A DNA stretch of 64,000 nucleotides from Microbacterium galbinum (GTDB lineage Bacteria; Actinomycetota; Actinomycetes; Actinomycetales; Microbacteriaceae). Made by a program: the position numbers and the translations under genes. The stretch's first letter is position 1; the number at the start of each line of letters is the position of its first letter. Positions 1 through 64,000 of the stretch are shown piece by piece. The notes beneath the pieces are model-generated. The model was not told the origin of the DNA, made no database searches, and saw only the letters and a list, made by a program, of their open reading frames with translations. The DNA lies in contig NZ_CP078077.1 in NCBI RefSeq assembly GCF_023101185.1, positions 2,757,630 to 2,821,629 of the forward strand, given 5' to 3'.

Positions 1-1838
1 AGATCTCGGGTCTCCCGTTCTCCGGCCCCGTCGCCGGTGTGCGCCTGGCGTTCATCCCCGGCCAGGGCGAGCACGCCGACCAGTGGGTCGCGTTCCCGAC
101 GGCCGAGCAGGTCAGCGAGGCCGTGTTCGACCTCATCGTCGCCGGTCGCGTGGTCACCAAGGCCGACGGCACCGAAGACGTCGCGATCATGATGGTCGAG
201 GCCGAGGCGACCGAGGGCAGCTGGAACCTCATCAAGGCGGGCGCCACCAAGCCCGACGAGGCCGTCGTCGCCCAGGGCCTCGAGGCCTCGAAGCCGTTCA
301 TCGCGCAGCTCGTCAAGGCTCAGGCCGAGCTCGCCGCCACCGCGTCCAAGGAGCCGGGCGTGTACCCAGTCTTCCCGCCGTACTCGAGCGAGGTCTACGA
401 CTTCGTCGCGGGTCGTGCGTACGACGAGCTGGTGAACGTCTACCAGATCGCCGACAAGACCGAGCGCCAGAACGCCGACGACGCGATCAAGGACCGCGTC
501 AAGGCGGAGCTCATCGCGGCGACTGAGGCTGGTGAGCTGCCCGCTGGCGCACCCCTCGAGTTCTCGGGTGCGTACAAGTCGGTCACGAAGAAGATCGTCC
601 GCGGTCGCATCCTCACCGAGAGCGTCCGCATCGACGGTCGTGGCCTGGCCGATATCCGTCCGCTCGACGCCGAGGTGCAGGTCATCCCGCGCGTGCACGG
701 CTCCGCGATCTTCCAGCGCGGCGAGACCCAGATCATGGGCGTCACCACGCTGAACATGCTCAAGATGGAGCAGCAGATCGACTCGCTGTCGCCCACGACG
801 AGCAAGCGCTACATGCACCACTACAACTTCCCGCCCTACTCGACCGGTGAGACCGGCCGCGTGGGTTCGCCGAAGCGTCGCGAGATCGGGCACGGCTTCC
901 TCGCCGAGCGCGCACTCGTGCCGGTGCTGCCGAGCCGCGAGGAGTTCCCCTACGCGATCCGTCAGGTCTCGGAGGCGCTCAGCTCCAACGGTTCGACGTC
1001 GATGGGTTCCGTCTGCGCGTCGACCCTCTCGCTGCTGAACGCGGGTGTGCCGCTGCGCGCCCCCGTCGCCGGTATCGCGATGGGTCTCGTCTCCGACGAG
1101 GTCGACGGTGAGACCCGCTACGCCGCCCTCACCGACATCCTCGGTGCGGAGGACGCGCTCGGCGACATGGACTTCAAGGTCGCCGGTACCAGCGAGTTCG
1201 TCACGGCGATCCAGCTCGACACGAAGCTCGACGGCATCCCGTCGTCGGTGCTCGCGGGTGCGCTGACCCAGGCGCGCGACGCGCGTCTGACGATCCTCAA
1301 CGTCCTCAACGCCGCGATCGACGCGCCCGACGAGATGGCGCCGACCGCGCCGCGCGTCATCAGCGTCCAGATCCCGGTCGACAAGATCGGCGAGCTGATC
1401 GGCCCGAAGGGCAAGACGATCAACGCGATCCAGGACGAGACCGGCGCGCAGATCTCCATCGAGGAGGACGGCACCGTCTACATCGGCGCGACCGACGGCC
1501 CCTCGGCCGAGGCCGCCCGCGCTCAGGTCAACGCGATCGCCAACCCGACCAACCCGGAGGTCGGCGAGCAGTTCCTCGGCACCGTCGTGAAGATCGCCAC
1601 CTTCGGTGCGTTCGTCTCGCTGCTGCCCGGCAAGGACGGCCTGCTGCACGTCACCGAGGTACGCAAGCTCGCCGGTGGCAAGCGCGTCGAGAACGTCGAC
1701 GACGTGCTCTCGGTCGGTCAGAAGATCCTCGTGAAGATCACGAAGATCGACGACCGCGGCAAGCTCTCGCTCGAGCCCGTGATCGACGAGGCCCCCGCGG
1801 CCGACGCCGCTCCGGCCGCGGAGGCCGCGGCCGAGTAA
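1..1838 (+). CDS. pnp: Polyribonucleotide nucleotidyltransferase (PNPase), 5' truncated by window edge
   Basis: Phosphorolytic 3'-5' exoribonuclease and RNA polymerase of cytoplasmic RNA turnover. The reading frame is open from base 3, and the first residues ([16 protein letters not shown]) already lie inside the first RNase PH domain, so the true start is upstream and the GTG at 39 is internal. What remains is the end of RNase PH 1, the helical linker, RNase PH 2 with its conserved acidic stretch [16 protein letters not shown], a KH domain with the GPKG loop near base 1401, and an S1 RNA-binding domain at about 1560-1780. The gene ends in an Ala-rich tail. It is followed at once by a strong terminator, so it closes its transcription unit. 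Identification is secure. Confidence 0.97.
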
Positions 1839-1848
1839 TCGGCTCCGT

Positions 1849-1900
1849 ACGACGAGGCCCGGTGCCTTCCCGCAGGGGAGGGCATCGGGCCTCGTCGTTC
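1849..1900 (+). terminator. Rho-independent-type terminator after pnp
   Basis: An 18-bp stem pairs 1849-1866 with 1881-1898 with a single G-U wobble, around a 14-base loop. The following T-run is weak, as is usual in high-GC actinobacteria. It begins 10 bases after the pnp stop codon. Confidence 0.85.
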
Positions 1901-1985
1901 TCGTGATCGAACTGTTATGGGAAGTTTGCCCGCCGTTCCGTGGATTGGTCGGCGAGTTCGCCGGTTTCGCATACCCTCGAAGTAC

Positions 1986-2034
1986 GCACCGGGGGGTGCA
2001 TGAATGCAGGTACGAAGATCGGATCGCACCGATC
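1986..2034 (+). promoter_or_regulatory. Cluster of inverted repeats upstream of the AKR-like gene
   Basis: Three inverted repeats sit in 49 bases: GCACC-N4-GGTGC (1986-1999), TGCAT-N2-ATGCA (1997-2008, overlapping the first) and GATCGG-N6-CCGATC (2017-2034). They end 17 bases before the start codon at 2052, so they would lie in the promoter or 5' leader. No known riboswitch or operator class was recognised. Confidence 0.35.
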
Positions 2035-2051
2035 GACGTGGGGGTGAGAGT

Positions 2052-3080
2052 ATGCGATTGTTCGGTGTAGGCGCAGGGGCCCCGGATGATCGCGCGCTCG
2101 CACAGGGTGCGGAGCATCCTTCCGCCCCGATCCCGATCGTGGGTCCGGGGGTCGGCGAGACCATCCGCGTCCCGCTCGGTGAGACCGGGCTCGAGACATT
2201 CCCGCTCATGCTCGGCGCCGCCGAGTTCGGGTGGAACGTCGATCTCGAGACGAGCCACGGCATCCTCGATCGCTACATCGAGTTCGGCGGCAACGCCGTG
2301 CACACCGCCGACGGGTTCTCGGGCGGTCGCAGCGAGCACATCATCGGTCAGTGGTTGCGGTCCCGCGGGCTGCGCGACGAGGTCGTGCTGAGCGCGCGCA
2401 TCGGTGCGCACGCGGACAACCCGGGGCTCGGGTCGGTCAACCTCGTGCGCGCGGTCGAGGGGTCGCTGACGCGGTTGGGCACCGAACGCATCGACGTGCT
2501 CTACCTCGATGCCACTCTCGACGCCACGACGAATCTCGAAGACACCCTCGCGACCGTGGAGTGGCTGGTCGACGCCGGCAAGGTGGCGGCCGTCGGCGCG
2601 TTCGGATTCGCACCGGAGCGTCTGGTCGAGGCGCGCATCCTCGCGTCGGCGGGCTATCCCCGCATCGAGGTCGTCGACGCCCCGTACAACCTGATCCGCC
2701 GCCAGTCGTTCGAAGGTGATCTCCGCCTCGTCGCCGGTGCGCAGAACCTCGCGGTGACTCCGTCGCACGCGCTCGAGCACGGATTCCTCTCGGGCCGCCA
2801 CCGGAACAAGTCCGTCGCCTCCCGCGGAGTGCGGGGCGAGCAGCTGCGGGGCAACCTCAACCGTCGCGGCATCCGCATCCTCCGCGCGCTCGATCAGATC
2901 GCGGACGAGCTGAGCGTGCCGGTCGCCGCCGTCTCGATCGCCTGGTTGCTCGCCCAGAGGTCGATCGTCGCACCGATCGTCAACACCTTCGCCGCCGAGC
3001 ACGTCGACGAGCTCATGCAGGGGGCGGGCGTCGCCCTGTCGCGCGCGCAGCTCGCCGATCTCGCGCGAGCAGGCACCTGA
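2052..3080 (+). CDS. Aldo/keto reductase-fold protein lacking the catalytic tetrad
   Basis: 342 residues with the whole AKR TIM-barrel pattern: RSEHIIGQWL, a GTERIDVLYL strand, VDAGKVAAVGAFGF, and a C-terminal SIAWLLAQRSIVAPI block. The four residues that define AKR catalysis appear replaced. The Asp of the usual DTA motif is His (VHTAD), the Tyr is Phe (DGFSGG), the Lys is Arg (LSARIG) and the His is Asp (LYLDA). The Arg in the usual C-terminal cofactor loop (PGTR) also reads VNTF. It is therefore probably not an active reductase; a binding or regulatory role is inference. I chose the ATG at 2052 because GGGGGTGAG lies just upstream; an in-frame ATG at 2004 has no comparable site. It stands alone between the pnp terminator and a phosphatase gene. 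Confidence 0.8.
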   Translation: MRLFGVGAGAPDDRALAQGAEHPSAPIPIVGPGVGETIRVPLGETGLETFPLMLGAAEFGWNVDLETSHGILDRYIEFGGNAVHTADGFSGGRSEHIIGQWLRSRGLRDEVVLSARIGAHADNPGLGSVNLVRAVEGSLTRLGTERIDVLYLDATLDATTNLEDTLATVEWLVDAGKVAAVGAFGFAPERLVEARILASAGYPRIEVVDAPYNLIRRQSFEGDLRLVAGAQNLAVTPSHALEHGFLSGRHRNKSVASRGVRGEQLRGNLNRRGIRILRALDQIADELSVPVAAVSIAWLLAQRSIVAPIVNTFAAEHVDELMQGAGVALSRAQLADLARAGT

Positions 3081-3160
3081 GCGGCTTCACACGACTGTCA
3101 TATGCGTGGCATAGGGTGGAGTGAGAGCCCGGCAGATGCTGGCGATGAAGCGAGCGAGTA

Positions 3161-3763
3161 GTGACGCACTATATCTATCTGGTCAGACACGGCGAACATC
3201 AGGATGCCGAGCACGGCCTGGCCGACGGACCCCTTTCCCCGCGTGGACAGCGCCAAGCCGAGTTGATCGCCGACCGCCTGGGCGGACTCCCGCTCGATGC
3301 CGTCTGGCACTCTCCGCTGCTGCGGGCGAACGAGACGGCACGGGCGATCGCGGCCCGCCTGCCCTCCGTCGATCCCAAGCCGACCTCGTTGCTGTTCGAC
3401 TGCGTCCCGACCGGCATGACCGAGGAGACTCCGGCCGCGTTCGAGCCGTTCTTCGGATCGATCACCGACGCGGAGATCGAGGCCGGCGGCGCGCAGATGT
3501 ACGACGCCGTCAATGAATTCCTCGTGCGCAAGACCGGCGAGGTGCACGAGGTTCTCATCACCCACAACTTCGTGATCTCGTGGTTCGTGCGCGAGGTGCT
3601 CGGGGCGCCGGAGTGGCGGTGGATGACGTTGAATCAGGCCCACTGCGGTCTCACCGTCATCGCGCAGAAGCAGGGCCGTCCGTGGACGCTGCTGAACCAC
3701 AACGACACCGGCCATCTGCCCATGGAGCTCCGCACGGGTATTCCGGACGCGATCCCGGTCTGA
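3161..3763 (+). CDS. Histidine phosphatase family protein (phosphoglycerate mutase-like)
   Basis: 200 residues. The N-terminus YLVRHGEH holds the RHG phospho-acceptor histidine of the histidine phosphatase superfamily, and THNFVISWFV near residue 130 supplies the second catalytic histidine. The pattern SPRGQRQAELIADRL after the active site is typical of broad-specificity phosphatases and small PGM-like enzymes, not of glycolytic mutase. The start is a GTG at 3161 behind a weak purine-rich stretch. The substrate cannot be read from the sequence. It is followed 63 bases later by the separately promoted dapB. Confidence 0.85.
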   Translation: MTHYIYLVRHGEHQDAEHGLADGPLSPRGQRQAELIADRLGGLPLDAVWHSPLLRANETARAIAARLPSVDPKPTSLLFDCVPTGMTEETPAAFEPFFGSITDAEIEAGGAQMYDAVNEFLVRKTGEVHEVLITHNFVISWFVREVLGAPEWRWMTLNQAHCGLTVIAQKQGRPWTLLNHNDTGHLPMELRTGIPDAIPV

Positions 3764-3813
3764 GTCGACGGCGGTTACCGCGCGCCCCCGGCCGTGCCGC
3801 GCAGTGCCCGAAA

Positions 3814-3819
3814 TAGACT
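3814..3819 (+). promoter_or_regulatory. -10 element TAGACT for leaderless dapB
   Basis: TAGACT followed by GG, with 7 bases to the ATG at 3827 and no Shine-Dalgarno sequence between. The expected transcription start falls on or next to the start codon. Confidence 0.65.
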
Positions 3820-3826
3820 GGTACCC

Positions 3827-4567
3827 ATGACCACGCAGGTAGCAATCGTCGGCGGGACCGGCAAGCTCGGGGCGATCATCCACGCCGTCATCGACGACCT
3901 GGACGGGTTCGAGGTGAGCCGCATCCTGTCCTCGTCGAGCGACCTGTCGGAGCTCGTGGGTGCCGACCTGGTGATCGACGCGTCGACGCCCCAGGTGAGC
4001 ATCGACGTCGTGCGCTCGGCGGTCGAGCACGGGCAGAACGTGCTCGTCGCGACATCGGGCTGGTCGGCCGAGCGCATCGCGCTCGTGCGACCTCTGGTCG
4101 AAGCCGCAGGGACCGCCGCGGTGTTCATCCCCAACTTCTCGCTCGGTTCGGTGCTCGGCTCCGCTCTCGCCGCTGCAGCGGCACCGTTCTTCGACTCCGC
4201 TGAGATCGTCGAGGCGCATCGCGAGACGAAGATCGATTCGCCCAGCGGCACTGCCGTGCGTACCGCCGAACTCATCGCGGCCGCGCGTTCCGAGCAGGGG
4301 CCGGTGAGCGCCCCGCACGCCGATCAGCGGGCCCGAGGTCAGCAGGTCGGCAGCGTCCCGATCCACTCGCTCCGTCGTCCCGGTGTGATCGCGAAGCAGG
4401 AGGTGGTGCTCGCGGGACCCGGCGAGTCGCTGACGTTCACGCACGACACCGTCGAGCCCGCCCTCGCCTATGCCCCCGGCATCCGTCTCGCGGTGCCGTT
4501 CGCTCGGGACGCGACGGGGGTCGTCGTCGGTCTCGAGAACATGATCGACATCGGCATCCGCTCATGA
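3827..4567 (+). CDS. dapB: 4-hydroxy-tetrahydrodipicolinate reductase
   Basis: 246 residues; reduces HTPA with NAD(P)H to tetrahydrodipicolinate in the diaminopimelate/lysine pathway. The N-terminal GGTGKLG is the dinucleotide-binding loop. The substrate motif reads AHRETKIDSPSGTA, keeping the catalytic His and the Lys four residues later of the family's HHxxK...PSGTA signature. A Rossmann half (about 1-110) and a substrate half (about 115-215) can be followed, and the length is normal. The ATG at 3827 fits the protein start and lies directly behind a -10 element, so I rejected a longer upstream in-frame start. Its last four bases overlap the next gene (ATGA), suggesting co-translation. dapA and dapF lie elsewhere in this window. 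Confidence 0.95.
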   Translation: MTTQVAIVGGTGKLGAIIHAVIDDLDGFEVSRILSSSSDLSELVGADLVIDASTPQVSIDVVRSAVEHGQNVLVATSGWSAERIALVRPLVEAAGTAAVFIPNFSLGSVLGSALAAAAAPFFDSAEIVEAHRETKIDSPSGTAVRTAELIAAARSEQGPVSAPHADQRARGQQVGSVPIHSLRRPGVIAKQEVVLAGPGESLTFTHDTVEPALAYAPGIRLAVPFARDATGVVVGLENMIDIGIRS

Positions 4568-5001
4568 TCTCCCGCATCGGCGTCGGAGTGATGGCCCTGT
4601 GCCTCGCGCTCTACATCGTCGTGGTGGGCTATCGCGCCGTGCTGATGCTCGGCACCGGCGAGCCGATCGCGATCGCGATCGGCGTCGCGCTCCTCGTCAT
4701 GCCGTTGATCGGCGCCTGGGCGCTGATCCGCGAGATGCAGTTCGGCTTCGCCGCGGACCGGCTCGGGCGCACGCTCGATGCCGAAGGCGGGATGCCGGAG
4801 GCGGAGACGGAATTGACCCCGAGCGGACGCATCGCCCGGGCGGATGCCGACCCGCTGATCGAGCGATACACCGCCGCGGCGGAGGCCGCACCGGAGGAGT
4901 GGCGCGCGCGATTCCGGCTGGGTGTGGTGCAGGATGCCGCGGGGCGACGCAAGGACGCCCGCGCGAGCATCCGCGAGGCGATCAGGCTCTCGCGCGGCTG
5001 A
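4564..5001 (+). CDS. Membrane protein with TPR-like C-terminus, co-translated with dapB
   Basis: 145 residues. Two hydrophobic helices (about 5-25 and 38-58) are followed by a soluble, helical C-terminal half containing AAPEEWRARFRLGVVQDAAGRRKDARASIREAIRL, whose spacing of small and large residues resembles one tetratricopeptide repeat. No enzyme motif is present. The start overlaps the dapB stop by four bases, so the two are almost certainly one operon. Function is unknown. The next gene is convergent. Confidence 0.75.
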   Translation: MISRIGVGVMALCLALYIVVVGYRAVLMLGTGEPIAIAIGVALLVMPLIGAWALIREMQFGFAADRLGRTLDAEGGMPEAETELTPSGRIARADADPLIERYTAAAEAAPEEWRARFRLGVVQDAAGRRKDARASIREAIRLSRG

Positions 5002-5012
5002 TCGCCGGCGAC

Positions 5013-5438
5013 TCAGGCCAGAGTGGCTTCGAGGGTGATGTCGATGCCCGCGAGCGCCTGGGAGACCGGGCATCCGGACTTCGCCCCTTCGGCGATCTCC
5101 TGGAACGCCTCGGGGGAGAGCCCGGGCACCACCGCGTTGACGTTGAGGTGGCTGCCGGTGATGCCGACGCCCGGCTTGAAGGTGACGGATGCGCTCGCGT
5201 TCACGCGCTCCGGCGGGGTGCCGTTCTCGCTCAGCGCGTGAGCCAGGGCCATGCTGAAGCACGACGCGTGCGCGGCGGCGATGAGCTCCTCCGGGGTCGT
5301 GGTGGTGTCGCTGCCCTCACTGCGTGCCTTCCAGTCGATGGGGAAGGTGCCGAGCTTCGACGACGAGAACGCGACGGTGCCGGAGCCCTCCGCCAGTGAT
5401 CCGGTCCAGGTGGTGGTCGCTTCGCTGGTGACGGGCAT
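5013..5438 (-). CDS. OsmC/Ohr family peroxidase-like protein
   Basis: 141 residues with both reactive cysteines of the OsmC/Ohr family: one in AAAHASCFSMALAHAL (about residue 60) and one in AKSGCPVSQAL near the C-terminus. The family reduces organic hydroperoxides with its cysteine pair. The TTTTPEELIAAAHASC context is closer to the OsmC than the Ohr branch. GGAGGA stands six bases before the ATG. It lies downstream of a thioredoxin-like gene and a DUF4395 gene on the same strand, which fits a redox-related cluster, although an 81-base gap separates it from them. Confidence 0.88.
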   Translation of the reverse strand: MPVTSEATTTWTGSLAEGSGTVAFSSSKLGTFPIDWKARSEGSDTTTTPEELIAAAHASCFSMALAHALSENGTPPERVNASASVTFKPGVGITGSHLNVNAVVPGLSPEAFQEIAEGAKSGCPVSQALAGIDITLEATLA

Positions 5439-5519
5439 GATTCCTCCGGTTCTCGCACTGCGGATGCGCAGCGTCGCGTCGTCGCCAGCCTAGCGAGCGG
5501 CGCTCTCCGGGGGAACGTG

Positions 5520-6095
5520 TCAGGCCGTGCGCGTGCGTCCGAGGAGTCCCGCGCGCTGGAGCAGCAGGTACAGCTGGCAGCCGAGGCACAGGCCGATGGC
5601 GGCGTTCAGGAACGCGGCGATGAACGCGGCGGCGGTGGCGATCGGGAGCGCCCAGGGGACACCGGCGAGCTGGAGGACGAGGCCGACGGTCACGACGAAC
5701 AGACCGACTCCCTGCGCGAAACGCGGCGGACGGGGGTCTTCGAGCTCGGTCGGGGGCGCGAGACGCGGACGGATCGCGCGGCGGAAGAGCACTCCCCACG
5801 GGGCGGTCGCGGGGGAGAGGATGCTCCAGAGGAAGAGCAGCGCGATCACCGCGGTGAGAAGGAAGGCGGGATCGAGTGCGCGATCCGAGAGCGGTGCATC
5901 CGCTATCACCCATTGGCTGCCGGACGTGAACGTCGAGCCGGAGAGAGGCTGGTAGGCGAACCACCCGAAGGCCGCCACGCCCCGAGCCGTCGCGAGTCCG
6001 GTGAGTCCGAGGAACGTCGCGATCAGCAGCAGGACGGCCGTGATGGTCGCGGCGAAACGCGGACCGCGGGGATCGATGCCGGCGGGAGAGGACAT
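5520..6095 (-). CDS. DUF4395 family membrane protein
   Basis: 191 residues, start ATG at 6095 behind AGGAG. About four transmembrane helices can be seen (residues about 12-35, 70-90, 120-142 and 146-170), and the last carries a CLGC cysteine pair (AIGLCLGCQLYLLLQ). In actinobacteria DUF4395 proteins often sit beside thioredoxin-like proteins, and that is the case here: the upstream gene ends 19 bases before. A role in moving reducing equivalents across the membrane is inference. Confidence 0.82.
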   Translation of the reverse strand: MSSPAGIDPRGPRFAATITAVLLLIATFLGLTGLATARGVAAFGWFAYQPLSGSTFTSGSQWVIADAPLSDRALDPAFLLTAVIALLFLWSILSPATAPWGVLFRRAIRPRLAPPTELEDPRPPRFAQGVGLFVVTVGLVLQLAGVPWALPIATAAAFIAAFLNAAIGLCLGCQLYLLLQRAGLLGRTRTA

Positions 6096-6114
6096 GGGTG
6101 CTCCTGACGTCGTC

Positions 6115-6528
6115 TCAGAGGGAGGAGAGGGCTTCGGTGAGGGCGCGTCGCTGCGGCACGCCGTGGAATCGGGAACGCACGGCACCGGACTCGTCCACGA
6201 GGAACGTGGTCGGCGTCTGGAGCACGTGATAGCGCGAGGAGAGGTCGGGCCGATGGGTGAGGTCGACCTCGATATGACGGAGGCCGTCGCCCTCCTCGGC
6301 ATAGGAGCGCAGCATCCGGCGCACCTGCGGGCAGCGTGCGCACATCTCGGTGCTGAACTGCACGAGCGTGGCTTTCGATCCGAGCTCGGCGGGAACGGCA
6401 TCCTGTGCATCGAATCGCAGCGCTCCGCCCGCCCTGCGGCGTCCGTCCCGACGCTTCGCGACTGCGCCGATCACGACCGCGAACGCCACGAGCGCGGCGA
6501 GGATCGCGAGGGCGACGACGGGAGACAT
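6115..6528 (-). CDS. Membrane-anchored thioredoxin-like protein
   Basis: 137 residues. An N-terminal hydrophobic anchor (about 4-24) ends in a basic stretch (AKRRDGRRR), so the anchor probably places the domain in the cytoplasm. The thioredoxin fold follows with the redox motif CARC in [15 protein letters not shown] and the cis-proline block [13 protein letters not shown]. The active site differs from the canonical WCGPC. It is the first gene of a minus-strand pair with the DUF4395 protein and faces away from thyA. Confidence 0.83.
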
Positions 6529-6628
6529 GCATCGAGGGTACGGCGCGGGTGCGGATGGAGGGGCCGATGTGTCCGACGATGACGGCAGCGGGCGGATGCA
6601 CCTCCGCCCGTGTCGTGATGCGGGAAGG

Positions 6629-6634
6629 TATTCT
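6629..6634 (+). promoter_or_regulatory. -10 element TATTCT for leaderless thyA
   Basis: TATTCT followed by GG, seven bases before the ATG at 6642. There is no ribosome-binding site between the hexamer and the start. Confidence 0.6.
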
Positions 6635-6641
6635 GGCTCTC

Positions 6642-7451
6642 ATGAGCGCAGCCGTCCCGACGCCGTACGAAGACCTCCTCCGCGACGTCCTCGAGAACGG
6701 AACGCACAAGTCCGATCGCACCGGAACGGGGACGACGAGCGTGTTCGGTCGGCAGATCCGCTTCGACCTGTCGCAGGGTTTCCCGCTGATCACCACCAAG
6801 CGTGTGCACTTCAAGTCGATCGCCTACGAGCTGCTGTGGTTCCTGCGCGGCGAGTCGAACGTGCGATGGCTGCAGGAGAACGGCGTGACGATCTGGGACG
6901 AGTGGGCGGACGACGCCGGGGAACTCGGTCCCGTCTACGGCGTGCAGTGGCGTTCGTGGCCGACACCGGCGGGGGAGAGCATCGATCAGCTGGCGGAGGT
7001 CATCGAGCAGATCCGCCGCTCGCCGGATTCTCGTCGCCTGATCGTGTCGGCCTGGAACCCCGCCGACATCCCCGACATGGCCCTCGCGCCCTGCCACGCG
7101 CTCTTCCAGTTCTACGTCGCCGACGGCAAGTTGTCGTGCCAGCTCTATCAGCGCAGTGCCGACATGTTCCTCGGCGTCCCGTTCAACATCGCGTCCTACG
7201 CGCTCCTCACCCTGATGATCGCCCAGCAGGTCGGCCTCGAGCCCGGCGACTTCGTGTGGACGGGCGGCGACTGCCACATCTACGACAACCACATCGAGCA
7301 GGTCACCGAGCAGCTCACCCGCGACCCGTACCCGTATCCGACGCTGCGCTTCGCGCGCACGCCCGAGTCGATTTTCGACTACACGTTCGAGGACTTCGTC
7401 GTCGAGGACTACCAGCACCACGCCCCGATCCGCGCGGCGGTAGCGGTATGA
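6642..7451 (+). CDS. thyA: Thymidylate synthase
   Basis: 269 residues; converts dUMP and methylene-THF to dTMP and dihydrofolate. Diagnostic motifs are the N-terminal folate/phosphate segment [18 protein letters not shown], the catalytic cysteine in [13 protein letters not shown] (about residue 150), and [19 protein letters not shown]. The C-terminus ends [11 protein letters not shown], close to the usual family ending. The ATG at 6642 is chosen because the protein begins there in the family and a -10 element stands directly before it. It overlaps folA by four bases, coupling dihydrofolate production to its recycling. Confidence 0.97.
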
Positions 7452-7924
7452 CCTGGGTCGGCCTGATCTGGGCGGAGGCGGCCGGTGGCGTCATCGGCGC
7501 CGAGGGCGGCATGCCGTGGCACGTTCCCGAGGACCTGGCGCACTTCAAGGAGGTCACCCTCGGCGCCCCCGTCGTGATGGGGCGCAAGACGTGGGACTCG
7601 CTGCCCGAGCGGTTCCGCCCGCTGGCCGGCCGCGAGAACATCGTCATCACTCGCCAGCAGGACTGGAGCGCCGAGGGGGCACGCCGAGCGGCGACCGTCG
7701 CCGAGGCGGTGCGCGGTCAGGACCGGGTCTGGATCATCGGGGGAGCCGAGATCTTCCGGCAGGTGATCGGCGACGCCGATCGGCTCGAGGTCACCGAGCT
7801 CGACCTCGACGTCGACGGCGACGCGTACGCGCCCGCGAAGACCGGATGGCGCCTGGTCGACGAGGGGGAGTGGCTCACCTCCCGCACCGGCGTGCGCTAC
7901 CGCTTCCTCGGATACGAGCGCTGA
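7448..7924 (+). CDS. folA: Dihydrofolate reductase
   Basis: 158 residues; regenerates tetrahydrofolate from the dihydrofolate made by ThyA. It begins [21 protein letters not shown] and has the substrate motif [16 protein letters not shown], the NADPH-binding [10 protein letters not shown] and the strand WIIGGAEIF. All are standard DHFR motifs at normal positions. The start codon overlaps the thyA stop (ATGA), and the stop overlaps the next start (TGATG), so the three genes form one operon. Confidence 0.96.
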
Positions 7925-8685
7925 TGCCCACCGCGCTGATCACCGGAGCGAGCGCCGGCCTCGGGGCCGAGTTCGCACGTCAGCTCGCGCGGCGCCGCGC
8001 CGACCTCGTGCTGGTCGCGCGGTCGGAGGAGGCCCTGTCGACGTTCGCGGCCGAGCTGCGCAGCGAGTTCGGCGTCGCCGTCGAGGTGCTTCCGGCCGAT
8101 CTCGCGATCGAGGAGGGCGTCGAGCGGGTCGAGCAGCGACTCGAGCGCGCGGACGACCCGATCGACCTGCTCGTCAACAACGCCGGGTTCGGTTTGCCCC
8201 TGCAGTTCGCCGACAACGACATCGCCGACGAGGTGCGTCACCTGCGGGTGCACGTCGAAGCCTCGATGCGCCTCATGCACGCGGCGCTGCAGACCATGCG
8301 CGGTCGGGGAGGGCGCATCATCAACGTGGCCTCGGTGGCCGGATTCATCTCGCGTTCGACCTATTCCGCCTGCAAGGCGTGGCTGATCCAGTTCAGCCGG
8401 TGGGCCAACGCCGAATACGCACGGGACGGGGTCAGCGTGACCGCGCTGTGCCCCGGGTTCACCCACACGAGCTTCCACGAGCGGATGGGCCTGGCTCCGG
8501 GGCACGAGGGCGTTCCGGCGATCATGTGGCTCGACGCGCGCGACGTGGTGCGCGAGGGACTGCGAGACGCCGCGCGCGGGAAGTCCGTGTCGGTGCCGTC
8601 GCTGCGGTACAAGGTGATCGTGGCCGTGGCGGGTCTGCTTCCGCGGTCGGTCACGGCAGGGATAGCTCGGCGCGGACGGGTGTGA
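7924..8685 (+). CDS. Short-chain dehydrogenase/reductase
   Basis: 253 residues of a classical SDR. The cofactor loop is TGASAGLG at the N-terminus, the NNAGFG motif lies near residue 85, and the active site has Ser (NVASVAGF) and YSACK (Tyr-xxx-Lys) at about 142-146. Acidic or basic selectors for NAD versus NADP are not decisive. Its start overlaps the folA stop by one base, so it is co-transcribed with thyA-folA. Substrate unknown; no pathway link to folate is evident. It converges with the Nudix gene nine bases away. Confidence 0.9.
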   Translation: MPTALITGASAGLGAEFARQLARRRADLVLVARSEEALSTFAAELRSEFGVAVEVLPADLAIEEGVERVEQRLERADDPIDLLVNNAGFGLPLQFADNDIADEVRHLRVHVEASMRLMHAALQTMRGRGGRIINVASVAGFISRSTYSACKAWLIQFSRWANAEYARDGVSVTALCPGFTHTSFHERMGLAPGHEGVPAIMWLDARDVVREGLRDAARGKSVSVPSLRYKVIVAVAGLLPRSVTAGIARRGRV

Positions 8686-8694
8686 CGATTCGGC

Positions 8695-9243
8695 TCAGCG
8701 GAACCGTCCCAGGCGGATGCCGGCGAGGGCGAGCGCACCGATCGTCTCGCCGTCCCTGATGCGTCCCTCGGCGATCATCGCGAGCGCATCGGCGAACGGC
8801 ACCCAGGAGACCTGGTCGATGCCCTCCTCGCGCTGACTCTCCGCAGCCGTCGCCGGGTCGGACGCGGTCAGTCCACGGGCCAGGAAGACGTGCTCGGAAG
8901 CATCCGCGACGCCGTTGAGCGCGTTCATGATGCCGAGCTCGTGCCATTCGGATGCCGTGAATCCGGTCTCCTCGAGAAGTTCGCGTCGCGCGGCGACGAG
9001 CGGATCCTCGCCGTCGCTGCCGCCGGCGGGCACCTCGACGGAGATCCCCGTCGTGTAGCGCTCGAGGGTGACGAGACAGACGCGCTCCTGGTCGTCGAGC
9101 GCGACCACGAAGACGGCGGGATGCTGCATCCGCACGACCCCGTAGATGCCGTCGTCCCCGCCGGGGCCGGTGACCTTGTCCTCGCGTACCTCGATCCAGC
9201 GGTTGGCGTAGACGGTGTCGGACTCGTGCGTGACCCATGCCAT
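8695..9243 (-). CDS. Nudix hydrolase, ADP-ribose pyrophosphatase-like
   Basis: 182 residues. The Nudix box reads EDPLVAARRELLEETGF, with the metal-binding REL-EE core intact; the first Gly of the consensus is replaced by the PAGGSDGE arrangement common in ADP-sugar pyrophosphatases. The N-terminal NRWIEVREDKVTGPGG and the loop YTTGISVEVPAGG before the box also fit the ADP-ribose/ADP-sugar branch. It runs divergently from dapA, with a 62-base gap that holds the dapA promoter. Confidence 0.88.
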   Translation of the reverse strand: MAWVTHESDTVYANRWIEVREDKVTGPGGDDGIYGVVRMQHPAVFVVALDDQERVCLVTLERYTTGISVEVPAGGSDGEDPLVAARRELLEETGFTASEWHELGIMNALNGVADASEHVFLARGLTASDPATAAESQREEGIDQVSWVPFADALAMIAEGRIRDGETIGALALAGIRLGRFR

Positions 9244-9293
9244 GCCACGAGCCTAGTTCGCGGCCGCGTCCTCGTGAGGTCGGGCCGAGACGA

Positions 9294-9299
9294 TACTCT
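9294..9299 (+). promoter_or_regulatory. -10 element TACTCT for leaderless dapA
   Basis: TACTCT followed by GG, six bases before the ATG at 9306, with no Shine-Dalgarno sequence. Confidence 0.6.
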
Positions 9300-9305
9300 G
9301 GTTGC

Positions 9306-10283
9306 ATGACGCACTCGGGCAACCCTTTCGGACAGGTTCTCGTCGCGCTCGTCACTCCGATGACGGCCGACGGCGAAGTCGACTGGCCCGCCGTCGAGAA
9401 GCACATCGATGACGTCATCACCGCCGGTGCTGACGGTGTCGTCGTGACGGGAACGACCGGCGAGACCTCGACTCTGACGGACCCCGAGAAGCTCAAGCTC
9501 GTCGAGATCGGCAAGTCCGTCTCCGCCGGTCGCGCCAAGATCATCACGGGAGGCGGGTCGAACGAGACCGCCCACGCGATCGAGCTGTACAAGGCGAGCG
9601 AGAAGGCCGGCGCCGACGGCATCATGATCGTCACGCCGTACTACAACAAGCCGACTCAGGCCGGCATCCTCACACACTTCCGTCTGGTGGCCGATGCCAC
9701 CGACCTGCCGGTGATCCTGTACGACATCCCCGGGCGCACCGGAGTGCCGATCAAGTACGAGACCATCCTCCGCCTGGCGAAGCACCCGAACATCCTCGCG
9801 GTCAAGGACGCCAAGGGCGACTTCTCCGAGGTGAGCCGAGTGCTCAACCAGACCGATCTCATGTACTTCTCGGGTGATGACGCGAACGTGCTCCCGCACC
9901 TCGCCATCGGCGCGACGGGCCTGATCGGTGTGACCGCGAACATCACCGCGACTCCCTACCGCACGATCGTCGACGCCGTGAACCGGGGCGATCTCGCCAC
10001 CGCGACCGCCGAGCACAAGCGTCTCGAGCCGCTCGTGCGCGCGGTGATGACCCACGTTCCCGGAACGGTCGCCGCCAAGTACATCCTCCACGGCCTCGGC
10101 CGGATCTCCAGCCCGCGCGTGCGCCTTCCGCTCGTCGGGCCGGAGGAGTGGGAGGCCGCACTCATCGAAGACGAGCTCGATCTCGTCGCCGGCGTCCCGG
10201 GCGCCGATTTCTCGAACTTCCGCCCCGACCGCAACGCGGCCGCCGGTGGTGCCCTGCCCAAGGTGCACGGCACGACGCGCTGA
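9306..10283 (+). CDS. dapA: 4-hydroxy-tetrahydrodipicolinate synthase
   Basis: 325 residues; condenses pyruvate with aspartate semialdehyde at the head of lysine/diaminopimelate synthesis. The (beta/alpha)8 barrel has the aldehyde-binding GTTGETSTL loop (about 45-55), the active-site Tyr in TPYYNKPTQAG, YDIPGRTGV and the Schiff-base Lys in LAVKDAKGD (about 170). The start was placed at 9306 because the family N-terminus and the -10 element agree on it. The C-terminus is extended by about 25 residues beyond the core. RNase J follows after 53 bases. Confidence 0.96.
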   Translation: MTHSGNPFGQVLVALVTPMTADGEVDWPAVEKHIDDVITAGADGVVVTGTTGETSTLTDPEKLKLVEIGKSVSAGRAKIITGGGSNETAHAIELYKASEKAGADGIMIVTPYYNKPTQAGILTHFRLVADATDLPVILYDIPGRTGVPIKYETILRLAKHPNILAVKDAKGDFSEVSRVLNQTDLMYFSGDDANVLPHLAIGATGLIGVTANITATPYRTIVDAVNRGDLATATAEHKRLEPLVRAVMTHVPGTVAAKYILHGLGRISSPRVRLPLVGPEEWEAALIEDELDLVAGVPGADFSNFRPDRNAAAGGALPKVHGTTR

Positions 10284-10336
10284 GTCGCGTCGCCATGAAC
10301 GAACGGACGCGCCGAGTGTCCGACTGAGGAGACAGC

Positions 10337-12013
10337 ATGTCCATTCCCCTGGCCGAACCGTCCGCTCTCGACGAAGGAACGCTGCGGGTCATCCCGATCG
10401 GCGGTCTCGGCGAGATCGGTCGGAACATGACGATGTTCGAGTACGACGGCAAGATCCTGATCGTCGACTGCGGTGTGCTCTTCCCCGAGGAGCACCAGCC
10501 CGGCGTCGATCTGATCCTCCCGGACTTCGAACCGATCCGCGACCGCCTCGACGACATCGTCGGCGTCGTGCTCACGCACGGGCACGAAGATCACATCGGC
10601 GCGGTTCCGTACCTCCTGCGCCTCAAGGGCGACATCCCCCTGATCGGGTCGGGTCTGACCCTGGCGCTCGTCGAGGCGAAGCTCAAAGAACACCGCATCA
10701 AGGCGTTCACGCTGACGGTCAAGGAAGGCCAACAGGAGAAGGTCGGCCCCTTCGATCTCGAGTTCGTGGCCGTGAACCACTCCATCCCCGACGCTCTGGC
10801 CGTCGCCATCCGCACGCCGGCGGGCATGGTGCTCGCCACCGGTGACTTCAAGATGGACCAGCTGCCGCTCGACGGACGCATCACCGATCTCCGCGCGTTC
10901 TCGCGCCTGGGGGAGGAAGGAGTCGACCTCTTTCTGGTGGACTCGACCAATGCGGATGTGCCGGGCTTCACCCCGACCGAGCGGTCGATCGGTCCGGTGC
11001 TCGACCAGGTGATCGGCAAGGCGCCGCGACGGGTGATCGTCGCGAGCTTCTCGAGCCATGTGCACCGCGTGCAGCAGGTCATCGACGCAGCGCACGCCCA
11101 CGGGCGGCGCGTGGCGTTCCTCGGCCGCAGCATGGTGCGCAACATGACCATCGCCGAGCAGCTCGGGTACCTGAAGGTGCCGGCCGGTGTGCTCATCGAC
11201 TTCAAGAAGGCGCGCGACCTCCCCGACGAGCAGATCGTCTACATGTCGACCGGTTCGCAGGGCGAGCCGATGGCGGTGCTCAGCCGCATGGCGAACATGG
11301 ATCACGCGATCGAGGTCAGCGAGGGCGACACCGTCATCCTCGCCTCGAGCCTCATCCCGGGCAACGAGAACGCCGTCTACCGCGTGATCGACGGCCTCAC
11401 CAAGCTCGGTGCGAACGTCGTGCACAAGGCGAACGCCCGCGTGCACGTCTCGGGACACGCCGCGGCGGGGGAGCTGCTCTACTGCTACAACATCCTCAAG
11501 CCCAAGAACGTGCTGCCGGTGCACGGCGAGTACCGTCACCTCATCGCGAACGCCAAGCTGGCGCAGGACACGGGGATCGCCGAGGAGCGCACGATCATCG
11601 CCTCCAACGGCACCGTCATCGACCTGCGCGACGGCGTGGCGTCGGTCGTCGGACAGCTCGACCTCGGCTTCGTGTACGTCGACGGCTCGACGGTCGGCGA
11701 GATCACGGATGCCGATCTCAAGGACCGTCGGATCCTGGGCGAGGAGGGCTTCATCTCGGTCATCGTGGTGGTGGATGCCGCGACCGGACGCATCATCTCC
11801 GGGCCGGAGATCCACGCGCGCGGTGTCGCCGAGGACGACTCGGTCTTCGACGACGTGACGCCGAAGATCGTCGCCGCGCTCAAGGAGGCCTCCGGCAACG
11901 GTGTGCGCGACACCCATGCGCTCTCTCAGGTCGTGCGTCGCACGATCGGCCGGTGGGTCAACCAGCGTCTGCGTCGCCGTCCGATGATCGTCCCTCTCGT
12001 GATCGAGGCGTGA
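10337..12013 (+). CDS. rnj: Ribonuclease J
   Basis: 558 residues of a metallo-beta-lactamase/beta-CASP ribonuclease that processes and degrades RNA with endo- and 5'-exonuclease activity. The metal motif LTHGHEDHIGA lies near residue 80, a second metal ligand region is VNHSIPDA, and the beta-CASP half includes SSHVHRVQQV and VHVSGHAAAGELL. The length matches family members. GAGGAGA stands before the ATG. The arrangement dapA-rnj-ftsK is conserved in actinobacteria. Confidence 0.95.
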   Translation: MSIPLAEPSALDEGTLRVIPIGGLGEIGRNMTMFEYDGKILIVDCGVLFPEEHQPGVDLILPDFEPIRDRLDDIVGVVLTHGHEDHIGAVPYLLRLKGDIPLIGSGLTLALVEAKLKEHRIKAFTLTVKEGQQEKVGPFDLEFVAVNHSIPDALAVAIRTPAGMVLATGDFKMDQLPLDGRITDLRAFSRLGEEGVDLFLVDSTNADVPGFTPTERSIGPVLDQVIGKAPRRVIVASFSSHVHRVQQVIDAAHAHGRRVAFLGRSMVRNMTIAEQLGYLKVPAGVLIDFKKARDLPDEQIVYMSTGSQGEPMAVLSRMANMDHAIEVSEGDTVILASSLIPGNENAVYRVIDGLTKLGANVVHKANARVHVSGHAAAGELLYCYNILKPKNVLPVHGEYRHLIANAKLAQDTGIAEERTIIASNGTVIDLRDGVASVVGQLDLGFVYVDGSTVGEITDADLKDRRILGEEGFISVIVVVDAATGRIISGPEIHARGVAEDDSVFDDVTPKIVAALKEASGNGVRDTHALSQVVRRTIGRWVNQRLRRRPMIVPLVIEA

Positions 12014-12080
12014 TCAGCGGGATCGGCTGAAAGCCGCGTCGATACGCGGGAATGTCGGCCGTGGGCCGTAACGTGAGGGC

Positions 12081-14846
12081 ATGGCCAGGAGTACGACCAA
12101 GTCCGAGCGCGCGTCCGGGAGCGCGCCGTCCCGCCCCTCGCGGCGGGCGGCTCCCCAAGCCTCGCCTGCGCCCAAGAAGCCGGCAGCGAAGAAGCCCGTC
12201 CCGAAGAAGTACATCGACGAGCTCGACAAGCCGCCGGTAGCGGTCCGGGCGTGGACGGGGCTCGCACACGGCGTGGGTGGGCTCTTCCGCGCCTTCGGCC
12301 CGGAGACGCTGGAGAAGGACGACCGTCGTGACGGCTTCCCGTTCCTGCTGGTTCTGCTGGCGATCCTCGGTGCGGTGAACGAGTGGTTCTTCATCGGCAA
12401 CGAGGTCGCCGCGAACATCAGTGCGTACTCGGTGGGGATGCTCGTCGGGCGGATCGCCTTCTTCATGCCGGTGCTCCTGCTCCTGCTCGCCGGTTGGCTG
12501 TTCCGCCATCCTTCCTCGGTGCACGACAACGGACGCATCGGAATCGGTTTCGGTCTCTTCGTGCTCGCCCTCGCGGGCATCAGCCATGTCGCCGCCGGTG
12601 CTCCGAACGGCGCGGGCGGGGTCACGCGACCGCAGCCGAGTCAGGGACCGACGGCTGTGAGTGAAGGCGGAGGCCTCGGTGGCTGGCTCGTCGGTGAGCC
12701 GCTCGCGCTGGTGCATCCCGCCGTGGCGTACGTCGTGCTCGGGCTCATCATCGTGCTGAGCATCCTCATCCTCACCAAGACGCCGCCCAACCGCATCGGG
12801 CGACGCCTCGGCGACCTCTACGCCTGGATGTTCGACGCCGAGCGCCCGGAGCCGAAGGCGGAGACGCCCGAGATCGACGATGCCGACAAGACCGACGACG
12901 AGAACGTCCTGCCCTGGTGGCGCCGCAACAAGAGCGGCCGCGAGGAGGACCCCGACGAGGGCACCCTCGGCTCCGACGACATCACTGCGCTCCTCTCGAC
13001 GGCGGAGCCGACCCCGGCATACGACCAGGCCGTCGTCGTCGAGAACCCGTACGACTCCGCCACCGAGGTTCTGTCCGATGTGCGCTCCGTCGCCGATTCC
13101 CTCGCCGAGCAGCAGACGACGGCCCTTCTCGACGACGATTCCGACACCGGTGAGGTGCCCGAGCTCCCGGGCCTCGACGGCTTCGGGACCGAGGGCCCGG
13201 GCGACCGCGGCCCCCAGGCGCCGGTCGCGCCGTACATCCTTCCGTCGCCGGGCCTCCTGGTCGAGGGACCGCCCCCGGTCATGCGCTCCGAGGCGACCGA
13301 CAAGGTGATCGAACAGATCACCAGCGTGCTCACGCAGTTCAAGGTCGACGCGAAGGTCACCGGCTTCTCGCGCGGACCGACGGTGACGCAGTACGAGGTC
13401 GAGGTGGGCCACGGCGTCAAGGTCGAGAAGATCCTGCAGCTGAGCAACAACTTCGCCTACGCCGTCGCCTCGAACGACGTGCGCATCCTCTCGCCGATCC
13501 CCGGTAAGAGCGCGATCGGTATCGAGATCCCGAACGCCGACAAGGAGATGGTCGCGCTCGGCGACGTGCTCCGCTCACCGGCCGCGCAGAAGAGCACGCA
13601 CCCGATGACGATCGGCGTGGGCAAGGACGTCGGCGGCAACATCGTCATCGCGAACCTGGCGAAGATGCCCCACCTCCTGGTCGCCGGTTCCACCGGTTCC
13701 GGAAAGTCCAGCTTCGTGAACTCGATGATCACGAGCCTGCTGATGCGTGCGCGCCCGGCGGACGTGCGCATGGTGCTGATCGACCCGAAGCGCGTCGAGC
13801 TCACCAGCTACGCGGGCGTGCCGCACCTGATCACTCCGATCATCACCAACCCGAAGAAGGCGGCCGAGGCGCTGCAGTGGGTCGTCAAGGAGATGGACAT
13901 GCGGTACGACGACCTCGCGTCGTTCGGATTCCGTCACATCGACGACTTCAACCGCGCGGTGCGCGCCGGCGAGGTCGAGGTACCCGTCGGCAGCGAGCGC
14001 GTGCTCAAGCCGTATCCGTACCTCCTCGTCGTGGTCGATGAGCTCGCCGACCTCATGATGGTCGCTCCGCGCGACGTCGAGGACTCGATCGTGCGCATCA
14101 CCCAGCTCGCCCGTGCATCTGGTATCCACCTGGTCCTCGCGACCCAGCGCCCGAGCGTCGACGTGGTGACCGGCCTGATCAAGGCCAACGTACCTTCCCG
14201 CCTCGCGTTCGCGGTGACGAGCGTCACCGACAGCCGCGTGATCCTCGACAGCCCGGGTGCCGACAAGCTCATCGGACAGGGTGACGCGCTGTTCTCGCCG
14301 ATGGGTTCCTCGAAGCCGTTCCGTCTGCAGGGCGCGTGGGTCGACGAGAAGGAGATCGACGCGGTCGTCAAGCACGTGACGCGACAGGCCCGGCCCGAGT
14401 ACCGCAACGACGTCCAGGAGGCGCTGGAGCCGCGCAAGAAGGAGGTCGACGAAGACATCGGCGACGACCTCGAGCTGCTGTTGGCCGCCGCCGAGCTGGT
14501 CGTCTCCTCGCAGTTCGGTTCGACCTCGATGCTGCAGCGCAAGCTCCGCGTCGGCTTCGCCAAGGCCGGACGCCTGATGGATCTGCTCGAGTCGCGCGAG
14601 ATCGTCGGCCCGTCCGAGGGTTCCAAGGCTCGTGACGTGCTCGTCACGGCGGAGCAGCTCGGGGGAGTGATGGCGAAGCTGCGCGGTGAGGATGTTCCCG
14701 CAGCGCCCAGCGCGGCACCGGCGGCTCCCGCCCCGGCACCGGCGGCGGCGATGGCCTCCGATCCTCTTGACGCGCAGTTCGAGGGTCTTCCCGTCGTCGA
14801 GGCCGAGGGCGATGAAGATGCCTGGGGCCTGACGGGACGCGACTGA
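12081..14846 (+). CDS. ftsK: DNA translocase FtsK/SpoIIIE
   Basis: 921 residues. A basic, Lys/Pro/Ala-rich N-terminus is followed by about four transmembrane helices (residues about 90-235), an acidic linker (about 250-390), and the RecA-like motor with Walker [12 protein letters not shown] (about 536-546) and Walker [16 protein letters not shown]-terminal gamma winged helix (about 800-860, [23 protein letters not shown]) recognises chromosome orientation sequences. It pumps DNA through the closing septum during division. Its last base is the first base of the pgsA start codon (TGATG), so the two are translationally coupled. Confidence 0.96.
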
Positions 14847-15421
14847 TGGCGATTCCTCGGCAGCTGCCCAACGCGATCACCATCGCGCGCATCCCGCTCG
14901 CGGTGGTGTTCTTCGTCCTGCTCCTGCTCGGAGGTACCTACGGGGTTCCCGATCTCGCGCTGCGCTGGACTGCGGCCATCCTGTTCATCTTCGCCATCTC
15001 GACCGACTGGGTCGACGGCTACCTCGCCCGCCGCTACGAGATCGTCAGCGATTTCGGCAAGCTCTGGGATCCGATCGCCGACAAGCTGTTGACGGGGGCC
15101 GGTTTCATCGGACTCGCGATCCTCGGCGAGGTGTCCTGGTGGATCGTTGCGATCATCCTTGTTCGCGAGTGGGGCATCACGATCCATCGCCTGATGATCG
15201 TCAACGAGCACGTTGTCGCGGCGGCATGGATGGGCAAGGTGAAGACCGCCGTGCAGGGTGTCGCTCTGGCCTGGGCGCTGATGCCTCTGCACGTGGTGAT
15301 CGGCCTTCCCGCCTGGACCCTCATCACCTTCGTGCTCATGCTCGTGGTGCTGGTGCTGACCATCTGGAGTGGGATCGACTACGTCGTCGCCCAGGTGCGC
15401 GGAGCGCGTCGGAGCCGATGA
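14846..15421 (+). CDS. pgsA: CDP-diacylglycerol--glycerol-3-phosphate 3-phosphatidyltransferase
   Basis: 191 residues and about five to six membrane helices. The CDP-alcohol phosphotransferase signature D-x2-DG-x2-AR-x8-G-x3-D-x3-D is complete in DWVDGYLARRYEIVSDFGKL followed by WDPIADK. It makes phosphatidylglycerol phosphate for membrane lipids. The specificity call rests on the [20 protein letters not shown]-terminus and on the ftsK-pgsA-cinA-clgR gene order. It overlaps both neighbours (TGATG, ATGA). Confidence 0.92.
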   Translation: MAIPRQLPNAITIARIPLAVVFFVLLLLGGTYGVPDLALRWTAAILFIFAISTDWVDGYLARRYEIVSDFGKLWDPIADKLLTGAGFIGLAILGEVSWWIVAIILVREWGITIHRLMIVNEHVVAAAWMGKVKTAVQGVALAWALMPLHVVIGLPAWTLITFVLMLVVLVLTIWSGIDYVVAQVRGARRSR

Positions 15422-15903
15422 CCGACCTCGCGGCATCCGTGGTCGAGACGCTCGGGCGTCGCGGCTGGACACTCGGCGTGGCGGAATCGCTCACGGGCGG
15501 GGCATTGATCGCCGAACTCGTCGGCGTGCCGGGTGCGTCCTCCGTGGTTCTCGGCGGAGTGGTGGCGTACGCGACGCCGGTCAAGCACACCCTCCTCGGC
15601 GTGGACGAGTCGCTCCTCGACCGTGAGGGTCCGGTGCATCCCGAGGTCGCGCGGCAGATGGCTCGGGGCGTTCGGCGCGCTGTGAGCGTGGACGACATCG
15701 ACGCGGCGGTCGGCGTCGCGACGACGGGAATCGCCGGCCCCATCTCGCCCGATGGGCAACCGGTCGGAACCGTGCACATCGCCGTCGCCACGCCGGAGCG
15801 CGTCGAGGCGCGATCGTTCCTCTTCCCGGGTGACCGGAATCGGATCCGGTCGGCGTCCGTTCGAGCCGCCCTCGAGATGCTCCGAGAAATGTGCCGGGAA
15901 TAG
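15418..15903 (+). CDS. CinA C-terminal domain protein (nicotinamide-nucleotide amidase type)
   Basis: 161 residues made only of the CinA C-terminal (PncC-like) domain: AESLTGGALIAELV, SSVVLGGVVAYATPVKH, and VATTGIAGPISPDGQPVGTVHIAV. Members of this domain deamidate nicotinamide mononucleotide. There is no N-terminal molybdopterin-like domain, the common form in actinobacteria. The start overlaps pgsA by four bases. The gene stops 141 bases before the ClgR-type regulator. Confidence 0.9.
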   Translation: MTDLAASVVETLGRRGWTLGVAESLTGGALIAELVGVPGASSVVLGGVVAYATPVKHTLLGVDESLLDREGPVHPEVARQMARGVRRAVSVDDIDAAVGVATTGIAGPISPDGQPVGTVHIAVATPERVEARSFLFPGDRNRIRSASVRAALEMLREMCRE

Positions 15904-15987
15904 TCGCCGTCGCGACGAGGTTATTGATTTCGTGCTCACACTCAAACCACAGAGTGCAGTTGTAGATTTTATGAAGGTCGGCGAGGT

Positions 15988-15993
15988 TATACT
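15988..15993 (+). promoter_or_regulatory. -10 element TATACT for the clgR-type regulator
   Basis: TATACT followed by GG, in a locally AT-rich intergenic stretch, 51 bases before the ATG at 16045. No convincing -35 at 16-18 bp. A 10-bp palindrome, CGTCGCGACG, lies near 15908 and could be an operator, but I cannot assign it. Confidence 0.55.
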
Positions 15994-16044
15994 GGCCATC
16001 ACTTCGGGGGAGACTCCGAGAAACCGATTGGGGAGGAGGTTCCG

Positions 16045-16353
16045 ATGATTCTTGTACGACAGGAAATCGGCGATGTGCTGAGGGACTTCCGTCTGCAGAA
16101 GGGGCGCACCCTTCGGCAGGTCGCGAGCAAGGCTTCCGTGGCGCTCGGCTATCTGAGCGAAGTGGAGCGCGGTCAGAAGGAAGCGTCGAGCGAGATCCTC
16201 GCATCCGTCGCTGATGCGCTCGACGTCCCCATCTCCACCATCATGCGCGAGGTCGGAGATCGCATCTCCGTGCTCGAGGGCATCCAGGTGTTCCCTGACG
16301 TCGTTCCCGACGATCTGGTCGCCTCGATCGAGCCCGAGCTCTCGCTCCACTGA
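16045..16353 (+). CDS. clgR: XRE-family regulator, ClgR-like
   Basis: 102 residues with a Cro/C1-type helix-turn-helix (about 8-65): IGDVLRDFRLQKGRTLRQVASKASVALGYLSEVERGQKEAS. In actinobacteria, proteins of this size between pgsA/cinA and recA are ClgR, the activator of Clp protease genes, and the tail (VPDDLVASIEPELSLH) is short as in that family. GGAGGAGG precedes the ATG by six bases. The symbol rests on motif plus gene order, not on a search. Confidence 0.82.
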   Translation: MILVRQEIGDVLRDFRLQKGRTLRQVASKASVALGYLSEVERGQKEASSEILASVADALDVPISTIMREVGDRISVLEGIQVFPDVVPDDLVASIEPELSLH

Positions 16354-16377
16354 TCCGACGCACCCCGTCGTTGCGCG

Positions 16378-16602
16378 ATGCGTCGAAGTGAGTTCCTGCG
16401 TGCCGTCGAGGACGAGTTCCCCGGACGCACGTCGTCGTTGTTGAATGATCTGGTGCTGACCCCACTCGCGGGTCGCACCGCGAAAGAGGCGCTGGCAGCG
16501 GGGATTCCGCCGCGAGAGATATGGTTCGCGCTCTGCGACGAGATGGAAGTGCCCGAGAACCGACGGCACGGCGCCGGTCGGCTGGAGCCGCGTCAGCGCT
16601 GA
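16378..16602 (+). CDS. DUF3046 family protein
   Basis: 74 residues. It matches the pattern of DUF3046: MRRSEFLRAVEDEF at the start, then LAGRTAKEALAAG and REIWFALCDEMEVP. This small family is found immediately upstream of recA in many actinobacteria, as here. The function is not known. It starts 24 bases after the clgR stop, so it probably shares that transcript. Confidence 0.82.
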   Translation: MRRSEFLRAVEDEFPGRTSSLLNDLVLTPLAGRTAKEALAAGIPPREIWFALCDEMEVPENRRHGAGRLEPRQR

Positions 16603-16657
16603 GTTCGCGCATGCGTTCGATCGATGTCGAGATCGGATGCCGGGATCCGGCGTGTCG

Positions 16658-16673
16658 TCGAATATTCGTTCGA
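16658..16673 (+). promoter_or_regulatory. LexA (SOS) box upstream of recA
   Basis: TCGAATATTCGTTCGA matches the actinobacterial LexA consensus TCGAAC-N4-GTTCGA at 11 of the 12 arm positions. A TAGTCT hexamer at 16682-16687 could be the -10 of a LexA-controlled recA promoter, placing the box over the -35 region. The start codon of recA is about 200 bases downstream. Confidence 0.75.
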
Positions 16674-16871
16674 AGCGGGCGTAGTCTTCTGCACAGTGGT
16701 TCAGACGCTCGTGTTCTCCACTGTTCGTGTGACTCGACGACGCAATGTCGGAGGCTCCTCGTACGGTGAAGACATGGCCACCGAGCCATACGCCTTGTCG
16801 GAGAGTTGCTTCCAGCCGGAAGCGCCGCGACAGCCTACAGGCGGCACCACGCGAAGCAGAAGGAGCACGAC

Positions 16872-17921
16872 ATGCCATCTCCCGCCGACCGCGAGAAGTC
16901 CCTCGAGACCGCACTCGCCCAGATCGACCGCCAGTTCGGAAAGGGCTCGGTCATGCGGCTGGGCAGCGACGAGCGCGCACCCGTCGCGGTCATCCCCACC
17001 GGCTCCATCGCCCTCGACGTCGCTCTCGGCGTTGGAGGCCTCCCGCGTGGCCGCATCGTCGAGATCTACGGCCCGGAGTCCTCGGGTAAGACCACGCTCA
17101 CGCTGCACGCGATCGCCAACGCCCAGCGCGCCGGCGGTATCGCGGCGTTCATCGACGCCGAGCACGCGCTCGACCCCGATTACGCCGCCAAGCTCGGCGT
17201 CGACATCGACGCCCTGCTCGTATCGCAGCCCGACACGGGGGAGCAGGCGCTCGAGATCGCCGACATGCTCGTGCGCTCCGGCGCCATCGATCTGATCGTC
17301 ATCGACTCCGTGGCAGCGCTCGTGCCCCGCGCCGAGATCGAAGGTGAGATGGGCGACTCGCACGTGGGTCTGCAGGCGCGACTGATGTCGCAGGCGCTTC
17401 GCAAGCTCACCGGTGGTCTGAACCAGACCAACACCACGATGATCTTCATCAACCAGCTGCGCGAGAAGATCGGTGTGTTCTTCGGCTCTCCCGAAACGAC
17501 CGCCGGTGGTAAGGCGCTCAAGTTCTATGCATCGGTTCGCCTCGATATCCGTCGTATCGAGACCCTGAAGGACGGCACCGACGCGGTGGGTAACCGTACC
17601 CGTGTCAAGGTCGTCAAGAACAAGATGGCCCCGCCCTTCAAGCAGGCGGAGTTCGACATCCTCTACGGAGTGGGTATCTCGCGCGAGGGTAGCCTGATCG
17701 ACTTCGGCGTCGAGCACGGAATCGTCAAGAAGTCGGGGTCGTGGTACACCTACGACGGCGATCAGCTCGGCCAGGGCAAGGAGAACGCCCGCACGTTCCT
17801 GCTGAACAACACCGACGTGGCGCTCGCCATCGAGACGCAGATCCTGCAGAAGCTTGGCATCGGCGGTGCATCCGCTCCCGCTGCTCCGGCAGATGAGCTC
17901 GCCGAGCGTCGACCGGCCTGA
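16872..17921 (+). CDS. recA: Recombinase RecA
   Basis: 349 residues; binds single-stranded DNA, drives strand exchange and triggers LexA self-cleavage. Walker A is GPESSGKTT (about 70-78), [22 protein letters not shown] carries Walker B and loop L1, and [21 protein letters not shown] with [17 protein letters not shown] covers L2 and the core. AAGGAG stands before the ATG at 16872. No intein interrupts it. SOS control is indicated by the LexA box at 16658. recX follows two bases after the stop. Confidence 0.98.
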
Positions 17922-17923
17922 TC

Positions 17924-18640
17924 ATGAACGGTGAGAACGGGGGCGGTCCGCATCAGGACATCGGGCGGATCGCCCCCGTCATCCCTCTTTTCGGAGCGCG
18001 GGGCGTCACCCCGCCGACCGCGACCGCGAAGACTCCCGATACGGCGGTGGAGCCACGCGCTCCAGTATCCGCTTCCGTCTCAGTCGTCTCGTTCGTCGAC
18101 GACCGAATCGCCGGCGACGATGCGCTGGACCCGGTCGAGGTTCGAAAAGCGGCCGAAGAGAGTCTGGTGCGCAAGCTCCGTACTCGATCGCTGTCGGTCT
18201 CCGAAGCCCGGCAGGTCTTGAGGACTCACGGGCTCGATGGCACACAGATCGACGACGTCATCGACGACTTCCTCCGGCGCCGGTATCTCGACGATCAGGA
18301 GCTCGCGCAGATGCTCGTGGCCGCGGGGGTCGATCGCAAGGGCCAGGGTCGCGTCGCCATCTCCCGCTCGCTCTCGCAGCGCGGGATCCCGCGCGACGTG
18401 ATCGCCGCAGCGCTCGACGAACTGCCGGACGACGACGCGGAGCGCGCGCTGGACTTCGCTCGCACCAAGGCCCGCTCGCTCAGCCGCCTCGACCACGACA
18501 CCGCTCTCCGGCGTCTGCTCGGACAGCTCGCTCGTCGTGGGTACGGCGGATCCGTCGCGACGAACGCGGCGAAGACGGCGTTGAACGAGGCATCGTTCGG
18601 GACGAAGAGCTCTGGCGTGCGCTTCGTCGAGTCGGACTGA
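17924..18640 (+). CDS. recX: Regulatory protein RecX
   Basis: 238 residues. The first 75 or so are a low-complexity Pro/Ala/Val-rich extension; the RecX helical repeats begin near residue 80 ([58 protein letters not shown]). RecX binds RecA filaments and limits their activity. It follows recA by two bases and must be co-transcribed with it. The long N-terminal extension is common in actinobacteria but its role is unclear. Confidence 0.92.
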
Positions 18641-18672
18641 CGCGTCAGCCCGGAGGAGCCGTCTCCCGCTCG

Positions 18673-18678
18673 TACAAT
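18673..18678 (+). promoter_or_regulatory. -10 element TACAAT for miaB
   Basis: TACAAT followed by GG, nine bases before the ATG at 18688. GGAGAG also stands in the gap, so the message may be leaderless or carry a very short leader. Confidence 0.55.
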
Positions 18679-18687
18679 GGAGAGATC

Positions 18688-20235
18688 ATGACTACTCCGC
18701 GCAGTGAACCGACGATCATCACCTCGTCGTCGGCAGCCGTCGACGCCGACGGTCGTCAGAGATCCTACGAAGTGCGCACGTTCGGCTGCCAGATGAACGT
18801 GCACGATTCCGAGCGTCTCTCCGGCTCATTGGAGAGCGCAGGCTACGTTCGCGCCGCGGCCGGTGACGAAGCCGATGTCGTCATCATCAACACCTGCGCG
18901 GTGCGCGACAACGCGGCGGGGAAGCTCTACGGAACACTCGGCCAGCTCGCAGGCGTCAAGCGCCGCAAGGACGGAATGCAGATCGCGGTCGGCGGATGTC
19001 TCGCGCAGATGGACAAGCAGACCGTGCTCGACAAGGCTCCGTGGGTCGATGTCGTCTTCGGCACGCACAACATGGGCTCGCTGCCGCGTCTCCTCGAGCG
19101 CGCACGCCACAACGGCGATGCCGAACTCGAGATCCTCGAGTCGCTCGAAGTGTTCCCCTCCACGCTCCCGACCAAGCGCGACGCCGCGCACAGCGGCTGG
19201 GTGTCGATCTCGGTGGGCTGCAACAACACCTGCACCTTCTGCATCGTGCCGAGCCTGCGCGGCAAGGAGAAGGACCGGCGTCCCGGCGACATCCTCAACG
19301 AGATCCGACTGCTCGTCGAGGACGGAGCGATCGAGGTCACCCTCCTCGGACAGAACGTCAACTCCTACGGGGTCGAGTTCGGTGATCGTCAGGCGTTCAG
19401 CAAGCTGCTGCGTGCCGCCGGCGAGATCGAAGGGCTCGAGCGCATCCGCTTCACCAGCCCGCATCCCGCCGCGTTCACCGACGATGTGATCGATGCGATG
19501 GCCGAGACGCCCAACGTGATGCCGCAGCTGCACATGCCGCTGCAGTCCGGCAGCGACCGCATCCTCAAGGCCATGCGCCGCTCCTACCGCAGTGAGAAGT
19601 TCCTCGGCATCCTCGATCGGGTGCGCGATCGGATGCCCGACGCGGCCATCACGACCGACATCATCGTCGGTTTCCCCGGCGAGACCGACGAGGATTTCGA
19701 AGACACGATGCGCGTCGTCGAGCTCTCGCGGTTCTCCAGCGCCTTCACGTTCCAGTACTCGATCCGGGAGGGCACCCCTGCCGCGACGATGGAGGATCAG
19801 GTTCCCAAGGCCGTCGTGCAGGAGCGCTACGACCGCCTGCTCGCGTTGCAGGAGCGGATCTCGCTCGAAGAGAACCAGAAGCAGGTCGGTCGGTCCGTCG
19901 AGGTTCTCGTCTCGACGGGCGAGGGGAAGAAGGACGCCGAGACGCATCGGCTCACCGGACGCGCTCAGGACAACCGTCTCGTGCACTTCGAGGTCACACC
20001 GGGCTCCGACCTGCCCCGTCCGGGCGATGTCGTCACCGTGACGATCACCCACGCGGCGCCGTTCCATCTCCTCGCTGATGACCCGACCGGTGCGCCGTTG
20101 CAGATCCGCCGCACGCGTGGAGGCGACGCCTGGGATCGCGCGCAGTCCGAGTCGTGCGCGGTCCCCGCTCCGGTGGGCGACGGCGGTCCGCGGGCCGTGT
20201 CCCTCGGGCTCCCCACCCTGCGTGTCGGAGTGTGA
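18688..20235 (+). CDS. miaB: tRNA-2-methylthio-N6-dimethylallyladenosine synthase
   Basis: 515 residues of a radical-SAM methylthiotransferase acting on i6A37 of tRNA. The N-terminal UPF0004 domain ([34 protein letters not shown]) supplies the auxiliary cluster cysteines, CNNTCTFC (about residue 175) is the radical-SAM motif, and a TRAM domain follows near 395-460. The last 45 residues are an unconserved tail. The gene ends four bases into miaA (GTGA), and its substrate is the product of MiaA, so the pair is coupled by sequence and pathway. Confidence 0.95.
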
Positions 20236-21170
20236 ACGAGTCCGCCGATACTGCGCCCGAGGCGGCGCCGCGTCTCTGGGCGGTTGTCGGCGCGACCGGT
20301 ACGGGCAAGAGCGAACTCGCACTGAACATCGCCGAGGGACTGAGATCACGCGGGAATCCGGCTGAGATCATCAACGTCGACGCGATGCAGCTGTATCGCG
20401 GTATGGACATCGGCACCGCCAAGCTTCCTCTCGATGAACGACGGGGAATTCCGCACCATCTCTTCGACGTCCGCGAGGTCGACGAGGAGGCGGCGGTCGC
20501 CTGGTACCAGCCCGAGGCGAGGGCCGCCGTCCTCGACGTGCAGAGCCGCGGTGGTGACGCGATCCTCGTCGGCGGGTCGGGACTCTACGTCTCGAGCGTC
20601 GTCTTCGACTTCCGGTTCCCGCCTCGTGACGAGTCCGTCCGCGTGCGCCTCGAAGCGGAACTCGCCGAACACGGAGCGGACGCCCTGCTCTCTCGGCTGA
20701 AGGGAGCGGACCCTGCGACGGCGGCGCGTATCGATCCGAAGAACTCCCGCCGCATCGTGCGTGCGCTGGAAGTGCTCGAACAGGGAGCCACCACACACGG
20801 CGCCGCTCTGCCGACCACGCCGACGCTCTGGCAGCGGAGCACGCGCGTGATCGGTGTGCACGTCGAACGCTCCGCACTCGTCGAACGGCTCGACGCCCGC
20901 GTGGAGCGGATGTGGGCCGAGGGGCTTCTCGGAGAGGTGGAGCGGCTCCGCTCTCAGGGACTCGAACGAGGCGTCACGGCCAGCCGCGCGATCGGTTATG
21001 CGCAGGCGCTGGGTCAACTGGACGGTCGTCTCGACCAAGCCGAAGCCATCGCCGAGACCCAGGCCCTCACCCGCCGTTACGCGCGGCGACAGGTGTCGTG
21101 GTTCAAGAGGTACCCCGCGATCGAATGGGTCGAGCATCCGATCGATGTCGCGGCGCTGATCGCCGACTGA
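20232..21170 (+). CDS. miaA: tRNA dimethylallyltransferase
   Basis: 312 residues; transfers dimethylallyl to A37 of tRNAs reading UNN codons. The P-loop [12 protein letters not shown] lies near the N-terminus, followed by [17 protein letters not shown] and RGIPHHLFD, and the C-terminal [13 protein letters not shown]. All are MiaA signatures. The GTG at 20232 was chosen because it overlaps the miaB stop in GTGA and leaves a normal N-terminus; an upstream in-frame start would lie deep inside miaB. Confidence 0.95.
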
Positions 21171-21202
21171 CCGATGTCGGTGGTCGCTGGGATCATGACC
21201 AC

Positions 21203-21730
21203 ATGGCGACCCATTTCTACACGGCCTCGAGCCTTGACGGTTTCATCGCGACGGCGGATCACTCCCTCGAATGGCTGCTGAGCCAGGACTTCGACCAGGA
21301 CGGTCCCATGGCCTACCCGGCGTTCGTCGAGGGGATCGGTGCTCTCGCGATGGGCGCATCGACCTACGAGTGGCTGTTGCGCGCGCAGGGCGAAGAACCC
21401 TGGCCCTATACGCAGCCCACCTGGGTGTTCACGCATCGAGAGCTCGCTGTTCCCTCCGGCGCCGACGTGCGTTTCGTCCAGGGAGAGGTCAGCGACGCGC
21501 ACGCCGCGATGCGGCTCGCAGCCGGCGGCGACGACATCTGGGTCGTCGGTGGTGGCGACCTCGCCGGCCAGTTCGCCGACGCCGGTCTGCTCGACGAGGT
21601 GTGGATCCAGTTCGCGCCCGTGACGCTCGGGGCTGGGGCGCCCCTGTTTCCCCGCGCCCTGGAGTTCGAGCTGCTCGACGTGGCTCGTAACCGCGGCTTC
21701 CTCTGCGGTCACTACCGCGTCGTCGGGTAG
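21203..21730 (+). CDS. Dihydrofolate reductase-like (RibD C-terminal domain) protein
   Basis: 175 residues. The N-terminus FYTASSLDGFIATADHSLEWL, LAMGASTYEWLL and the C-terminal VVGGGDLAGQFADAGLLDEV form the NADPH-binding fold shared by DHFR and the RibD reductase domain. Proteins of this size and pattern are usually stand-alone oxidoreductases of unknown substrate, distinct from the true folA at 7448. The start is the ATG at 21203. It lies between miaA and a GNAT gene. Confidence 0.85.
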   Translation: MATHFYTASSLDGFIATADHSLEWLLSQDFDQDGPMAYPAFVEGIGALAMGASTYEWLLRAQGEEPWPYTQPTWVFTHRELAVPSGADVRFVQGEVSDAHAAMRLAAGGDDIWVVGGGDLAGQFADAGLLDEVWIQFAPVTLGAGAPLFPRALEFELLDVARNRGFLCGHYRVVG

Positions 21731-21793
21731 CGCCCGCCCCGGATAGGCTCGTTCTTCGGCGCGATCCGGGAGGCGTCGATGAACAGGAGCACC

Positions 21794-22225
21794 ATGGCGT
21801 GGAACGTGCGGACATTCGAACAGGCCGACACCGATGCGGTCATCGAGCTGTGGACCGAGGCCGGACTCACACGGCCCTGGAACGATCCCCGCCTCGACAT
21901 CGAGCGCAAGCTGCGCGTGCAACCCGAGCTGTTCCTCGTCGCGACGGACCCGGAAGGTGTGACGGTCCTCGGTTCGGTCATGGCCGGGTACGACGGCCAT
22001 CGCGGATGGCTCTACTACCTCGCCACAGCGGCTTCCCATCGCGGCCGCGGCGTCGCGCGTGAACTGGTCGCCGAGGCGGAACGGCTGCTGCTGGCGCTCG
22101 GATGCCCGAAAGTGCAGCTCATGGTCCGCGAGGGCAACGAAGGGGTGCTGGGCTTCTACGATGCGCTCGGATACGAGCGGTTCGCGGTGGCGAACACCGG
22201 CAAGCGGCTCATCGCCGACGCATAG
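21794..22225 (+). CDS. GNAT family N-acetyltransferase (YpeA-like)
   Basis: 143 residues with the GNAT fold: the acetyl-CoA loop is AASHRGRGVARELVAEAE (R/Q-x-x-G-x-G/A present), followed by KVQLMVREGNEGVLGFYDALGYE. The N-terminus VRTFEQADTDAVIELWTEAGLTRPWNDP is very like the YpeA group. AGGAGC lies three bases before the ATG at 21794, so I prefer it to the in-frame ATG at 21779. The substrate is unknown. Confidence 0.87.
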   Translation: MAWNVRTFEQADTDAVIELWTEAGLTRPWNDPRLDIERKLRVQPELFLVATDPEGVTVLGSVMAGYDGHRGWLYYLATAASHRGRGVARELVAEAERLLLALGCPKVQLMVREGNEGVLGFYDALGYERFAVANTGKRLIADA

Positions 22226-22235
22226 CCGAGATCCC

Positions 22236-22241
22236 TAGACT
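22236..22241 (+). promoter_or_regulatory. -10 element TAGACT for leaderless dapF
   Basis: TAGACT followed by GG, six bases before the ATG at 22248. It begins 11 bases after the stop of the GNAT gene. Confidence 0.65.
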
Positions 22242-22247
22242 GGGAGC

Positions 22248-23120
22248 ATGGTCGCATTCACCAAGGGTCACGGCACGGGCAACGATTTCGTCATCATCGC
22301 CGACCCCGACGGTGCTCTCGACCTCACCGCCGATCAGGTCGCGGCACTCTGCGATCGTAACTTCGGTATCGGCGCCGACGGTGTGCTGCGAGTCGTCCGC
22401 TCCGCCGCGATCGCCGACGGTGCTGCAGCGCTGGCCGAGGAGCCGGATGCCGAGTGGTTCATGGACTACCGAAACGCCGACGGTTCGATCGCCGAGATGT
22501 GCGGCAACGGCATCCGTGTCTTCGCGCACTACCTCCTGTGGGCGGGACTCGCCGTCATCGAGTCGGGGTCGACGCTCCCGATCGGAACCCGCGCCGGGGT
22601 GCGCGACGTGACCCGCAGCGAGAACGGGTACCAGGTCGACCTCGGCCGCTGGCGTCTCGACGGCGACGATCCGCTGGTGACCGCCAGCGGGCTCGCGGTC
22701 ACCCGACCCGGTCTGGGAATCGACGTGGGAAATCCGCACGTCGTCGTGGCCGTCGCGAGCGAGGCGGAACTGGCTTCTCTCGACCTCCACCGACCTCCGC
22801 TCCTCGATCCGCTCCCGCCCGCCGGTGCCAACGTGGAGTTCGTCGTGCCGGGCGAACCCCTGGTGCGCGACGGCATCGGCCATGTGCGCATGCGGGTGTT
22901 CGAGCGCGGGGTGGGCGAGACTCTCAGCTGTGGAACGGGCGTGGCCGCCACGGCTCTCGCCGTTCGTCACTGGGCGGGGGAGCAGGCACCCGACAACTGG
23001 CGTGTCGAGGTTCCCGGCGGAACGCTCGGAGTGCGGATGTTCGCCGCCGAGGACGGAGAGCACGTCGCTCTCGCCGGTCCCGCCCAACTCGCCTTCCACG
23101 GCGAGATCGAGCTCGCCTGA
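22248..23120 (+). CDS. dapF: Diaminopimelate epimerase
   Basis: 290 residues; interconverts LL- and meso-diaminopimelate for peptidoglycan and lysine. The two catalytic cysteines are in [16 protein letters not shown] (about residue 85) and [16 protein letters not shown] (about 225). The N-terminal [14 protein letters not shown] and the GNPHVVV motif complete the signature. The start sits directly behind a -10 element. It converges with a methyltransferase gene 32 bases away; no terminator is evident in that gap. Confidence 0.96.
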
Positions 23121-23152
23121 GCTCAGCGCCCCGCCCGCGGGTCGCCGACGCC

Positions 23153-23794
23153 TCAGGCGATCGTGATGGGCTCGGTCGGGGGAGTCCCGTGCTTGCGCAC
23201 CTTGAGTACGCGGTAGCCCTTGCTGGTCGCGGTGCGATAGACCGTGAAGCCGGGGTGGAACGTCGAACCGATCCAGCGCTGGAGGGAGTCGGCGCCGAGG
23301 TTTCGCTGCACGACCAGCCAGGCGTCACTGCGCTCGTCGAGGCGCGGAATCCACTTCTCGAGCAGATCGTGCAGAACGTTCTTGCCCACGCGGATCGGCG
23401 GGTTCGAGCGGATCGTCCGGAAGGTCACATCGGCGGGAACATCCTCGGGCAACGAGGCGTTGACATTGGTGAGCCCGAGAGCTGCCGCGTTGCGGCGGAC
23501 GAGATCGAGGGCACGCTCGTTCACATCCACGGCCCAGACCTTCGCATGGGGCGCGGCGAGTGCCATCGATAGCGTGATGGGACCCCAGCCGCTGCCGAGG
23601 TCGAGAAGATTGCCCCCCGGAGGAACGGGAGGCATGTTGGCGAGAAGCACTGACGTACCGGCGTCCAGGCGATCCGGGCTGAAGACACCGCCGGCGGTGG
23701 TGAGTTCGAGCTCGCGGCCTGCGAGCGTCACACGGATCGTTCGCAGGTTCTCAGGACTGGCCGGGGCCGCAGTGAAGTAGTGATCGGACCCCAT
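23153..23794 (-). CDS. Class I SAM-dependent methyltransferase, RsmC/RlmG-like
   Basis: 213 residues. The SAM-binding motif I is NLLDLGSGWGPITLSMA (about 75-90) and the catalytic loop SNPPIRVGK is the NPPxR/H type of guanine-N2 rRNA methyltransferases such as RsmC. The start at 23794 (MGSDHYFTA) is preferred over a longer frame, which has unrelated low-complexity sequence. The exact rRNA target is not determinable. It is divergent from hflX. Confidence 0.85.
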   Translation of the reverse strand: MGSDHYFTAAPASPENLRTIRVTLAGRELELTTAGGVFSPDRLDAGTSVLLANMPPVPPGGNLLDLGSGWGPITLSMALAAPHAKVWAVDVNERALDLVRRNAAALGLTNVNASLPEDVPADVTFRTIRSNPPIRVGKNVLHDLLEKWIPRLDERSDAWLVVQRNLGADSLQRWIGSTFHPGFTVYRTATSKGYRVLKVRKHGTPPTEPITIA

Positions 23795-23862
23795 ACGGTG
23801 AGCGTACCGGAGAGCGCGGGCTAAGGTTAAGGCTCGAAACGAAAGCAAGAGATCAGGGACGG

Positions 23863-25368
23863 ATGACGGAAACCACCACACAGCACGAAGACGGCGATGC
23901 ACTCGATCGTGTGCTCGCTCATGCCGAGAGTCGCTCGGAAGTCCGCGTGTTCGGAGCAGCACAGGCGCTGCAGGACCGGTCGACGGCGGCGCACGCCGCA
24001 TCGGACGGTGACCAGTGGGACCTGGAGGATCGTCATGCGCTTCGTCGCGTCGGCGGCCTCTCGACCGAACTCGAAGACGTCACCGAGGTCGAGTACCGGC
24101 AGCTCCGACTTGAGAACGTCGTGCTCGTCGGGGTCTACCCGCAGGGCGCGCAGACCGACGCCGAGAACTCCCTCCGCGAACTCGCGGCCCTTGCCGAGAC
24201 CGCGGGCGCCGTCGTGCTCGATGGTGTTCTGCAGCGTCGGCCCCACCCCGACGCCGCCACCTACCTCGGTCGCGGAAAGGCCCAGGAACTCAAGGACATC
24301 GTGGCCGCTGTCGGTGCGGACACGGTCATCGCCGACACGGAGCTGGCGCCGAGCCAGCGCCGTGCGCTCGAGGACGTCGTGAAGGTCAAGGTCATCGATC
24401 GCACGACCGTGATCCTCGACATCTTCAGCCAGCACGCCAAGAGTCGTGAGGGCAAGGCGCAGGTCGAACTCGCCCAGCTCGAGTACCTCCTGCCGCGTCT
24501 GCGCGGCTGGGGTGACTCGATGAGCCGCCAGGCGGGTGGACAGGTCGGTGCCGGTGGCGCCGGAATGGGCTCGCGCGGCCCGGGTGAGACCAAGATCGAG
24601 CTCGACCGCCGACGCATCCGCACGAAGATGGCGCTTCTGCGTCGTCAGATCCGCGACTTCGGTCCGGCTCGCGAGGCGAAGCGCGCGGAGCGCAAGCGCA
24701 ACACGATCCCCTCCGTGGCGATCGCCGGGTACACGAACGCGGGCAAGTCGAGCTTGCTCAACGCTCTGACGAGCGCCGGCGTGCTCGTCGAGAACGCCCT
24801 GTTCGCGACGCTGGATGCGACCGTCCGCCGCTCCGAGACCGCTGACGGACGCGTGTTCACGCTGACCGACACGGTCGGGTTCGTCCGCAACCTGCCGCAT
24901 CAGCTCGTCGAGGCTTTCCGGTCGACGCTCGAGGAGGTCGGTGACGCCGACGTCGTGCTCCACGTTGTCGACGGCTCCCACCCCGATCCGGCCGGTCAGT
25001 TGCAGACCGTTCGCGATGTGATGGGCGACGTCGGTGTGCGCGACATGCCCGAGCTCGTCGTCTTCAACAAGGCCGACCTGATCGATGACGACGAACGACT
25101 CGTGCTGCGCGGTCTCGAGCCGAAGGCGCACTTCGTGTCGTCGCGCTCGGGGGAGGGCATCGCCGAGCTTCGTGCCGCGATCGAAGACGCGCTCCCGAAG
25201 CCGGCCGTCGAGGTGCACGCCGTGGTTCCGTACGATCGGGGCGACCTGGTCGCCGCGATCCATGAGACCGGGATGCTGTTGGCCGTCGACCATCGCGAAG
25301 ACGGCACCGCGGTCCACGCTCGGGTGTCGGAGCGGCTCGCCGCCGATCTCGCGCCCTACGCGAGCTGA
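23863..25368 (+). CDS. hflX: GTPase HflX
   Basis: 501 residues; ribosome-associated GTPase that splits stalled ribosomes. The N-terminal HflX domain (about 85-230) contains HPDAATYLGRGKAQEL and the glycine-rich GGAGMGSRGPGETKIELDRR linker, and the G domain has G1 GYTNAGKSSLLNAL, the switch TLDATVR, G3 DTVGFVRNLP and G4 NKAD. A variable N-terminus of about 80 residues precedes it. The miaB-miaA-dapF-hflX order is typical of actinobacteria. Confidence 0.95.
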   Translation: MTETTTQHEDGDALDRVLAHAESRSEVRVFGAAQALQDRSTAAHAASDGDQWDLEDRHALRRVGGLSTELEDVTEVEYRQLRLENVVLVGVYPQGAQTDAENSLRELAALAETAGAVVLDGVLQRRPHPDAATYLGRGKAQELKDIVAAVGADTVIADTELAPSQRRALEDVVKVKVIDRTTVILDIFSQHAKSREGKAQVELAQLEYLLPRLRGWGDSMSRQAGGQVGAGGAGMGSRGPGETKIELDRRRIRTKMALLRRQIRDFGPAREAKRAERKRNTIPSVAIAGYTNAGKSSLLNALTSAGVLVENALFATLDATVRRSETADGRVFTLTDTVGFVRNLPHQLVEAFRSTLEEVGDADVVLHVVDGSHPDPAGQLQTVRDVMGDVGVRDMPELVVFNKADLIDDDERLVLRGLEPKAHFVSSRSGEGIAELRAAIEDALPKPAVEVHAVVPYDRGDLVAAIHETGMLLAVDHREDGTAVHARVSERLAADLAPYAS

Positions 25369-25383
25369 GACCGACCGCAGCGG

Positions 25384-26049
25384 TCAGGAGGCGATGAACC
25401 GCCCCTCGACCGTGGCGGAGACGACGATCTCCTCCGGTTCGTACTCCATTCCGGGTGAGGCGTCTGCCATCGCGAAAGCCGCCCCGCGCGCCTTCAGCAT
25501 GGGTGCCGCGGGCTGCGCCTCGCGATTCGAGATGAGTCCGACATCGGCGATCTCGACGGGCGTGACCGAATCGCGTCCGAGGGCGCCGGCGTAGGCCTCG
25601 GCGCGGGTGACGGCGACACCGACGGCCGCGGCGGCGACCTCGCGCTCGATGCGAGCCCGCGTCTCGGGCGTGAGGTGCCAGTTCACCCAGCCGACCTCGA
25701 CGCCGTCCCAGGCGGAGATGTCGGACACCCAGATCGACAACTCGGATGCTTCGGTGAACGTCGCTGTGAAGTCGATGCTCGCGTAGTACACCGGAGCGAG
25801 TCGCTTGCCCTCGTTGTTCCATGGCCTCTCGGCGCGCACCGAGAGGCGCTTGCTCGACCAGTCGACGACTGTCTGAGCGTCGCTGCGCTCGGTGATGCTC
25901 GCGCGCAGAGGTTCGGCGAGACGCATGACGGTGTCGACGACCGCCGCCCGCTCGGGGCCCTCGGAGCGGACGGTGACGCGGATGGTGGCGCGCTCCGGCG
26001 CGACGCGCGCCTCGTGCTCGCCGCGGACGGTGACGGTGACATCGCTCAT
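25384..26049 (-). CDS. SIMPL domain-containing protein (DUF541)
   Basis: 221 residues. The start VTVTVRGEHEARVAPERATIRVTVRSEG is the typical first strand of SIMPL proteins, and the later VTRAEAYAGALG plus MEYEPEEIVVSATVEGRF close the domain. There is no signal peptide, so it is predicted cytoplasmic, unlike many SIMPL proteins. Function is unknown. It converges with hflX. Confidence 0.82.
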   Translation of the reverse strand: MSDVTVTVRGEHEARVAPERATIRVTVRSEGPERAAVVDTVMRLAEPLRASITERSDAQTVVDWSSKRLSVRAERPWNNEGKRLAPVYYASIDFTATFTEASELSIWVSDISAWDGVEVGWVNWHLTPETRARIEREVAAAAVGVAVTRAEAYAGALGRDSVTPVEIADVGLISNREAQPAAPMLKARGAAFAMADASPGMEYEPEEIVVSATVEGRFIAS

Positions 26050-26133
26050 GGGGCCGACTCTACGCCAGGCACCTGACGCACGGATGACGGCGACTGCTCA
26101 GCGCCGGGAATGGCAGGTGCGCAGGATCCGTTG

Positions 26134-26139
26134 TATCCT
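26134..26139 (+). promoter_or_regulatory. Probable -10 element of ssrA
   Basis: TATCCT lies about 73 bases before the mature tmRNA 5' end, so a leader would be removed by RNase P. The stretch 26050-26212 holds nothing else recognisable. Confidence 0.4.
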
Positions 26140-26212
26140 GTGAAGCTGGGTGCCACGGCATCCGGATGAAAACTCCACAGTGCGACAGCGGCTCCTTCGA
26201 GAGAAGGACCAC

Positions 26213-26582
26213 GGGGCTGATCGGTTTCGACAGCGCCTGTGAATCCACGAGAAGCGGGCCGAGGATGCAGAGTTATCTCGTAAACGCTCTCTGCAAAACA
26301 ATAGTTGCCGAAACCAAGCGCAACGACTTCGCCCTCGCTGCATAAGCGAGCCCGATAGTCCGTCAGGCCGTATGTGATTCCGATACGGATCCTGGCGTCA
26401 TCTAGGAATCTTGCTGCGTGGTGGCGTCTGGACGCCACGTGGGACTCTTCCCAGGCTGGGCTCGTCGACTTAGGTGTCTGTGACAAAGGTCGGAGCCGAG
26501 CAGAACGTCTTCACAGACTGCGCCCGGAGAAGGCGTGGAGACTCAGCGTTGGACGGGGGTTCGATTCCCCCCAGCTCCACCA
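26213..26582 (+). ncRNA. ssrA: Transfer-messenger RNA (tmRNA)
   Basis: One-piece tmRNA of about 370 bases that rescues stalled ribosomes. The 5' end GGGGCTGA pairs with the 3' end CAGCTCC before an encoded ACCA. The tRNA-like 5' part continues as the conserved GATCGGTTTCGAC, and the 3' part ends with the T-arm GGGGGTTCGATTCCCCC. The tag frame is at 26307-26345. Pseudoknot stems are visible between but I did not pair them all. A strong terminator follows 19 bases later. Confidence 0.95.
26307..26345 (+). other. tmRNA proteolysis-tag reading frame
   Basis: GCC GAA ACC ... GCT GCA TAA encodes AETKRNDFALAA and a stop. The ending ALAA is the degradation signal recognised by Clp proteases. The resume codon is taken as the GCC at 26307 by analogy with actinobacterial tags of the A-x-TKRxDFALAA type. 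Confidence 0.9.
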
Positions 26583-26600
26583 GGTCGCTGTCGCGAAGGA

Positions 26601-26648
26601 GAAGGCCCTCGGGTTCCCACCATGTGTGGGAGCCCGAGGGCCTTCTTT
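26601..26648 (+). terminator. Strong terminator after ssrA
   Basis: A 13-bp perfect stem (26601-26613 with 26633-26645) continues inward with CCCAC/GTGGG and is followed by TTT. It ends the tmRNA transcript. Confidence 0.92.
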
Positions 26649-26662
26649 GTGGGCGACGGCGG

Positions 26663-26809
26663 TTACTTCTCCGCCGACACGTCGTCACCGTGCGTCGGCG
26701 GTACCGTGGGCGGCTCGCCCTTGGCATCTTCTGCGCCGAGGTTGTCGTTCTCCTCGGGGCCCGGGGACTGTTCCGTGCTGATGTCGTTGCGATCGCTGTC
26801 TGCGTTCAT
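26663..26809 (-). CDS. Small acidic protein of unknown function
   Basis: 48 residues, beginning MNADSDRNDISTEQSPG and ending HGDDVSAEK; about a quarter of the residues are Asp or Glu, with several Pro and no hydrophobic core, so it is probably disordered. GAAGGTGA stands six bases before the ATG at 26809. The next minus-strand gene, 45 bases upstream, is also tiny and proline-rich, and the two may form an operon. No family recognised. Confidence 0.6.
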   Translation of the reverse strand: MNADSDRNDISTEQSPGPEENDNLGAEDAKGEPPTVPPTHGDDVSAEK

Positions 26810-26854
26810 GGCGTCACCTTCTTTCTCGGTCGGATGGGGGAGTGATGCGGCGCT

Positions 26855-27025
26855 CTAGAGCGGGATCGTCGGTTCCTGCGGGTTCGGCGCCAACGGCTCG
26901 TCCGGGTTCGGCGCGAGCGGTTCGTCCGGAACGGGTGCGAGAGGCTCGCCCGGGGTGGGATCGAGCGGCTCGGGCCTGGTGGGCTGCTCGCCCGGTGCGA
27001 GCGGAGTGGAGAACGGGTCGGACAT
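26855..27025 (-). CDS. Proline-rich octapeptide-repeat small protein
   Basis: 56 residues. After MSDPFSTPLAPGEQPTRP the sequence is four imperfect eight-residue units: GEPLAPVP, DEPLAPNP, DEPLAPNP and QEPTIPL. It has no membrane helix or signal peptide and should be an extended, acidic, proline-rich peptide. AAGGAGC six bases before the ATG at 27025 makes translation likely. It is divergent from the HerA-like ATPase gene. No known family recognised; a binding-linker role is inference. Confidence 0.65.
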   Translation of the reverse strand: MSDPFSTPLAPGEQPTRPEPLDPTPGEPLAPVPDEPLAPNPDEPLAPNPQEPTIPL

Positions 27026-27187
27026 GTGCGCTCCTTCCGCGGCGCGATCTGCGTCGCTGGTCCTGAGCGAACCACGCACAGCCATCTCTGTCTGCTCCCT
27101 TGCCCTTTTCGCGCGGATGTGATGCCGTGCAGGCCTTCCGCACGAGGGGTCCATGGTGCACTCTGGGAGCGACCGAGAGGGGCAGTC

Positions 27188-28267
27188 ATGGGAGAGTTCG
27201 TCATCGGAGCGACGATCGAGGGTGCCGAGCCGGTGCAGCTCGACCCACGACGATTCAACCGGCACACCTTCTGGTGCGGCCAGAGCGGCAGCGGCAAGAC
27301 GTACGCGCTGGGCGTGGTGCTCGAGCAGCTGCTCCTGCACACGGAGCTCCCCGTGCTGGTCTTCGATCCCAACGCGGATTTCGTGCGGTTGCGTGAGATC
27401 CGCCCCGGCACCGATGACGCAGCGGCGCGCCGACTGGGCGATCTCGATGTCCGTGTGTTCCGCTCCGGCCGTGCGGAGGGCGAGCGCCTACGGGTGCGCT
27501 ACGTGGACCTCTCGCCGGCGGCCAAGGCCGCTGTGCTGCGCATCGATCCGATCGCGGATGCCGAGGAGTACAACGCGCTGCTGCACACGCAGGTGTCGTC
27601 CGGGCAGTTCGATTCGGCGGAGATGATCCGCGGCCTCCGCGAGAGCGGGGAGGCGGTGAAGGTGCGACTCGCGAATCGCATGGAGAACCTCCAAGTGCTC
27701 GAGTGGGAGCTGTGGTCGCGTGGTGCGGCATCCGTCGTCGACGTGATCAGCGAGCGCCCGAGGGCGACGGTCCTCGACCTCGGAGGCTTCGATCATCCGG
27801 CCGAACCCGGCGTCGCCGCCCTGGCCGTTCTGGAGGATCTCTGGGCGCGTCGGGAAGAGCGCCGACCGCTGCTGATAGTGATCGACGAGGCTCATAACCT
27901 CTGCGTTCCGGAGCCGACGACGGCCGTGGAACGGGAGTTGACGGCACGCCTCGTGCAGATCGCCGCGGAGGGGCGGAAGTTCGGGCTGTGGCTCTTCCTG
28001 TCGACACAGCGCCCCACGAAGATCCACCCGAACGTGCTGTCGCAGTGCGACAACCTCGGGCTGATGCGCGTCAACGCTCCACGCGATCTCGCCGAACTCG
28101 CCGAAGTGTTCGGGTTCGCCTCGGAGGACGCCATCCGTCGTGCGCAGACCTTCGCGCAGGGTCAGGCGCTGTTCGCCGGCGGTTTCATCGCCGAGCCGAC
28201 GTTCGTGCAGATGGGAGCGCGTCTCACCGAGGAGGCGGGCGGCGACGTCCGTGTACCGATCGCGTAA
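27188..28267 (+). CDS. HerA-like / DUF87 P-loop ATPase
   Basis: 359 residues. Walker A is WCGQSGSGKTYALG (about 33-42), Walker B LLIVIDEAHNL (about 230) and the sensor/arginine region FLSTQRPTKIHPNVLSQCDN (about 275-295). This is the HerA-FtsK ATPase arrangement with a short N-terminal beta segment and no membrane helices. HerA proteins usually pump DNA with the nuclease NurA or with a defence effector; no such partner is adjacent. GAGGGG precedes the ATG at 27188. The job is unknown. Confidence 0.85.
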   Translation: MGEFVIGATIEGAEPVQLDPRRFNRHTFWCGQSGSGKTYALGVVLEQLLLHTELPVLVFDPNADFVRLREIRPGTDDAAARRLGDLDVRVFRSGRAEGERLRVRYVDLSPAAKAAVLRIDPIADAEEYNALLHTQVSSGQFDSAEMIRGLRESGEAVKVRLANRMENLQVLEWELWSRGAASVVDVISERPRATVLDLGGFDHPAEPGVAALAVLEDLWARREERRPLLIVIDEAHNLCVPEPTTAVERELTARLVQIAAEGRKFGLWLFLSTQRPTKIHPNVLSQCDNLGLMRVNAPRDLAELAEVFGFASEDAIRRAQTFAQGQALFAGGFIAEPTFVQMGARLTEEAGGDVRVPIA

Positions 28268-28279
28268 GCTTCGACGGGC

Positions 28280-28510
28280 TCAGGACTCCTCGGGGATCGG
28301 CGTCTGCACGGGGATGGCTCCGGTCCGCAGACGCTCGACGGTCTCCTTCTCGACGAGAACCGGCACGTAATCCTGGATGCGCCCGCCGCTGAGGCGTTCG
28401 TGCTCCTCGTGGGCGATGTGCTCGATGCTCTCCCGCGGAACGTCGGGAAATCGGGTGGCGATCCGGTCGAGCATCGCGGCGGTGTTCGCTTCGTCGTTGC
28501 GTTCGCTCAT
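28280..28510 (-). CDS. Three-helix-bundle dimerisation domain protein
   Basis: 76 residues. FPDVPRESIEHIAHEEHERLSGGRIQDYVPVLVEKETVERLR matches the small helical dimerisation domain found at the N-terminus of some actinobacterial protein-tyrosine-phosphatase-like proteins and as stand-alone proteins. Here it stands alone. It converges with the HerA-like gene 12 bases away. Function unknown. Confidence 0.7.
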   Translation of the reverse strand: MSERNDEANTAAMLDRIATRFPDVPRESIEHIAHEEHERLSGGRIQDYVPVLVEKETVERLRTGAIPVQTPIPEES

Positions 28511-28555
28511 GGGCCGATTGTCTCCCGGCTGCCCGGCATCCGCAATGGAGTCCCC

Positions 28556-29134
28556 TCAACCGGCGCCTTCGATGAGGAGGAGGCCCTGCTTGGTGTCGGC
28601 GAGCTTCACCCACCCATCGCCGAACAGGTAGGTCATGCCGTACCCGTCGTCGTCGGTGCCCATCGCGTACTGCGGATCCTCGGTGATGTACACGCCCTCG
28701 GGACCGTCTTCGCGATGCCACCCCGCGGCCAGGAGCGACGTCTGCGCATCGCTCGCCGCGCCCGCGCTCAGCTCGGCCCAACCGTACAGCTGGCCGTGAT
28801 CGGAGGCGACGGCGTAGTCGCCCCAGAAGCAGAGGAGGCCCTCGTCCTCCGAAATGGTTGTGTCGCCGATGACGAAGTCCTTGGTCTCGGCCGTCCACCC
28901 CGCTTCGGTGAGCGCGGCGACCGTGCCGGGCGAGATCATCGACTCGCACGTGAGCGCTCCGGAGGTGGGGTCGGGGTCCGGCGTCGCGGCCGGCTCGACG
29001 CTCGCCTGCGGCGCCGACGTCGCGGGATCGGTCGTCGGGGTCGGGGCGGTCTCGCCAGGGGCGGAGCACGCCGTCAGAGCGGCGAGGAGGAACGCTGCTC
29101 CGGCGGTGATGGAAACGATGCGGGGAGGGATCAT
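28556..29134 (-). CDS. Lipoprotein of unknown function
   Basis: 192 residues. The signal peptide ends in the lipobox LTAC (Cys about residue 23), followed by a 35-residue Thr/Pro/Ala-rich linker and a compact acidic domain with one further Cys pair (LTCESM, LLCFWGDY). Exported and lipid-anchored on the outer face of the membrane by prediction. The domain resembles no enzyme I know. It lies 16 bases downstream of the histidinol-phosphatase-type gene on the same strand. Confidence 0.78.
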   Translation of the reverse strand: MIPPRIVSITAGAAFLLAALTACSAPGETAPTPTTDPATSAPQASVEPAATPDPDPTSGALTCESMISPGTVAALTEAGWTAETKDFVIGDTTISEDEGLLCFWGDYAVASDHGQLYGWAELSAGAASDAQTSLLAAGWHREDGPEGVYITEDPQYAMGTDDDGYGMTYLFGDGWVKLADTKQGLLLIEGAG

Positions 29135-29150
29135 CGCGGGCCTCGGGAGA

Positions 29151-29948
29151 TCAGGGATGCAGGAAGGTGAGGAAGGCGTCGTGCAGGATGCCGTTGGTGG
29201 CGAGTGTCGAGCGCGTCGAGATCGTCTCGGCCCCCGCGTAGTCGGTCATCGTGCCGCCCGCCTCGCGGACGATCGGCACTGCGGCCGCGATGTCGTACTC
29301 CTTGACGTCGAACTCGGCGACCATGTCGAGGCGTCCCTCGGCCAGGAGCATGTACGAGAAGACGTCACCGTAGGCGCGGTCGCGCCACACCCGGTCCGCG
29401 AGCGCGATGAGAGTGTCGATGCGTCCGGCATCCGCCCACTGCGCGATGCTCTGGAAGCTGACGCTGGCGTCGTCGAGCGACGAGACGGAGGAGACGTGCA
29501 GTCGGCGCGGCTCGTTCTCCGTCGCCGTCCAGGCACCCTCCTCGGGCGAGGCCCACCAGCGTCGGCCGAGCGCGGGCATGCTGACGACGCCGACCTGCGG
29601 AACGCCGTCGACGGCGAGGGCGATCATCGTGCCCCAGAGCGGCACACCGCGCAGGAAGTTGGCGGTGCCGTCGATCGGATCGATGATCCACTGGCGGTGA
29701 GTGTCGCCTTCGGCGCCGAACTCCTCGCCGAAGATGCCGTCCTCCGGGCGCTCGGTCGCGAGGATGTCGCGGATCGCGCGTTCGGTCGCGAGGTCGGCAT
29801 CGGTGACGTGGGAGTTGTCGGCCTTGGTCGAGATCTGCAGATCGGCGGCGTCGAACCGGGGGAGCGACTGCGCATCGGCCGCGTCGGCCAGACGCAGGGC
29901 GAGTTCGAGATCGCTGCGGAAGTCGGATGCGCGGGGGATGGCGGTCAC
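29151..29948 (-). CDS. hisN: Inositol monophosphatase family protein, probable histidinol-phosphatase
   Basis: 265 residues with all metal-binding motifs of the IMPase family: GEEFG (about 72), DPIDGTANF (about 87-95) and EYDIAAAVPIV (about 215). The sequence ATERAIRDILATERPEDGIFGEEFG and the actinobacterial context favour the histidinol-phosphatase HisN over inositol phosphatase, but substrate cannot be proven by eye. It is the last core gene before the tRNA-Lys island. Confidence 0.85.
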   Translation of the reverse strand: MTAIPRASDFRSDLELALRLADAADAQSLPRFDAADLQISTKADNSHVTDADLATERAIRDILATERPEDGIFGEEFGAEGDTHRQWIIDPIDGTANFLRGVPLWGTMIALAVDGVPQVGVVSMPALGRRWWASPEEGAWTATENEPRRLHVSSVSSLDDASVSFQSIAQWADAGRIDTLIALADRVWRDRAYGDVFSYMLLAEGRLDMVAEFDVKEYDIAAAVPIVREAGGTMTDYAGAETISTRSTLATNGILHDAFLTFLHP

Positions 29949-30035
29949 GCCACCAGCGTAGTCGCCCGTGCCGAGGGTCTCGATCGGGGCATGACCGTGC
30001 GGCGACGCGGCCGAGAAGAGGTGCCCGAGAAGCAG

Positions 30036-30070
30036 AAAAGCCCCAAAGACTGGCGAGAGTCAACGAGGCT
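30036..30070 (-). terminator. Degenerate terminator beside the orphan tRNA-Lys half
   Basis: On the minus strand 30070-30058 (AGCCTCGTTGACT) can pair imperfectly with 30051-30039 (AGTCTTTGGGGCT), followed by TTTTC. Its outline parallels the terminator behind the intact tRNA-Lys at 34557-34592, as expected if this is the original downstream flank of the tRNA. Confidence 0.5.
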
Positions 30071-30072
30071 GA

Positions 30073-30113
30073 TCCGTGCACCCCCTGGGACTTGAACCCA
30101 GAACCCACTGATT
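30073..30113 (+). repeat. Left attachment repeat: orphan 3' half of tRNA-Lys
   Basis: 41 bases identical to 34595-34635. They contain the tRNA-Lys acceptor 3' strand, T-arm, variable region and anticodon 3' stem, plus four bases past the 3' end. Identity stops within the anticodon loop. The remaining 5' half of a tRNA is absent here, so this copy cannot form a tRNA. Confidence 0.93.
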
Positions 30114-30219
30114 CAGAGAGCTTGGGCCTGGGTCCCCGTCGTCCCCCGATCTGACCGGAAAGCCCCGAAACACACGGGTCGCGGGATAACGACCGGGGAT
30201 GTCCGGGAGGAGCGGCGGC

Positions 30220-30233
30220 CTGTTTTCGCGCTG
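30220..30233 (+). repeat. 14-bp direct repeat, left copy (possible integrase arm site)
   Basis: CTGTTTTCGCGCTG, identical and in the same orientation at 34512-34525. The left copy is 106 bases inside the left attachment repeat and the right copy 69 bases inside the right one. Confidence 0.45.
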
Positions 30234-30285
30234 ATCCGGCCTCGCGGAGCCGCCCGCCCGCGAGCGCCCATTTGCCACGAGAGAA

Positions 30286-30319
30286 CGCCCGGACCCTCCC
30301 CACCGTAGGGGCCCGGGCG
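30286..30319. other. GC-rich hairpin in island flank
   Basis: CGCCCGG (30286-30292) pairs with CCGGGCG (30313-30319), with an inner CCCC/GGGG pairing. No T-run follows, so termination is doubtful. Confidence 0.35.
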
Positions 30320-30497
30320 TCCTGACCTTGAGGCTCAGGTACAGCGACGCATAACTCAGCTCGTCGAGAACAAGCTCAGCCCTCAGTCGTATGTCCGAGC
30401 CGTCTCAAGAACTCCCCGCTCGCGGCGTGGAGGGCCATCATTGCGTGCGAACCGATACAGTCAGCATCAACACATCTGGCAAAGACGCGGGGGCAAA

Positions 30498-32264
30498 ATG
30501 ATTCTCGAGGCAGTGACTATCAGCGGGTTCCGATCTATCGACGGACCTTTGCGCGTCCCTGTTGGGTCACCCACCGTCCTGGCGGGTCACAATGATGCTG
30601 GGAAGAGTGCAGCGATTGAGGCCATCGCGTTTCTTCTAGACGCCGTCAAATTGTCAGACCGTGATCGCACCTACGACAAGACTGGCCCAGACGGCCAACT
30701 CACACGTGTTAGTGAGACTGTCGTTGAGGGAGAGTTCAAGCTTCGTCCGGAAGAGCAACAGTATTTCGATGGAGGTGCCACCGCTCGGCTTCGACGCATC
30801 TACAACGAAAAGGGCACCGCGTTGGAGGTGCTGTCGGCAGTGCCGGTGGACGAGCGCCTGCAAGATCTCAACGCGCAGGACGTCAAGACTCTGAGGTTCC
30901 GCCTGCAGGGCCTCGGTATGAGTGACCAGGGCCTGAAGGCAGACCTGATCGACAGGCTTAGCTCACTGCTGCCTGATGCAGAGAAGGTTGAGCAGTGGGT
31001 CTCAGCTGCAGCCGAGATCAAGCGGTTACTCCCCCGAGTGCAGCGGTTCGATGCGACGTCGACGCAGGACCCCGAAGACGCCATCCTTGCGACGCTGAAG
31101 ACGTCGTACGCAAGCCACACACAGGACGAGGAAATCAAGGGCGATCTGGACACCATCACACGCACGTTGCAAGAACGCGTCGCGGACGACGCCGAATCTC
31201 TGAGACAGCACCTCAAGAAGACTTGCGAAGACATCGGCGAGATTGCGATTCACCCGTCTGTGCGTCTGGACAGCGGCCTAAAGTCAATCGAAGTCAGTGC
31301 GACGAACCAACGGGGCGAAGCAGTCCACTTAGGCCAGTCAGGCGCGGGGCGAACACGGCGAATTGCCCTAGCTGTGTGGGAGTTCAATGCCGACTTGCTA
31401 AGCGGCTCCGACACCGATGTTGTTCTGCTCTACGACGAGCCGGATACGCACCTTGACTACAGTCACCAGCGCGGATTCATGAAGCTCTTGAAGGCGCAGT
31501 CTGAGATAGAGAACGTTAGGGTCGTTGTAGCCACCCACTCTATGAACCTCATCGACGGTGTCGACATCGCGAGCATCGTTCACCTTCGTCATGTCAACAG
31601 TCGCACCACCGCGGATCAGGTAACCGACGATTCAGAGGTCGGTTCGCATCTCGGTTCTATTGCAGCGTCGCTCGGACTCCGGAACACCGTGCTTCTACAT
31701 GAGCGCCTCTTCGTTGGAGTTGAAGGAGCGACCGAGAGTCGGGCACTTCCAGTGCTCTTCAAGCTGGCAACAGGTCGACACCTACAAGCCTGCGGAATCG
31801 CGGTTTGGCCGTGCGACAACAACGACGGTGCGTTGCGATTCGCTCAGTATCTCCACCATCATGGCCGCGACGTTGTTCTTGTCGTAGATGAAGATTCGCG
31901 CGACCTGAAGGTCTTTTCGGAAGCCTCTCTGAGCAGGCACGATCTGAGCCTTCAAGATCACGTGATGACGGTAGGCACAAGGGAACTAGAAGACTGCTTC
32001 TCAGACGCTCAGTGGGCTGCATGCGCAAACCGCGAGTGGCCTCGAGTGGATGAACAGCCATGGTCGGACGACGATTTTGCGGCGCATCGGGCAGGCAAGT
32101 TCAGCTCACTCGTTGAGAAGATGGTCCGAGAAAACAGCTCTGTCGAGGTCAGTGGCAAACCGGAGATTCTTAGCAAACTAGCGGTCGGCCTGCACTCCGC
32201 TGGAGACGTTCCCGAGCCACTCCATGCCCTCTTTTCTGAGCTGATTAGACGCGCCGAGTACTAA
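30498..32264 (+). CDS. OLD-family ATPase-TOPRIM nuclease, candidate phage defence
   Basis: 588 residues. The N-terminal SMC/ABC-type ATPase has Walker A GHNDAGKSA (about 31-39), a helical insert (about 120-240), a signature-like LGQSGAGRTRR (about 282), Walker B VVLLYDEPDTHLD (about 313) and a switch THSMN. The C-terminal TOPRIM domain has the catalytic Glu in VGVEGATESRALPVLF (about 410) and the acidic pair in VVLVVDEDSRD (about 465). This is the architecture of OLD nucleases, including P2 Old and the GajA subunit of Gabija. No UvrD-like GajB or other partner is encoded nearby, so a single-gene OLD is the better reading. The ATG at 30498 follows a G-rich stretch. Base and codon use are more A/T-rich than in neighbours, fitting transfer. 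Confidence 0.85.
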   Translation: MILEAVTISGFRSIDGPLRVPVGSPTVLAGHNDAGKSAAIEAIAFLLDAVKLSDRDRTYDKTGPDGQLTRVSETVVEGEFKLRPEEQQYFDGGATARLRRIYNEKGTALEVLSAVPVDERLQDLNAQDVKTLRFRLQGLGMSDQGLKADLIDRLSSLLPDAEKVEQWVSAAAEIKRLLPRVQRFDATSTQDPEDAILATLKTSYASHTQDEEIKGDLDTITRTLQERVADDAESLRQHLKKTCEDIGEIAIHPSVRLDSGLKSIEVSATNQRGEAVHLGQSGAGRTRRIALAVWEFNADLLSGSDTDVVLLYDEPDTHLDYSHQRGFMKLLKAQSEIENVRVVVATHSMNLIDGVDIASIVHLRHVNSRTTADQVTDDSEVGSHLGSIAASLGLRNTVLLHERLFVGVEGATESRALPVLFKLATGRHLQACGIAVWPCDNNDGALRFAQYLHHHGRDVVLVVDEDSRDLKVFSEASLSRHDLSLQDHVMTVGTRELEDCFSDAQWAACANREWPRVDEQPWSDDDFAAHRAGKFSSLVEKMVRENSSVEVSGKPEILSKLAVGLHSAGDVPEPLHALFSELIRRAEY

Positions 32265-32488
32265 GAGAGCGACGCGCGAGCATACGGGCGCGACGCTGTT
32301 GGGGCGTAGGGGTAGACCACCTATGGAAGCCAACCGAAGCCACCCACTCTGTGCTGTGCTCTCGATCATTCTTTCCGCACCATCGACATGCGTTGGGCAT
32401 CGGCGCGGCTGCGTGGCGAACCGTCGATCGTATCGAAGTAGTCATCTCCAGCTTCCTCCTCTCCATAGCTAGTAATCAATCATCAACC

Positions 32489-32620
32489 TCAGACATTCGG
32501 TCGGAGCGCCGGGATGCCGCCGAGGATGCCGAGGGCGACGGGGTACTCAGGGAGACCGACAGCGGCACCCTTAAGGATGCGGGTCGCCTCCCGGCTGAGG
32601 ATTTCGCGGATGTAGATATC
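32489..32620 (-). pseudogene. Remnant of an unidentified minus-strand gene
   Basis: Read on the minus strand to a TGA at 32489-32491, this stretch gives DIYIREILSREATRILKG, then AAVGLPEYPVALGILGG and IPALRPNV, with almost every codon ending in C or G as in real genes here. No start codon or upstream continuation fits; the frame meets the integrase remnant at about 32620. It looks like the 3' end of a truncated gene. The family was not recognised. Confidence 0.35.
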
Positions 32621-32631
32621 TGCGAAACCGC

Positions 32632-33619
32632 AAGGACACGACACGCGACGGCTACGACATCGCTTACCGCGTGCACATCTACCCGAGGTCCGGAGACCGG
32701 CGCATCAACACCATCACGAGCATTGAGGTCAAGGCTAGGTTGAAGGACAGGCGAGATCAGCACTCCGCTCGGGCGAAGAAGAAGCTCTCCGCGAGCACCA
32801 GCCACGGAGCTTGGACAGCGATCAACGCCGTCTTCAAATACGCGCACCGGTACGGCCTGATCACAGCGAACCCGTGCGAGGCCGTCAAGAAGCCCCGCGT
32901 GAAGGTCGAGAAGCGGCGCGAGTCCCCGTTGCAGCCGGGGCATGTCGCCCAGCTTGCCCGCCTACTCGACAGCCACGCTCCCTACGGGCTGTTGGTGCGG
33001 TTCGCCGCGCACATTGGCCTCCGCGAGGGCCGAGCTAGCAGCGCTCACCGTGGCCGACGTCACGAGCATGGGCACGGTCGCGAGCAAGGTCCGGGTCGAG
33101 CGGTCGGTACGCCGAGTGAAGGGCGGATGGAAGTCGGACGCGCCCAAGACGGCGGCGGGGCGGTGCTCTACGCCTCTGCCCCGAGCGCTACGCGACGAAC
33201 TCGTGGCCCCTCTCGCCAAGCAGTCGTACCGGGGCAACCCCAGTGCCGCTCTGTGGCCAGGGCGAGTCCCCGGGAGCGGCGGCGACCCGCGCGGGCTGGA
33301 CTACAAGCGACAGTTCGACGTCGGCTCGGCCATCCGCTACTACTTCAAGCCGGCGCTGAAGGAACTGTGGCTGGTCGGCGTCCGGTGGCGCGACCTCCGC
33401 CACCACTACGCCACGGTCATGATCTCGATGATCGGCAAGGGTGCTCAGTAGACGATCTACGAGGTCAGCCGATGGATGGGGCACGCGAGCTACCAGACGA
33501 CGGTAGACGTCTACGGCCACCTGCTCGAAGCCAAGCCGAACGTGGACATTCTGGACGACATCATGACGGCGGCGGAGGCGGACGCCGGAACGGTCACCCC
33601 GCTCAGGCGTGCGATCTAG
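32632..33619 (+). pseudogene. Tyrosine recombinase/integrase, inactivated
   Basis: The core-binding domain begins at about 32632 (HIYPRSGDRRINTITSIEVK; GLITANPCEAVKKPRVK) and the catalytic domain follows. It is broken four times. The N-terminal arm domain is missing, with an in-frame TGA at 32596. A one-base gain in a GGG run near 33029 shifts GLRE/AELAALTV out of frame. A TAG at 33449 interrupts before TIYEVSRWMGHAS. The first His of the usual HDLRH box is Arg (WRDLRHHYA). The nucleophile Tyr region (DVYGHLL) is still visible beyond the stop. It is surely the integrase that placed the island and is now dead. Its last stop shares CTAG with the stop of the convergent Abi-like gene. Confidence 0.88.
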
Positions 33620-34464
33620 GAGCGGCGAGCGAGCGCGTCAGACGAGAACCACTGGACCAGCGGTACCGCGAGCAACACGGCAGCCTCGGCTTCGGCCTGG
33701 GTCGGCTTGCGGTAGCCGTTCCCTCCATGTCTGCTCTCCTGATCGACCCACAGCGCCTCGGCCATCTGGACAGCGACGTTGCCGTGCGACGGGCCGAACG
33801 CGATGGCCCAGTCCTTCTGCGCCTTCATGTCGCGCACCATCGACCCAAGCGTTGCCTTGTTGTTCTTGGGTGAAACCTTGTCGGTGCCCGCCTCCTCGAC
33901 CGCTTTGATCGCCTTCTCGTAGGCCTCCTCGGGATCAGGTGACCTGCCGAACGCGGCATGCCACGCCTCCGCCAACAGCGCGCCCGCGTCGCCAGAGTTC
34001 GCGATCGTTTCTTCGGCAGCAAGCGCGACGCCCTCGGGTACCCGTTTCTCTAGTGAGACGTGACCGTCTCTTCTACCGACCGCCCACTCCGAACCAGCGT
34101 CGCGCAGCAAGTCCTCTAGAGCACCTTTGAACTCATTGGCTTGCCACCCGAGTCGCTCTGTATGGAATAAGAGAAAGTCGACGAAGTCCAGGAACTCCTC
34201 GGCGCCCATGGCCTCTTGGACACCCGTCACGCCGGACTGTCGAAGGTTCAGCAGCAAGGATCGTGAGCGCCTCGTCGCGGTCTCGAACTCCTGCAGAAGC
34301 TCAGGATCAGCGGAGTACCCGCCGTCGATCGTGCCGTGATTCGTTCTCCGCAAACCCATCACGGCAGTGGCCCACAAGATCAGCGGACGAAGCATCCATG
34401 CGGGAATACCGGTGTGAAGGACGGCCAATTCAGCTGGATCAGATCGTCGGGAGCGCCACTGCAT
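33616..34464 (-). CDS. Abortive-infection-like protein (Abi C-terminal/HEPN-like)
   Basis: 282 residues from the ATG at 34464 (MQWRSRRSDPAELAVL); a GTG at 34512 would add 16 residues and cannot be excluded. The N-terminal half (IPAWMLRPLILWA, EFLDFVDFLLFHTE) is helical. The C-terminal half reads SPDPEEAYEKAIKAVEEAG, VSPKNNKATLGSMVRDMK, and DWAIAFGPSHGNVAVQMAEALW, a pattern like the C-terminal domain of abortive-infection proteins and related HEPN-type RNases. An R-x4-6-H HEPN motif is not clear. It may act independently of the OLD-type gene, being on the opposite strand 1.35 kb away. Confidence 0.6.
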   Translation of the reverse strand: MQWRSRRSDPAELAVLHTGIPAWMLRPLILWATAVMGLRRTNHGTIDGGYSADPELLQEFETATRRSRSLLLNLRQSGVTGVQEAMGAEEFLDFVDFLLFHTERLGWQANEFKGALEDLLRDAGSEWAVGRRDGHVSLEKRVPEGVALAAEETIANSGDAGALLAEAWHAAFGRSPDPEEAYEKAIKAVEEAGTDKVSPKNNKATLGSMVRDMKAQKDWAIAFGPSHGNVAVQMAEALWVDQESRHGGNGYRKPTQAEAEAAVLLAVPLVQWFSSDALARRS

Positions 34465-34511
34465 GAGTTCATCTTCCCGTGGGATACCGACGTTGCCAAT
34501 TGGGACACGCA

Positions 34512-34525
34512 CTGTTTTCGCGCTG
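34512..34525 (+). repeat. 14-bp direct repeat, right copy (possible integrase arm site)
   Basis: Second copy of CTGTTTTCGCGCTG, matching 30220-30233 in the same orientation; its first base coincides with the alternative GTG start region of the Abi-like gene. Confidence 0.45.
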
Positions 34526-34556
34526 TGTCGCGATTCAGGAGGCCGGCAAGGACATA

Positions 34557-34592
34557 GAAAAAGCCTCGGAGATGGCGAGATCTCTGAGGCTT
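34557..34592 (-). terminator. Terminator of tRNA-Lys
   Basis: On the minus strand a 13-bp stem with one G-U pair (34592-34580 with 34573-34561) closes a six-base loop and is followed by a T-run. It begins seven bases after the tRNA 3' end. Confidence 0.85.
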
Positions 34593-34594
34593 AT

Positions 34595-34635
34595 TCCGTG
34601 CACCCCCTGGGACTTGAACCCAGAACCCACTGATT
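34595..34635 (+). repeat. Right attachment repeat within intact tRNA-Lys
   Basis: 41 bases identical to 30073-30113. The repeat runs from four bases beyond the tRNA 3' end to the anticodon loop, ending one base before the anticodon (34636-34638). Confidence 0.93.
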
Positions 34636-34671
34636 AAGAGTCAGTTGCTCTGCCGATTGAGCTAGAGGTGC
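34599..34671 (-). tRNA. tRNA-Lys(CTT)
   Basis: 73 bases on the minus strand, CCA not encoded. The acceptor stem GCACCTC/GGGGTGC has one wobble. The D-arm is AGCTCAATCGGCAGAGC, the anticodon stem-loop is ACTGA-CTCTTAA-TCAGT with anticodon CTT (34638-34636), and the T-arm is CTGGGTTCAAGTCCCAG. Its 3' half is duplicated at 30073 by the island insertion. Confidence 0.96.
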
Positions 34672-34701
34672 GTGGTCCGGGATGACCCCGACCGAGGAAT
34701 T

Positions 34702-34730
34702 ACATTACCAGGGGATCGACGCGGTGCGAA
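34702..34730 (-). promoter_or_regulatory. Promoter of tRNA-Lys
   Basis: On the minus strand TTCGCA (34730-34725) and TAATGT (34707-34702) are 17 bp apart, placing transcription about 24 bases before the tRNA 5' end. Confidence 0.5.
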
Positions 34731-34794
34731 ATCGAGACCGCACCCCCGGGAGTGTCGCAGCGATCGCGGTGGCGCGACGCTCCCGGGCGGATGA

Positions 34795-36024
34795 TCAGGC
34801 GGCGTCTCCGACGAGGATCGCCTGGGCGTCTTCGGCGGCGGGAACCGCACCGTGCGAGTCGATGTGGGCGAGAGCACGCCGTCCCAGGAAGACCGTGAGA
34901 GCGGCGATCAGGACGGATGCTGCGGCGAACAGGTACGGGACCGTCACGTTGAACGAGTGCCACAGCAGTGCGGCGAGGGGAGGGGCCATCGCCCCGCCGA
35001 GGAAGCGCACCGCCGAGTACGACGACGAGGCGACCGAGCGGGGAAGGTCGGTGGCCTCCATGACCGCCTCGGTGAGCACGGTGTTCATGATGCCGAGCAG
35101 GAGGCCGCCGATGATGATGCACACGACGAGGGCCGCAGGGTCGCCGGCGAGGAAGCCGGCCGCGACGAGATCGACCGCCAGCAGGGGCAGCACGGTCACG
35201 ATGATGCGGGTCCGCGGCATCCGGCGCATGACGAGCGGAGCGACCCAGACGCTCGTGATCGCGAGCGCGACGCCCCAGCCGAAGAACGTGAAGCCGATGC
35301 CGAGTGCGCCGAAGCCGAGAGGGAAGGGCGAGAAGGCGAGGAGCACGAAGAAGCCGATGTTGTAGAACAGCGCGGCGACGGCGAGGATCGCGAGCGCCGG
35401 GCGGCGGAGCGCGGTGAAGGGGGCGGAGAACGGCACCGGAGTGCGCTTCTCGGCGGGGCCGCGCAGCAGCACGAGGACCGCGACGAACGCGATCGCCATG
35501 AGGGCGACGACGCCGAAGAAGGGTCCGCGCCAGCTCATCTCGCCGAGGAGCCCGCCCAGGAGCGGACCGATCGCGATGCCGAGACCCAGTGCCGCCTCGT
35601 AGAGGATGATCGCTGCACTGCTGCCGCCGGACGCCGCGCCGACGATCGTGGCGAGAGCGGTGGAGATGAAGAGCGCGTTGCCGAGGCCCCACCCGGCGCG
35701 GAAGCCGATGACGGCGTCGACGCTGCCGCTGAGGGCGCAGAGTAGGGCGAACGCGACGATGAGCGCGAGTCCGATGAGGAGAGTCGCCTTCGCGCCGATC
35801 CGGCTCGAGATCCAGCTCGTGACGAGCATCGCGAGGCCCGTGACGAGCAGATAGCTCGTGAAGAGGAGTTCGGTCTCGACGGGCGAGGCCTGCAGGGACT
35901 CCGCGATCGCCGGGAGGATGGGGTCGACCAGTCCGATGCCCATGAACGCGACGACGCAGGCGAAGGCGACGGCCCACACCTGCGCGGGTTGCTTCCAGAC
36001 GGAGGGGGTGGCGGTCGTGTTCAC
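34795..36024 (-). CDS. MFS transporter (multidrug-efflux type), MarR-linked
   Basis: 409 residues and about twelve membrane helices. The N-terminal half starts MGIGLVDPILPAIAESL, and the helix 2-3 loop SSRIGAKATLL is the MFS motif A region; ALGLGIAIGPLLGGLLG in helix 5 is the antiporter motif C. These indicate a drug/proton antiporter. It overlaps the upstream MarR gene by four bases, so the regulator and pump form an operon. The substrate is unknown. Confidence 0.88.
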   Translation of the reverse strand: MNTTATPSVWKQPAQVWAVAFACVVAFMGIGLVDPILPAIAESLQASPVETELLFTSYLLVTGLAMLVTSWISSRIGAKATLLIGLALIVAFALLCALSGSVDAVIGFRAGWGLGNALFISTALATIVGAASGGSSAAIILYEAALGLGIAIGPLLGGLLGEMSWRGPFFGVVALMAIAFVAVLVLLRGPAEKRTPVPFSAPFTALRRPALAILAVAALFYNIGFFVLLAFSPFPLGFGALGIGFTFFGWGVALAITSVWVAPLVMRRMPRTRIIVTVLPLLAVDLVAAGFLAGDPAALVVCIIIGGLLLGIMNTVLTEAVMEATDLPRSVASSSYSAVRFLGGAMAPPLAALLWHSFNVTVPYLFAAASVLIAALTVFLGRRALAHIDSHGAVPAAEDAQAILVGDAA

Positions 36025-36461
36025 TGCGAGGAGTCCTTTCGGTCGGTGGGGTCGGTGTGCGCGGCGAGGATCTCGGCCGCACGGGTCAGAATCGCCCAGT
36101 CGGCGTCGTCGAGCGCGTGAAACCGCGGCGCGAGCGTGTCGCGGAACTCATCGCGCCAGGCGGCGAGAGCACCGGCTCCGGCGTCCGTCGCCTCGACGAC
36201 CACCGCGCGGGAGTCGGCGGGGTCGGGGGAGCGGCGCACCAGTCCGTCGCGCTCGAGCGCGCCGATCAGGCGGGTCATTCCCGGTTGCGTGGTGCGAGCG
36301 GCTGCGGCGAGTTCGCCGACTCGCGAGGCGCCCTGTCGGCCGAGCAGGCTGAGCACCCGCCACTGGGCGGCGGGTGCCTCGTTGCCGGCATCCTGCGCGG
36401 CGATGCGGCCGAGCGCATACGCAGAGAGCACGATGGAGGGGATCACTTCCGCACGTTGCAT
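36021..36461 (-). CDS. MarR-family transcriptional regulator
   Basis: 146 residues with the MarR winged helix: WRVLSLLGRQGASRVGELAAAARTTQPGMTRLIGALERDGLVRRSPDPADSRAVVVEATDAG. The DxR-type wing is present (ADSRAVVV). It is the first gene of the operon with the MFS pump and probably represses it until a ligand binds. The message appears leaderless, with TATACT seven bases before the ATG, and a palindrome covers that promoter. Confidence 0.9.
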   Translation of the reverse strand: MQRAEVIPSIVLSAYALGRIAAQDAGNEAPAAQWRVLSLLGRQGASRVGELAAAARTTQPGMTRLIGALERDGLVRRSPDPADSRAVVVEATDAGAGALAAWRDEFRDTLAPRFHALDDADWAILTRAAEILAAHTDPTDRKDSSQ

Positions 36462-36487
36462 ACCAATGAGTATATACCCGATGGTAT
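36460..36487. promoter_or_regulatory. MarR operator candidate over the marR -10
   Basis: Arms ATACCA and TGGTAT lie 16 bases apart around a GTATATAC centre; 20 of 28 positions are symmetric. The minus-strand -10 TATACT (36474-36469) is inside it, so binding would block transcription of the regulator-pump operon. Confidence 0.65.
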
Positions 36488-36497
36488 GTAATGGGTG

Positions 36498-37286
36498 TCA
36501 GTGGCGAGCGCCCGCGATCCTCGCTGAGAGTTCGTGGGCGTGAGCGAGCAGCGTGCGGCCGAGGTGCGCGAGGCGATCAGGGCCGAAGCGGAACTCCACG
36601 CCCGTCAGGCTCAGAGCCCACTCCGGACGGCCGTGGCGATCGAACACGGCCGCGCCGATGCCCCAGCTGCCCTCCACTATGAGGCCGGGATTGACCGCGA
36701 AGCCGCGTTCCTTCGTCTCGGCGAGGCGCGCACGCAGCGGCTTCTGCGCATGCGGGCGGCCCCACGTCGACGCGAGCTCCGGATGTCGACCGAGATACGC
36801 ATCCACATCGTGGTCGGGAAGGAACGCCAGGATCGCGAGGCCCGCGCTCGCCACGCCGAGGGGGAAGCGCACGCCCTCGCTGAGCACGAACGAGCGGATC
36901 GGGAAGGCGCCTTCCTCACGGAGGAGGCATACGGTCTCATCGGCTCGTCGTACCGAGAAGAAGGCGCTCTCCTCGGTCTTGACGGCGAGCGACCGCACGA
37001 TGTCGCGCGCGAGAGCGGTGACGTCGTAGCGCGCGGCTGCGGCGTTGCCCATGAGGTACAGCTCGGGCCCGGGCATCCAGCGGGCGGTCGTGTCGTCGCG
37101 ATCGACGAGTCCCTCGGCGCGGAGCGCGCTGAGCAGGCGATGCGTCGTCGACCTCGACAGGTCGGCGGCGTGGGCGAGCTCCTGGAGTGCCATCCCATCG
37201 GGGCGCCCGCCCGAGACGAGGCGGAGGAGTCCGGCCGCCCGTGCGATGGCCTGCGCTCCCGGTACGCTCGTCGGCGCTCGTTCCAT
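36498..37286 (-). CDS. IclR-family transcriptional regulator
   Basis: 262 residues. An N-terminal winged helix (LAHAADLSRSTTHRLLSALRAEGLV) is followed by the IclR effector domain with GVRFPLGVASAGLAILAFLP and RGFAVNPGLIVEGSWGIGAAVFD. The start at 37286 is preferred because a TAGCGT -10 lies seven bases before it and coincides with a perfect operator palindrome; the longer frame upstream would cross the divergent operon. It probably controls the CoA-transferase/thiolase genes and itself, as PcaR/PobR-type IclR proteins do. Confidence 0.9.
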   Translation of the reverse strand: MERAPTSVPGAQAIARAAGLLRLVSGGRPDGMALQELAHAADLSRSTTHRLLSALRAEGLVDRDDTTARWMPGPELYLMGNAAAARYDVTALARDIVRSLAVKTEESAFFSVRRADETVCLLREEGAFPIRSFVLSEGVRFPLGVASAGLAILAFLPDHDVDAYLGRHPELASTWGRPHAQKPLRARLAETKERGFAVNPGLIVEGSWGIGAAVFDRHGRPEWALSLTGVEFRFGPDRLAHLGRTLLAHAHELSARIAGARH

Positions 37287-37287
37287 A

Positions 37288-37318
37288 ATGTGGACGCTAC
37301 TCGGCGAAACGTCCACAT
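37288..37318. promoter_or_regulatory. IclR operator: perfect inverted repeat
   Basis: ATGTGGACG (37288-37296) and CGTCCACAT (37310-37318) are perfect 9-bp arms around 13 bases. The left arm overlaps the regulator's own -10 (TAGCGT, 37299-37294 minus), and the site lies 72 bases before the CoA-transferase start. Confidence 0.75.
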
Positions 37319-37363
37319 CGCAAGCATCCGCTGTCGCTCCCACCGCGCGACCGTCAAGCTGGA

Positions 37364-37379
37364 ACGAACGCCCGTTCGA
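37364..37379 (+). promoter_or_regulatory. LexA-box-like palindrome before the CoA-transferase operon
   Basis: ACGAACGCCCGTTCGA matches TCGAAC-N4-GTTCGA at 11 of 12 arm positions and abuts the Shine-Dalgarno GAAGGAG. It may be a real LexA site or a second operator of the local regulator. Confidence 0.45.
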
Positions 37380-37389
37380 AGGAGTACGC

Positions 37390-38163
37390 GTGATCGACAA
37401 GCACTGGCCCTCTGCCGCGGAGGCGGTCGCCGACATCCCCGACGGAGCGTCCCTCGCCGTCGGCGGGTTCGGCCTCTCCGGGAACCCCATCGCCCTCATC
37501 GAAGCTCTGCTCGCCCAGGGGACGACGGACCTGAGTGTCGTCAGCAACAACTGCGGCGTGGACGACTGGGGTCTCGGCATCCTGCTCGGGGCGCACCGCA
37601 TCCGCAAGATGACGTCGTCGTACGTGGGCGAGAACAAGGAGTTCGAGCGTCAGTTCCTCACTGGTGAACTCGAGCTCGAGCTCACCCCGCAGGGAACCCT
37701 CGCTGAGAAGCTGCGTGCCGGCGGGTCGGGGATCGCCGCCTTCTTCACCCAGACGGGCGTCGGCACGCAGGTGGCCGAAGGTGGTCTGCCGCGCAGATAC
37801 GCTCCCGACGGCACGATCGCCGTCGCCTCGCCCGCCAAGGACGTGCGCACCTTCGGCGAGGGGGACGACGCCCGCGAATACGTCATGGAGGAGGCGATCA
37901 CCACCGACTTCGCCCTCGTGCACGCTGCCGTCGGAGACCGCCACGGCAATCTCGTCTTCACCAAGGCCGCACGCAACTTCAACCCGCTCGCCGCTATGGC
38001 GGGCCGTATCTGCATCGCGCAGGTCGAACACCTCGTCGAACCGGGCGAACTCGACCCGGACAGGGTGCACCTGCCCGGCGTGTACGTGCACCGCGTCGTC
38101 GAGGTCGGACCCGACATCCCCAAGCGCATCGAGCGACGCACCGTCGCCACGGAAGGAGCCTGA
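37390..38163 (+). CDS. 3-oxoacid CoA-transferase subunit A
   Basis: 257 residues. [34 protein letters not shown] and the Gly-rich [17 protein letters not shown] are signatures of the alpha subunit of succinyl-CoA:3-ketoacid (ScoA/AtoD) and 3-oxoadipate (PcaI) CoA-transferases; by eye the two cannot be separated. The GTG start at 37390 is fixed by GAAGGAG four bases upstream. Subunit B follows one base after the stop. The catalytic Glu is on subunit B. Confidence 0.88.
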
Positions 38164-38164
38164 C

Positions 38165-38821
38165 ATGGCGCTCACTCGAGACCAGATGGCCGCCCGCGCC
38201 GCCGCCGAGCTCGAGGACGGCTCGTACGTGAACCTCGGCATCGGGCTTCCCACCCTCGTCCCGAACTTCGTACCGGCGGGCGTCACCGTGGTGCTGCAGT
38301 CCGAGAACGGCATCCTCGGCGTCGGCCCGTACCCGACGGAGGATGCCGTCGACCCCGATCTCATCAACGCGGGTAAGGAGACGGTCACCGTGCTCGCGGG
38401 ATCGGCGTTCTTCGACTCGGCGACGAGTTTCGGCATGATCCGCGGAGGGAAGATCGACGCCGCGATCCTCGGTGCCATGCAGGTGTCGGCGACAGGAGAC
38501 CTGGCGAACTGGATGATCCCCGGGAAGATGGTCAAGGGTCCTGGTGGGGCGATGGACCTCGTGCACGGCGCCGCGCGCGTCATCGTGCTCATGGAGCACG
38601 TCGCGAAGGACGGATCCGCCAAGATCGTCGATCGGTGCTCCCTGCCGCTCACCGGTCGGGGGGTGGTCGACCGCATCATCACCGACCTCGCCGTGATCGA
38701 TGTGACCGAGGCCGGCCTCGTGCTCGTCGAGACGGCTCCCGGAGTCACCGCCGACGAGGTTATCGCCGCCACCGAGCCCCCGCTGACACTGTCGCCCGCG
38801 CTCGCCGGTCTGAGAGGCTGA
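38165..38821 (+). CDS. 3-oxoacid CoA-transferase subunit B
   Basis: 218 residues. The catalytic glutamate lies in the conserved [12 protein letters not shown] (about residue 45), and [14 protein letters not shown] precedes it. Later [24 protein letters not shown] and [18 protein letters not shown] are typical of ScoB/PcaJ. With subunit A it moves CoA from succinyl-CoA to a 3-oxoacid. The next gene, a thiolase, cleaves the product. Confidence 0.9.
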
Positions 38822-38826
38822 AGGAC

Positions 38827-40011
38827 ATGCACGACACCGATATCGTCATCGTCTCCGCCGCCCGCACCCCGCAGGGTCGTCTCAAGGGTCAGCTCGCGGC
38901 CTTCACGGCCCCGCAGCTGGGCGCCTTCGCGATCCGCGGTGCGCTCGAGCAGGCATCCATCCCCCCGGAGGACATCGACGCCGTCATCGTCGGGCAGGTC
39001 CTCTCGGCGGGATCCGGGCAGAACGCCGCGCGTCAGGCGGCCATCGGGGCGGGCATCGGCTGGGACGTGCCCGCGCACACCGTCAACAAGGTGTGCCTCT
39101 CGGGCCTCACCGCGATCATCGACGCCGCCCGCATGATCCGCACGGGAGATGCCGAGGTGGTCGTCGCGGCCGGCATGGAGTCGATGACCCGCGCCCCGCA
39201 CCTGCTCATGGGGTCACGTGACGGATGGACCTACGGCAGTGTCGAGGTGCTCGACCACATGGCCTACGACGGGCTCACCGACGCCTATGACCGGGAGAGC
39301 ATGGGAGCATCCACCGAACGGCACAACGCCCGATACGAACTCACGCGCGAGGCTCAGGACACCGTCGCCGCGCTCTCGCATCAGCGTGCGGCGGCCGCCC
39401 AGGCTGCGGGCGTGTTCGACGACGAGATCGTCACGGTCTCGGTGCCTCAGCGCCGCGGGGAACCCCTGATCGTCACCGCCGACGAGGGAATCCGCCCCGA
39501 CACGACGGTGGAGTCGCTCGCAGGACTCCGTGCCGCCTTCGCGGAAGGGGGCACGATCACAGCGGGCAACTCCTCGCAGATCTCCGACGGAGCCTCCGCC
39601 GTCGTCGTCACGACGCGGGCGCTCGCCGCGGAGAAAGGATGGCCCGTCCTCGTGACGGTCGGCGCGAGCGGCCAGACCGCTGGTCCCGACAACTCCCTTC
39701 AGGCGCAGCCGGCGCGCGCGATCGAACGCGCGTGCGAGAAGCAGGGGATCTCACCGTCCGATCTCGATCTGGTCGAGATCAACGAGGCGTTCGGCGCCGT
39801 GGTCGCGCGTTCGCAGGTCGAACTCGGCCTGGATCCCGCGCTCGTCAACATCCACGGGGGAGGGATCGCGATCGGGCATCCGATCGGCGCATCGGGTAAT
39901 CGCCTCGTCGTGCACCTGGCGCACGAACTGGCGCGTCGCGGCTCCGGCACGGCGGCCGTCGGCCTCTGCGGCGGTGGCGGTCAGGGCGAGGCGCTGATCC
40001 TCACCCGGTGA
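38827..40011 (+). CDS. Acetyl-CoA acyltransferase (thiolase)
   Basis: 394 residues. The acyl-enzyme cysteine is in VNKVCLSGL (about 90), NEAFG lies near 320, GHPIGASG carries the catalytic His near 350, and the C-terminal general base is CGGGGQG near 380. Placed behind the CoA-transferase genes and opposite an IclR regulator, it fits the last step of beta-ketoadipate catabolism (PcaF) or acetoacetyl-CoA cleavage. No ring-cleavage genes are nearby, so the pathway is open. Confidence 0.92.
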   Translation: MHDTDIVIVSAARTPQGRLKGQLAAFTAPQLGAFAIRGALEQASIPPEDIDAVIVGQVLSAGSGQNAARQAAIGAGIGWDVPAHTVNKVCLSGLTAIIDAARMIRTGDAEVVVAAGMESMTRAPHLLMGSRDGWTYGSVEVLDHMAYDGLTDAYDRESMGASTERHNARYELTREAQDTVAALSHQRAAAAQAAGVFDDEIVTVSVPQRRGEPLIVTADEGIRPDTTVESLAGLRAAFAEGGTITAGNSSQISDGASAVVVTTRALAAEKGWPVLVTVGASGQTAGPDNSLQAQPARAIERACEKQGISPSDLDLVEINEAFGAVVARSQVELGLDPALVNIHGGGIAIGHPIGASGNRLVVHLAHELARRGSGTAAVGLCGGGGQGEALILTR

Positions 40012-40020
40012 CGCGCGGAC

Positions 40021-40308
40021 TCAGGAGGAGCGGCGGCGCTTCTGCGCCGCCGCCTTCTGCGCCTGCTTCTCGTCGCGGTTCGCGCGCTTCGCCTGCGCGG
40101 GGGCGAGGGGCGAATCCAGGGCGACCTCGAGACCGCGGTCGAAGCGGCGGGTGTCGCGCACGGCGCCGATCGCGAGGGCGAAGGTGATGGCCCAGCTGAT
40201 CCAGGCGAGCGCGGCGCGCCAGGTGACGGGGGACTCGCGGGTGCCGCGGAGGAGCGAGACACCGGTGGTGATCGCTCCGAACAGGCCCGTGCTGAACAGA
40301 TAGCGCAT
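40021..40308 (-). CDS. Small membrane protein of unknown function
   Basis: 95 residues. One or two hydrophobic helices (about 4-20 and 30-50) are followed by a strongly basic C-terminus of Lys, Ala, Gln and Arg (AQAKRANRDEKQAQKAA). It converges with the thiolase gene ten bases away. No family recognised. Confidence 0.65.
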   Translation of the reverse strand: MRYLFSTGLFGAITTGVSLLRGTRESPVTWRAALAWISWAITFALAIGAVRDTRRFDRGLEVALDSPLAPAQAKRANRDEKQAQKAAAQKRRRSS

Positions 40309-40400
40309 GCCCCTACGCTACCGCCCGACTCCCGGTCGGGGCGGGGGATTGACACGAACGCCGGATGCCGGGCATACAGCCCCTTCGGATCGGCACTCGC

Positions 40401-40406
40401 TATCAT
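40401..40406 (+). promoter_or_regulatory. -10 element TATCAT for the MFS gene
   Basis: TATCAT followed by GG; transcription would begin near 40413, giving a leader of about 105 bases. An ATG overlaps the hexamer but cannot be the start of that transcript. Confidence 0.45.
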
Positions 40407-40518
40407 GGGTGTCAGTCGCGGCTCGTCCGCGACCGTAGAACCGTGTATCTACCGGCCGTCGGCACTCCGACGGACAGCGGCGGCACCCGACCACCGCGTC
40501 CGCGGGCGCGCGAGAGCC

Positions 40519-41766
40519 ATGACCCAGACACACACCTCCACCGAGCCGAGCCTCTTCCGTCTCGCCGGCTTCCCCTACTTCCTCATCGCCTTCATCGCGA
40601 GACTGCCCTTCGCGATGATGGTCGTCGGCGTGCTGACCGTCGTCGTCTCGGCGCGCGGATCGCTGTCGCTCGGCGGGCTCACCTCCGCCGCGGTCGGCCT
40701 CGGCACCGCGTGCTTCGGCCCGCTCCTCGGCGCCGCCGCGGATCGCTACGGACAGCGGACCGTGCTGCTGATGCTCGCCATCGCGAACGGCACGATGATG
40801 GTCGTGTTCACCCTCGTCGTCTACGGCGACGCGGTCGACGGCCTCGTTCTCCTGGCCGCAGCCGGCATCGGAGCGACGGCCCCGCAGGTCTCGCCGCTGT
40901 CGCGTGCGCGGCTGGTCACGATGATCAGCGAGCGGATGCCGGAGACCCGCCGGGCTCGCACGGTCTCGGGCACCATGGCCTACGAGTCCGCCGCCGACGA
41001 GACGGTGTTCGTCTTCGGACCGTTCATCGTCGGCATCCTCGCGTCGCTGATCGCGCCGTGGGCTCCTCTCGTGGGCGCGGCGGTCCTGACGATCGTCTTC
41101 GTCGGTGCGTTCGCCCTCCACCCGAGCGGTCGACACGTCGCCGCCGTGCGCGGGGCCGACGGGGCAGCGCCCTCGGCGGTGTCGGAACTCTTCCGCCCGC
41201 AGCTCGTCATCGTCGTGATCGGCATCCTCGGCGTCGGCATGTTCTTCGGCACCATGCTCACCTCGCTGACGTCGTTCATGGCGGACCGGGGCGCCTCCGA
41301 ACAGGCGGGTCTGCTCTACGGTGTGATGGGCGTCGGCTCGGCCGTTCTGGCGCTCGGTGTCGCGTGGCTTCCGGTCCGCTTCTCGCTCCGCGCCCGGTGG
41401 CTGGTGTTCTCGGGCATCCTCTTCGCGGGCTCGCTCCTGCTGGGCGTCGTGGATTCTCCCGCGATGATGATGCTCGCTCTCGGCATCATGGGGGTCGGCA
41501 TCGGCCCGACGCTCGTGACGCAGTACAGCTTCGGCGCCGCGCGCAGCCCGCTCGGACGCTCGGCGACGGTCATGACGATGCTCGGCTCGGGGATCGTCGT
41601 CGGCCAGTCGATCGGTGCGGCCGTCGCCGGTGAGCTCGCCGAGAACGTCGGCACCTCGGCGGCGCTCGTGCTGCCGATCGTCGCGGCCGGGGTCGCGTTC
41701 GCAGCGGGTCTCGTCAACTGGGTGCTCAGCCGCACGCATGCGCGGAACGTGGTCGTCGCGGCGTGA
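40519..41766 (+). CDS. MFS transporter
   Basis: 415 residues, about twelve helices. AADRYGQRTVLLM is motif A of the family in the helix 2-3 loop. It begins FRLAGFPYFLIAFIARLPFAMMVVGVLTVV. There is no diagnostic substrate motif. The ATG at 40519 is chosen over the upstream in-frame ATG at 40405, because the latter overlaps the -10 and would add a hydrophilic, unconserved stretch. No regulator is adjacent. Confidence 0.82.
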   Translation: MTQTHTSTEPSLFRLAGFPYFLIAFIARLPFAMMVVGVLTVVVSARGSLSLGGLTSAAVGLGTACFGPLLGAAADRYGQRTVLLMLAIANGTMMVVFTLVVYGDAVDGLVLLAAAGIGATAPQVSPLSRARLVTMISERMPETRRARTVSGTMAYESAADETVFVFGPFIVGILASLIAPWAPLVGAAVLTIVFVGAFALHPSGRHVAAVRGADGAAPSAVSELFRPQLVIVVIGILGVGMFFGTMLTSLTSFMADRGASEQAGLLYGVMGVGSAVLALGVAWLPVRFSLRARWLVFSGILFAGSLLLGVVDSPAMMMLALGIMGVGIGPTLVTQYSFGAARSPLGRSATVMTMLGSGIVVGQSIGAAVAGELAENVGTSAALVLPIVAAGVAFAAGLVNWVLSRTHARNVVVAA

Positions 41767-41794
41767 CGCGGTGAACCGGGGCCGCGAACCTCGA

Positions 41795-41812
41795 TAGCCT
41801 GGGGGTACCCCC
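41795..41812 (+). promoter_or_regulatory. -10 element and palindrome before otsA
   Basis: TAGCCT (41795-41800) is followed at once by the perfect 12-bp palindrome GGGGGTACCCCC (41801-41812), which would cover the transcription start. A regulator could act there; none is known. Confidence 0.45.
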
Positions 41813-41829
41813 TGGTGTGAGGAGCCATC

Positions 41830-43236
41830 TTGGCAGCTGCAGAGTTCGTCGTCGTCGCCAACCGTCTTCCCGTCGATCGGGTCGAAGGCCCCGACGGGGA
41901 GGAGACCTGGCGCACGTCGCCCGGCGGACTCGTCGCGGCTCTCGAGCCGATGATGCGCAGCACCCACGGCGCGTGGGTCGGCTGGGTCGGCCAGCCCGAC
42001 GTCGAGCGCGACCCCTTCGAGGCCGACGGCATCCACCTCATCCCGGTGTCCTTGAGTGCGCAGGAGGTCGCGGAGTACTACGAGGGCTTCGCCAACGACA
42101 CCATCTGGCCGCTGTACCACGACGTCATCGCGCCCCCGCAGTTCCACCGCGAGTGGTGGGACGCCTATGTCACCGTCAACCGGCGCTTCGCCGAGGCGGC
42201 GGCCGCCGCGGTCGCGGAAGACGGCACGGTGTGGGTGCACGACTACCAGCTGCAGCTCGTTCCGCAGATGGTGCGTGAGCTCCGCCCGGACGTCACGATC
42301 GGGTACTTCCACCACATCCCCTTCCCCGCGCACGGCCTCTATGCGCAGCTGCCCTGGCGCGACCAGGTGCTGCAGGGCCTGCTCGGAGCCGACGTGATCG
42401 GGTTCCAGCGCGCGCAGGACGCCACCTACTTCCTCACCGCCGTGCGGCGCCGCCTGCGTTACGAGGTCAAGGGCGCGAACATCGCCGTCCCGCAGGACGA
42501 CGGCTCGATCCGGACGGCCGTCGCCCGCGCCTTCCCGATCTCGATCGACACCGCTCCCTACCTGGATCTCGCTGCGAACCCCGCCGTCCAGGCCAGAGCC
42601 GCGGAGATCCGTGCGAGCCTCGGCAACCCGAAGCGCATCCTGCTGGGCGTCGATCGCCTCGACTACACCAAGGGCATCCGTCACCGGATCAAGGCCTACG
42701 GCGAGCTCCTCGCCGAGGGGCGTCTGAGCGTCGACGACGTGACGCTCGTGCAGGTCGCGAGCCCCAGCCGCGAGCGCGTCGACGCCTACGTGCATCTGCG
42801 CGACGAGATCGAGCTGGCCGTCGGGCGCATCAACGGCGACAACGACACGATGGGTCACACCGCGATCCGCTATCTGCACCAGGGGTATCCCCGCGAGGAG
42901 ATGGTCGCACTGTACCTCGCGGCCGATGTCATGCTCGTCACCGCTCTGCGCGACGGCATGAACCTGGTCGCGAAGGAGTACGTCGCCACGCGCGTCGACA
43001 ACCGGGGAGTGCTCGTCCTCAGCGAGTTCACGGGCGCCGCCGACGAACTCCGCCAGGCGGTGCGCGTCAACCCGCACGACATCGAGGGCGTCAAGGCAGC
43101 GATCATGACCGCGGTCGAGATGACACCGGCCGAACAGGGCAAGCGCATGCGCTCGCTCCGCCGCCGTGTGCTCGAGAACGATGTGGACGCCTGGTCGTCG
43201 TCGTTCCTCTCCGCGCTCGACGACGCACGCCGTTGA
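41830..43236 (+). CDS. otsA: Alpha,alpha-trehalose-phosphate synthase (UDP-forming)
   Basis: 468 residues of a GT20 glycosyltransferase joining UDP-glucose and glucose-6-phosphate. VVVANRLPVDR opens it, VHDYQLQLVPQMVRELRP and GYFHHIPFPA form the acceptor site, and VDRLDYTKGI and RDGMNLVAKEYVA form the nucleotide-sugar site. The start is the TTG at 41830: GAGGAG stands six bases before it and the family N-terminus begins there. otsB follows after 40 bases, so synthesis and dephosphorylation are linked. Confidence 0.95.
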   Translation: MAAAEFVVVANRLPVDRVEGPDGEETWRTSPGGLVAALEPMMRSTHGAWVGWVGQPDVERDPFEADGIHLIPVSLSAQEVAEYYEGFANDTIWPLYHDVIAPPQFHREWWDAYVTVNRRFAEAAAAAVAEDGTVWVHDYQLQLVPQMVRELRPDVTIGYFHHIPFPAHGLYAQLPWRDQVLQGLLGADVIGFQRAQDATYFLTAVRRRLRYEVKGANIAVPQDDGSIRTAVARAFPISIDTAPYLDLAANPAVQARAAEIRASLGNPKRILLGVDRLDYTKGIRHRIKAYGELLAEGRLSVDDVTLVQVASPSRERVDAYVHLRDEIELAVGRINGDNDTMGHTAIRYLHQGYPREEMVALYLAADVMLVTALRDGMNLVAKEYVATRVDNRGVLVLSEFTGAADELRQAVRVNPHDIEGVKAAIMTAVEMTPAEQGKRMRSLRRRVLENDVDAWSSSFLSALDDARR

Positions 43237-43276
43237 GCCGCCCCGCATCTTCCCGCCCCCACGACTGGAGACACCC

Positions 43277-44074
43277 ATGACCAGCCCCTGGATCCCCGGA
43301 ACCCCCTCGCCCGAACTGAGCGCGCTCGCGCGTACCGAGCGTCTCGTCGTCGCTCTCGACTTCGACGGCGTCGCCTCGCCGCTCGTGCCCGATCCCATGG
43401 CGGCCCGCGCGCTGCCGGAGACCGTGGAACAGATCCGTCGTCTGACGGCCCTGCCCGACACGATCGTCTCGTTCGTCTCCGGGCGCAGCCTGCACGACCT
43501 CCGCATCATCACCGAGCACGAGGACGACTCGCCGGTCGCCCTCGCGGGATCGCACGGCGCGCAGTACTGGTTCCCCGGCGAGGGCGAGGCCGCACCGACC
43601 GGCGACGCCACCGAGGAGGGTGCCCGAGAGGAACTCTGGGCGGCCGCTCGTCCGATCATCGACCGCTACGAAGGCGCCGAGTTCGAGCCGAAGACCTTCG
43701 GCATGGGCGTGCACACGCGACGGGCGGATCGGGAGACCGAGGAGAAGCTCTTCGCCGAGATCGACGCGCTCGCCGCCGAGCGGTTCCCGCACTGGCGCCG
43801 TCGCGCGGGCCATCGCGTGCTCGAGTTCTCGTCGCGGACGGAGGGCAAGGACGCCGCGATCGCAGTGCTCCGCGAGCGCTTCCACGCCACCGGCATCCTC
43901 TTCGCCGGCGACGACGTCACCGATGAAGACGCCATGCGCGTGCTGCAGCCGGGCGATCTCGGCGTGCGCGTCGGCCCGGGGGAGAGCGCCGCGGCGCTGC
44001 GCGTCGACGGACCCGTCGATGTCGCACGCCTTCTCAGCGCGCTGGCGGACGAGCGGGCCGCCGGGCAGGAATAG
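43277..44074 (+). CDS. otsB: Trehalose-phosphatase
   Basis: 265 residues of the HAD superfamily. Motif I is LDFDGVASPL, SFVSGRSLHDL is motif II, and GDDVTDEDAM is the metal-binding motif IV. It removes phosphate from the OtsA product to give trehalose, an osmoprotectant. The TAG stop (44072-44074) forms the first half of the -10 element of ilvD. Confidence 0.93.
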   Translation: MTSPWIPGTPSPELSALARTERLVVALDFDGVASPLVPDPMAARALPETVEQIRRLTALPDTIVSFVSGRSLHDLRIITEHEDDSPVALAGSHGAQYWFPGEGEAAPTGDATEEGAREELWAAARPIIDRYEGAEFEPKTFGMGVHTRRADRETEEKLFAEIDALAAERFPHWRRRAGHRVLEFSSRTEGKDAAIAVLRERFHATGILFAGDDVTDEDAMRVLQPGDLGVRVGPGESAAALRVDGPVDVARLLSALADERAAGQE

Positions 44075-44077
44075 ACT
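44072..44077 (+). promoter_or_regulatory. -10 element TAGACT for leaderless ilvD, overlapping the otsB stop
   Basis: TAGACT includes the otsB stop codon TAG and ends six bases before the ilvD ATG at 44084. There is no Shine-Dalgarno sequence. Confidence 0.65.
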
Positions 44078-44083
44078 GCCTGC

Positions 44084-45799
44084 ATGTCTCCGCACGATCC
44101 TGCCAGCGCGTCCATCGACATCAAGCCCCGCAGTCGTGTCGTCACCGACGGCATCGAAGCCACCACCTCACGAGGCATGCTGCGTGCCGTCGGCATGGGC
44201 GACGAGGACTGGGATAAGCCCCAGATCGGCATCGCCTCGAGCTGGAACGAGATCACGCCCTGCAACCTGAGTCTCGACCGGCTCGCGCAGGGTGCGAAGG
44301 AGGGCGTGCACTCGGGCGGCGGCTACCCGCTGCAGTTCGGCACGATCTCCGTCTCCGACGGCATCTCGATGGGCCACGAGGGCATGCACTTCTCGCTCGT
44401 CTCGCGCGAGGTCATCGCCGACTCGGTCGAGACGGTCATCATGGCCGAGCGCCTCGACGGAACCGTGCTGCTCGCAGGCTGCGACAAGTCCATCCCCGGC
44501 ATGCTCATGGCGAGTGCGCGCCTGGGGCTGTCGAGCGTGTTCCTCTACGCCGGCTCTATCGCGCCGGGATGGGTGAAGCTCTCCGACGGCACCGAGAAGG
44601 ACATCACGATCATCGACTCCTTCGAGGGCGTCGGCGCCTGTCGTGCGGGTCGCATGACGGAGGAGGACCTGAAGCGCATCGAGTGCGCCTTCGCTCCCGG
44701 AGAGGGTGCCTGCGGCGGCATGTACACCGCCAACACGATGGCCTCGGTGGCCGAGGCCCTGGGGCTCAGCCTTCCCGGCTCCGCGGCGCCGCCCTCGGCC
44801 GACCGTCGCCGTGACTACTTCGCCCACCGCTCCGGCGAGGCCGTCGTCAACCTGCTGCGCCAGGGGATCACCACGAAGGACATCCTGACGAAGGAGTCGT
44901 TCGAGAACGCGATCGCCCTCGCGATGGCGCTCGGCGGTTCGACCAACGTCGTGCTGCACCTGCTGGCGATCGCTCGCGAGGCCGAGATCGACCTGAGCCT
45001 GCACGACTTCAACCGCATCGGCAGCAAGACGCCTCACGTCGCCGACATGAAGCCCTTCGGCAAGTACGTGATGAACGACGTCGACCGCCACGGCGGCATC
45101 CCCGTGATCATGAAGGCGATGCTCGACGAGGGCCTGATCCACGGCGACGCACTCACGGTCACCGGCAAGACGGTCGCCGAGAACCTGCGCGACCTCAACC
45201 CCGATCCCGTCGACGGCGACGTCATCCACACGTTCGACAACCCCATCCACGCGTCCGGCGGCATCACGATCCTGCACGGCTCGTTCGCTCCTGAGGGAGC
45301 GGTCGTGAAGTCCGCAGGCTTCGACGCCGACGTGTTCGAGGGCCCGGCGCGCGTGTTCGAGCGCGAGCGCGGAGCGATGGATGCTCTGGCGAACGGCGAG
45401 ATCAACGCCGGCGACGTCGTGGTGATCCGCTACGAGGGCCCGAAGGGCGGGCCAGGCATGCGCGAGATGCTCGCGATCACCGCGGCCATCAAGGGCGCGG
45501 GACTCGGAAAAGATGTACTACTCTTGACGGACGGACGATTCTCAGGCGGCACAACCGGCCTGTGCATCGGCCACATAGCACCCGAAGCGGTGGACGCAGG
45601 TCCTATCGCCTTCGTGCGCGATGGTGATCTGATACGGGTCGATATCGCAGCTCGCTCTCTCGACCTACTCGTCGACGAGGCGGAGCTCGCCTCCCGCCGC
45701 TCTGGCTGGGAGCCGCTTCCCCCGCGCTATACCCGTGGCGTTCTTGCCAAGTACTCACGCCTCGTGCGGTCCGCCGCCGAAGGCGCGACGACGGGCTGA
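44084..45799 (+). CDS. ilvD: Dihydroxy-acid dehydratase
   Basis: 571 residues; dehydrates dihydroxy-acids in isoleucine/valine synthesis. Cluster cysteines are in [20 protein letters not shown] and [33 protein letters not shown] is the second signature. Up to about base 45,500 codons end almost always in G or C, but the last 290 bases use many codons that are rare here (GTA CTA CTC TTG, ATA, TCA, ACA, CCT), while the protein stays normal. This is a visible change of composition inside one gene. ilvB, ilvN and ilvC follow in order. Confidence 0.96.
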
Positions 45800-45871
45800 T
45801 CCCGACTCGTTCGGCACGCAGCATCGTCGTCTCCGGCATCCGATGCCCTACAGAACACCAGAAGGAAAGTC

Positions 45872-49295
<3,424 letters not shown>

Positions 49296-49310
49296 TCGAC
49301 CGATAGACGA

Positions 49311-49343
49311 GAGCGGGCGTCCCGGAAGGGGCGCCCGCTCTTT
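49311..49343 (+). terminator. Terminator of the ilv operon
   Basis: A perfect 9-bp stem GAGCGGGCG/CGCCCGCTC (49311-49319 with 49332-49340) is followed by TTT. It also lies between convergent genes. Confidence 0.9.
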
Positions 49344-49358
49344 CGCGTCCGGTGGCGG

Positions 49359-52193
49359 TCAGGGGCGGGTGAGCTCCTCGAGCACCTCGACGACGTGGCG
49401 GTACGGCTGTCCCGTGGCGCGGGTCATCCCGATCTCGCACGTGCGGTTCGCGGAGACGAAGGCGTCGAAGCCGCCCCGATCGGCATCGGCCGCACGTACC
49501 TCCTCCGATTCGACCGCGGTCGCGCTGGCGGTGAGCTCGGGGTGCAGCATGCCCCGATCTCCGGCGAAGGCGCAGCATCCCCAGCCGTCGGGAACGAACA
49601 CGTCCGTGGCGACGGCCGCGGCGATCTCGGTCAGCGCGCCGGTCGCTCCGAGCGCGGTCGTCGAGCAGGTCGGATGCACCGCCACACTGTCGAGCTTCGC
49701 CTGAACGGTCACGCGGGGGAGCACCTCCCGAGCGATGTAGGTCGTCGCGTCCTCGATGACGAGGCCTGCGTACTCCGGATACTCGGAGACGGACTTCGCG
49801 AGCATCGTGTGGAGCCCCTCGGTGCAGGAGGCGGCATCGCACACGACCGGGAGCTCGCCGAATCGGCTCGCCTCCCAGAGGCTCGACAGCACGCGCTTCG
49901 TCATGCGGTCGTAGCCCGCGAGGTGCCCCTTCGACTTCCAGGGCGTGCCGCAGCACATTCCGCCGGCATCCTCCGGGATCACCACGGCGATCCCGGCCCG
50001 ATCGAGAAGCGCGCGGACCGCGTCCCTCGACCCCTCTCCGTGCCCCTCCGCGCCGAACATCGTGCCGATGCACGCCCCGAAGAACACGGCACGGGCGTCG
50101 GACGGGTTCTGGGCGGACGGCGCCTTCGTACCGCCGCGCGGGAGTCCGCCGTCGTAGAGAGGGATGGTATCGGATCCCAGGATCGCTCGTCCGACCCGGG
50201 TCGCACCGGTCACGATCGGGGCGGGCAGGGCGGAGGCGAAGGTCAGCGCCGTACCGCCGACGCGCGTCACGGCGCCCCAGCCCTTCGCCGCGGCATCCCA
50301 GAGGCCGTCCTCGATCTTCGACGCTTCCTCGGCGCGCAGGCGACGGACGAGATCGCCGGTGTTGATGTCGACGGGGCACGCGACTGCGCACATGCCGTCG
50401 ACCGCACAGGTCTGCACTCCGTCGTAGTCGTAGTCGGCGCGCAGGTCCTCGAGAAGCGCGGTGTCTCCCTGCTCCTCGGCCCAGGCCATGTCGCGCCGCA
50501 GTACGATGCGCTGGCGCGGGGTGAGGGTGATGCTCTTGCTCGGGCACGTCGGCTCGCAGTAGCCGCATTCGACGCACCGGTCGACCTCCTTCTCGACCGT
50601 CGGCACGCGCTTGAGGTCGCGGAGGTACGAGTCCGGGTCGTCGGAGAGCACGACGCCCGGATTGAGGATGCCGGCGGGATCGAAGAGACGCTTGATCGAC
50701 CACATCATGTCGGTCAGCTCATCGCCGTACTGACGGCGGACGAACGGCGCCATGATGCGCCCCGTCCCATGCTCCGCCTTCAGCGAGCCGCCCTGGCCGA
50801 GCACGAGCTCGACGAGGTCGTCGGTGAAGCGCCGGTAGCGCGCGACGCTGTCGGGATCGTCGAAGCGTTCGTTGAGCAGGAAGTGCACGTTGCCGTCCTT
50901 GGCGTGACCGAAGATAACCGAGCCCTCGTAGTCGTGCGCGGCGAACAGCTCGATCAGGCGCTCGCAGGTCACCAGCAGACGGTCGACCGGCACGACGATG
51001 TCTTCGAGCAGCGCGGTGGTGCCGGACGGACGTGCTCCGGCGACAGCGGTGTAGAGGCCCTTGCGCACGTGCCACAGCGCCGCGCGCTCCGAGGCATCGG
51101 TGGTGAGCGCCGCCTCGATCGCGAGGGGGAGGTCGGCGAAGTGTGCGAGCGCGGTCGCACTGTCGATCGCCAACTGCTCGGTGCTGCCGGCATGGACCTC
51201 GACGAGGAGTGCCGCGTGCTGATCGACATCGATGTCGGCGATCGCGGCGGGCACGTCGCCGAGCCCCTGTGCGACGCGGAGTGAGGCGGCATCGAGGAGC
51301 TCGATCGTGGCGAGCCCGAGGTCGCCGAGCCCGGGGAGGGCGGCCATCGCATCGGAGAGCGTGGTGAACACGAGCAGGCCGGTGGCGATCGCGGGACGGA
51401 TAGGTATGGTGCGGAAGCGCGCCTCGGCGACGAAGGCGAGTGTGCCCTCCGAGCCGATCACGAGGTGCTCGAGGATGCGCACCGGGGTGTCGAAGTCGAG
51501 GAGGGCGTTGATGCCGTAGCCCATCGTGTTCTTCATCGAGAACTGGCGGCGCACGAAGGCGACGTTCGCGGGGGAGGACAGCAGCTGTGCTCGGAGGGCG
51601 AGGAGCCCCGCGGCGAGGTCGGGATCGGAGTCGCGCAGGCGCTCATCGGCGTCGGGAAGTGCGGTGTCGAGGACGGTGCCGCTCGGCAGGACGAGGAGCA
51701 GAGACTCCACGGTCCGGTAGGAGTTCTCGACGATGCCGCAGGCCATGCCGCTGGAGTTGTTCGCGACGACACCCCCGATCGTGCAGGCGATCTCGCTGGC
51801 GGGGTCGGGGCCGAGCTTGCGACCGTGGCGCACCAGACGCGTGTTCACCTGGCGCACGGTGGCGCCGGGGCCGACCCGCACCGAGGCGCCGTCGTCCTCG
51901 ACGCGGATGTCGCGGAACCCGCTGCGCGTGTCGACGAGGATGTCGCCGCTGACGCCCTGTCCCGAAAGGCTCGTGCCCCCGGAGCGGAACGTGAGCGTGC
52001 GCCCCGCTGCGCGCACGGCATCGAACACCCGGGCGACTCCCGCGGCGTCGGTGGGGGAGAGCACGGCATCCGGCACGAGCAGGTAATGGGAGGCGTCGTG
52101 CGCCCGGGCGAACCGGTCGATCGAGCGGGCGTGCACCTCGGTCGACGGTCCGAGGATCGTCGGATCGAGTGGTTCGGCGAGAGTGATCGACAC
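49359..52193 (-). CDS. FAD-binding and (Fe-S)-binding oxidoreductase, D-lactate dehydrogenase-like fusion
   Basis: About 944 residues. The N-terminal half is a GlcD/Dld-type FAD enzyme: FRSGGTSLSGQGVSGDILVD, then the covalent-type PCMH fold with GGVVANNSSGMACG, and the substrate region LKAEHGTGRIMAPFVR. The C-terminal half has two ferredoxin clusters, CVECGYCEPTCPSK and CAVDGMCAVACPVD, and two cysteine-rich CCG domains (GGMCCGTPW, GWGCCAFAGDRG). Such fusions oxidise D-lactate or another 2-hydroxyacid into the respiratory chain. The GTG at 52193, behind GAGGAG, is preferred to the ATG at 52247, which has no ribosome site and lies across the operator. It is divergent from a GntR regulator. Confidence 0.9.
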   Translation of the reverse strand: MSITLAEPLDPTILGPSTEVHARSIDRFARAHDASHYLLVPDAVLSPTDAAGVARVFDAVRAAGRTLTFRSGGTSLSGQGVSGDILVDTRSGFRDIRVEDDGASVRVGPGATVRQVNTRLVRHGRKLGPDPASEIACTIGGVVANNSSGMACGIVENSYRTVESLLLVLPSGTVLDTALPDADERLRDSDPDLAAGLLALRAQLLSSPANVAFVRRQFSMKNTMGYGINALLDFDTPVRILEHLVIGSEGTLAFVAEARFRTIPIRPAIATGLLVFTTLSDAMAALPGLGDLGLATIELLDAASLRVAQGLGDVPAAIADIDVDQHAALLVEVHAGSTEQLAIDSATALAHFADLPLAIEAALTTDASERAALWHVRKGLYTAVAGARPSGTTALLEDIVVPVDRLLVTCERLIELFAAHDYEGSVIFGHAKDGNVHFLLNERFDDPDSVARYRRFTDDLVELVLGQGGSLKAEHGTGRIMAPFVRRQYGDELTDMMWSIKRLFDPAGILNPGVVLSDDPDSYLRDLKRVPTVEKEVDRCVECGYCEPTCPSKSITLTPRQRIVLRRDMAWAEEQGDTALLEDLRADYDYDGVQTCAVDGMCAVACPVDINTGDLVRRLRAEEASKIEDGLWDAAAKGWGAVTRVGGTALTFASALPAPIVTGATRVGRAILGSDTIPLYDGGLPRGGTKAPSAQNPSDARAVFFGACIGTMFGAEGHGEGSRDAVRALLDRAGIAVVIPEDAGGMCCGTPWKSKGHLAGYDRMTKRVLSSLWEASRFGELPVVCDAASCTEGLHTMLAKSVSEYPEYAGLVIEDATTYIAREVLPRVTVQAKLDSVAVHPTCSTTALGATGALTEIAAAVATDVFVPDGWGCCAFAGDRGMLHPELTASATAVESEEVRAADADRGGFDAFVSANRTCEIGMTRATGQPYRHVVEVLEELTRP

Positions 52194-52220
52194 GGGAGGC
52201 TCCTCGGCGCTGACGGAAGA

Positions 52221-52231
52221 TTGTCTGACAA
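52221..52231. promoter_or_regulatory. GntR/FadR-type operator
   Basis: TTGTCTGACAA is a perfect 5-1-5 palindrome and fits the TnGTnnnACnA consensus of FadR-subfamily GntR operators. It lies between the oxidoreductase start (52193) and the GntR promoter. Confidence 0.7.
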
Positions 52232-52255
52232 GTGTACCGATGACCACGATCTCGC

Positions 52256-52261
52256 TAATCT
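52256..52261 (+). promoter_or_regulatory. -10 element TAATCT for leaderless gntR
   Basis: TAATCT lies six bases before the GTG at 52268, with no Shine-Dalgarno. The operator is 24 bases upstream, overlapping the -35 region. Confidence 0.6.
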
Positions 52262-52267
52262 GAGTGG

Positions 52268-52930
52268 GTGAACAGTCCCACGGATGCCCCGCTCGCGGTC
52301 GTCGGCGTCGTCGATGCCGTCACGTCACGGCTGCGGGATCGCATCCTGAGCGGGGACCTCCGCTCAGGCTCGGCGCTCACCGAAGCGTTCGTGTCGGAGG
52401 AGTACGCGGTCGCTCGGCCGAGTGCGAAGGCCGCGATCGAGCAGCTCGTCGCCGCGGGCCTCCTCGAGCGCACCGCGCACCGCAGTGCCCGTGTCGTGGC
52501 GATCGACCCGGAGACCGTACGCGACGTCTATCGCACCCGGACGCGACTCGAGAGCGCGGCGTTGCGAGAGCTCGCCGGCACGCGCACGGTACCGGCCGCG
52601 GCGATCGCGGCGAACGCCGAGATCCAGGCGATGCCCGCGGGGCCCGATCCCGCCACCGTCGATCCCGATCTGCGCTTCCACACGGCGCTGATCGATGCCC
52701 TCGGCAGCGCTCGAACGGGCCGGATGTACCGCAGTGTGCTCGACGAGGCGCGGATGTGCATGGCGCAGGTGCAGGGCCGTCGTCTGCTCGAGGCCGGCGT
52801 CATCGCCGCCCAGCATGCCGAGATCCTCGACGCTTTGGCGGCCGGTGAAGCAGAGCGGGCCACCGCCGTTCTCGGCATCCACCTCTCGTCGGCGCAGGAG
52901 CGCCTCGTCGACGCTCTCGGCGCGGACTGA
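52268..52930 (+). CDS. GntR-family regulator (FadR subfamily, FCD domain)
   Basis: 220 residues. The winged helix has LRDRILSGDLRSGSALTEAFVSEEYAVARPSAKAAIEQLVAAGLLER, and the FCD domain carries the metal-binding residues in RFHTALIDALGSARTGRMY and AAQHAEILDAL. LldR-type FCD regulators respond to hydroxyacids, which agrees with the divergent dehydrogenase. It probably represses both genes. Confidence 0.9.
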   Translation: MNSPTDAPLAVVGVVDAVTSRLRDRILSGDLRSGSALTEAFVSEEYAVARPSAKAAIEQLVAAGLLERTAHRSARVVAIDPETVRDVYRTRTRLESAALRELAGTRTVPAAAIAANAEIQAMPAGPDPATVDPDLRFHTALIDALGSARTGRMYRSVLDEARMCMAQVQGRRLLEAGVIAAQHAEILDALAAGEAERATAVLGIHLSSAQERLVDALGAD

Positions 52931-52946
52931 GCGACGAATCCGGCGA

Positions 52947-53861
52947 TCAGCTCGCCGGGGCCTCTTCGACGACGAGCGGGGCCTCCGCCGGGTCCGCCCA
53001 CACCGGTGCGGGCAGCACGGTGTCGACCTGTCCGGCCTGGATCGCGCGGAGAGCCTCGGTGATCTCCTCGTCGTTCTCGGGGACCGGGAGGCCGCAGGCG
53101 CGCAGCTCGGAGCCGAACTGGAGGGTCAGACGGATCTTGCCGGCCTCGACCGCTTCGGCGGTGGTGCCGGTGCGGATCTCGCTGCCGGTCTGGATCGCCG
53201 ACACCTCGTCGCACACGTGATAGACGGCGCCGCCGTCGACCCACACGACCTCGTCCTTGCCCAGCAGCTGGATCACCGCGGACTGATCGGCCGTGTACTG
53301 CTCGACGGAGGGCGGGTCGAAGTCGACGCCGATGAACACCGCGATCGCCGCGAGCACGATGCCGACGATGCCCGCCGTCGTCTTCTGGCCCTTGTCCATG
53401 TCCTTATTGAGGAAGACCAGGATGATCAGGGGGAGGAACGCCACGATGGCGATGATCGCGCCGAGCTGATTCTGCACGAAGAAGCGCACGGTGTCGGATC
53501 TCCGCGCGGGATCCAGGCGATTGGCCTTCTTCCAGAGCACCGACCCGGTGATCGAGAGTGCGGCGATGACGACGAGCAGCACGAGCAGCGCGATGAACGC
53601 CCACTGCGGGAACTGCGCCGTGACGCCCTGCTCCTCGAGCAGACCGGTGTCGGGGTCGCGGACGAACGTGCCGTCCTCGCCGACGAACACGCGCTGACGG
53701 AGCAACCAGAAGATGCCGACGGCCTCACCGACGATCGCGAGGAGCCACAGCGCTCCGGCGATCCAGCGGAAGCGTGTGGCCTTCGCCTTCGCTTCGGGGG
53801 TCGGCTTCCAGTTCGCGGGCGGTTCGACACCCTCTGCATTCGTTGTGCGCTGCTCAGCCAC
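52947..53861 (-). CDS. Membrane protein of unknown function
   Basis: 304 residues, four membrane helices (about 33-54, 86-108, 130-150 and 163-180). After the last helix comes a soluble domain of about 120 residues with the segments DQSAVIQLLGKDEVVWVDG and AVYHVCDEVSAIQ, containing two cysteines. There is no enzyme motif. It is convergent with gntR and divergent from the next gene. Confidence 0.72.
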   Translation of the reverse strand: MAEQRTTNAEGVEPPANWKPTPEAKAKATRFRWIAGALWLLAIVGEAVGIFWLLRQRVFVGEDGTFVRDPDTGLLEEQGVTAQFPQWAFIALLVLLVVIAALSITGSVLWKKANRLDPARRSDTVRFFVQNQLGAIIAIVAFLPLIILVFLNKDMDKGQKTTAGIVGIVLAAIAVFIGVDFDPPSVEQYTADQSAVIQLLGKDEVVWVDGGAVYHVCDEVSAIQTGSEIRTGTTAEAVEAGKIRLTLQFGSELRACGLPVPENDEEITEALRAIQAGQVDTVLPAPVWADPAEAPLVVEEAPAS

Positions 53862-53910
53862 GATGGCCCCCTCCTCGGTCGTGACGCCGAGCCTAGTGGA
53901 CGAGGTGTCC

Positions 53911-53916
53911 TACGCT
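53911..53916 (+). promoter_or_regulatory. -10 element TACGCT for a leaderless membrane-protein gene
   Basis: TACGCT followed by GG, six bases before the ATG at 53923. Confidence 0.55.
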
Positions 53917-53922
53917 GGAGAC

Positions 53923-54414
53923 ATGACCTCCGATTCCGATGACGCCCTGAACTGGGACGGGGATGAGGACGCGTCGCTCGCGCGTCCGGCTCCGGTGAAG
54001 CGCGAGAAGATCGCCGCCGAAACGCCCGCCCCCGTCATCGCCGATCGCGTCGAGGGTCCGTCGCAGGACGCCGCGCCCCTCGGGGACGACCGAGCGGAAG
54101 AGGAGGACGAGCGCGCACCGCTGAGCACGGCGATGCTGCTCATCACGGGTGTCGTCGGTGGTGTGTACCTCCTGTACTCGATCGGCTGGGTGGTCGGTGG
54201 TCTGCGGCTCAAGCCGCTCGCCAACTTCTTCGTCGCCGACGAGATGTTCGTCCCGTGGTTCGTGCTGGCGGTCGCCGCACCCGCGCTGTGGTTCCTGGCC
54301 ACGTGGGTGCTCACCCGCGGGCGGGCGTCGTGGGTGCGGGCATCCCTTCTCCTGCTCGGTGTCGTGCTCCTCGTGCCGTGGCCGTTCGTGACCGTGGGGG
54401 TGATCGGAGCATGA
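53923..54414 (+). CDS. Three-helix membrane protein with acidic N-terminus
   Basis: 163 residues. About 65 acidic, proline-rich residues (LNWDGDEDASLA) are followed by three hydrophobic helices (about 68-85, 103-123 and 132-150). The helix arrangement resembles a small DNA-polymerase-neighbour membrane family in actinobacteria, but I cannot assign it. It overlaps the next gene by four bases. Confidence 0.7.
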   Translation: MTSDSDDALNWDGDEDASLARPAPVKREKIAAETPAPVIADRVEGPSQDAAPLGDDRAEEEDERAPLSTAMLLITGVVGGVYLLYSIGWVVGGLRLKPLANFFVADEMFVPWFVLAVAAPALWFLATWVLTRGRASWVRASLLLLGVVLLVPWPFVTVGVIGA

Positions 54415-54743
54415 GCGCCGAGCAGAGCATCGACAGCGCGCGCACCTCGCCGCGCTGGATCACCGGCCTCGTCCTGGGGCTGGCCGGGCTGTTCTACGCC
54501 TACGCGGTGTGGAACGCCATCGCCCATCTCATCCGGATGGCGCAGGGTGGGCTGACCGCTGGGGGGTGGATCACGCTGTTGTTCGGCGTCGTGTTCCCCG
54601 CGATCGTCTTCGTGTTCGCCTCCGCGATCGGACGTCGGCGCCGCGCGGGCGAACTCGCGCTGGCGCTGCTCGCCGGCCTCGGGATCGTGGCGGTGTTCTG
54701 GCTCTGCGTGCTGTCGTTGAGCCTCGGACTCATCGCCGCCTGA
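54411..54743 (+). CDS. Small three-helix membrane protein
   Basis: 110 residues with three hydrophobic helices (about 17-37, 53-71 and 82-105). It has no motif of known function. It overlaps the previous gene by ATGA, so both are translated together and may form a complex. serA follows from its own promoter. Confidence 0.68.
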   Translation: MSAEQSIDSARTSPRWITGLVLGLAGLFYAYAVWNAIAHLIRMAQGGLTAGGWITLLFGVVFPAIVFVFASAIGRRRRAGELALALLAGLGIVAVFWLCVLSLSLGLIAA

Positions 54744-54780
54744 CGGGCGTCACACGGTAAAGCCGAGCGATCCCCTCGGG

Positions 54781-54786
54781 TACAGT
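54781..54786 (+). promoter_or_regulatory. -10 element TACAGT for serA
   Basis: TACAGT followed by GG; the resulting leader of about 60 bases carries no riboswitch fold that I can recognise. Confidence 0.5.
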
Positions 54787-54854
54787 GGAGGAGATCGCGC
54801 CCCCGAAGGCGTGCGGCGCATCGGCCCCTATTGTGTTGCCCCGAAGGATCCACT

Positions 54855-56459
54855 GTGCCGAAGCCCGTAGTGCTCATCGCCGAAGTTCTCTCTCCTGCCA
54901 CGATCGAGGCCCTGGGCCCGGACTTCGATGTCCGCAATGTCGACGGCACCGATCGCGAGGCGCTGTTCTCGGCGCTGTCGGAGGCGGATGCCGTGCTCGT
55001 GCGCTCGGCGACGCAGATCGATGAAGAGGCGCTGACGCACGCGCCGAAGCTGAAGGTCGTCGCCCGCGCCGGCGTCGGACTCGACAACGTCGACATCAAG
55101 GCGGCCACCGCGGCCGGCGTCATGGTCGTCAACGCGCCGACCTCCAACATCGTCTCGGCCGCCGAACTCACCGTCGGTCACATCCTCAGCCTCGCGCGCC
55201 GCATCCCCGCCGCGCACGCCTCGCTGTCGGCCGGGGCCTGGAGGCGCAGCTCCTTCACCGGAGCGGAGCTCTTCGAGAAGACCGTCGGCATCGTCGGCCT
55301 CGGCCGCATCGGCGCGCTGGTCGCCGCGCGTCTGGCCGCGTTCGACATGCGCGTCGTCGCCTACGACCCCTACGTCACCTCGGCGCGTGCGCAGCAGCTC
55401 GGTGTGCAGCTCCTCTCGCTCGACGAGCTCGTCGCCGAGTCGGACTTCCTCACGATCCACATGCCGAAGACGCCCGAGACCACGGGGATGATCGGTGCGG
55501 AGCAGTTCAAGGCCATGAAGCCGACCGCCTTCGTCGTGAACGTCGCGCGTGGGGGGCTCATCGACGAGGAGGCTCTGCGCGAGGCGCTCGTCGCGGGCGA
55601 GATCGCCGGCGCCGGCCTTGACGTCTTCACGTCCGAGCCTCCGGTCGAGGGCGGGAGCGCCCACGCGCTCCTCGACCTCCCGAACGTCGTCGTCACCCCG
55701 CACCTCGGTGCCAGCACCGAGGAGGCGCAAGAGAAGGCCGGTGTCTCGGTCGCCCGCTCGGTGCGCCTCGCCCTCGGTGGCGACCTGGTGCCCGACGCGG
55801 TGAACGTCGCCGGTGGTGTCATCGACCCGTACGTGCGCCCCGGCATCTCGCTCGTCGAGAAGCTCGGCCAGATCTTCGCCGCTCTCGCGACGTCGCCGCT
55901 CACGAGCCTCGATGTCGAGGTGCACGGCGAGCTGAACGACTACGACGTGAGCGTCCTCAAGCTCGCGGCTCTCAAGGGCGTCTTCACGAACATCGTGAGC
56001 GAGACGGTGTCGTACGTCAACGCTCCGCTGCTCGCCGAGCAGCGCGGCATCGCGGTGCGTCTGCTCAAGGACGACGTCAGCGCCGAGTACCGCAACGTCA
56101 TCACCCTCACCGGTGCTCTCTCCGATGGTTCGCAGCTCTCGGTGTCGGGTACGCTCACCGGCCCGAAGCAGGCCGAGAAGCTGGTCGGCATCAACGACCA
56201 CGCACTCGAGCTCCCGATCGAGAAGCACCACGTCGTCATGCTCTACACCGACCGTCCCGGAATCGTCGCGGTCTACGGGCAGAAGTTCGGCGAGGCCGGC
56301 ATCAACATCGCCGGCATGCAGATCGCCCGCGAGGCCGCCGGTGCCCAGGCGCTGAGCGTTCTCACGCTGGACTCGCCGGTCTCCGACGAACTGCTCGACG
56401 ACGTGCGCGATGCGATCGACGCCGACCTGTTCCGTCAGATCGAGATCACCGACATCTGA
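54855..56459 (+). CDS. serA: D-3-phosphoglycerate dehydrogenase
   Basis: 534 residues, the long actinobacterial form. The N-terminal substrate and NAD domains have ARAGVGLDNVDIKAATAAGV, GIVGLGRIGALVA (about 145-158), and the catalytic Arg/Glu/His in NVARGGLIDEEAL, DVFTSEPP, and VVTPHLGASTEEAQ. Then comes an intervening (ASB) domain and a C-terminal ACT domain (HHVVMLYTDRPGIVAVYG...INIAGMQIAREAAG) for serine control. The GTG at 54855 follows GAAGGA and fits the family N-terminus (PKPVVLIAE). Confidence 0.96.
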   Translation: MPKPVVLIAEVLSPATIEALGPDFDVRNVDGTDREALFSALSEADAVLVRSATQIDEEALTHAPKLKVVARAGVGLDNVDIKAATAAGVMVVNAPTSNIVSAAELTVGHILSLARRIPAAHASLSAGAWRRSSFTGAELFEKTVGIVGLGRIGALVAARLAAFDMRVVAYDPYVTSARAQQLGVQLLSLDELVAESDFLTIHMPKTPETTGMIGAEQFKAMKPTAFVVNVARGGLIDEEALREALVAGEIAGAGLDVFTSEPPVEGGSAHALLDLPNVVVTPHLGASTEEAQEKAGVSVARSVRLALGGDLVPDAVNVAGGVIDPYVRPGISLVEKLGQIFAALATSPLTSLDVEVHGELNDYDVSVLKLAALKGVFTNIVSETVSYVNAPLLAEQRGIAVRLLKDDVSAEYRNVITLTGALSDGSQLSVSGTLTGPKQAEKLVGINDHALELPIEKHHVVMLYTDRPGIVAVYGQKFGEAGINIAGMQIAREAAGAQALSVLTLDSPVSDELLDDVRDAIDADLFRQIEITDI

Positions 56460-56477
56460 TCACGGCGGGGTGTTCGA

Positions 56478-56505
56478 GGGCGGGGCGCGCGAGCGCCTCG
56501 CCCTT
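56478..56505 (+). terminator. Terminator after serA
   Basis: 10-bp stem GGGCGGGGCG/CGCCTCGCCC with one G-U pair (56478-56487 with 56494-56503), then TT. It also separates convergent genes. Confidence 0.7.
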
Positions 56506-56525
56506 CGTCGTCGACGGGATGCCGA

Positions 56526-57071
56526 TCACGGAGCCGTCGTGCCGAGGACGAGCGCGATCAGTGCGGAGAGTTCGTCGGGCCGGGGGACGAGATGCTCGGA
56601 GCCGTTCACGTCGAGGGAGTTGTTGAAGTAGAGGCCGTCGCTGAGCAGCATGACGAGGTCGAGCCCTGCCTGGTCGCGCACGTGCGGACGGATGGTGTCC
56701 TCCCAGCGCCTGCGCGAGTCCCGAAGGGCGTCCGCAGCGGCGACCGAGCCGCCCTGGGCGAGCCGTGAAGCGGTGACCAGCGCACGGTCGAGCGCGTCGT
56801 CCTCCATGACGGAGGTGCGGATGTAGTACGACACGGGGCCTTCGTCGGCGGCGTTCATGCGTGCGAGGTCGGCGGTCGTCAACTCCTCCAGGCGCTGCAG
56901 GAGCCCGGCGACGAGCTCGTCTTTCGATCCGAAATGGTAGAGCAGACCGCCCTTCGAGACGCCGGCGGCCTTGGCTGTCGCCTCGATGGTGGCGGCCCGC
57001 TCGCCCTCGGTGAGGACGAGCTCTTCGAAGGCGTCGAGCACACGCTCGCGGGCGAGGGGTGGTCGGGGCAT
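56526..57071 (-). CDS. TetR-family regulator
   Basis: 181 residues. The helix-turn-helix is ERVLDAFEELVLTEGERAATIEATAKAAGVSKGGLLYHFGSKDELVAGLL, followed by an all-helical ligand domain. It is divergent from a DHA2-type pump with a palindrome between them, the classic repressor layout. AGAGGA precedes the ATG. Confidence 0.9.
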   Translation of the reverse strand: MPRPPLARERVLDAFEELVLTEGERAATIEATAKAAGVSKGGLLYHFGSKDELVAGLLQRLEELTTADLARMNAADEGPVSYYIRTSVMEDDALDRALVTASRLAQGGSVAAADALRDSRRRWEDTIRPHVRDQAGLDLVMLLSDGLYFNNSLDVNGSEHLVPRPDELSALIALVLGTTAP

Positions 57072-57106
57072 CGGGTCCTCTGCTCAGTCGATCAGGGCGG
57101 GTTCTG

Positions 57107-57134
57107 TTACTATACCAGCCGGACGGTTTAGTAA
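57107..57134. promoter_or_regulatory. TetR operator between tetR and the MFS pump
   Basis: TTACTATACC and GGTTTAGTAA are 10-bp arms (one mismatch) around eight bases. The site covers the promoter region of both divergent genes and is unusually A/T-rich for this chromosome. Confidence 0.78.
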
Positions 57135-57162
57135 TGCCGCCGCAGAAAGTGAGAGGTGTGAC

Positions 57163-58698
57163 ATGACCCGGACCGCGTCGATCCCGACGGCAGGAACGGA
57201 TGCCCCCCGCGTTGGAGCCCGCGGATGGGCCGCGCTCATCGTGCTGATGCTGCCCGTGCTGCTGGTTTCAGTCGACAATACGGTGCTCAGCTTCGCGCTG
57301 CCCGAGATCTCCATCGCGCTCGCGCCCTCCGGTGCCGAGCAGTTGTGGATCATCGACGTCTACCCGCTCGTGCTCGCGGGACTCCTCGTGACGATGGGAA
57401 CGCTGGGCGACCGGTTCGGCCGCCGCAGGATGCTGTTGATCGGCGCGAGCGGATTCGCCGCGGTGTCGGTGCTCGCCGCCTTCGCCCCGACCGCCGGTCT
57501 GCTCATCGCCGCCCGTGCGCTGCTGGGATTCTTCGGCGCGATGCTGATGCCCTCGACCCTCTCGCTGCTGCGGTCGATCTTCGTGAACCGCGATCAGCGT
57601 CGGCTCGCGATCGCCGTGTGGGCCTCCGCGTTCTCGGCGGGCTCCGCGCTCGGACCGATCGTCGGCGGGTTCCTGCTCGAGCACTTCAGCTGGGGCTCGG
57701 TGTTCCTCATCGCCGTCCCGGTGCTCATCCCGCTCCTCATCGCCGCGCCGCTGCTCGTTCCCGAGAGCCGCGACCCGAACCCCGGACGCATCGATCTGCT
57801 CAGCATCGCCCTGTCGATGGCCGCGATGATCCCGGTCGTCTACGCGATCAAGTCGCTCGCGGTCGACGGACCCTCGGTCGTCGCCGGTGCATGGGCGCTG
57901 CTCGGGGTCGTGATGGGCGTGCTGTTCGTGCGCCGCCAGCTCCGCGCGGAGATCCCGATGCTCGACATGGCGCTCTTCCGGCGCGGCACCTTCTCGGGGG
58001 CGATCCTGGTGAACCTCCTCAGCGTCGTCGCGCTCGTCGGATTCCTGTACTTCGTGTCGCAGCATCTGCAGCTCGTGCTCGGCCTGTCGCCGATGATGGC
58101 CGGTCTGGCCCTCGTGCCCGGCATGGCCGTGATGATCGTCGCGGGGCTCGGCGTGGTGCCGATCTCGCGACGCGTGGCGCCCCACCTCGTCGTGCCGATC
58201 GGTCTCGCGTTCTCGGTGGCGGGGTACCTGATCGTGGCGTTCACGACCCACGAGCACGGTGTCGCTCCGCTCATCATCGCCTTCGTGGTGCTCGGCATCG
58301 GCATCGGCGCCGCCGAGACGATCTCCAACGAGCTGATCCTCTCGAGCGCGCCGGCCGAGAAGGCGGGCGCGGCCAGCGCGGTCTCGGAGACCGCGTACGA
58401 ACTCGGTGCGGTGCTCGGCACCGCGGTGCTGGGCGGCATCATCACCGCGTTCTACCGCGCTGCGATCGTGCTTCCGGCGGGGCTGCCCACGGAGACGGCG
58501 GATGCCGCGCGCGAGACGCTCGCCGGTGCCTACACCGCCTCGAACGAGCTCTCGGGCACGCTGGGCGACGAGCTGTGGCAAGCGGCCGCTGACGCCTTCG
58601 GCTCGGGTGTCTTCATCACCTCGCTCATCGGCGCGGGACTCGTCGTGGTCGCGGGCGTCATCGCCGCCGTCACACTGCGCACGCGCACCCCGCGCTGA
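57163..58698 (+). CDS. DHA2-type MFS drug transporter
   Basis: 511 residues, about fourteen helices, as in the EmrB/QacA group. Motif D1 is [18 protein letters not shown], motif A is [13 protein letters not shown], and motif C is [20 protein letters not shown]. It should export drugs or dyes by proton antiport. GAGAGGTG lies before the ATG at 57163. Control by the divergent TetR is implied. Confidence 0.92.
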
Positions 58699-58702
58699 CC
58701 AG

Positions 58703-58747
58703 TACGCTGGGGGAACCGAGCCGTCGACACCGACTCGCGGCTCGGTT
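58703..58747 (+). promoter_or_regulatory. leuB promoter with a stem-loop at the predicted transcript start
   Basis: TACGCT (58703-58708, followed by GG) should start transcription near 58715. A 9-bp perfect stem AACCGAGCC/GGCTCGGTT spans 58714-58722 and 58739-58747, so the leuB message would begin with this hairpin. No T-run follows it, so it is not a clear terminator. Confidence 0.5.
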
Positions 58748-58765
58748 CCCGAAGCAAGGAGTGTC

Positions 58766-59809
58766 ATGTCGCGTGTCGTGAAGCTGGCCGTCATCCCGGG
58801 TGACGGCATCGGTCCCGAGGTCATCGCCGAAGCCGAGAAGGTGCTCGACGCGGTCACCGCCGAGACGGACGTGACGTTCGACAAGACCCGCTTCTCGCTC
58901 GGAGCCGCCCGGTTCCTCGAGACCGGAGACACGCTCACCGACGACGACCTCGCCGCGATCTCCGCCCACGACGCGATCCTGCTCGGCGCGGTCGGCGGAA
59001 CGCCGGGCGACCCGCGGCTCAAGAACGCGAACATCGAGCGCGGTCTGCTCCTCAAGCTTCGTTTCACGCTCGACCACTACGTGAACCTGCGCCCCTCCAA
59101 GCTCTTCACGGGCGCCGCGGGACCGCTCGCGAACCCCGGTGACATCGACTTCGTCGTCGTGCGCGAGGGCACCGAAGGTCCCTACGTCGGCAACGGGGGA
59201 GCGATCCGTCAGGGCACCCCGCACGAGATCGCCAACGAGACCTCGGTGAACACGGCGTTCGGCGTCGAGCGCGTGGTCCGCTACGCGTTCGACCTCGCGG
59301 AGCGTCGTCGCAAGAAGCTCACGCTCGTGCACAAGACGAACGTGCTCGTGCACGCCGGTGCCATCTGGCAGCGGATCGTGAACGAGGTCGCGGCCGAGCA
59401 TCCCGATGTCGCGGTCGACTACCTCCACGTCGACGCCGCCACGATCTTCCTCGCGACGGATCCCGCGCGTTTCGACGTCATCGTCACCGACAACCTCTTC
59501 GGTGACATCCTCACCGATCTCGCCGGTGCCGTCACCGGCGGAATCGGACTCGCCGCCTCGGGGAACATCAATCCCTCGGGCGCCTTCCCGTCGATGTTCG
59601 AGCCGGTGCACGGTTCGGCGCCCGACATCGCGGGGCAGCAGAAGGCCGATCCGACGGCTGCGATCCTCTCGATCGCGCTGCTGCTCGACCACCTCGGCCT
59701 CACGGCCGAATCCGCACGCGTCAGCGCGGCGGTCGAGGCGGACATCGCGAGCCGTGACGGCGCGCGCACCACCGCCGAGATCGGCTCCGCGATCGCCGCA
59801 CGCCTCTGA
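58766..59809 (+). CDS. leuB: 3-isopropylmalate dehydrogenase
   Basis: 347 residues; oxidative decarboxylation step of leucine synthesis. The N-terminus is [15 protein letters not shown]; the Arg cluster includes [24 protein letters not shown] follows, and [27 protein letters not shown] with [14 protein letters not shown] are the metal and NAD sites. This is the actinobacterial short form. AAGGAG lies before the ATG. Confidence 0.95.
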
Positions 59810-59819
59810 TCCGCAGGCG

Positions 59820-59825
59820 TAGGCT
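59820..59825 (+). promoter_or_regulatory. -10 element TAGGCT for ilvE
   Basis: TAGGCT followed by GG, giving a leader of about 38 bases before the ATG at 59871. Confidence 0.5.
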
Positions 59826-59870
59826 GGAACCGCGCGAGGACGCGTACACCCCTCAGAACGGAACATCACC

Positions 59871-60971
59871 ATGACGACCATCGACGCACAGGCAGCAGTG
59901 GCTCCGCTCGATTTCGCTGTGACCAAGAACCTCGCCGCGGCATCGCCCGCTCGGGTCGCCGAAGTGCTGGAGAACCCCGGCTTCGGCGTCGCCTTCACCG
60001 ACCACATGGTCGACATCTGCTGGTCGCTCAAGGGCGGCTGGCACCGACCGCGCGTGCAGCCCTACGGGCCGATCCCGCTCGACCCCGCGGCATCCGTGCT
60101 GCACTACGGCCAGGAGATCTTCGAGGGCATCAAGGCCTACCGCCACGCCGACGGGTCGATCCACACCTTCCGTCCCGACCGCAACGCCGCTCGCCTGCAG
60201 GCGAGCGCGCGTCGCCTCGCGCTCCCGGAACTCCCGACCGAGTACTTCATCGAGTCGCTGCGTCAGCTCATCGCCGTCGACGGACGCTGGGTGCCGTCCG
60301 GTGCCGATCAGAGCCTCTACCTCCGGCCGTTCATGTTCGCCAAGGAGGCTTTCCTCGGCGTCCGCGCCGCGCAGAAGGTGGCCTACTACGTCATCGCGAG
60401 TCCCGCGGGTGCGTACTTCACCGGAGGCGTGAAGCCCGTGCGCATCTGGCTCTCCGAGGAGCACTCCCGCGCGGGTCGCGGTGGTACGGGCAAGGCGAAG
60501 ACCGGTGGGAACTACGCGTCGAGCCTCCTGCCGCAGGCGCTGGCGAGCTCGAAGGGCTGCGACCAGGTCGTCTTCCTCAACGAGAAGAACGACGTCGAGG
60601 AGCTCGGCGGCATGAACGTGGTGTTCGTGTTCAAGGACGGTCGCATCGTCACTCCCGAGTCCGACAGCATCCTCGACGGCATCACGCGCGACTCGCTGCT
60701 GCAGCTCGCCGAGGACCGTGGGTACACGGTCGAGCGCCGGGCGATCTCGATCGACGAGTGGCGCGAGGGCGTCGCCTCGGGCGACATCACCGAGGTGTTC
60801 GCGTGCGGCACGGCCGCCGTCGTCACCCCGATCGGTGCGCTCGTGGGCGAGGGCTTCGACGAGCCCCAGCCGATCGGCGAGCTCGCTCTGTCGCTGCGCG
60901 AAGAGCTCACCGACATCCAGTACGGGCGCCGCGAGGACCGCCACGGCTGGCTGCTGCGCCTCGACGCCTGA
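59871..60971 (+). CDS. ilvE: Branched-chain amino acid aminotransferase
   Basis: 366 residues, fold-type IV PLP enzyme. The PLP lysine lies in the segment just before GGNYASSLLPQALA (KTGGNYA, about 205), LHYGQEIFEGIKAYRH is the substrate loop, and EVFACGTAAVVTPIG binds phosphate. It catalyses the last step of valine, isoleucine and leucine synthesis, completing the pathway of ilvDBNC and leuB in this window. Confidence 0.95.
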   Translation: MTTIDAQAAVAPLDFAVTKNLAAASPARVAEVLENPGFGVAFTDHMVDICWSLKGGWHRPRVQPYGPIPLDPAASVLHYGQEIFEGIKAYRHADGSIHTFRPDRNAARLQASARRLALPELPTEYFIESLRQLIAVDGRWVPSGADQSLYLRPFMFAKEAFLGVRAAQKVAYYVIASPAGAYFTGGVKPVRIWLSEEHSRAGRGGTGKAKTGGNYASSLLPQALASSKGCDQVVFLNEKNDVEELGGMNVVFVFKDGRIVTPESDSILDGITRDSLLQLAEDRGYTVERRAISIDEWREGVASGDITEVFACGTAAVVTPIGALVGEGFDEPQPIGELALSLREELTDIQYGRREDRHGWLLRLDA

Positions 60972-60987
60972 CCGCTCACACGCCCCC

Positions 60988-61027
60988 GAGACCCCGCTTT
61001 GCCGAACCGGCGAAGCGGGGTCTCGTC
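60988..61027 (+). terminator. Strong terminator after ilvE
   Basis: A perfect 12-bp stem GAGACCCCGCTT/AAGCGGGGTCTC (60988-60999 with 61013-61024) ends the ilvE unit. Confidence 0.9.
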
Positions 61028-61042
61028 GTCGGGGCCGCTGGA

Positions 61043-61048
61043 TAGGCT
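61043..61048 (+). promoter_or_regulatory. -10 element TAGGCT for a leaderless FAH-family gene
   Basis: TAGGCT followed by GG, six bases before the ATG at 61055. Confidence 0.65.
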
Positions 61049-61054
61049 GGAGTC

Positions 61055-61831
61055 ATGAAGATCGCCCGATTCAGCCATGACGACGCCATCCTCTTCGGGA
61101 TCGTCGACGAGAAAGATCTCGTCGTCCTCTCGGGCGACCCTCTCTTCGCCGGCTACGAGCCGACGGGTGACCGGGTGCCGATCGCTGACGCCGTCATCCT
61201 CGCCCCGGTGATCCCGCGATCGAAGATCGTCTGCGTCGGCAAGAACTACCACGACCACGCCGCCGAGATGGGGGGAGAGGCTCCCGAGGAGCCGCTGCTC
61301 TTCCTCAAGCCGAACACCGCCGTGATCGGCCCGGGAGACACGATCGTGCGCCCGGCGATCTCGGAGCAGACCGAGTACGAGGGCGAACTCGCCGTCGTGA
61401 TCGGCAAGGTCGCGAAGAACGTCTCGGCGGCGGATGCCCTCGACTACGTGCTCGGATACACGATCGGCAACGACGTGACCGCCCGCGACCTGCAGCGTAA
61501 GGACGGCCAGTGGGCGCGAGCGAAGGGCTTCGACACCTTCTGCCCGCTCGGCCCGACGATCAACACCGACTTCGACCCGTCCGAGGCGACGATCGAGACG
61601 CGCGTCAACGGAGAGGTCCGCCAGAAGGCGCCGCTGACCGACATGATCCATTCGGTCGAGGAGATCATCGCGTACGCGTCGGCCGTCTTCACACTGCTCC
61701 CGGGTGATGTCATCCTCACCGGAACGCCCGCGGGCGTGGGCACCTTCGCGGCCGGTGACACGGTCGAGGTCGAGATCACGGGTCTCGGCATCCTGCGCAG
61801 CGCCGTGCGCGACGCCGTTCCCGCGGCATGA
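61055..61831 (+). CDS. Fumarylacetoacetate hydrolase family protein
   Basis: 258 residues. VCVGKNYHDHAAEMG begins the conserved FAH core, the metal-binding acidic residues are in YEGELAVVIGK, then GYTIGNDVTARDLQ, and VILTGTPAGVGTF closes it. Family members cleave or hydrate C-C bonds in acylpyruvates and aromatic degradation products, or act as oxaloacetate decarboxylases; the substrate here is open. It overlaps the next gene by four bases. Confidence 0.9.
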   Translation: MKIARFSHDDAILFGIVDEKDLVVLSGDPLFAGYEPTGDRVPIADAVILAPVIPRSKIVCVGKNYHDHAAEMGGEAPEEPLLFLKPNTAVIGPGDTIVRPAISEQTEYEGELAVVIGKVAKNVSAADALDYVLGYTIGNDVTARDLQRKDGQWARAKGFDTFCPLGPTINTDFDPSEATIETRVNGEVRQKAPLTDMIHSVEEIIAYASAVFTLLPGDVILTGTPAGVGTFAAGDTVEVEITGLGILRSAVRDAVPAA

Positions 61832-63096
61832 GCGCGCCGGCCCTCACCGCCGCGCAGCAGTCGGCGGTGCAGCGCCGCACGGTCCTCGTCCTCTCCCTCG
61901 GGCAGGTTCTCGGAGGGATCGCCTTCGGCGCGACCGTGTCTCTCGGCGCGCTCCTGGCCGCCGACATCTCGGGAGACGACGCACTGTCGGGGCTCGCGAC
62001 GGCGTCGGTCACGCTCGGCGCGGCGCTCTGCGCGATCCCGCTGGCGCGTCTCGCCGCGCGGGTGGGCCGTCGAAGGGCACTGACCCTCGGTAACCTCTTC
62101 GCGCTCGTCGGGATCGCGGTCGTCATCCTCGCTGCGTCGCTGCGCGTCTTCCCGCTGCTGCTGGCGGGCATCCTCATGATCGGCGCGGGCAACGCGGGCA
62201 ACCTGCAGTCGCGCTTCGCCGCGACCGATCTCGCCGTTCCCGCCCATCGAGGCCGCGACCTGTCGATCGTCGTCTGGGCGACGACGATCGGTGGCGTCGC
62301 CGGCCCGCTGCTGCTCGGGCCGGGGGAGATCGTCGGCGCCGCGATCGGGATGCCGCCGCAGACCGGGTCGTACGTCTTCTCGTTCGTCGCGCAGTCGGCG
62401 GCCCTCGTGCTCTACCTCGTCGCGCTGCGCCCGGATCCGCTGCTGGCCGCGCAGCGCATCGCGACCGTCGCGGCGGCGGCCTCGAGCGTCCAGGCCGTCG
62501 ACCGCCCGGTCGTCGCGCGCTACGCGATGTTCGCGATCGCGGGTTCCCACGTCGTGATGGCCTCCGTGATGGCGATGACCCCGATCCATCTCTCGCACAT
62601 GGCGCACAGCATGCACGCGGGGCACGATACGGCGGCTGCCGCGGCCGACGTCTCGCAGCTCGTCGGGATCACGATCGCGCTCCACGTCGCCGGCATGTAC
62701 GCGCTCTCCCCGGTCTTCGGCATCCTCGCCGACCGCTGGGGGCGGCTGCAGGTCGTGCTGTTCGGGCAGGTGCTGCTCGGCGGGTCGTTGATCTTCGCGA
62801 TCTTCGCCAACGACCGGGCCTGGGGCGTCATGGCCGCCCTCATCCTCCTCGGTCTCGGCTGGAGCGCCGCGACCGTCGCCGGTGCCGCGCTGCTGACCGA
62901 GTCGAGTGCACCCGAGCTGCGCACGCGCCGGCAGGGGCGCAGCGACTCGCTGATGAGCCTGTCGGCGGCCGCCGGCGCGGTGCTGGCCGGGGTCATCCTG
63001 TCGAACTTCCAGTACGCGGGACTCGGGATCGCGGCATCCGTCCTGGTGCTGATCATCGTCGCGCTGTCACCTCTCGGCCGCCGCGCACGCTCGTGA
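61828..63096 (+). CDS. MFS transporter with a His/Met-rich loop
   Basis: 422 residues, about twelve helices. ARVGRRRALTLGN is the motif A-like loop. Between helices near residue 250 is MTPIHLSHMAHSMHAGHD, a stretch dense in His and Met. Such residues can bind copper or zinc, but this group of transporters is not known to me to move metals. Co-translated with the FAH protein (ATGA) and with the methyltransferase (GTGA). Confidence 0.85.
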   Translation: MSAPALTAAQQSAVQRRTVLVLSLGQVLGGIAFGATVSLGALLAADISGDDALSGLATASVTLGAALCAIPLARLAARVGRRRALTLGNLFALVGIAVVILAASLRVFPLLLAGILMIGAGNAGNLQSRFAATDLAVPAHRGRDLSIVVWATTIGGVAGPLLLGPGEIVGAAIGMPPQTGSYVFSFVAQSAALVLYLVALRPDPLLAAQRIATVAAAASSVQAVDRPVVARYAMFAIAGSHVVMASVMAMTPIHLSHMAHSMHAGHDTAAAAADVSQLVGITIALHVAGMYALSPVFGILADRWGRLQVVLFGQVLLGGSLIFAIFANDRAWGVMAALILLGLGWSAATVAGAALLTESSAPELRTRRQGRSDSLMSLSAAAGAVLAGVILSNFQYAGLGIAASVLVLIIVALSPLGRRARS

Positions 63097-63863
63097 AGTC
63101 CTGGGCGGGAGTGGGGGAGGCGTACGCGACCTCGTACGCATCGCTCTGCGCGGGCATGGTCGGCACCCTGCTCGACGCCCTCGGGCCGGCTCGGGGACGC
63201 TCGCTGCTCGACGTGGGCGCGGGAACCGGAGAGCTGGTCGCCCGCGCGACAGGAGCCGGGTGGACGGCGACCGGTTGCGAGCCCGAGCCGACGATGCGGG
63301 AGGTCGCCGGGCGTGCGCATCCCGGACTGGAGTTCGTCGCCGCGGCGCTCCCCGAACTCCCGTTCGCATCAGCGTCGTTCGATGCGGTGACGGCGAACTT
63401 CGTGCTCAACCATGTCGTCGATCCGCGAGCATCGGCCCGGGAGATGACCCGGGTGGCGTCGCACGGTGGTCTGCTCGCCGGCACGATCTGGACATCGTCT
63501 CCGTCGTGGTTCTGGCTCGAGGTATGCGAGCGGGCAGGCGTGATGCCTGCCGCTGGCGAGCGGCTTCCGGCGCATAAGGACTTCGAGCGCACCGTCGGCG
63601 GCTTCTCCGCGATGCTGACGGATGCCGGTTGGCGGGACACCTCGACGATCGAACAGACATGGACGTGGGAGGCTGCGCCGGAGACCCTGTGGAGCTCGGC
63701 GGAGGGCGGCGTCGCCTCGGCGGGCCAGTTCTACCGCAGCCTCGATCGTGAAGAGCGTGCACGCTTCCGATCCGGTTTCGATGAGGCGTGTGCCGTCCAC
63801 GCGCGCGGCGGGATGCTTCCCCTGCGTCATTCGGCGGCGGTGGCGGTGGGGCGCGCGCTCTAG
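63093..63863 (+). CDS. Class I SAM-dependent methyltransferase
   Basis: 256 residues. Motif I is SLLDVGAGTGELVARA (about 37-52), followed by PELPFASASFDAVTANFVLNHV, the typical post-I and motif II region of small-molecule methyltransferases. The substrate is unknown. The start is a GTG overlapping the transporter stop. The TAG stop at 63861 is the first half of the gltX -10 element. Confidence 0.87.
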   Translation: MKSWAGVGEAYATSYASLCAGMVGTLLDALGPARGRSLLDVGAGTGELVARATGAGWTATGCEPEPTMREVAGRAHPGLEFVAAALPELPFASASFDAVTANFVLNHVVDPRASAREMTRVASHGGLLAGTIWTSSPSWFWLEVCERAGVMPAAGERLPAHKDFERTVGGFSAMLTDAGWRDTSTIEQTWTWEAAPETLWSSAEGGVASAGQFYRSLDREERARFRSGFDEACAVHARGGMLPLRHSAAVAVGRAL

Positions 63864-63866
63864 AAT
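63861..63866 (+). promoter_or_regulatory. -10 element TAGAAT for gltX, overlapping an upstream stop
   Basis: TAGAAT contains the methyltransferase stop codon TAG and lies nine bases before the ATG at 63876. Confidence 0.5.
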
Positions 63867-63875
63867 CGAAGGGCT

Positions 63876-64000
63876 ATGGCTACTCCTCACCCCCTCACCA
63901 CGACCGCCAGCGGTGCCGACGTCCGCGTCCGCTTCTGCCCGTCGCCCACCGGCCTGCCGCACGTCGGCATGGTTCGCACCGCTCTCTACAACTGGGCGTA
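63876..64000 (+). CDS. gltX: Glutamyl-tRNA synthetase, 3' truncated by window edge
   Basis: Only the first 41 codons are inside. [20 protein letters not shown] carries the class I HIGH signature (here PHVG) in the form typical of GluRS, followed by ALYNWA. It charges tRNA-Glu with glutamate. The actinobacterial non-discriminating or discriminating type cannot be judged from this part. Confidence 0.92.

Follow-up and report, generated by a model that had tools for sequence, protein, structure and literature searches.

In a 64,000-nucleotide stretch of the Microbacterium galbinum genome (hereafter the window), we find a true, well-kept solo OLD gene, one of a known kind that has a variant feature and interesting relatives. 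It retains its ATPase and TOPRIM motifs and lies in a small island whose two ends can be placed at a tRNA-Lys gene; no partner gene is present in the island, and cargo has been swapped at the same site within the species. On balance, we favor the explanation that its product is a Class 1-type solo nuclease, gated by ATP and directed against invading DNA, and carried as swappable cargo of the tRNA-Lys island. Both the nuclease activity and the anti-phage role of this protein are predicted from its sequence.

The gene (30498..32264, forward strand) encodes P0001, an OLD-family ABC-ATPase/TOPRIM protein of 588 aa recognized by its open reading frame, Pfam, PADLOC, and alignment. The frame begins with ATG at 30498, its stop codon ends at 32264, and it has no internal stops; an alternative TTG start at 30441 would lengthen the protein by 19 aa. 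Pfam places AAA_15 (E = 2.2e-18) and OLD-like_TOPRIM (PF20469, E = 1.3e-7) in it, both above their cut-offs. A preliminary description of this DNA had claimed a complete ATPase and a complete TOPRIM site, and every motif that it quoted could be located in the intact protein: the Walker A motif GHNDAGKSA (residues 30-38, 30585..30611), LGQSGAGRT (residues 278-286), the Walker B/D-loop LLYDEPDTHLD (residues 310-320, 31425..31457), VEGATES (residues 408-414), and VDEDSRD (residues 463-469). With a GC content of 0.576, the gene stands apart from the window as a whole (0.681). It is also the sole match to P0001, and the sole match to PF20469, in the 3.46-Mb host genome.

The residues expected in the two active sites are strongly conserved. 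In an alignment of 35 rows that includes window OLD, with shorter or truncated rows and near-duplicates dropped, K36 of Walker A, D313 and E314 of Walker B, H347, G410, the TOPRIM glutamates E409 and E413 of EGATE (31722..31736, forward strand), D464, and E496 are identical throughout. The second aspartate of the TOPRIM DxD (D464 and D466, 31887..31895) and E498 of E496-L-E498 (31983..31991) are identical in 34 of the 35 rows, and K534 (32097..32099) in 33; these features too, like the Walker motifs, are read on the forward strand. Roles can be proposed for these residues from the literature on the metal ligands and Lys/Arg of TsOLD and BpOLD. By that comparison, E409, D464, and D466 should bind metal A, whereas E413, E496, and E498 should bind metal B, the E496-L-E498 pair being the likely second-metal ligands. 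K534 may serve as the catalytic Lys/Arg known from OLD nucleases, in the part played by BpOLD K562 or TsOLD R487. A structure model built from two rows (window and L002) reached a mean pLDDT of only 38.7 and a pTM of 0.24; with confidence this low, the fold and active-site geometry of P0001 rest on sequence. Against the homologue from Gordonia, which is 66% identical, codon positions 1, 2, and 3 differ at 31, 18, and 61%, respectively, over 587 codons. Such a pattern is typical of a protein maintained by selection.

Its context places window OLD in Class 1, the solo OLDs, of which P2 Old, TsOLD, and YbjD are known examples. Its N-terminal ABC ATPase is joined to a C-terminal TOPRIM domain, each above its Pfam cut-off, and neither a UvrD-like helicase nor a reverse transcriptase lies beside it. 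The preliminary description had proposed that a single-gene OLD in an actinobacterial tRNA island be tested as a defense system of its own. The idea that a lone OLD is an unrecognized arrangement is not supported in that form: a gene standing by itself is what defines Class 1, and anti-phage phenotypes have been published for solo members. Statements here on published OLDs, Gabija, and Cran1 draw on PMC13261556, PMC10568477, PMC7049728, PMC12796447, PMC12407980, PMC8743542, and PMC7824862, and, as cited within those papers, on Patel and Seed 2025, Govande 2025, and Dot 2023. Among PADLOC models, Old ranks best (1.2e-23), followed by mad3 (9e-20), GajA (1.6e-19), and AriA (9.5e-19). Against solved structures, the A1 profile matches TsOLD (6p74) best (3.1e-16), with GajA at 5.3e-11 and PtuA at 1e-9.

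It is useful to contrast window OLD with each of the known classes. Its single-gene order of ATPase and TOPRIM is that of P2 Old, Thermus scotoductus OLD (6p74), E. coli YbjD/OldB, and V. cholerae OLD (VcOLD, as described in PMC13261556). Unlike these Class 1 proteins, the window branch has a SAP-like segment, and 23 of the 35 rows are shared with branches in which partners or terminal positions occur only in part. The spacing of the presumed second-metal ligand and Lys also differs: D464 and E498 lie 34 residues apart in P0001, as against 49 in TsOLD and 53 in BpOLD, and E498 and K534 lie 36 apart, as against 7 to the TsOLD Arg and 54 to the BpOLD Lys, by published values. These distances are what the sequence offers on a further mark of Class 1, a TOPRIM domain that lacks both the helical insert of Class 2 and a C-terminal helical domain. 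GajA of Gabija (Class 2) shares the ATPase-TOPRIM layout, a profile match, and a conserved Lys after the TOPRIM core, but its helicase partner, a GajB-like UvrD/PcrA/Rep protein, is absent from the island and does not lie beside the homologues examined. PARIS AriA/AriB (Class 4) and retron OLD (Class 3) draw on the same ATPase and TOPRIM superfamilies; however, the two domains are encoded by separate genes in PARIS and fused in one frame in P0001, and no reverse transcriptase occurs among the Pfam matches of the island proteins. Cran1 of the Sulfolobales (Class 5) is likewise a solo OLD-family ATPase-nuclease. Cran1 is reported to be essential and conserved in its order, whereas window OLD is a rare island gene.

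The island measures 4568 bp (4.57 kb) counting both repeats, whose copies are 4522 bp apart. The left att repeat (30073..30118) is a copy of the tRNA-Lys 3' end; the right one (34595..34640) lies inside tRNA-Lys(CTT), the integration target, which a tRNA search places at 34598..34671 on the reverse strand. The two form an unstranded direct repeat of 46 nt with 98% identity. Thus, the intact tRNA, the far-side copy of its 3' end, and an integrase, albeit a broken one, mark a tRNA-integrated island. The tyrosine integrase remnant (32671..33619, forward strand) matches Phage_int_M at 19.9 bits, below the cut-off. A 229-aa integrase ORF from the same genus (L050) matches it in two frames (32929-33042 and 33032-33610), and an in-frame stop near 33450 closes one of them. 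Since the integrase is broken, the island has probably lost the ability to move by means of its own integrase. Between the repeats lie the OLD gene, this remnant, and P0002 (298 aa, 33616..34512, reverse strand, shown with a GTG start that is uncertain); no intact gene was seen besides OLD and P0002. Neither a helicase nor a reverse transcriptase gene appears among the island ORFs and their Pfam matches, so that the earlier account of a lone gene in a tRNA island, with neither of these adjacent, holds at this locus. That account contained neither the att repeats, the broken integrase, and P0002 nor the SAP-like segment, the cargo swap within the species, and the partners in other branches.

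Outside the island, a lone HerA-type ATPase gene (DUF87, 27188-28267, forward strand) lies 0.6 kb from the tmRNA gene (26213-26582). It was considered as a partner of OLD, given a HerA-type gene near the Haloferax homologue, and was rejected as a specific partner because it lies beyond the att repeats and is retained, at 99%, in a same-species genome that lacks OLD. It was unmatched in 14 other fetched regions of the genus.

That same-species genome (G053) lacks the OLD gene. It has the same tRNA-Lys, flanks 95-98% identical to those of the window, and a second partial copy of the tRNA end, and it shares about 240 bp with the window inside the left repeat. It also carries an integrase C-terminal fragment and two relatives of P0002, and in place of OLD its cargo is a DUF4062 gene (PF13271, 4.5e-30). 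In this sibling island of the same species (L006, 2396-6975), the cargo slot is taken by the DUF4062 gene and two P0002 relatives. A sibling island with other cargo at the same tRNA identifies OLD as swappable cargo. Other genomes of the genus have a short version of the site. Twelve genomes picked from noncarriers of OLD were searched and 10 fetched, and in all 10 of these a phosphatase-like gene (named by eye) lies 106-226 bp from tRNA-Lys, compared with 4650 bp in the window. Relative to its flanking genes, however, the tRNA-Lys of the window, L006, and L056 points in the opposite direction from that of these 10 genomes (L129-L138), so the latter do not provide the exact empty junction of the island.

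The segment that sets the window branch apart is a SAP-like helix-loop-helix in the ATPase half of P0001 (residues 120-157, 30855..30968, forward strand), placed by Pfam and alignment. The Pfam SAP model (PF02037) scores 14.3 bits there (E = 0.033, residues 135-154), below its cut-off of 23.9, whereas the Gordonia homologue reaches 27.3 bits (residues 132-156), above it. Scores of 15.5 bits in L007 and 12.5 bits in L008 also fall below the cut-off. At E ≤ 1, a SAP match occurs in 5 of 14 homologues and is absent by Pfam from L010, L011, L014, and L019; the pattern LK...L...GL...G.K.DL...L is recognizable in most aligned rows of the segment. Over the same stretch, P0001 has weak PDB matches to 2rno_A (E = 0.38) and 1zrj_A (E = 0.85), which we take to be SAP proteins. 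Within open-licence PMC, we found no literature joining the SAP domain with Gabija, and none joining old, SAP domain, anti-phage defense, and TOPRIM. What is new relative to known OLDs is this SAP-like segment, together with the rarity of the homologues and the recurrent neighbors in other branches.

Homologues are indeed rare among the genomes sampled. Matches to the OLD gene occur in at least 1 of 366 same-genus genomes, matches to the A1 profile in at least 1 of 248 genomes of the order, and matches in the phylum in at least 2 of 396 genomes, one of them 28% identical and partial. A genus that we take to be Streptomyces has them in at least 21 of 392. These counts are lower bounds, with three of up to about 100 candidates scored per genome (five in the order set), and the genus assignment of G388 is presumptive, resting on genes near-identical to named Streptomyces plasmid genes. 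A scan of genome contigs returned one locus, that of Gordonia spumicola (66% identity). Plasmids gave 13 records, 11 of them from Streptomyces (37-43%), and a single record labeled as phage (MT835746.1, L007) matched at 48%. This record is unannotated and entered as "Bacteriophage sp."; it encodes a complete DnaG primase, has the look of a bacterial chromosome contig, and is probably bacterial DNA. Four scans of IMG/VR (P0001, A1, A3, and A4), which rely on exact matches to short peptide patterns and so detect only close relatives, found no relative encoded there. With no IMG/VR relative and a bacterial-looking "phage" record, these scans give the OLD branch no phage link. In the tree of 35 rows, window OLD, the Gordonia protein, and MT835746.1 form a branch with support of 99/98, and the first two pair at 100/100; the tree program warned that the join of the third member may be a long-branch artefact. 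Near the Gordonia gene are an McrBC pair, at a distance of 2.1 kb, and a resolvase, at 0.7 kb.

How such a protein might act can be outlined by analogy. Two OLD subunits would dimerize via the helical arm of their ATPase and hold DNA with help from the SAP-like segment, and ATP binding would gate the TOPRIM site. The trigger could be linear or unrepaired DNA of an invader, or a block of a host end-processing nuclease. The protein would then cut DNA or perhaps a tRNA, as reported for P2 Old and AriB, and infection would be stopped. We infer that window OLD watches DNA ends or RecBCD/AdnAB because P2 Old senses loss of RecBC, YbjD acts solo, and Gabija acts where RecBCD is kept off DNA. According to PMC13261556, P2 Old reacts when RecBC is lost, and it cleaves a tRNA, whereas YbjD acts alone, independently of RecBC; Gabija is reported to be licensed where RecBCD is excluded from DNA. 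In the present host, two neighboring ORFs of 1133 and 1268 aa carry PDDEXK_1, and a third PDDEXK_1 gene lies elsewhere. The neighboring pair, with its RecB-type nuclease domains, is probably AdnAB, a possible nuclease for an OLD guard to watch.

In favor of a solo nuclease against invading DNA, we count the Pfam and PADLOC matches, the match to TsOLD, the conservation of catalytic residues, the island ends, the low GC content, the exchange of cargo in G053, the proximity of the Gordonia gene to McrBC and a resolvase, the codon pattern, the two neighboring PDDEXK_1 ORFs of the host, and the published behavior of P2 Old, YbjD, and Gabija. Against it we count the three-member branch with its doubtful join, the lack of a phage link, and the partners found in related branches. 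Two published precedents also weigh against it: YbjD keeps its anti-phage effect without its TOPRIM domain, and Cran1 of archaea is an OLD that does not serve defense.

The partners in related branches bear on the alternative that survives best. We compared 36 loci (the window, Gordonia, L007, 11 Streptomyces plasmid loci, Haloferax, Deinococcus, and 20 others) and scored SbcD, SbcC, an HA-domain helicase, and KTSC as neighbors. The preliminary description had proposed a survey of homologues for recurring partners. Such partners do recur in other branches, whereas none of the four lies beside window OLD, the Gordonia gene, or L007, the three members of its branch. SbcD and SbcC adjoin OLD in 11 of 31 Streptomyces or Streptomyces-like loci (L008, L011, L094, L095, L097-L101, L111, and L104), where they make up eight of the 11 tips of one clade. 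In 10 of these they are directly downstream on the same strand and in one (L104) divergent, and an HA-domain helicase often lies further on; L098 and L099 are near-copies, and the OLD gene of L111 is truncated. A helicase with an HA domain lies ≤500 nt upstream on the same strand in L010, L012, L013, L015, and L103 (long matches) and as a fragment in L107. These neighbor helicases are of the ResIII/DEAD plus HA type, not UvrD; their identity, like that of SbcD and SbcC, was borne out by Pfam in the members tested. In five loci (L014, L015, L018, L019, and L103) from Streptomyces and Haloferax, a KTSC ORF lies 55-59 nt upstream of OLD, confirmed by Pfam in one of the five (1.8e-22). The KTSC domain is known from lysyl-tRNA synthetase. 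Thus, a solo habit does not characterize the family as a whole. Sets of OLD with extra SbcD-SbcC could be an undescribed multigene OLD class; among the 15 papers listed, of 28 matching in open-licence PMC, none joins "overcoming lysogenization defect" with SbcCD.

These neighborhoods raise the possibility, which we regard as considerably less probable than defense, that the family comprises DNA-end processing or repair enzymes of mobile and linear replicons rather than anti-phage proteins. Other members would act together with SbcCD or a helicase of telomere type, and the copy in the island would be a stray of that family. Besides the SbcD-SbcC sets, the placement of the plasmid copies speaks for it. 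In nine of 11 Streptomyces linear plasmid records the best copy lies <20 kb from an end (1.65 expected under uniform placement, P = 2e-7), and in seven it lies <10 kb away (0.82 expected, P = 1e-6), in a set of related records with uniform placement as the sole reference. Each of the three plasmid records with two listed places has an OLD copy at both ends. Among nine contigs of >5 Mb with a match, four have it <25 kb from an end and five farther away. The Haloferax homologue adds Rad50-like, NurA, and HerA-type genes nearby, and Cran1 supplies a precedent. However, the window branch has neither SbcCD nor the HA helicase, the Gordonia gene is near McrBC and two Streptomyces copies are near Mrr-type endonucleases, and replicon ends are generally rich in accessory genes.

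A more elaborate form of this idea is more doubtful still. Window OLD would then be a partnerless stray within a family of SAP-bearing OLDs, so far undescribed, whose substrates are DNA ends. To that family would belong the Streptomyces sets, in which OLD is joined by extra SbcD-SbcC and a helicase of TtrA type close to linear-replicon ends, and, in another branch (Streptomyces and a haloarchaeon), the KTSC pairing. Such a family would police or process the ends of invading or competing linear DNA, and KTSC could even aim the TOPRIM domain at tRNA.

Rather improbable is that a dead island carries decaying cargo and the OLD gene no longer works. The broken integrase and the presence of OLD in at least 1 of 366 same-genus genomes are what one would expect of such an element, but the reading frame is unbroken, none of the catalytic residues has been lost, and the codon pattern relative to Gordonia is that of selection. 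That comparison spans a long past and is therefore compatible with a recent loss of function.

As the only intact genes seen in the island, OLD and P0002 might also form a two-gene system, which we consider very unlikely. Relatives of P0002 occur in 27 of 366 same-genus genomes, as against at least 1 of 366 for OLD, and the cargo beside them differs or is absent. A by-eye guess that P0002 is an abortive-infection protein (Abi_C/HEPN-type) was dropped, since nothing convincing emerged from Pfam, NCBIfam, or PDB; PADLOC and PHROGs gave no match. Regions were fetched for 20 of the 25 P0002 carriers other than the window and G053, and in five of these 20 the relative lies 106-188 bp from a tRNA (four tRNA-Lys and one tRNA-Asn). 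The family may be read from the tRNA promoter. One locus (L054, 5884-7072) is a mini-island of ∼1.2 kb that consists of tRNA-Lys, a P0002 relative, and the tRNA-end repeat, with no other gene called between.

Least probable of all is a degenerate Gabija that has lost GajB: PADLOC GajA models do match (1.6e-19) and K534 would follow the TOPRIM core as in Class 2 enzymes, but the Old model scores better, the best solved match is Class 1 TsOLD, and, by the preliminary description's own standard of a GajB-like helicase beside the homologues, the 36 loci hold one UvrD-family gene, in L011, 5.5 kb from OLD with other genes between, in a search by one tblastn query protein and published annotations that could miss remote UvrD genes in 20 unannotated loci.

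The reading of window OLD as a solo defense nuclease touches on a question raised in the field. A 2023 review lists among the open questions whether broad anti-phage defense can come from a Class 1 OLD by itself, and a 2026 paper (PMC13261556) offers one solo OLD example with a modest effect. Window OLD is a compact natural test of this question: one gene in one island, with a same-species genome that lacks it. Its embedded SAP-like segment is removable, and its host appears to have AdnAB-like rather than obvious RecBCD genes. More broadly, the other branches show which partners OLDs can acquire, namely SbcCD, the HA helicase, and KTSC, and so bear on how solo OLDs become multigene systems.
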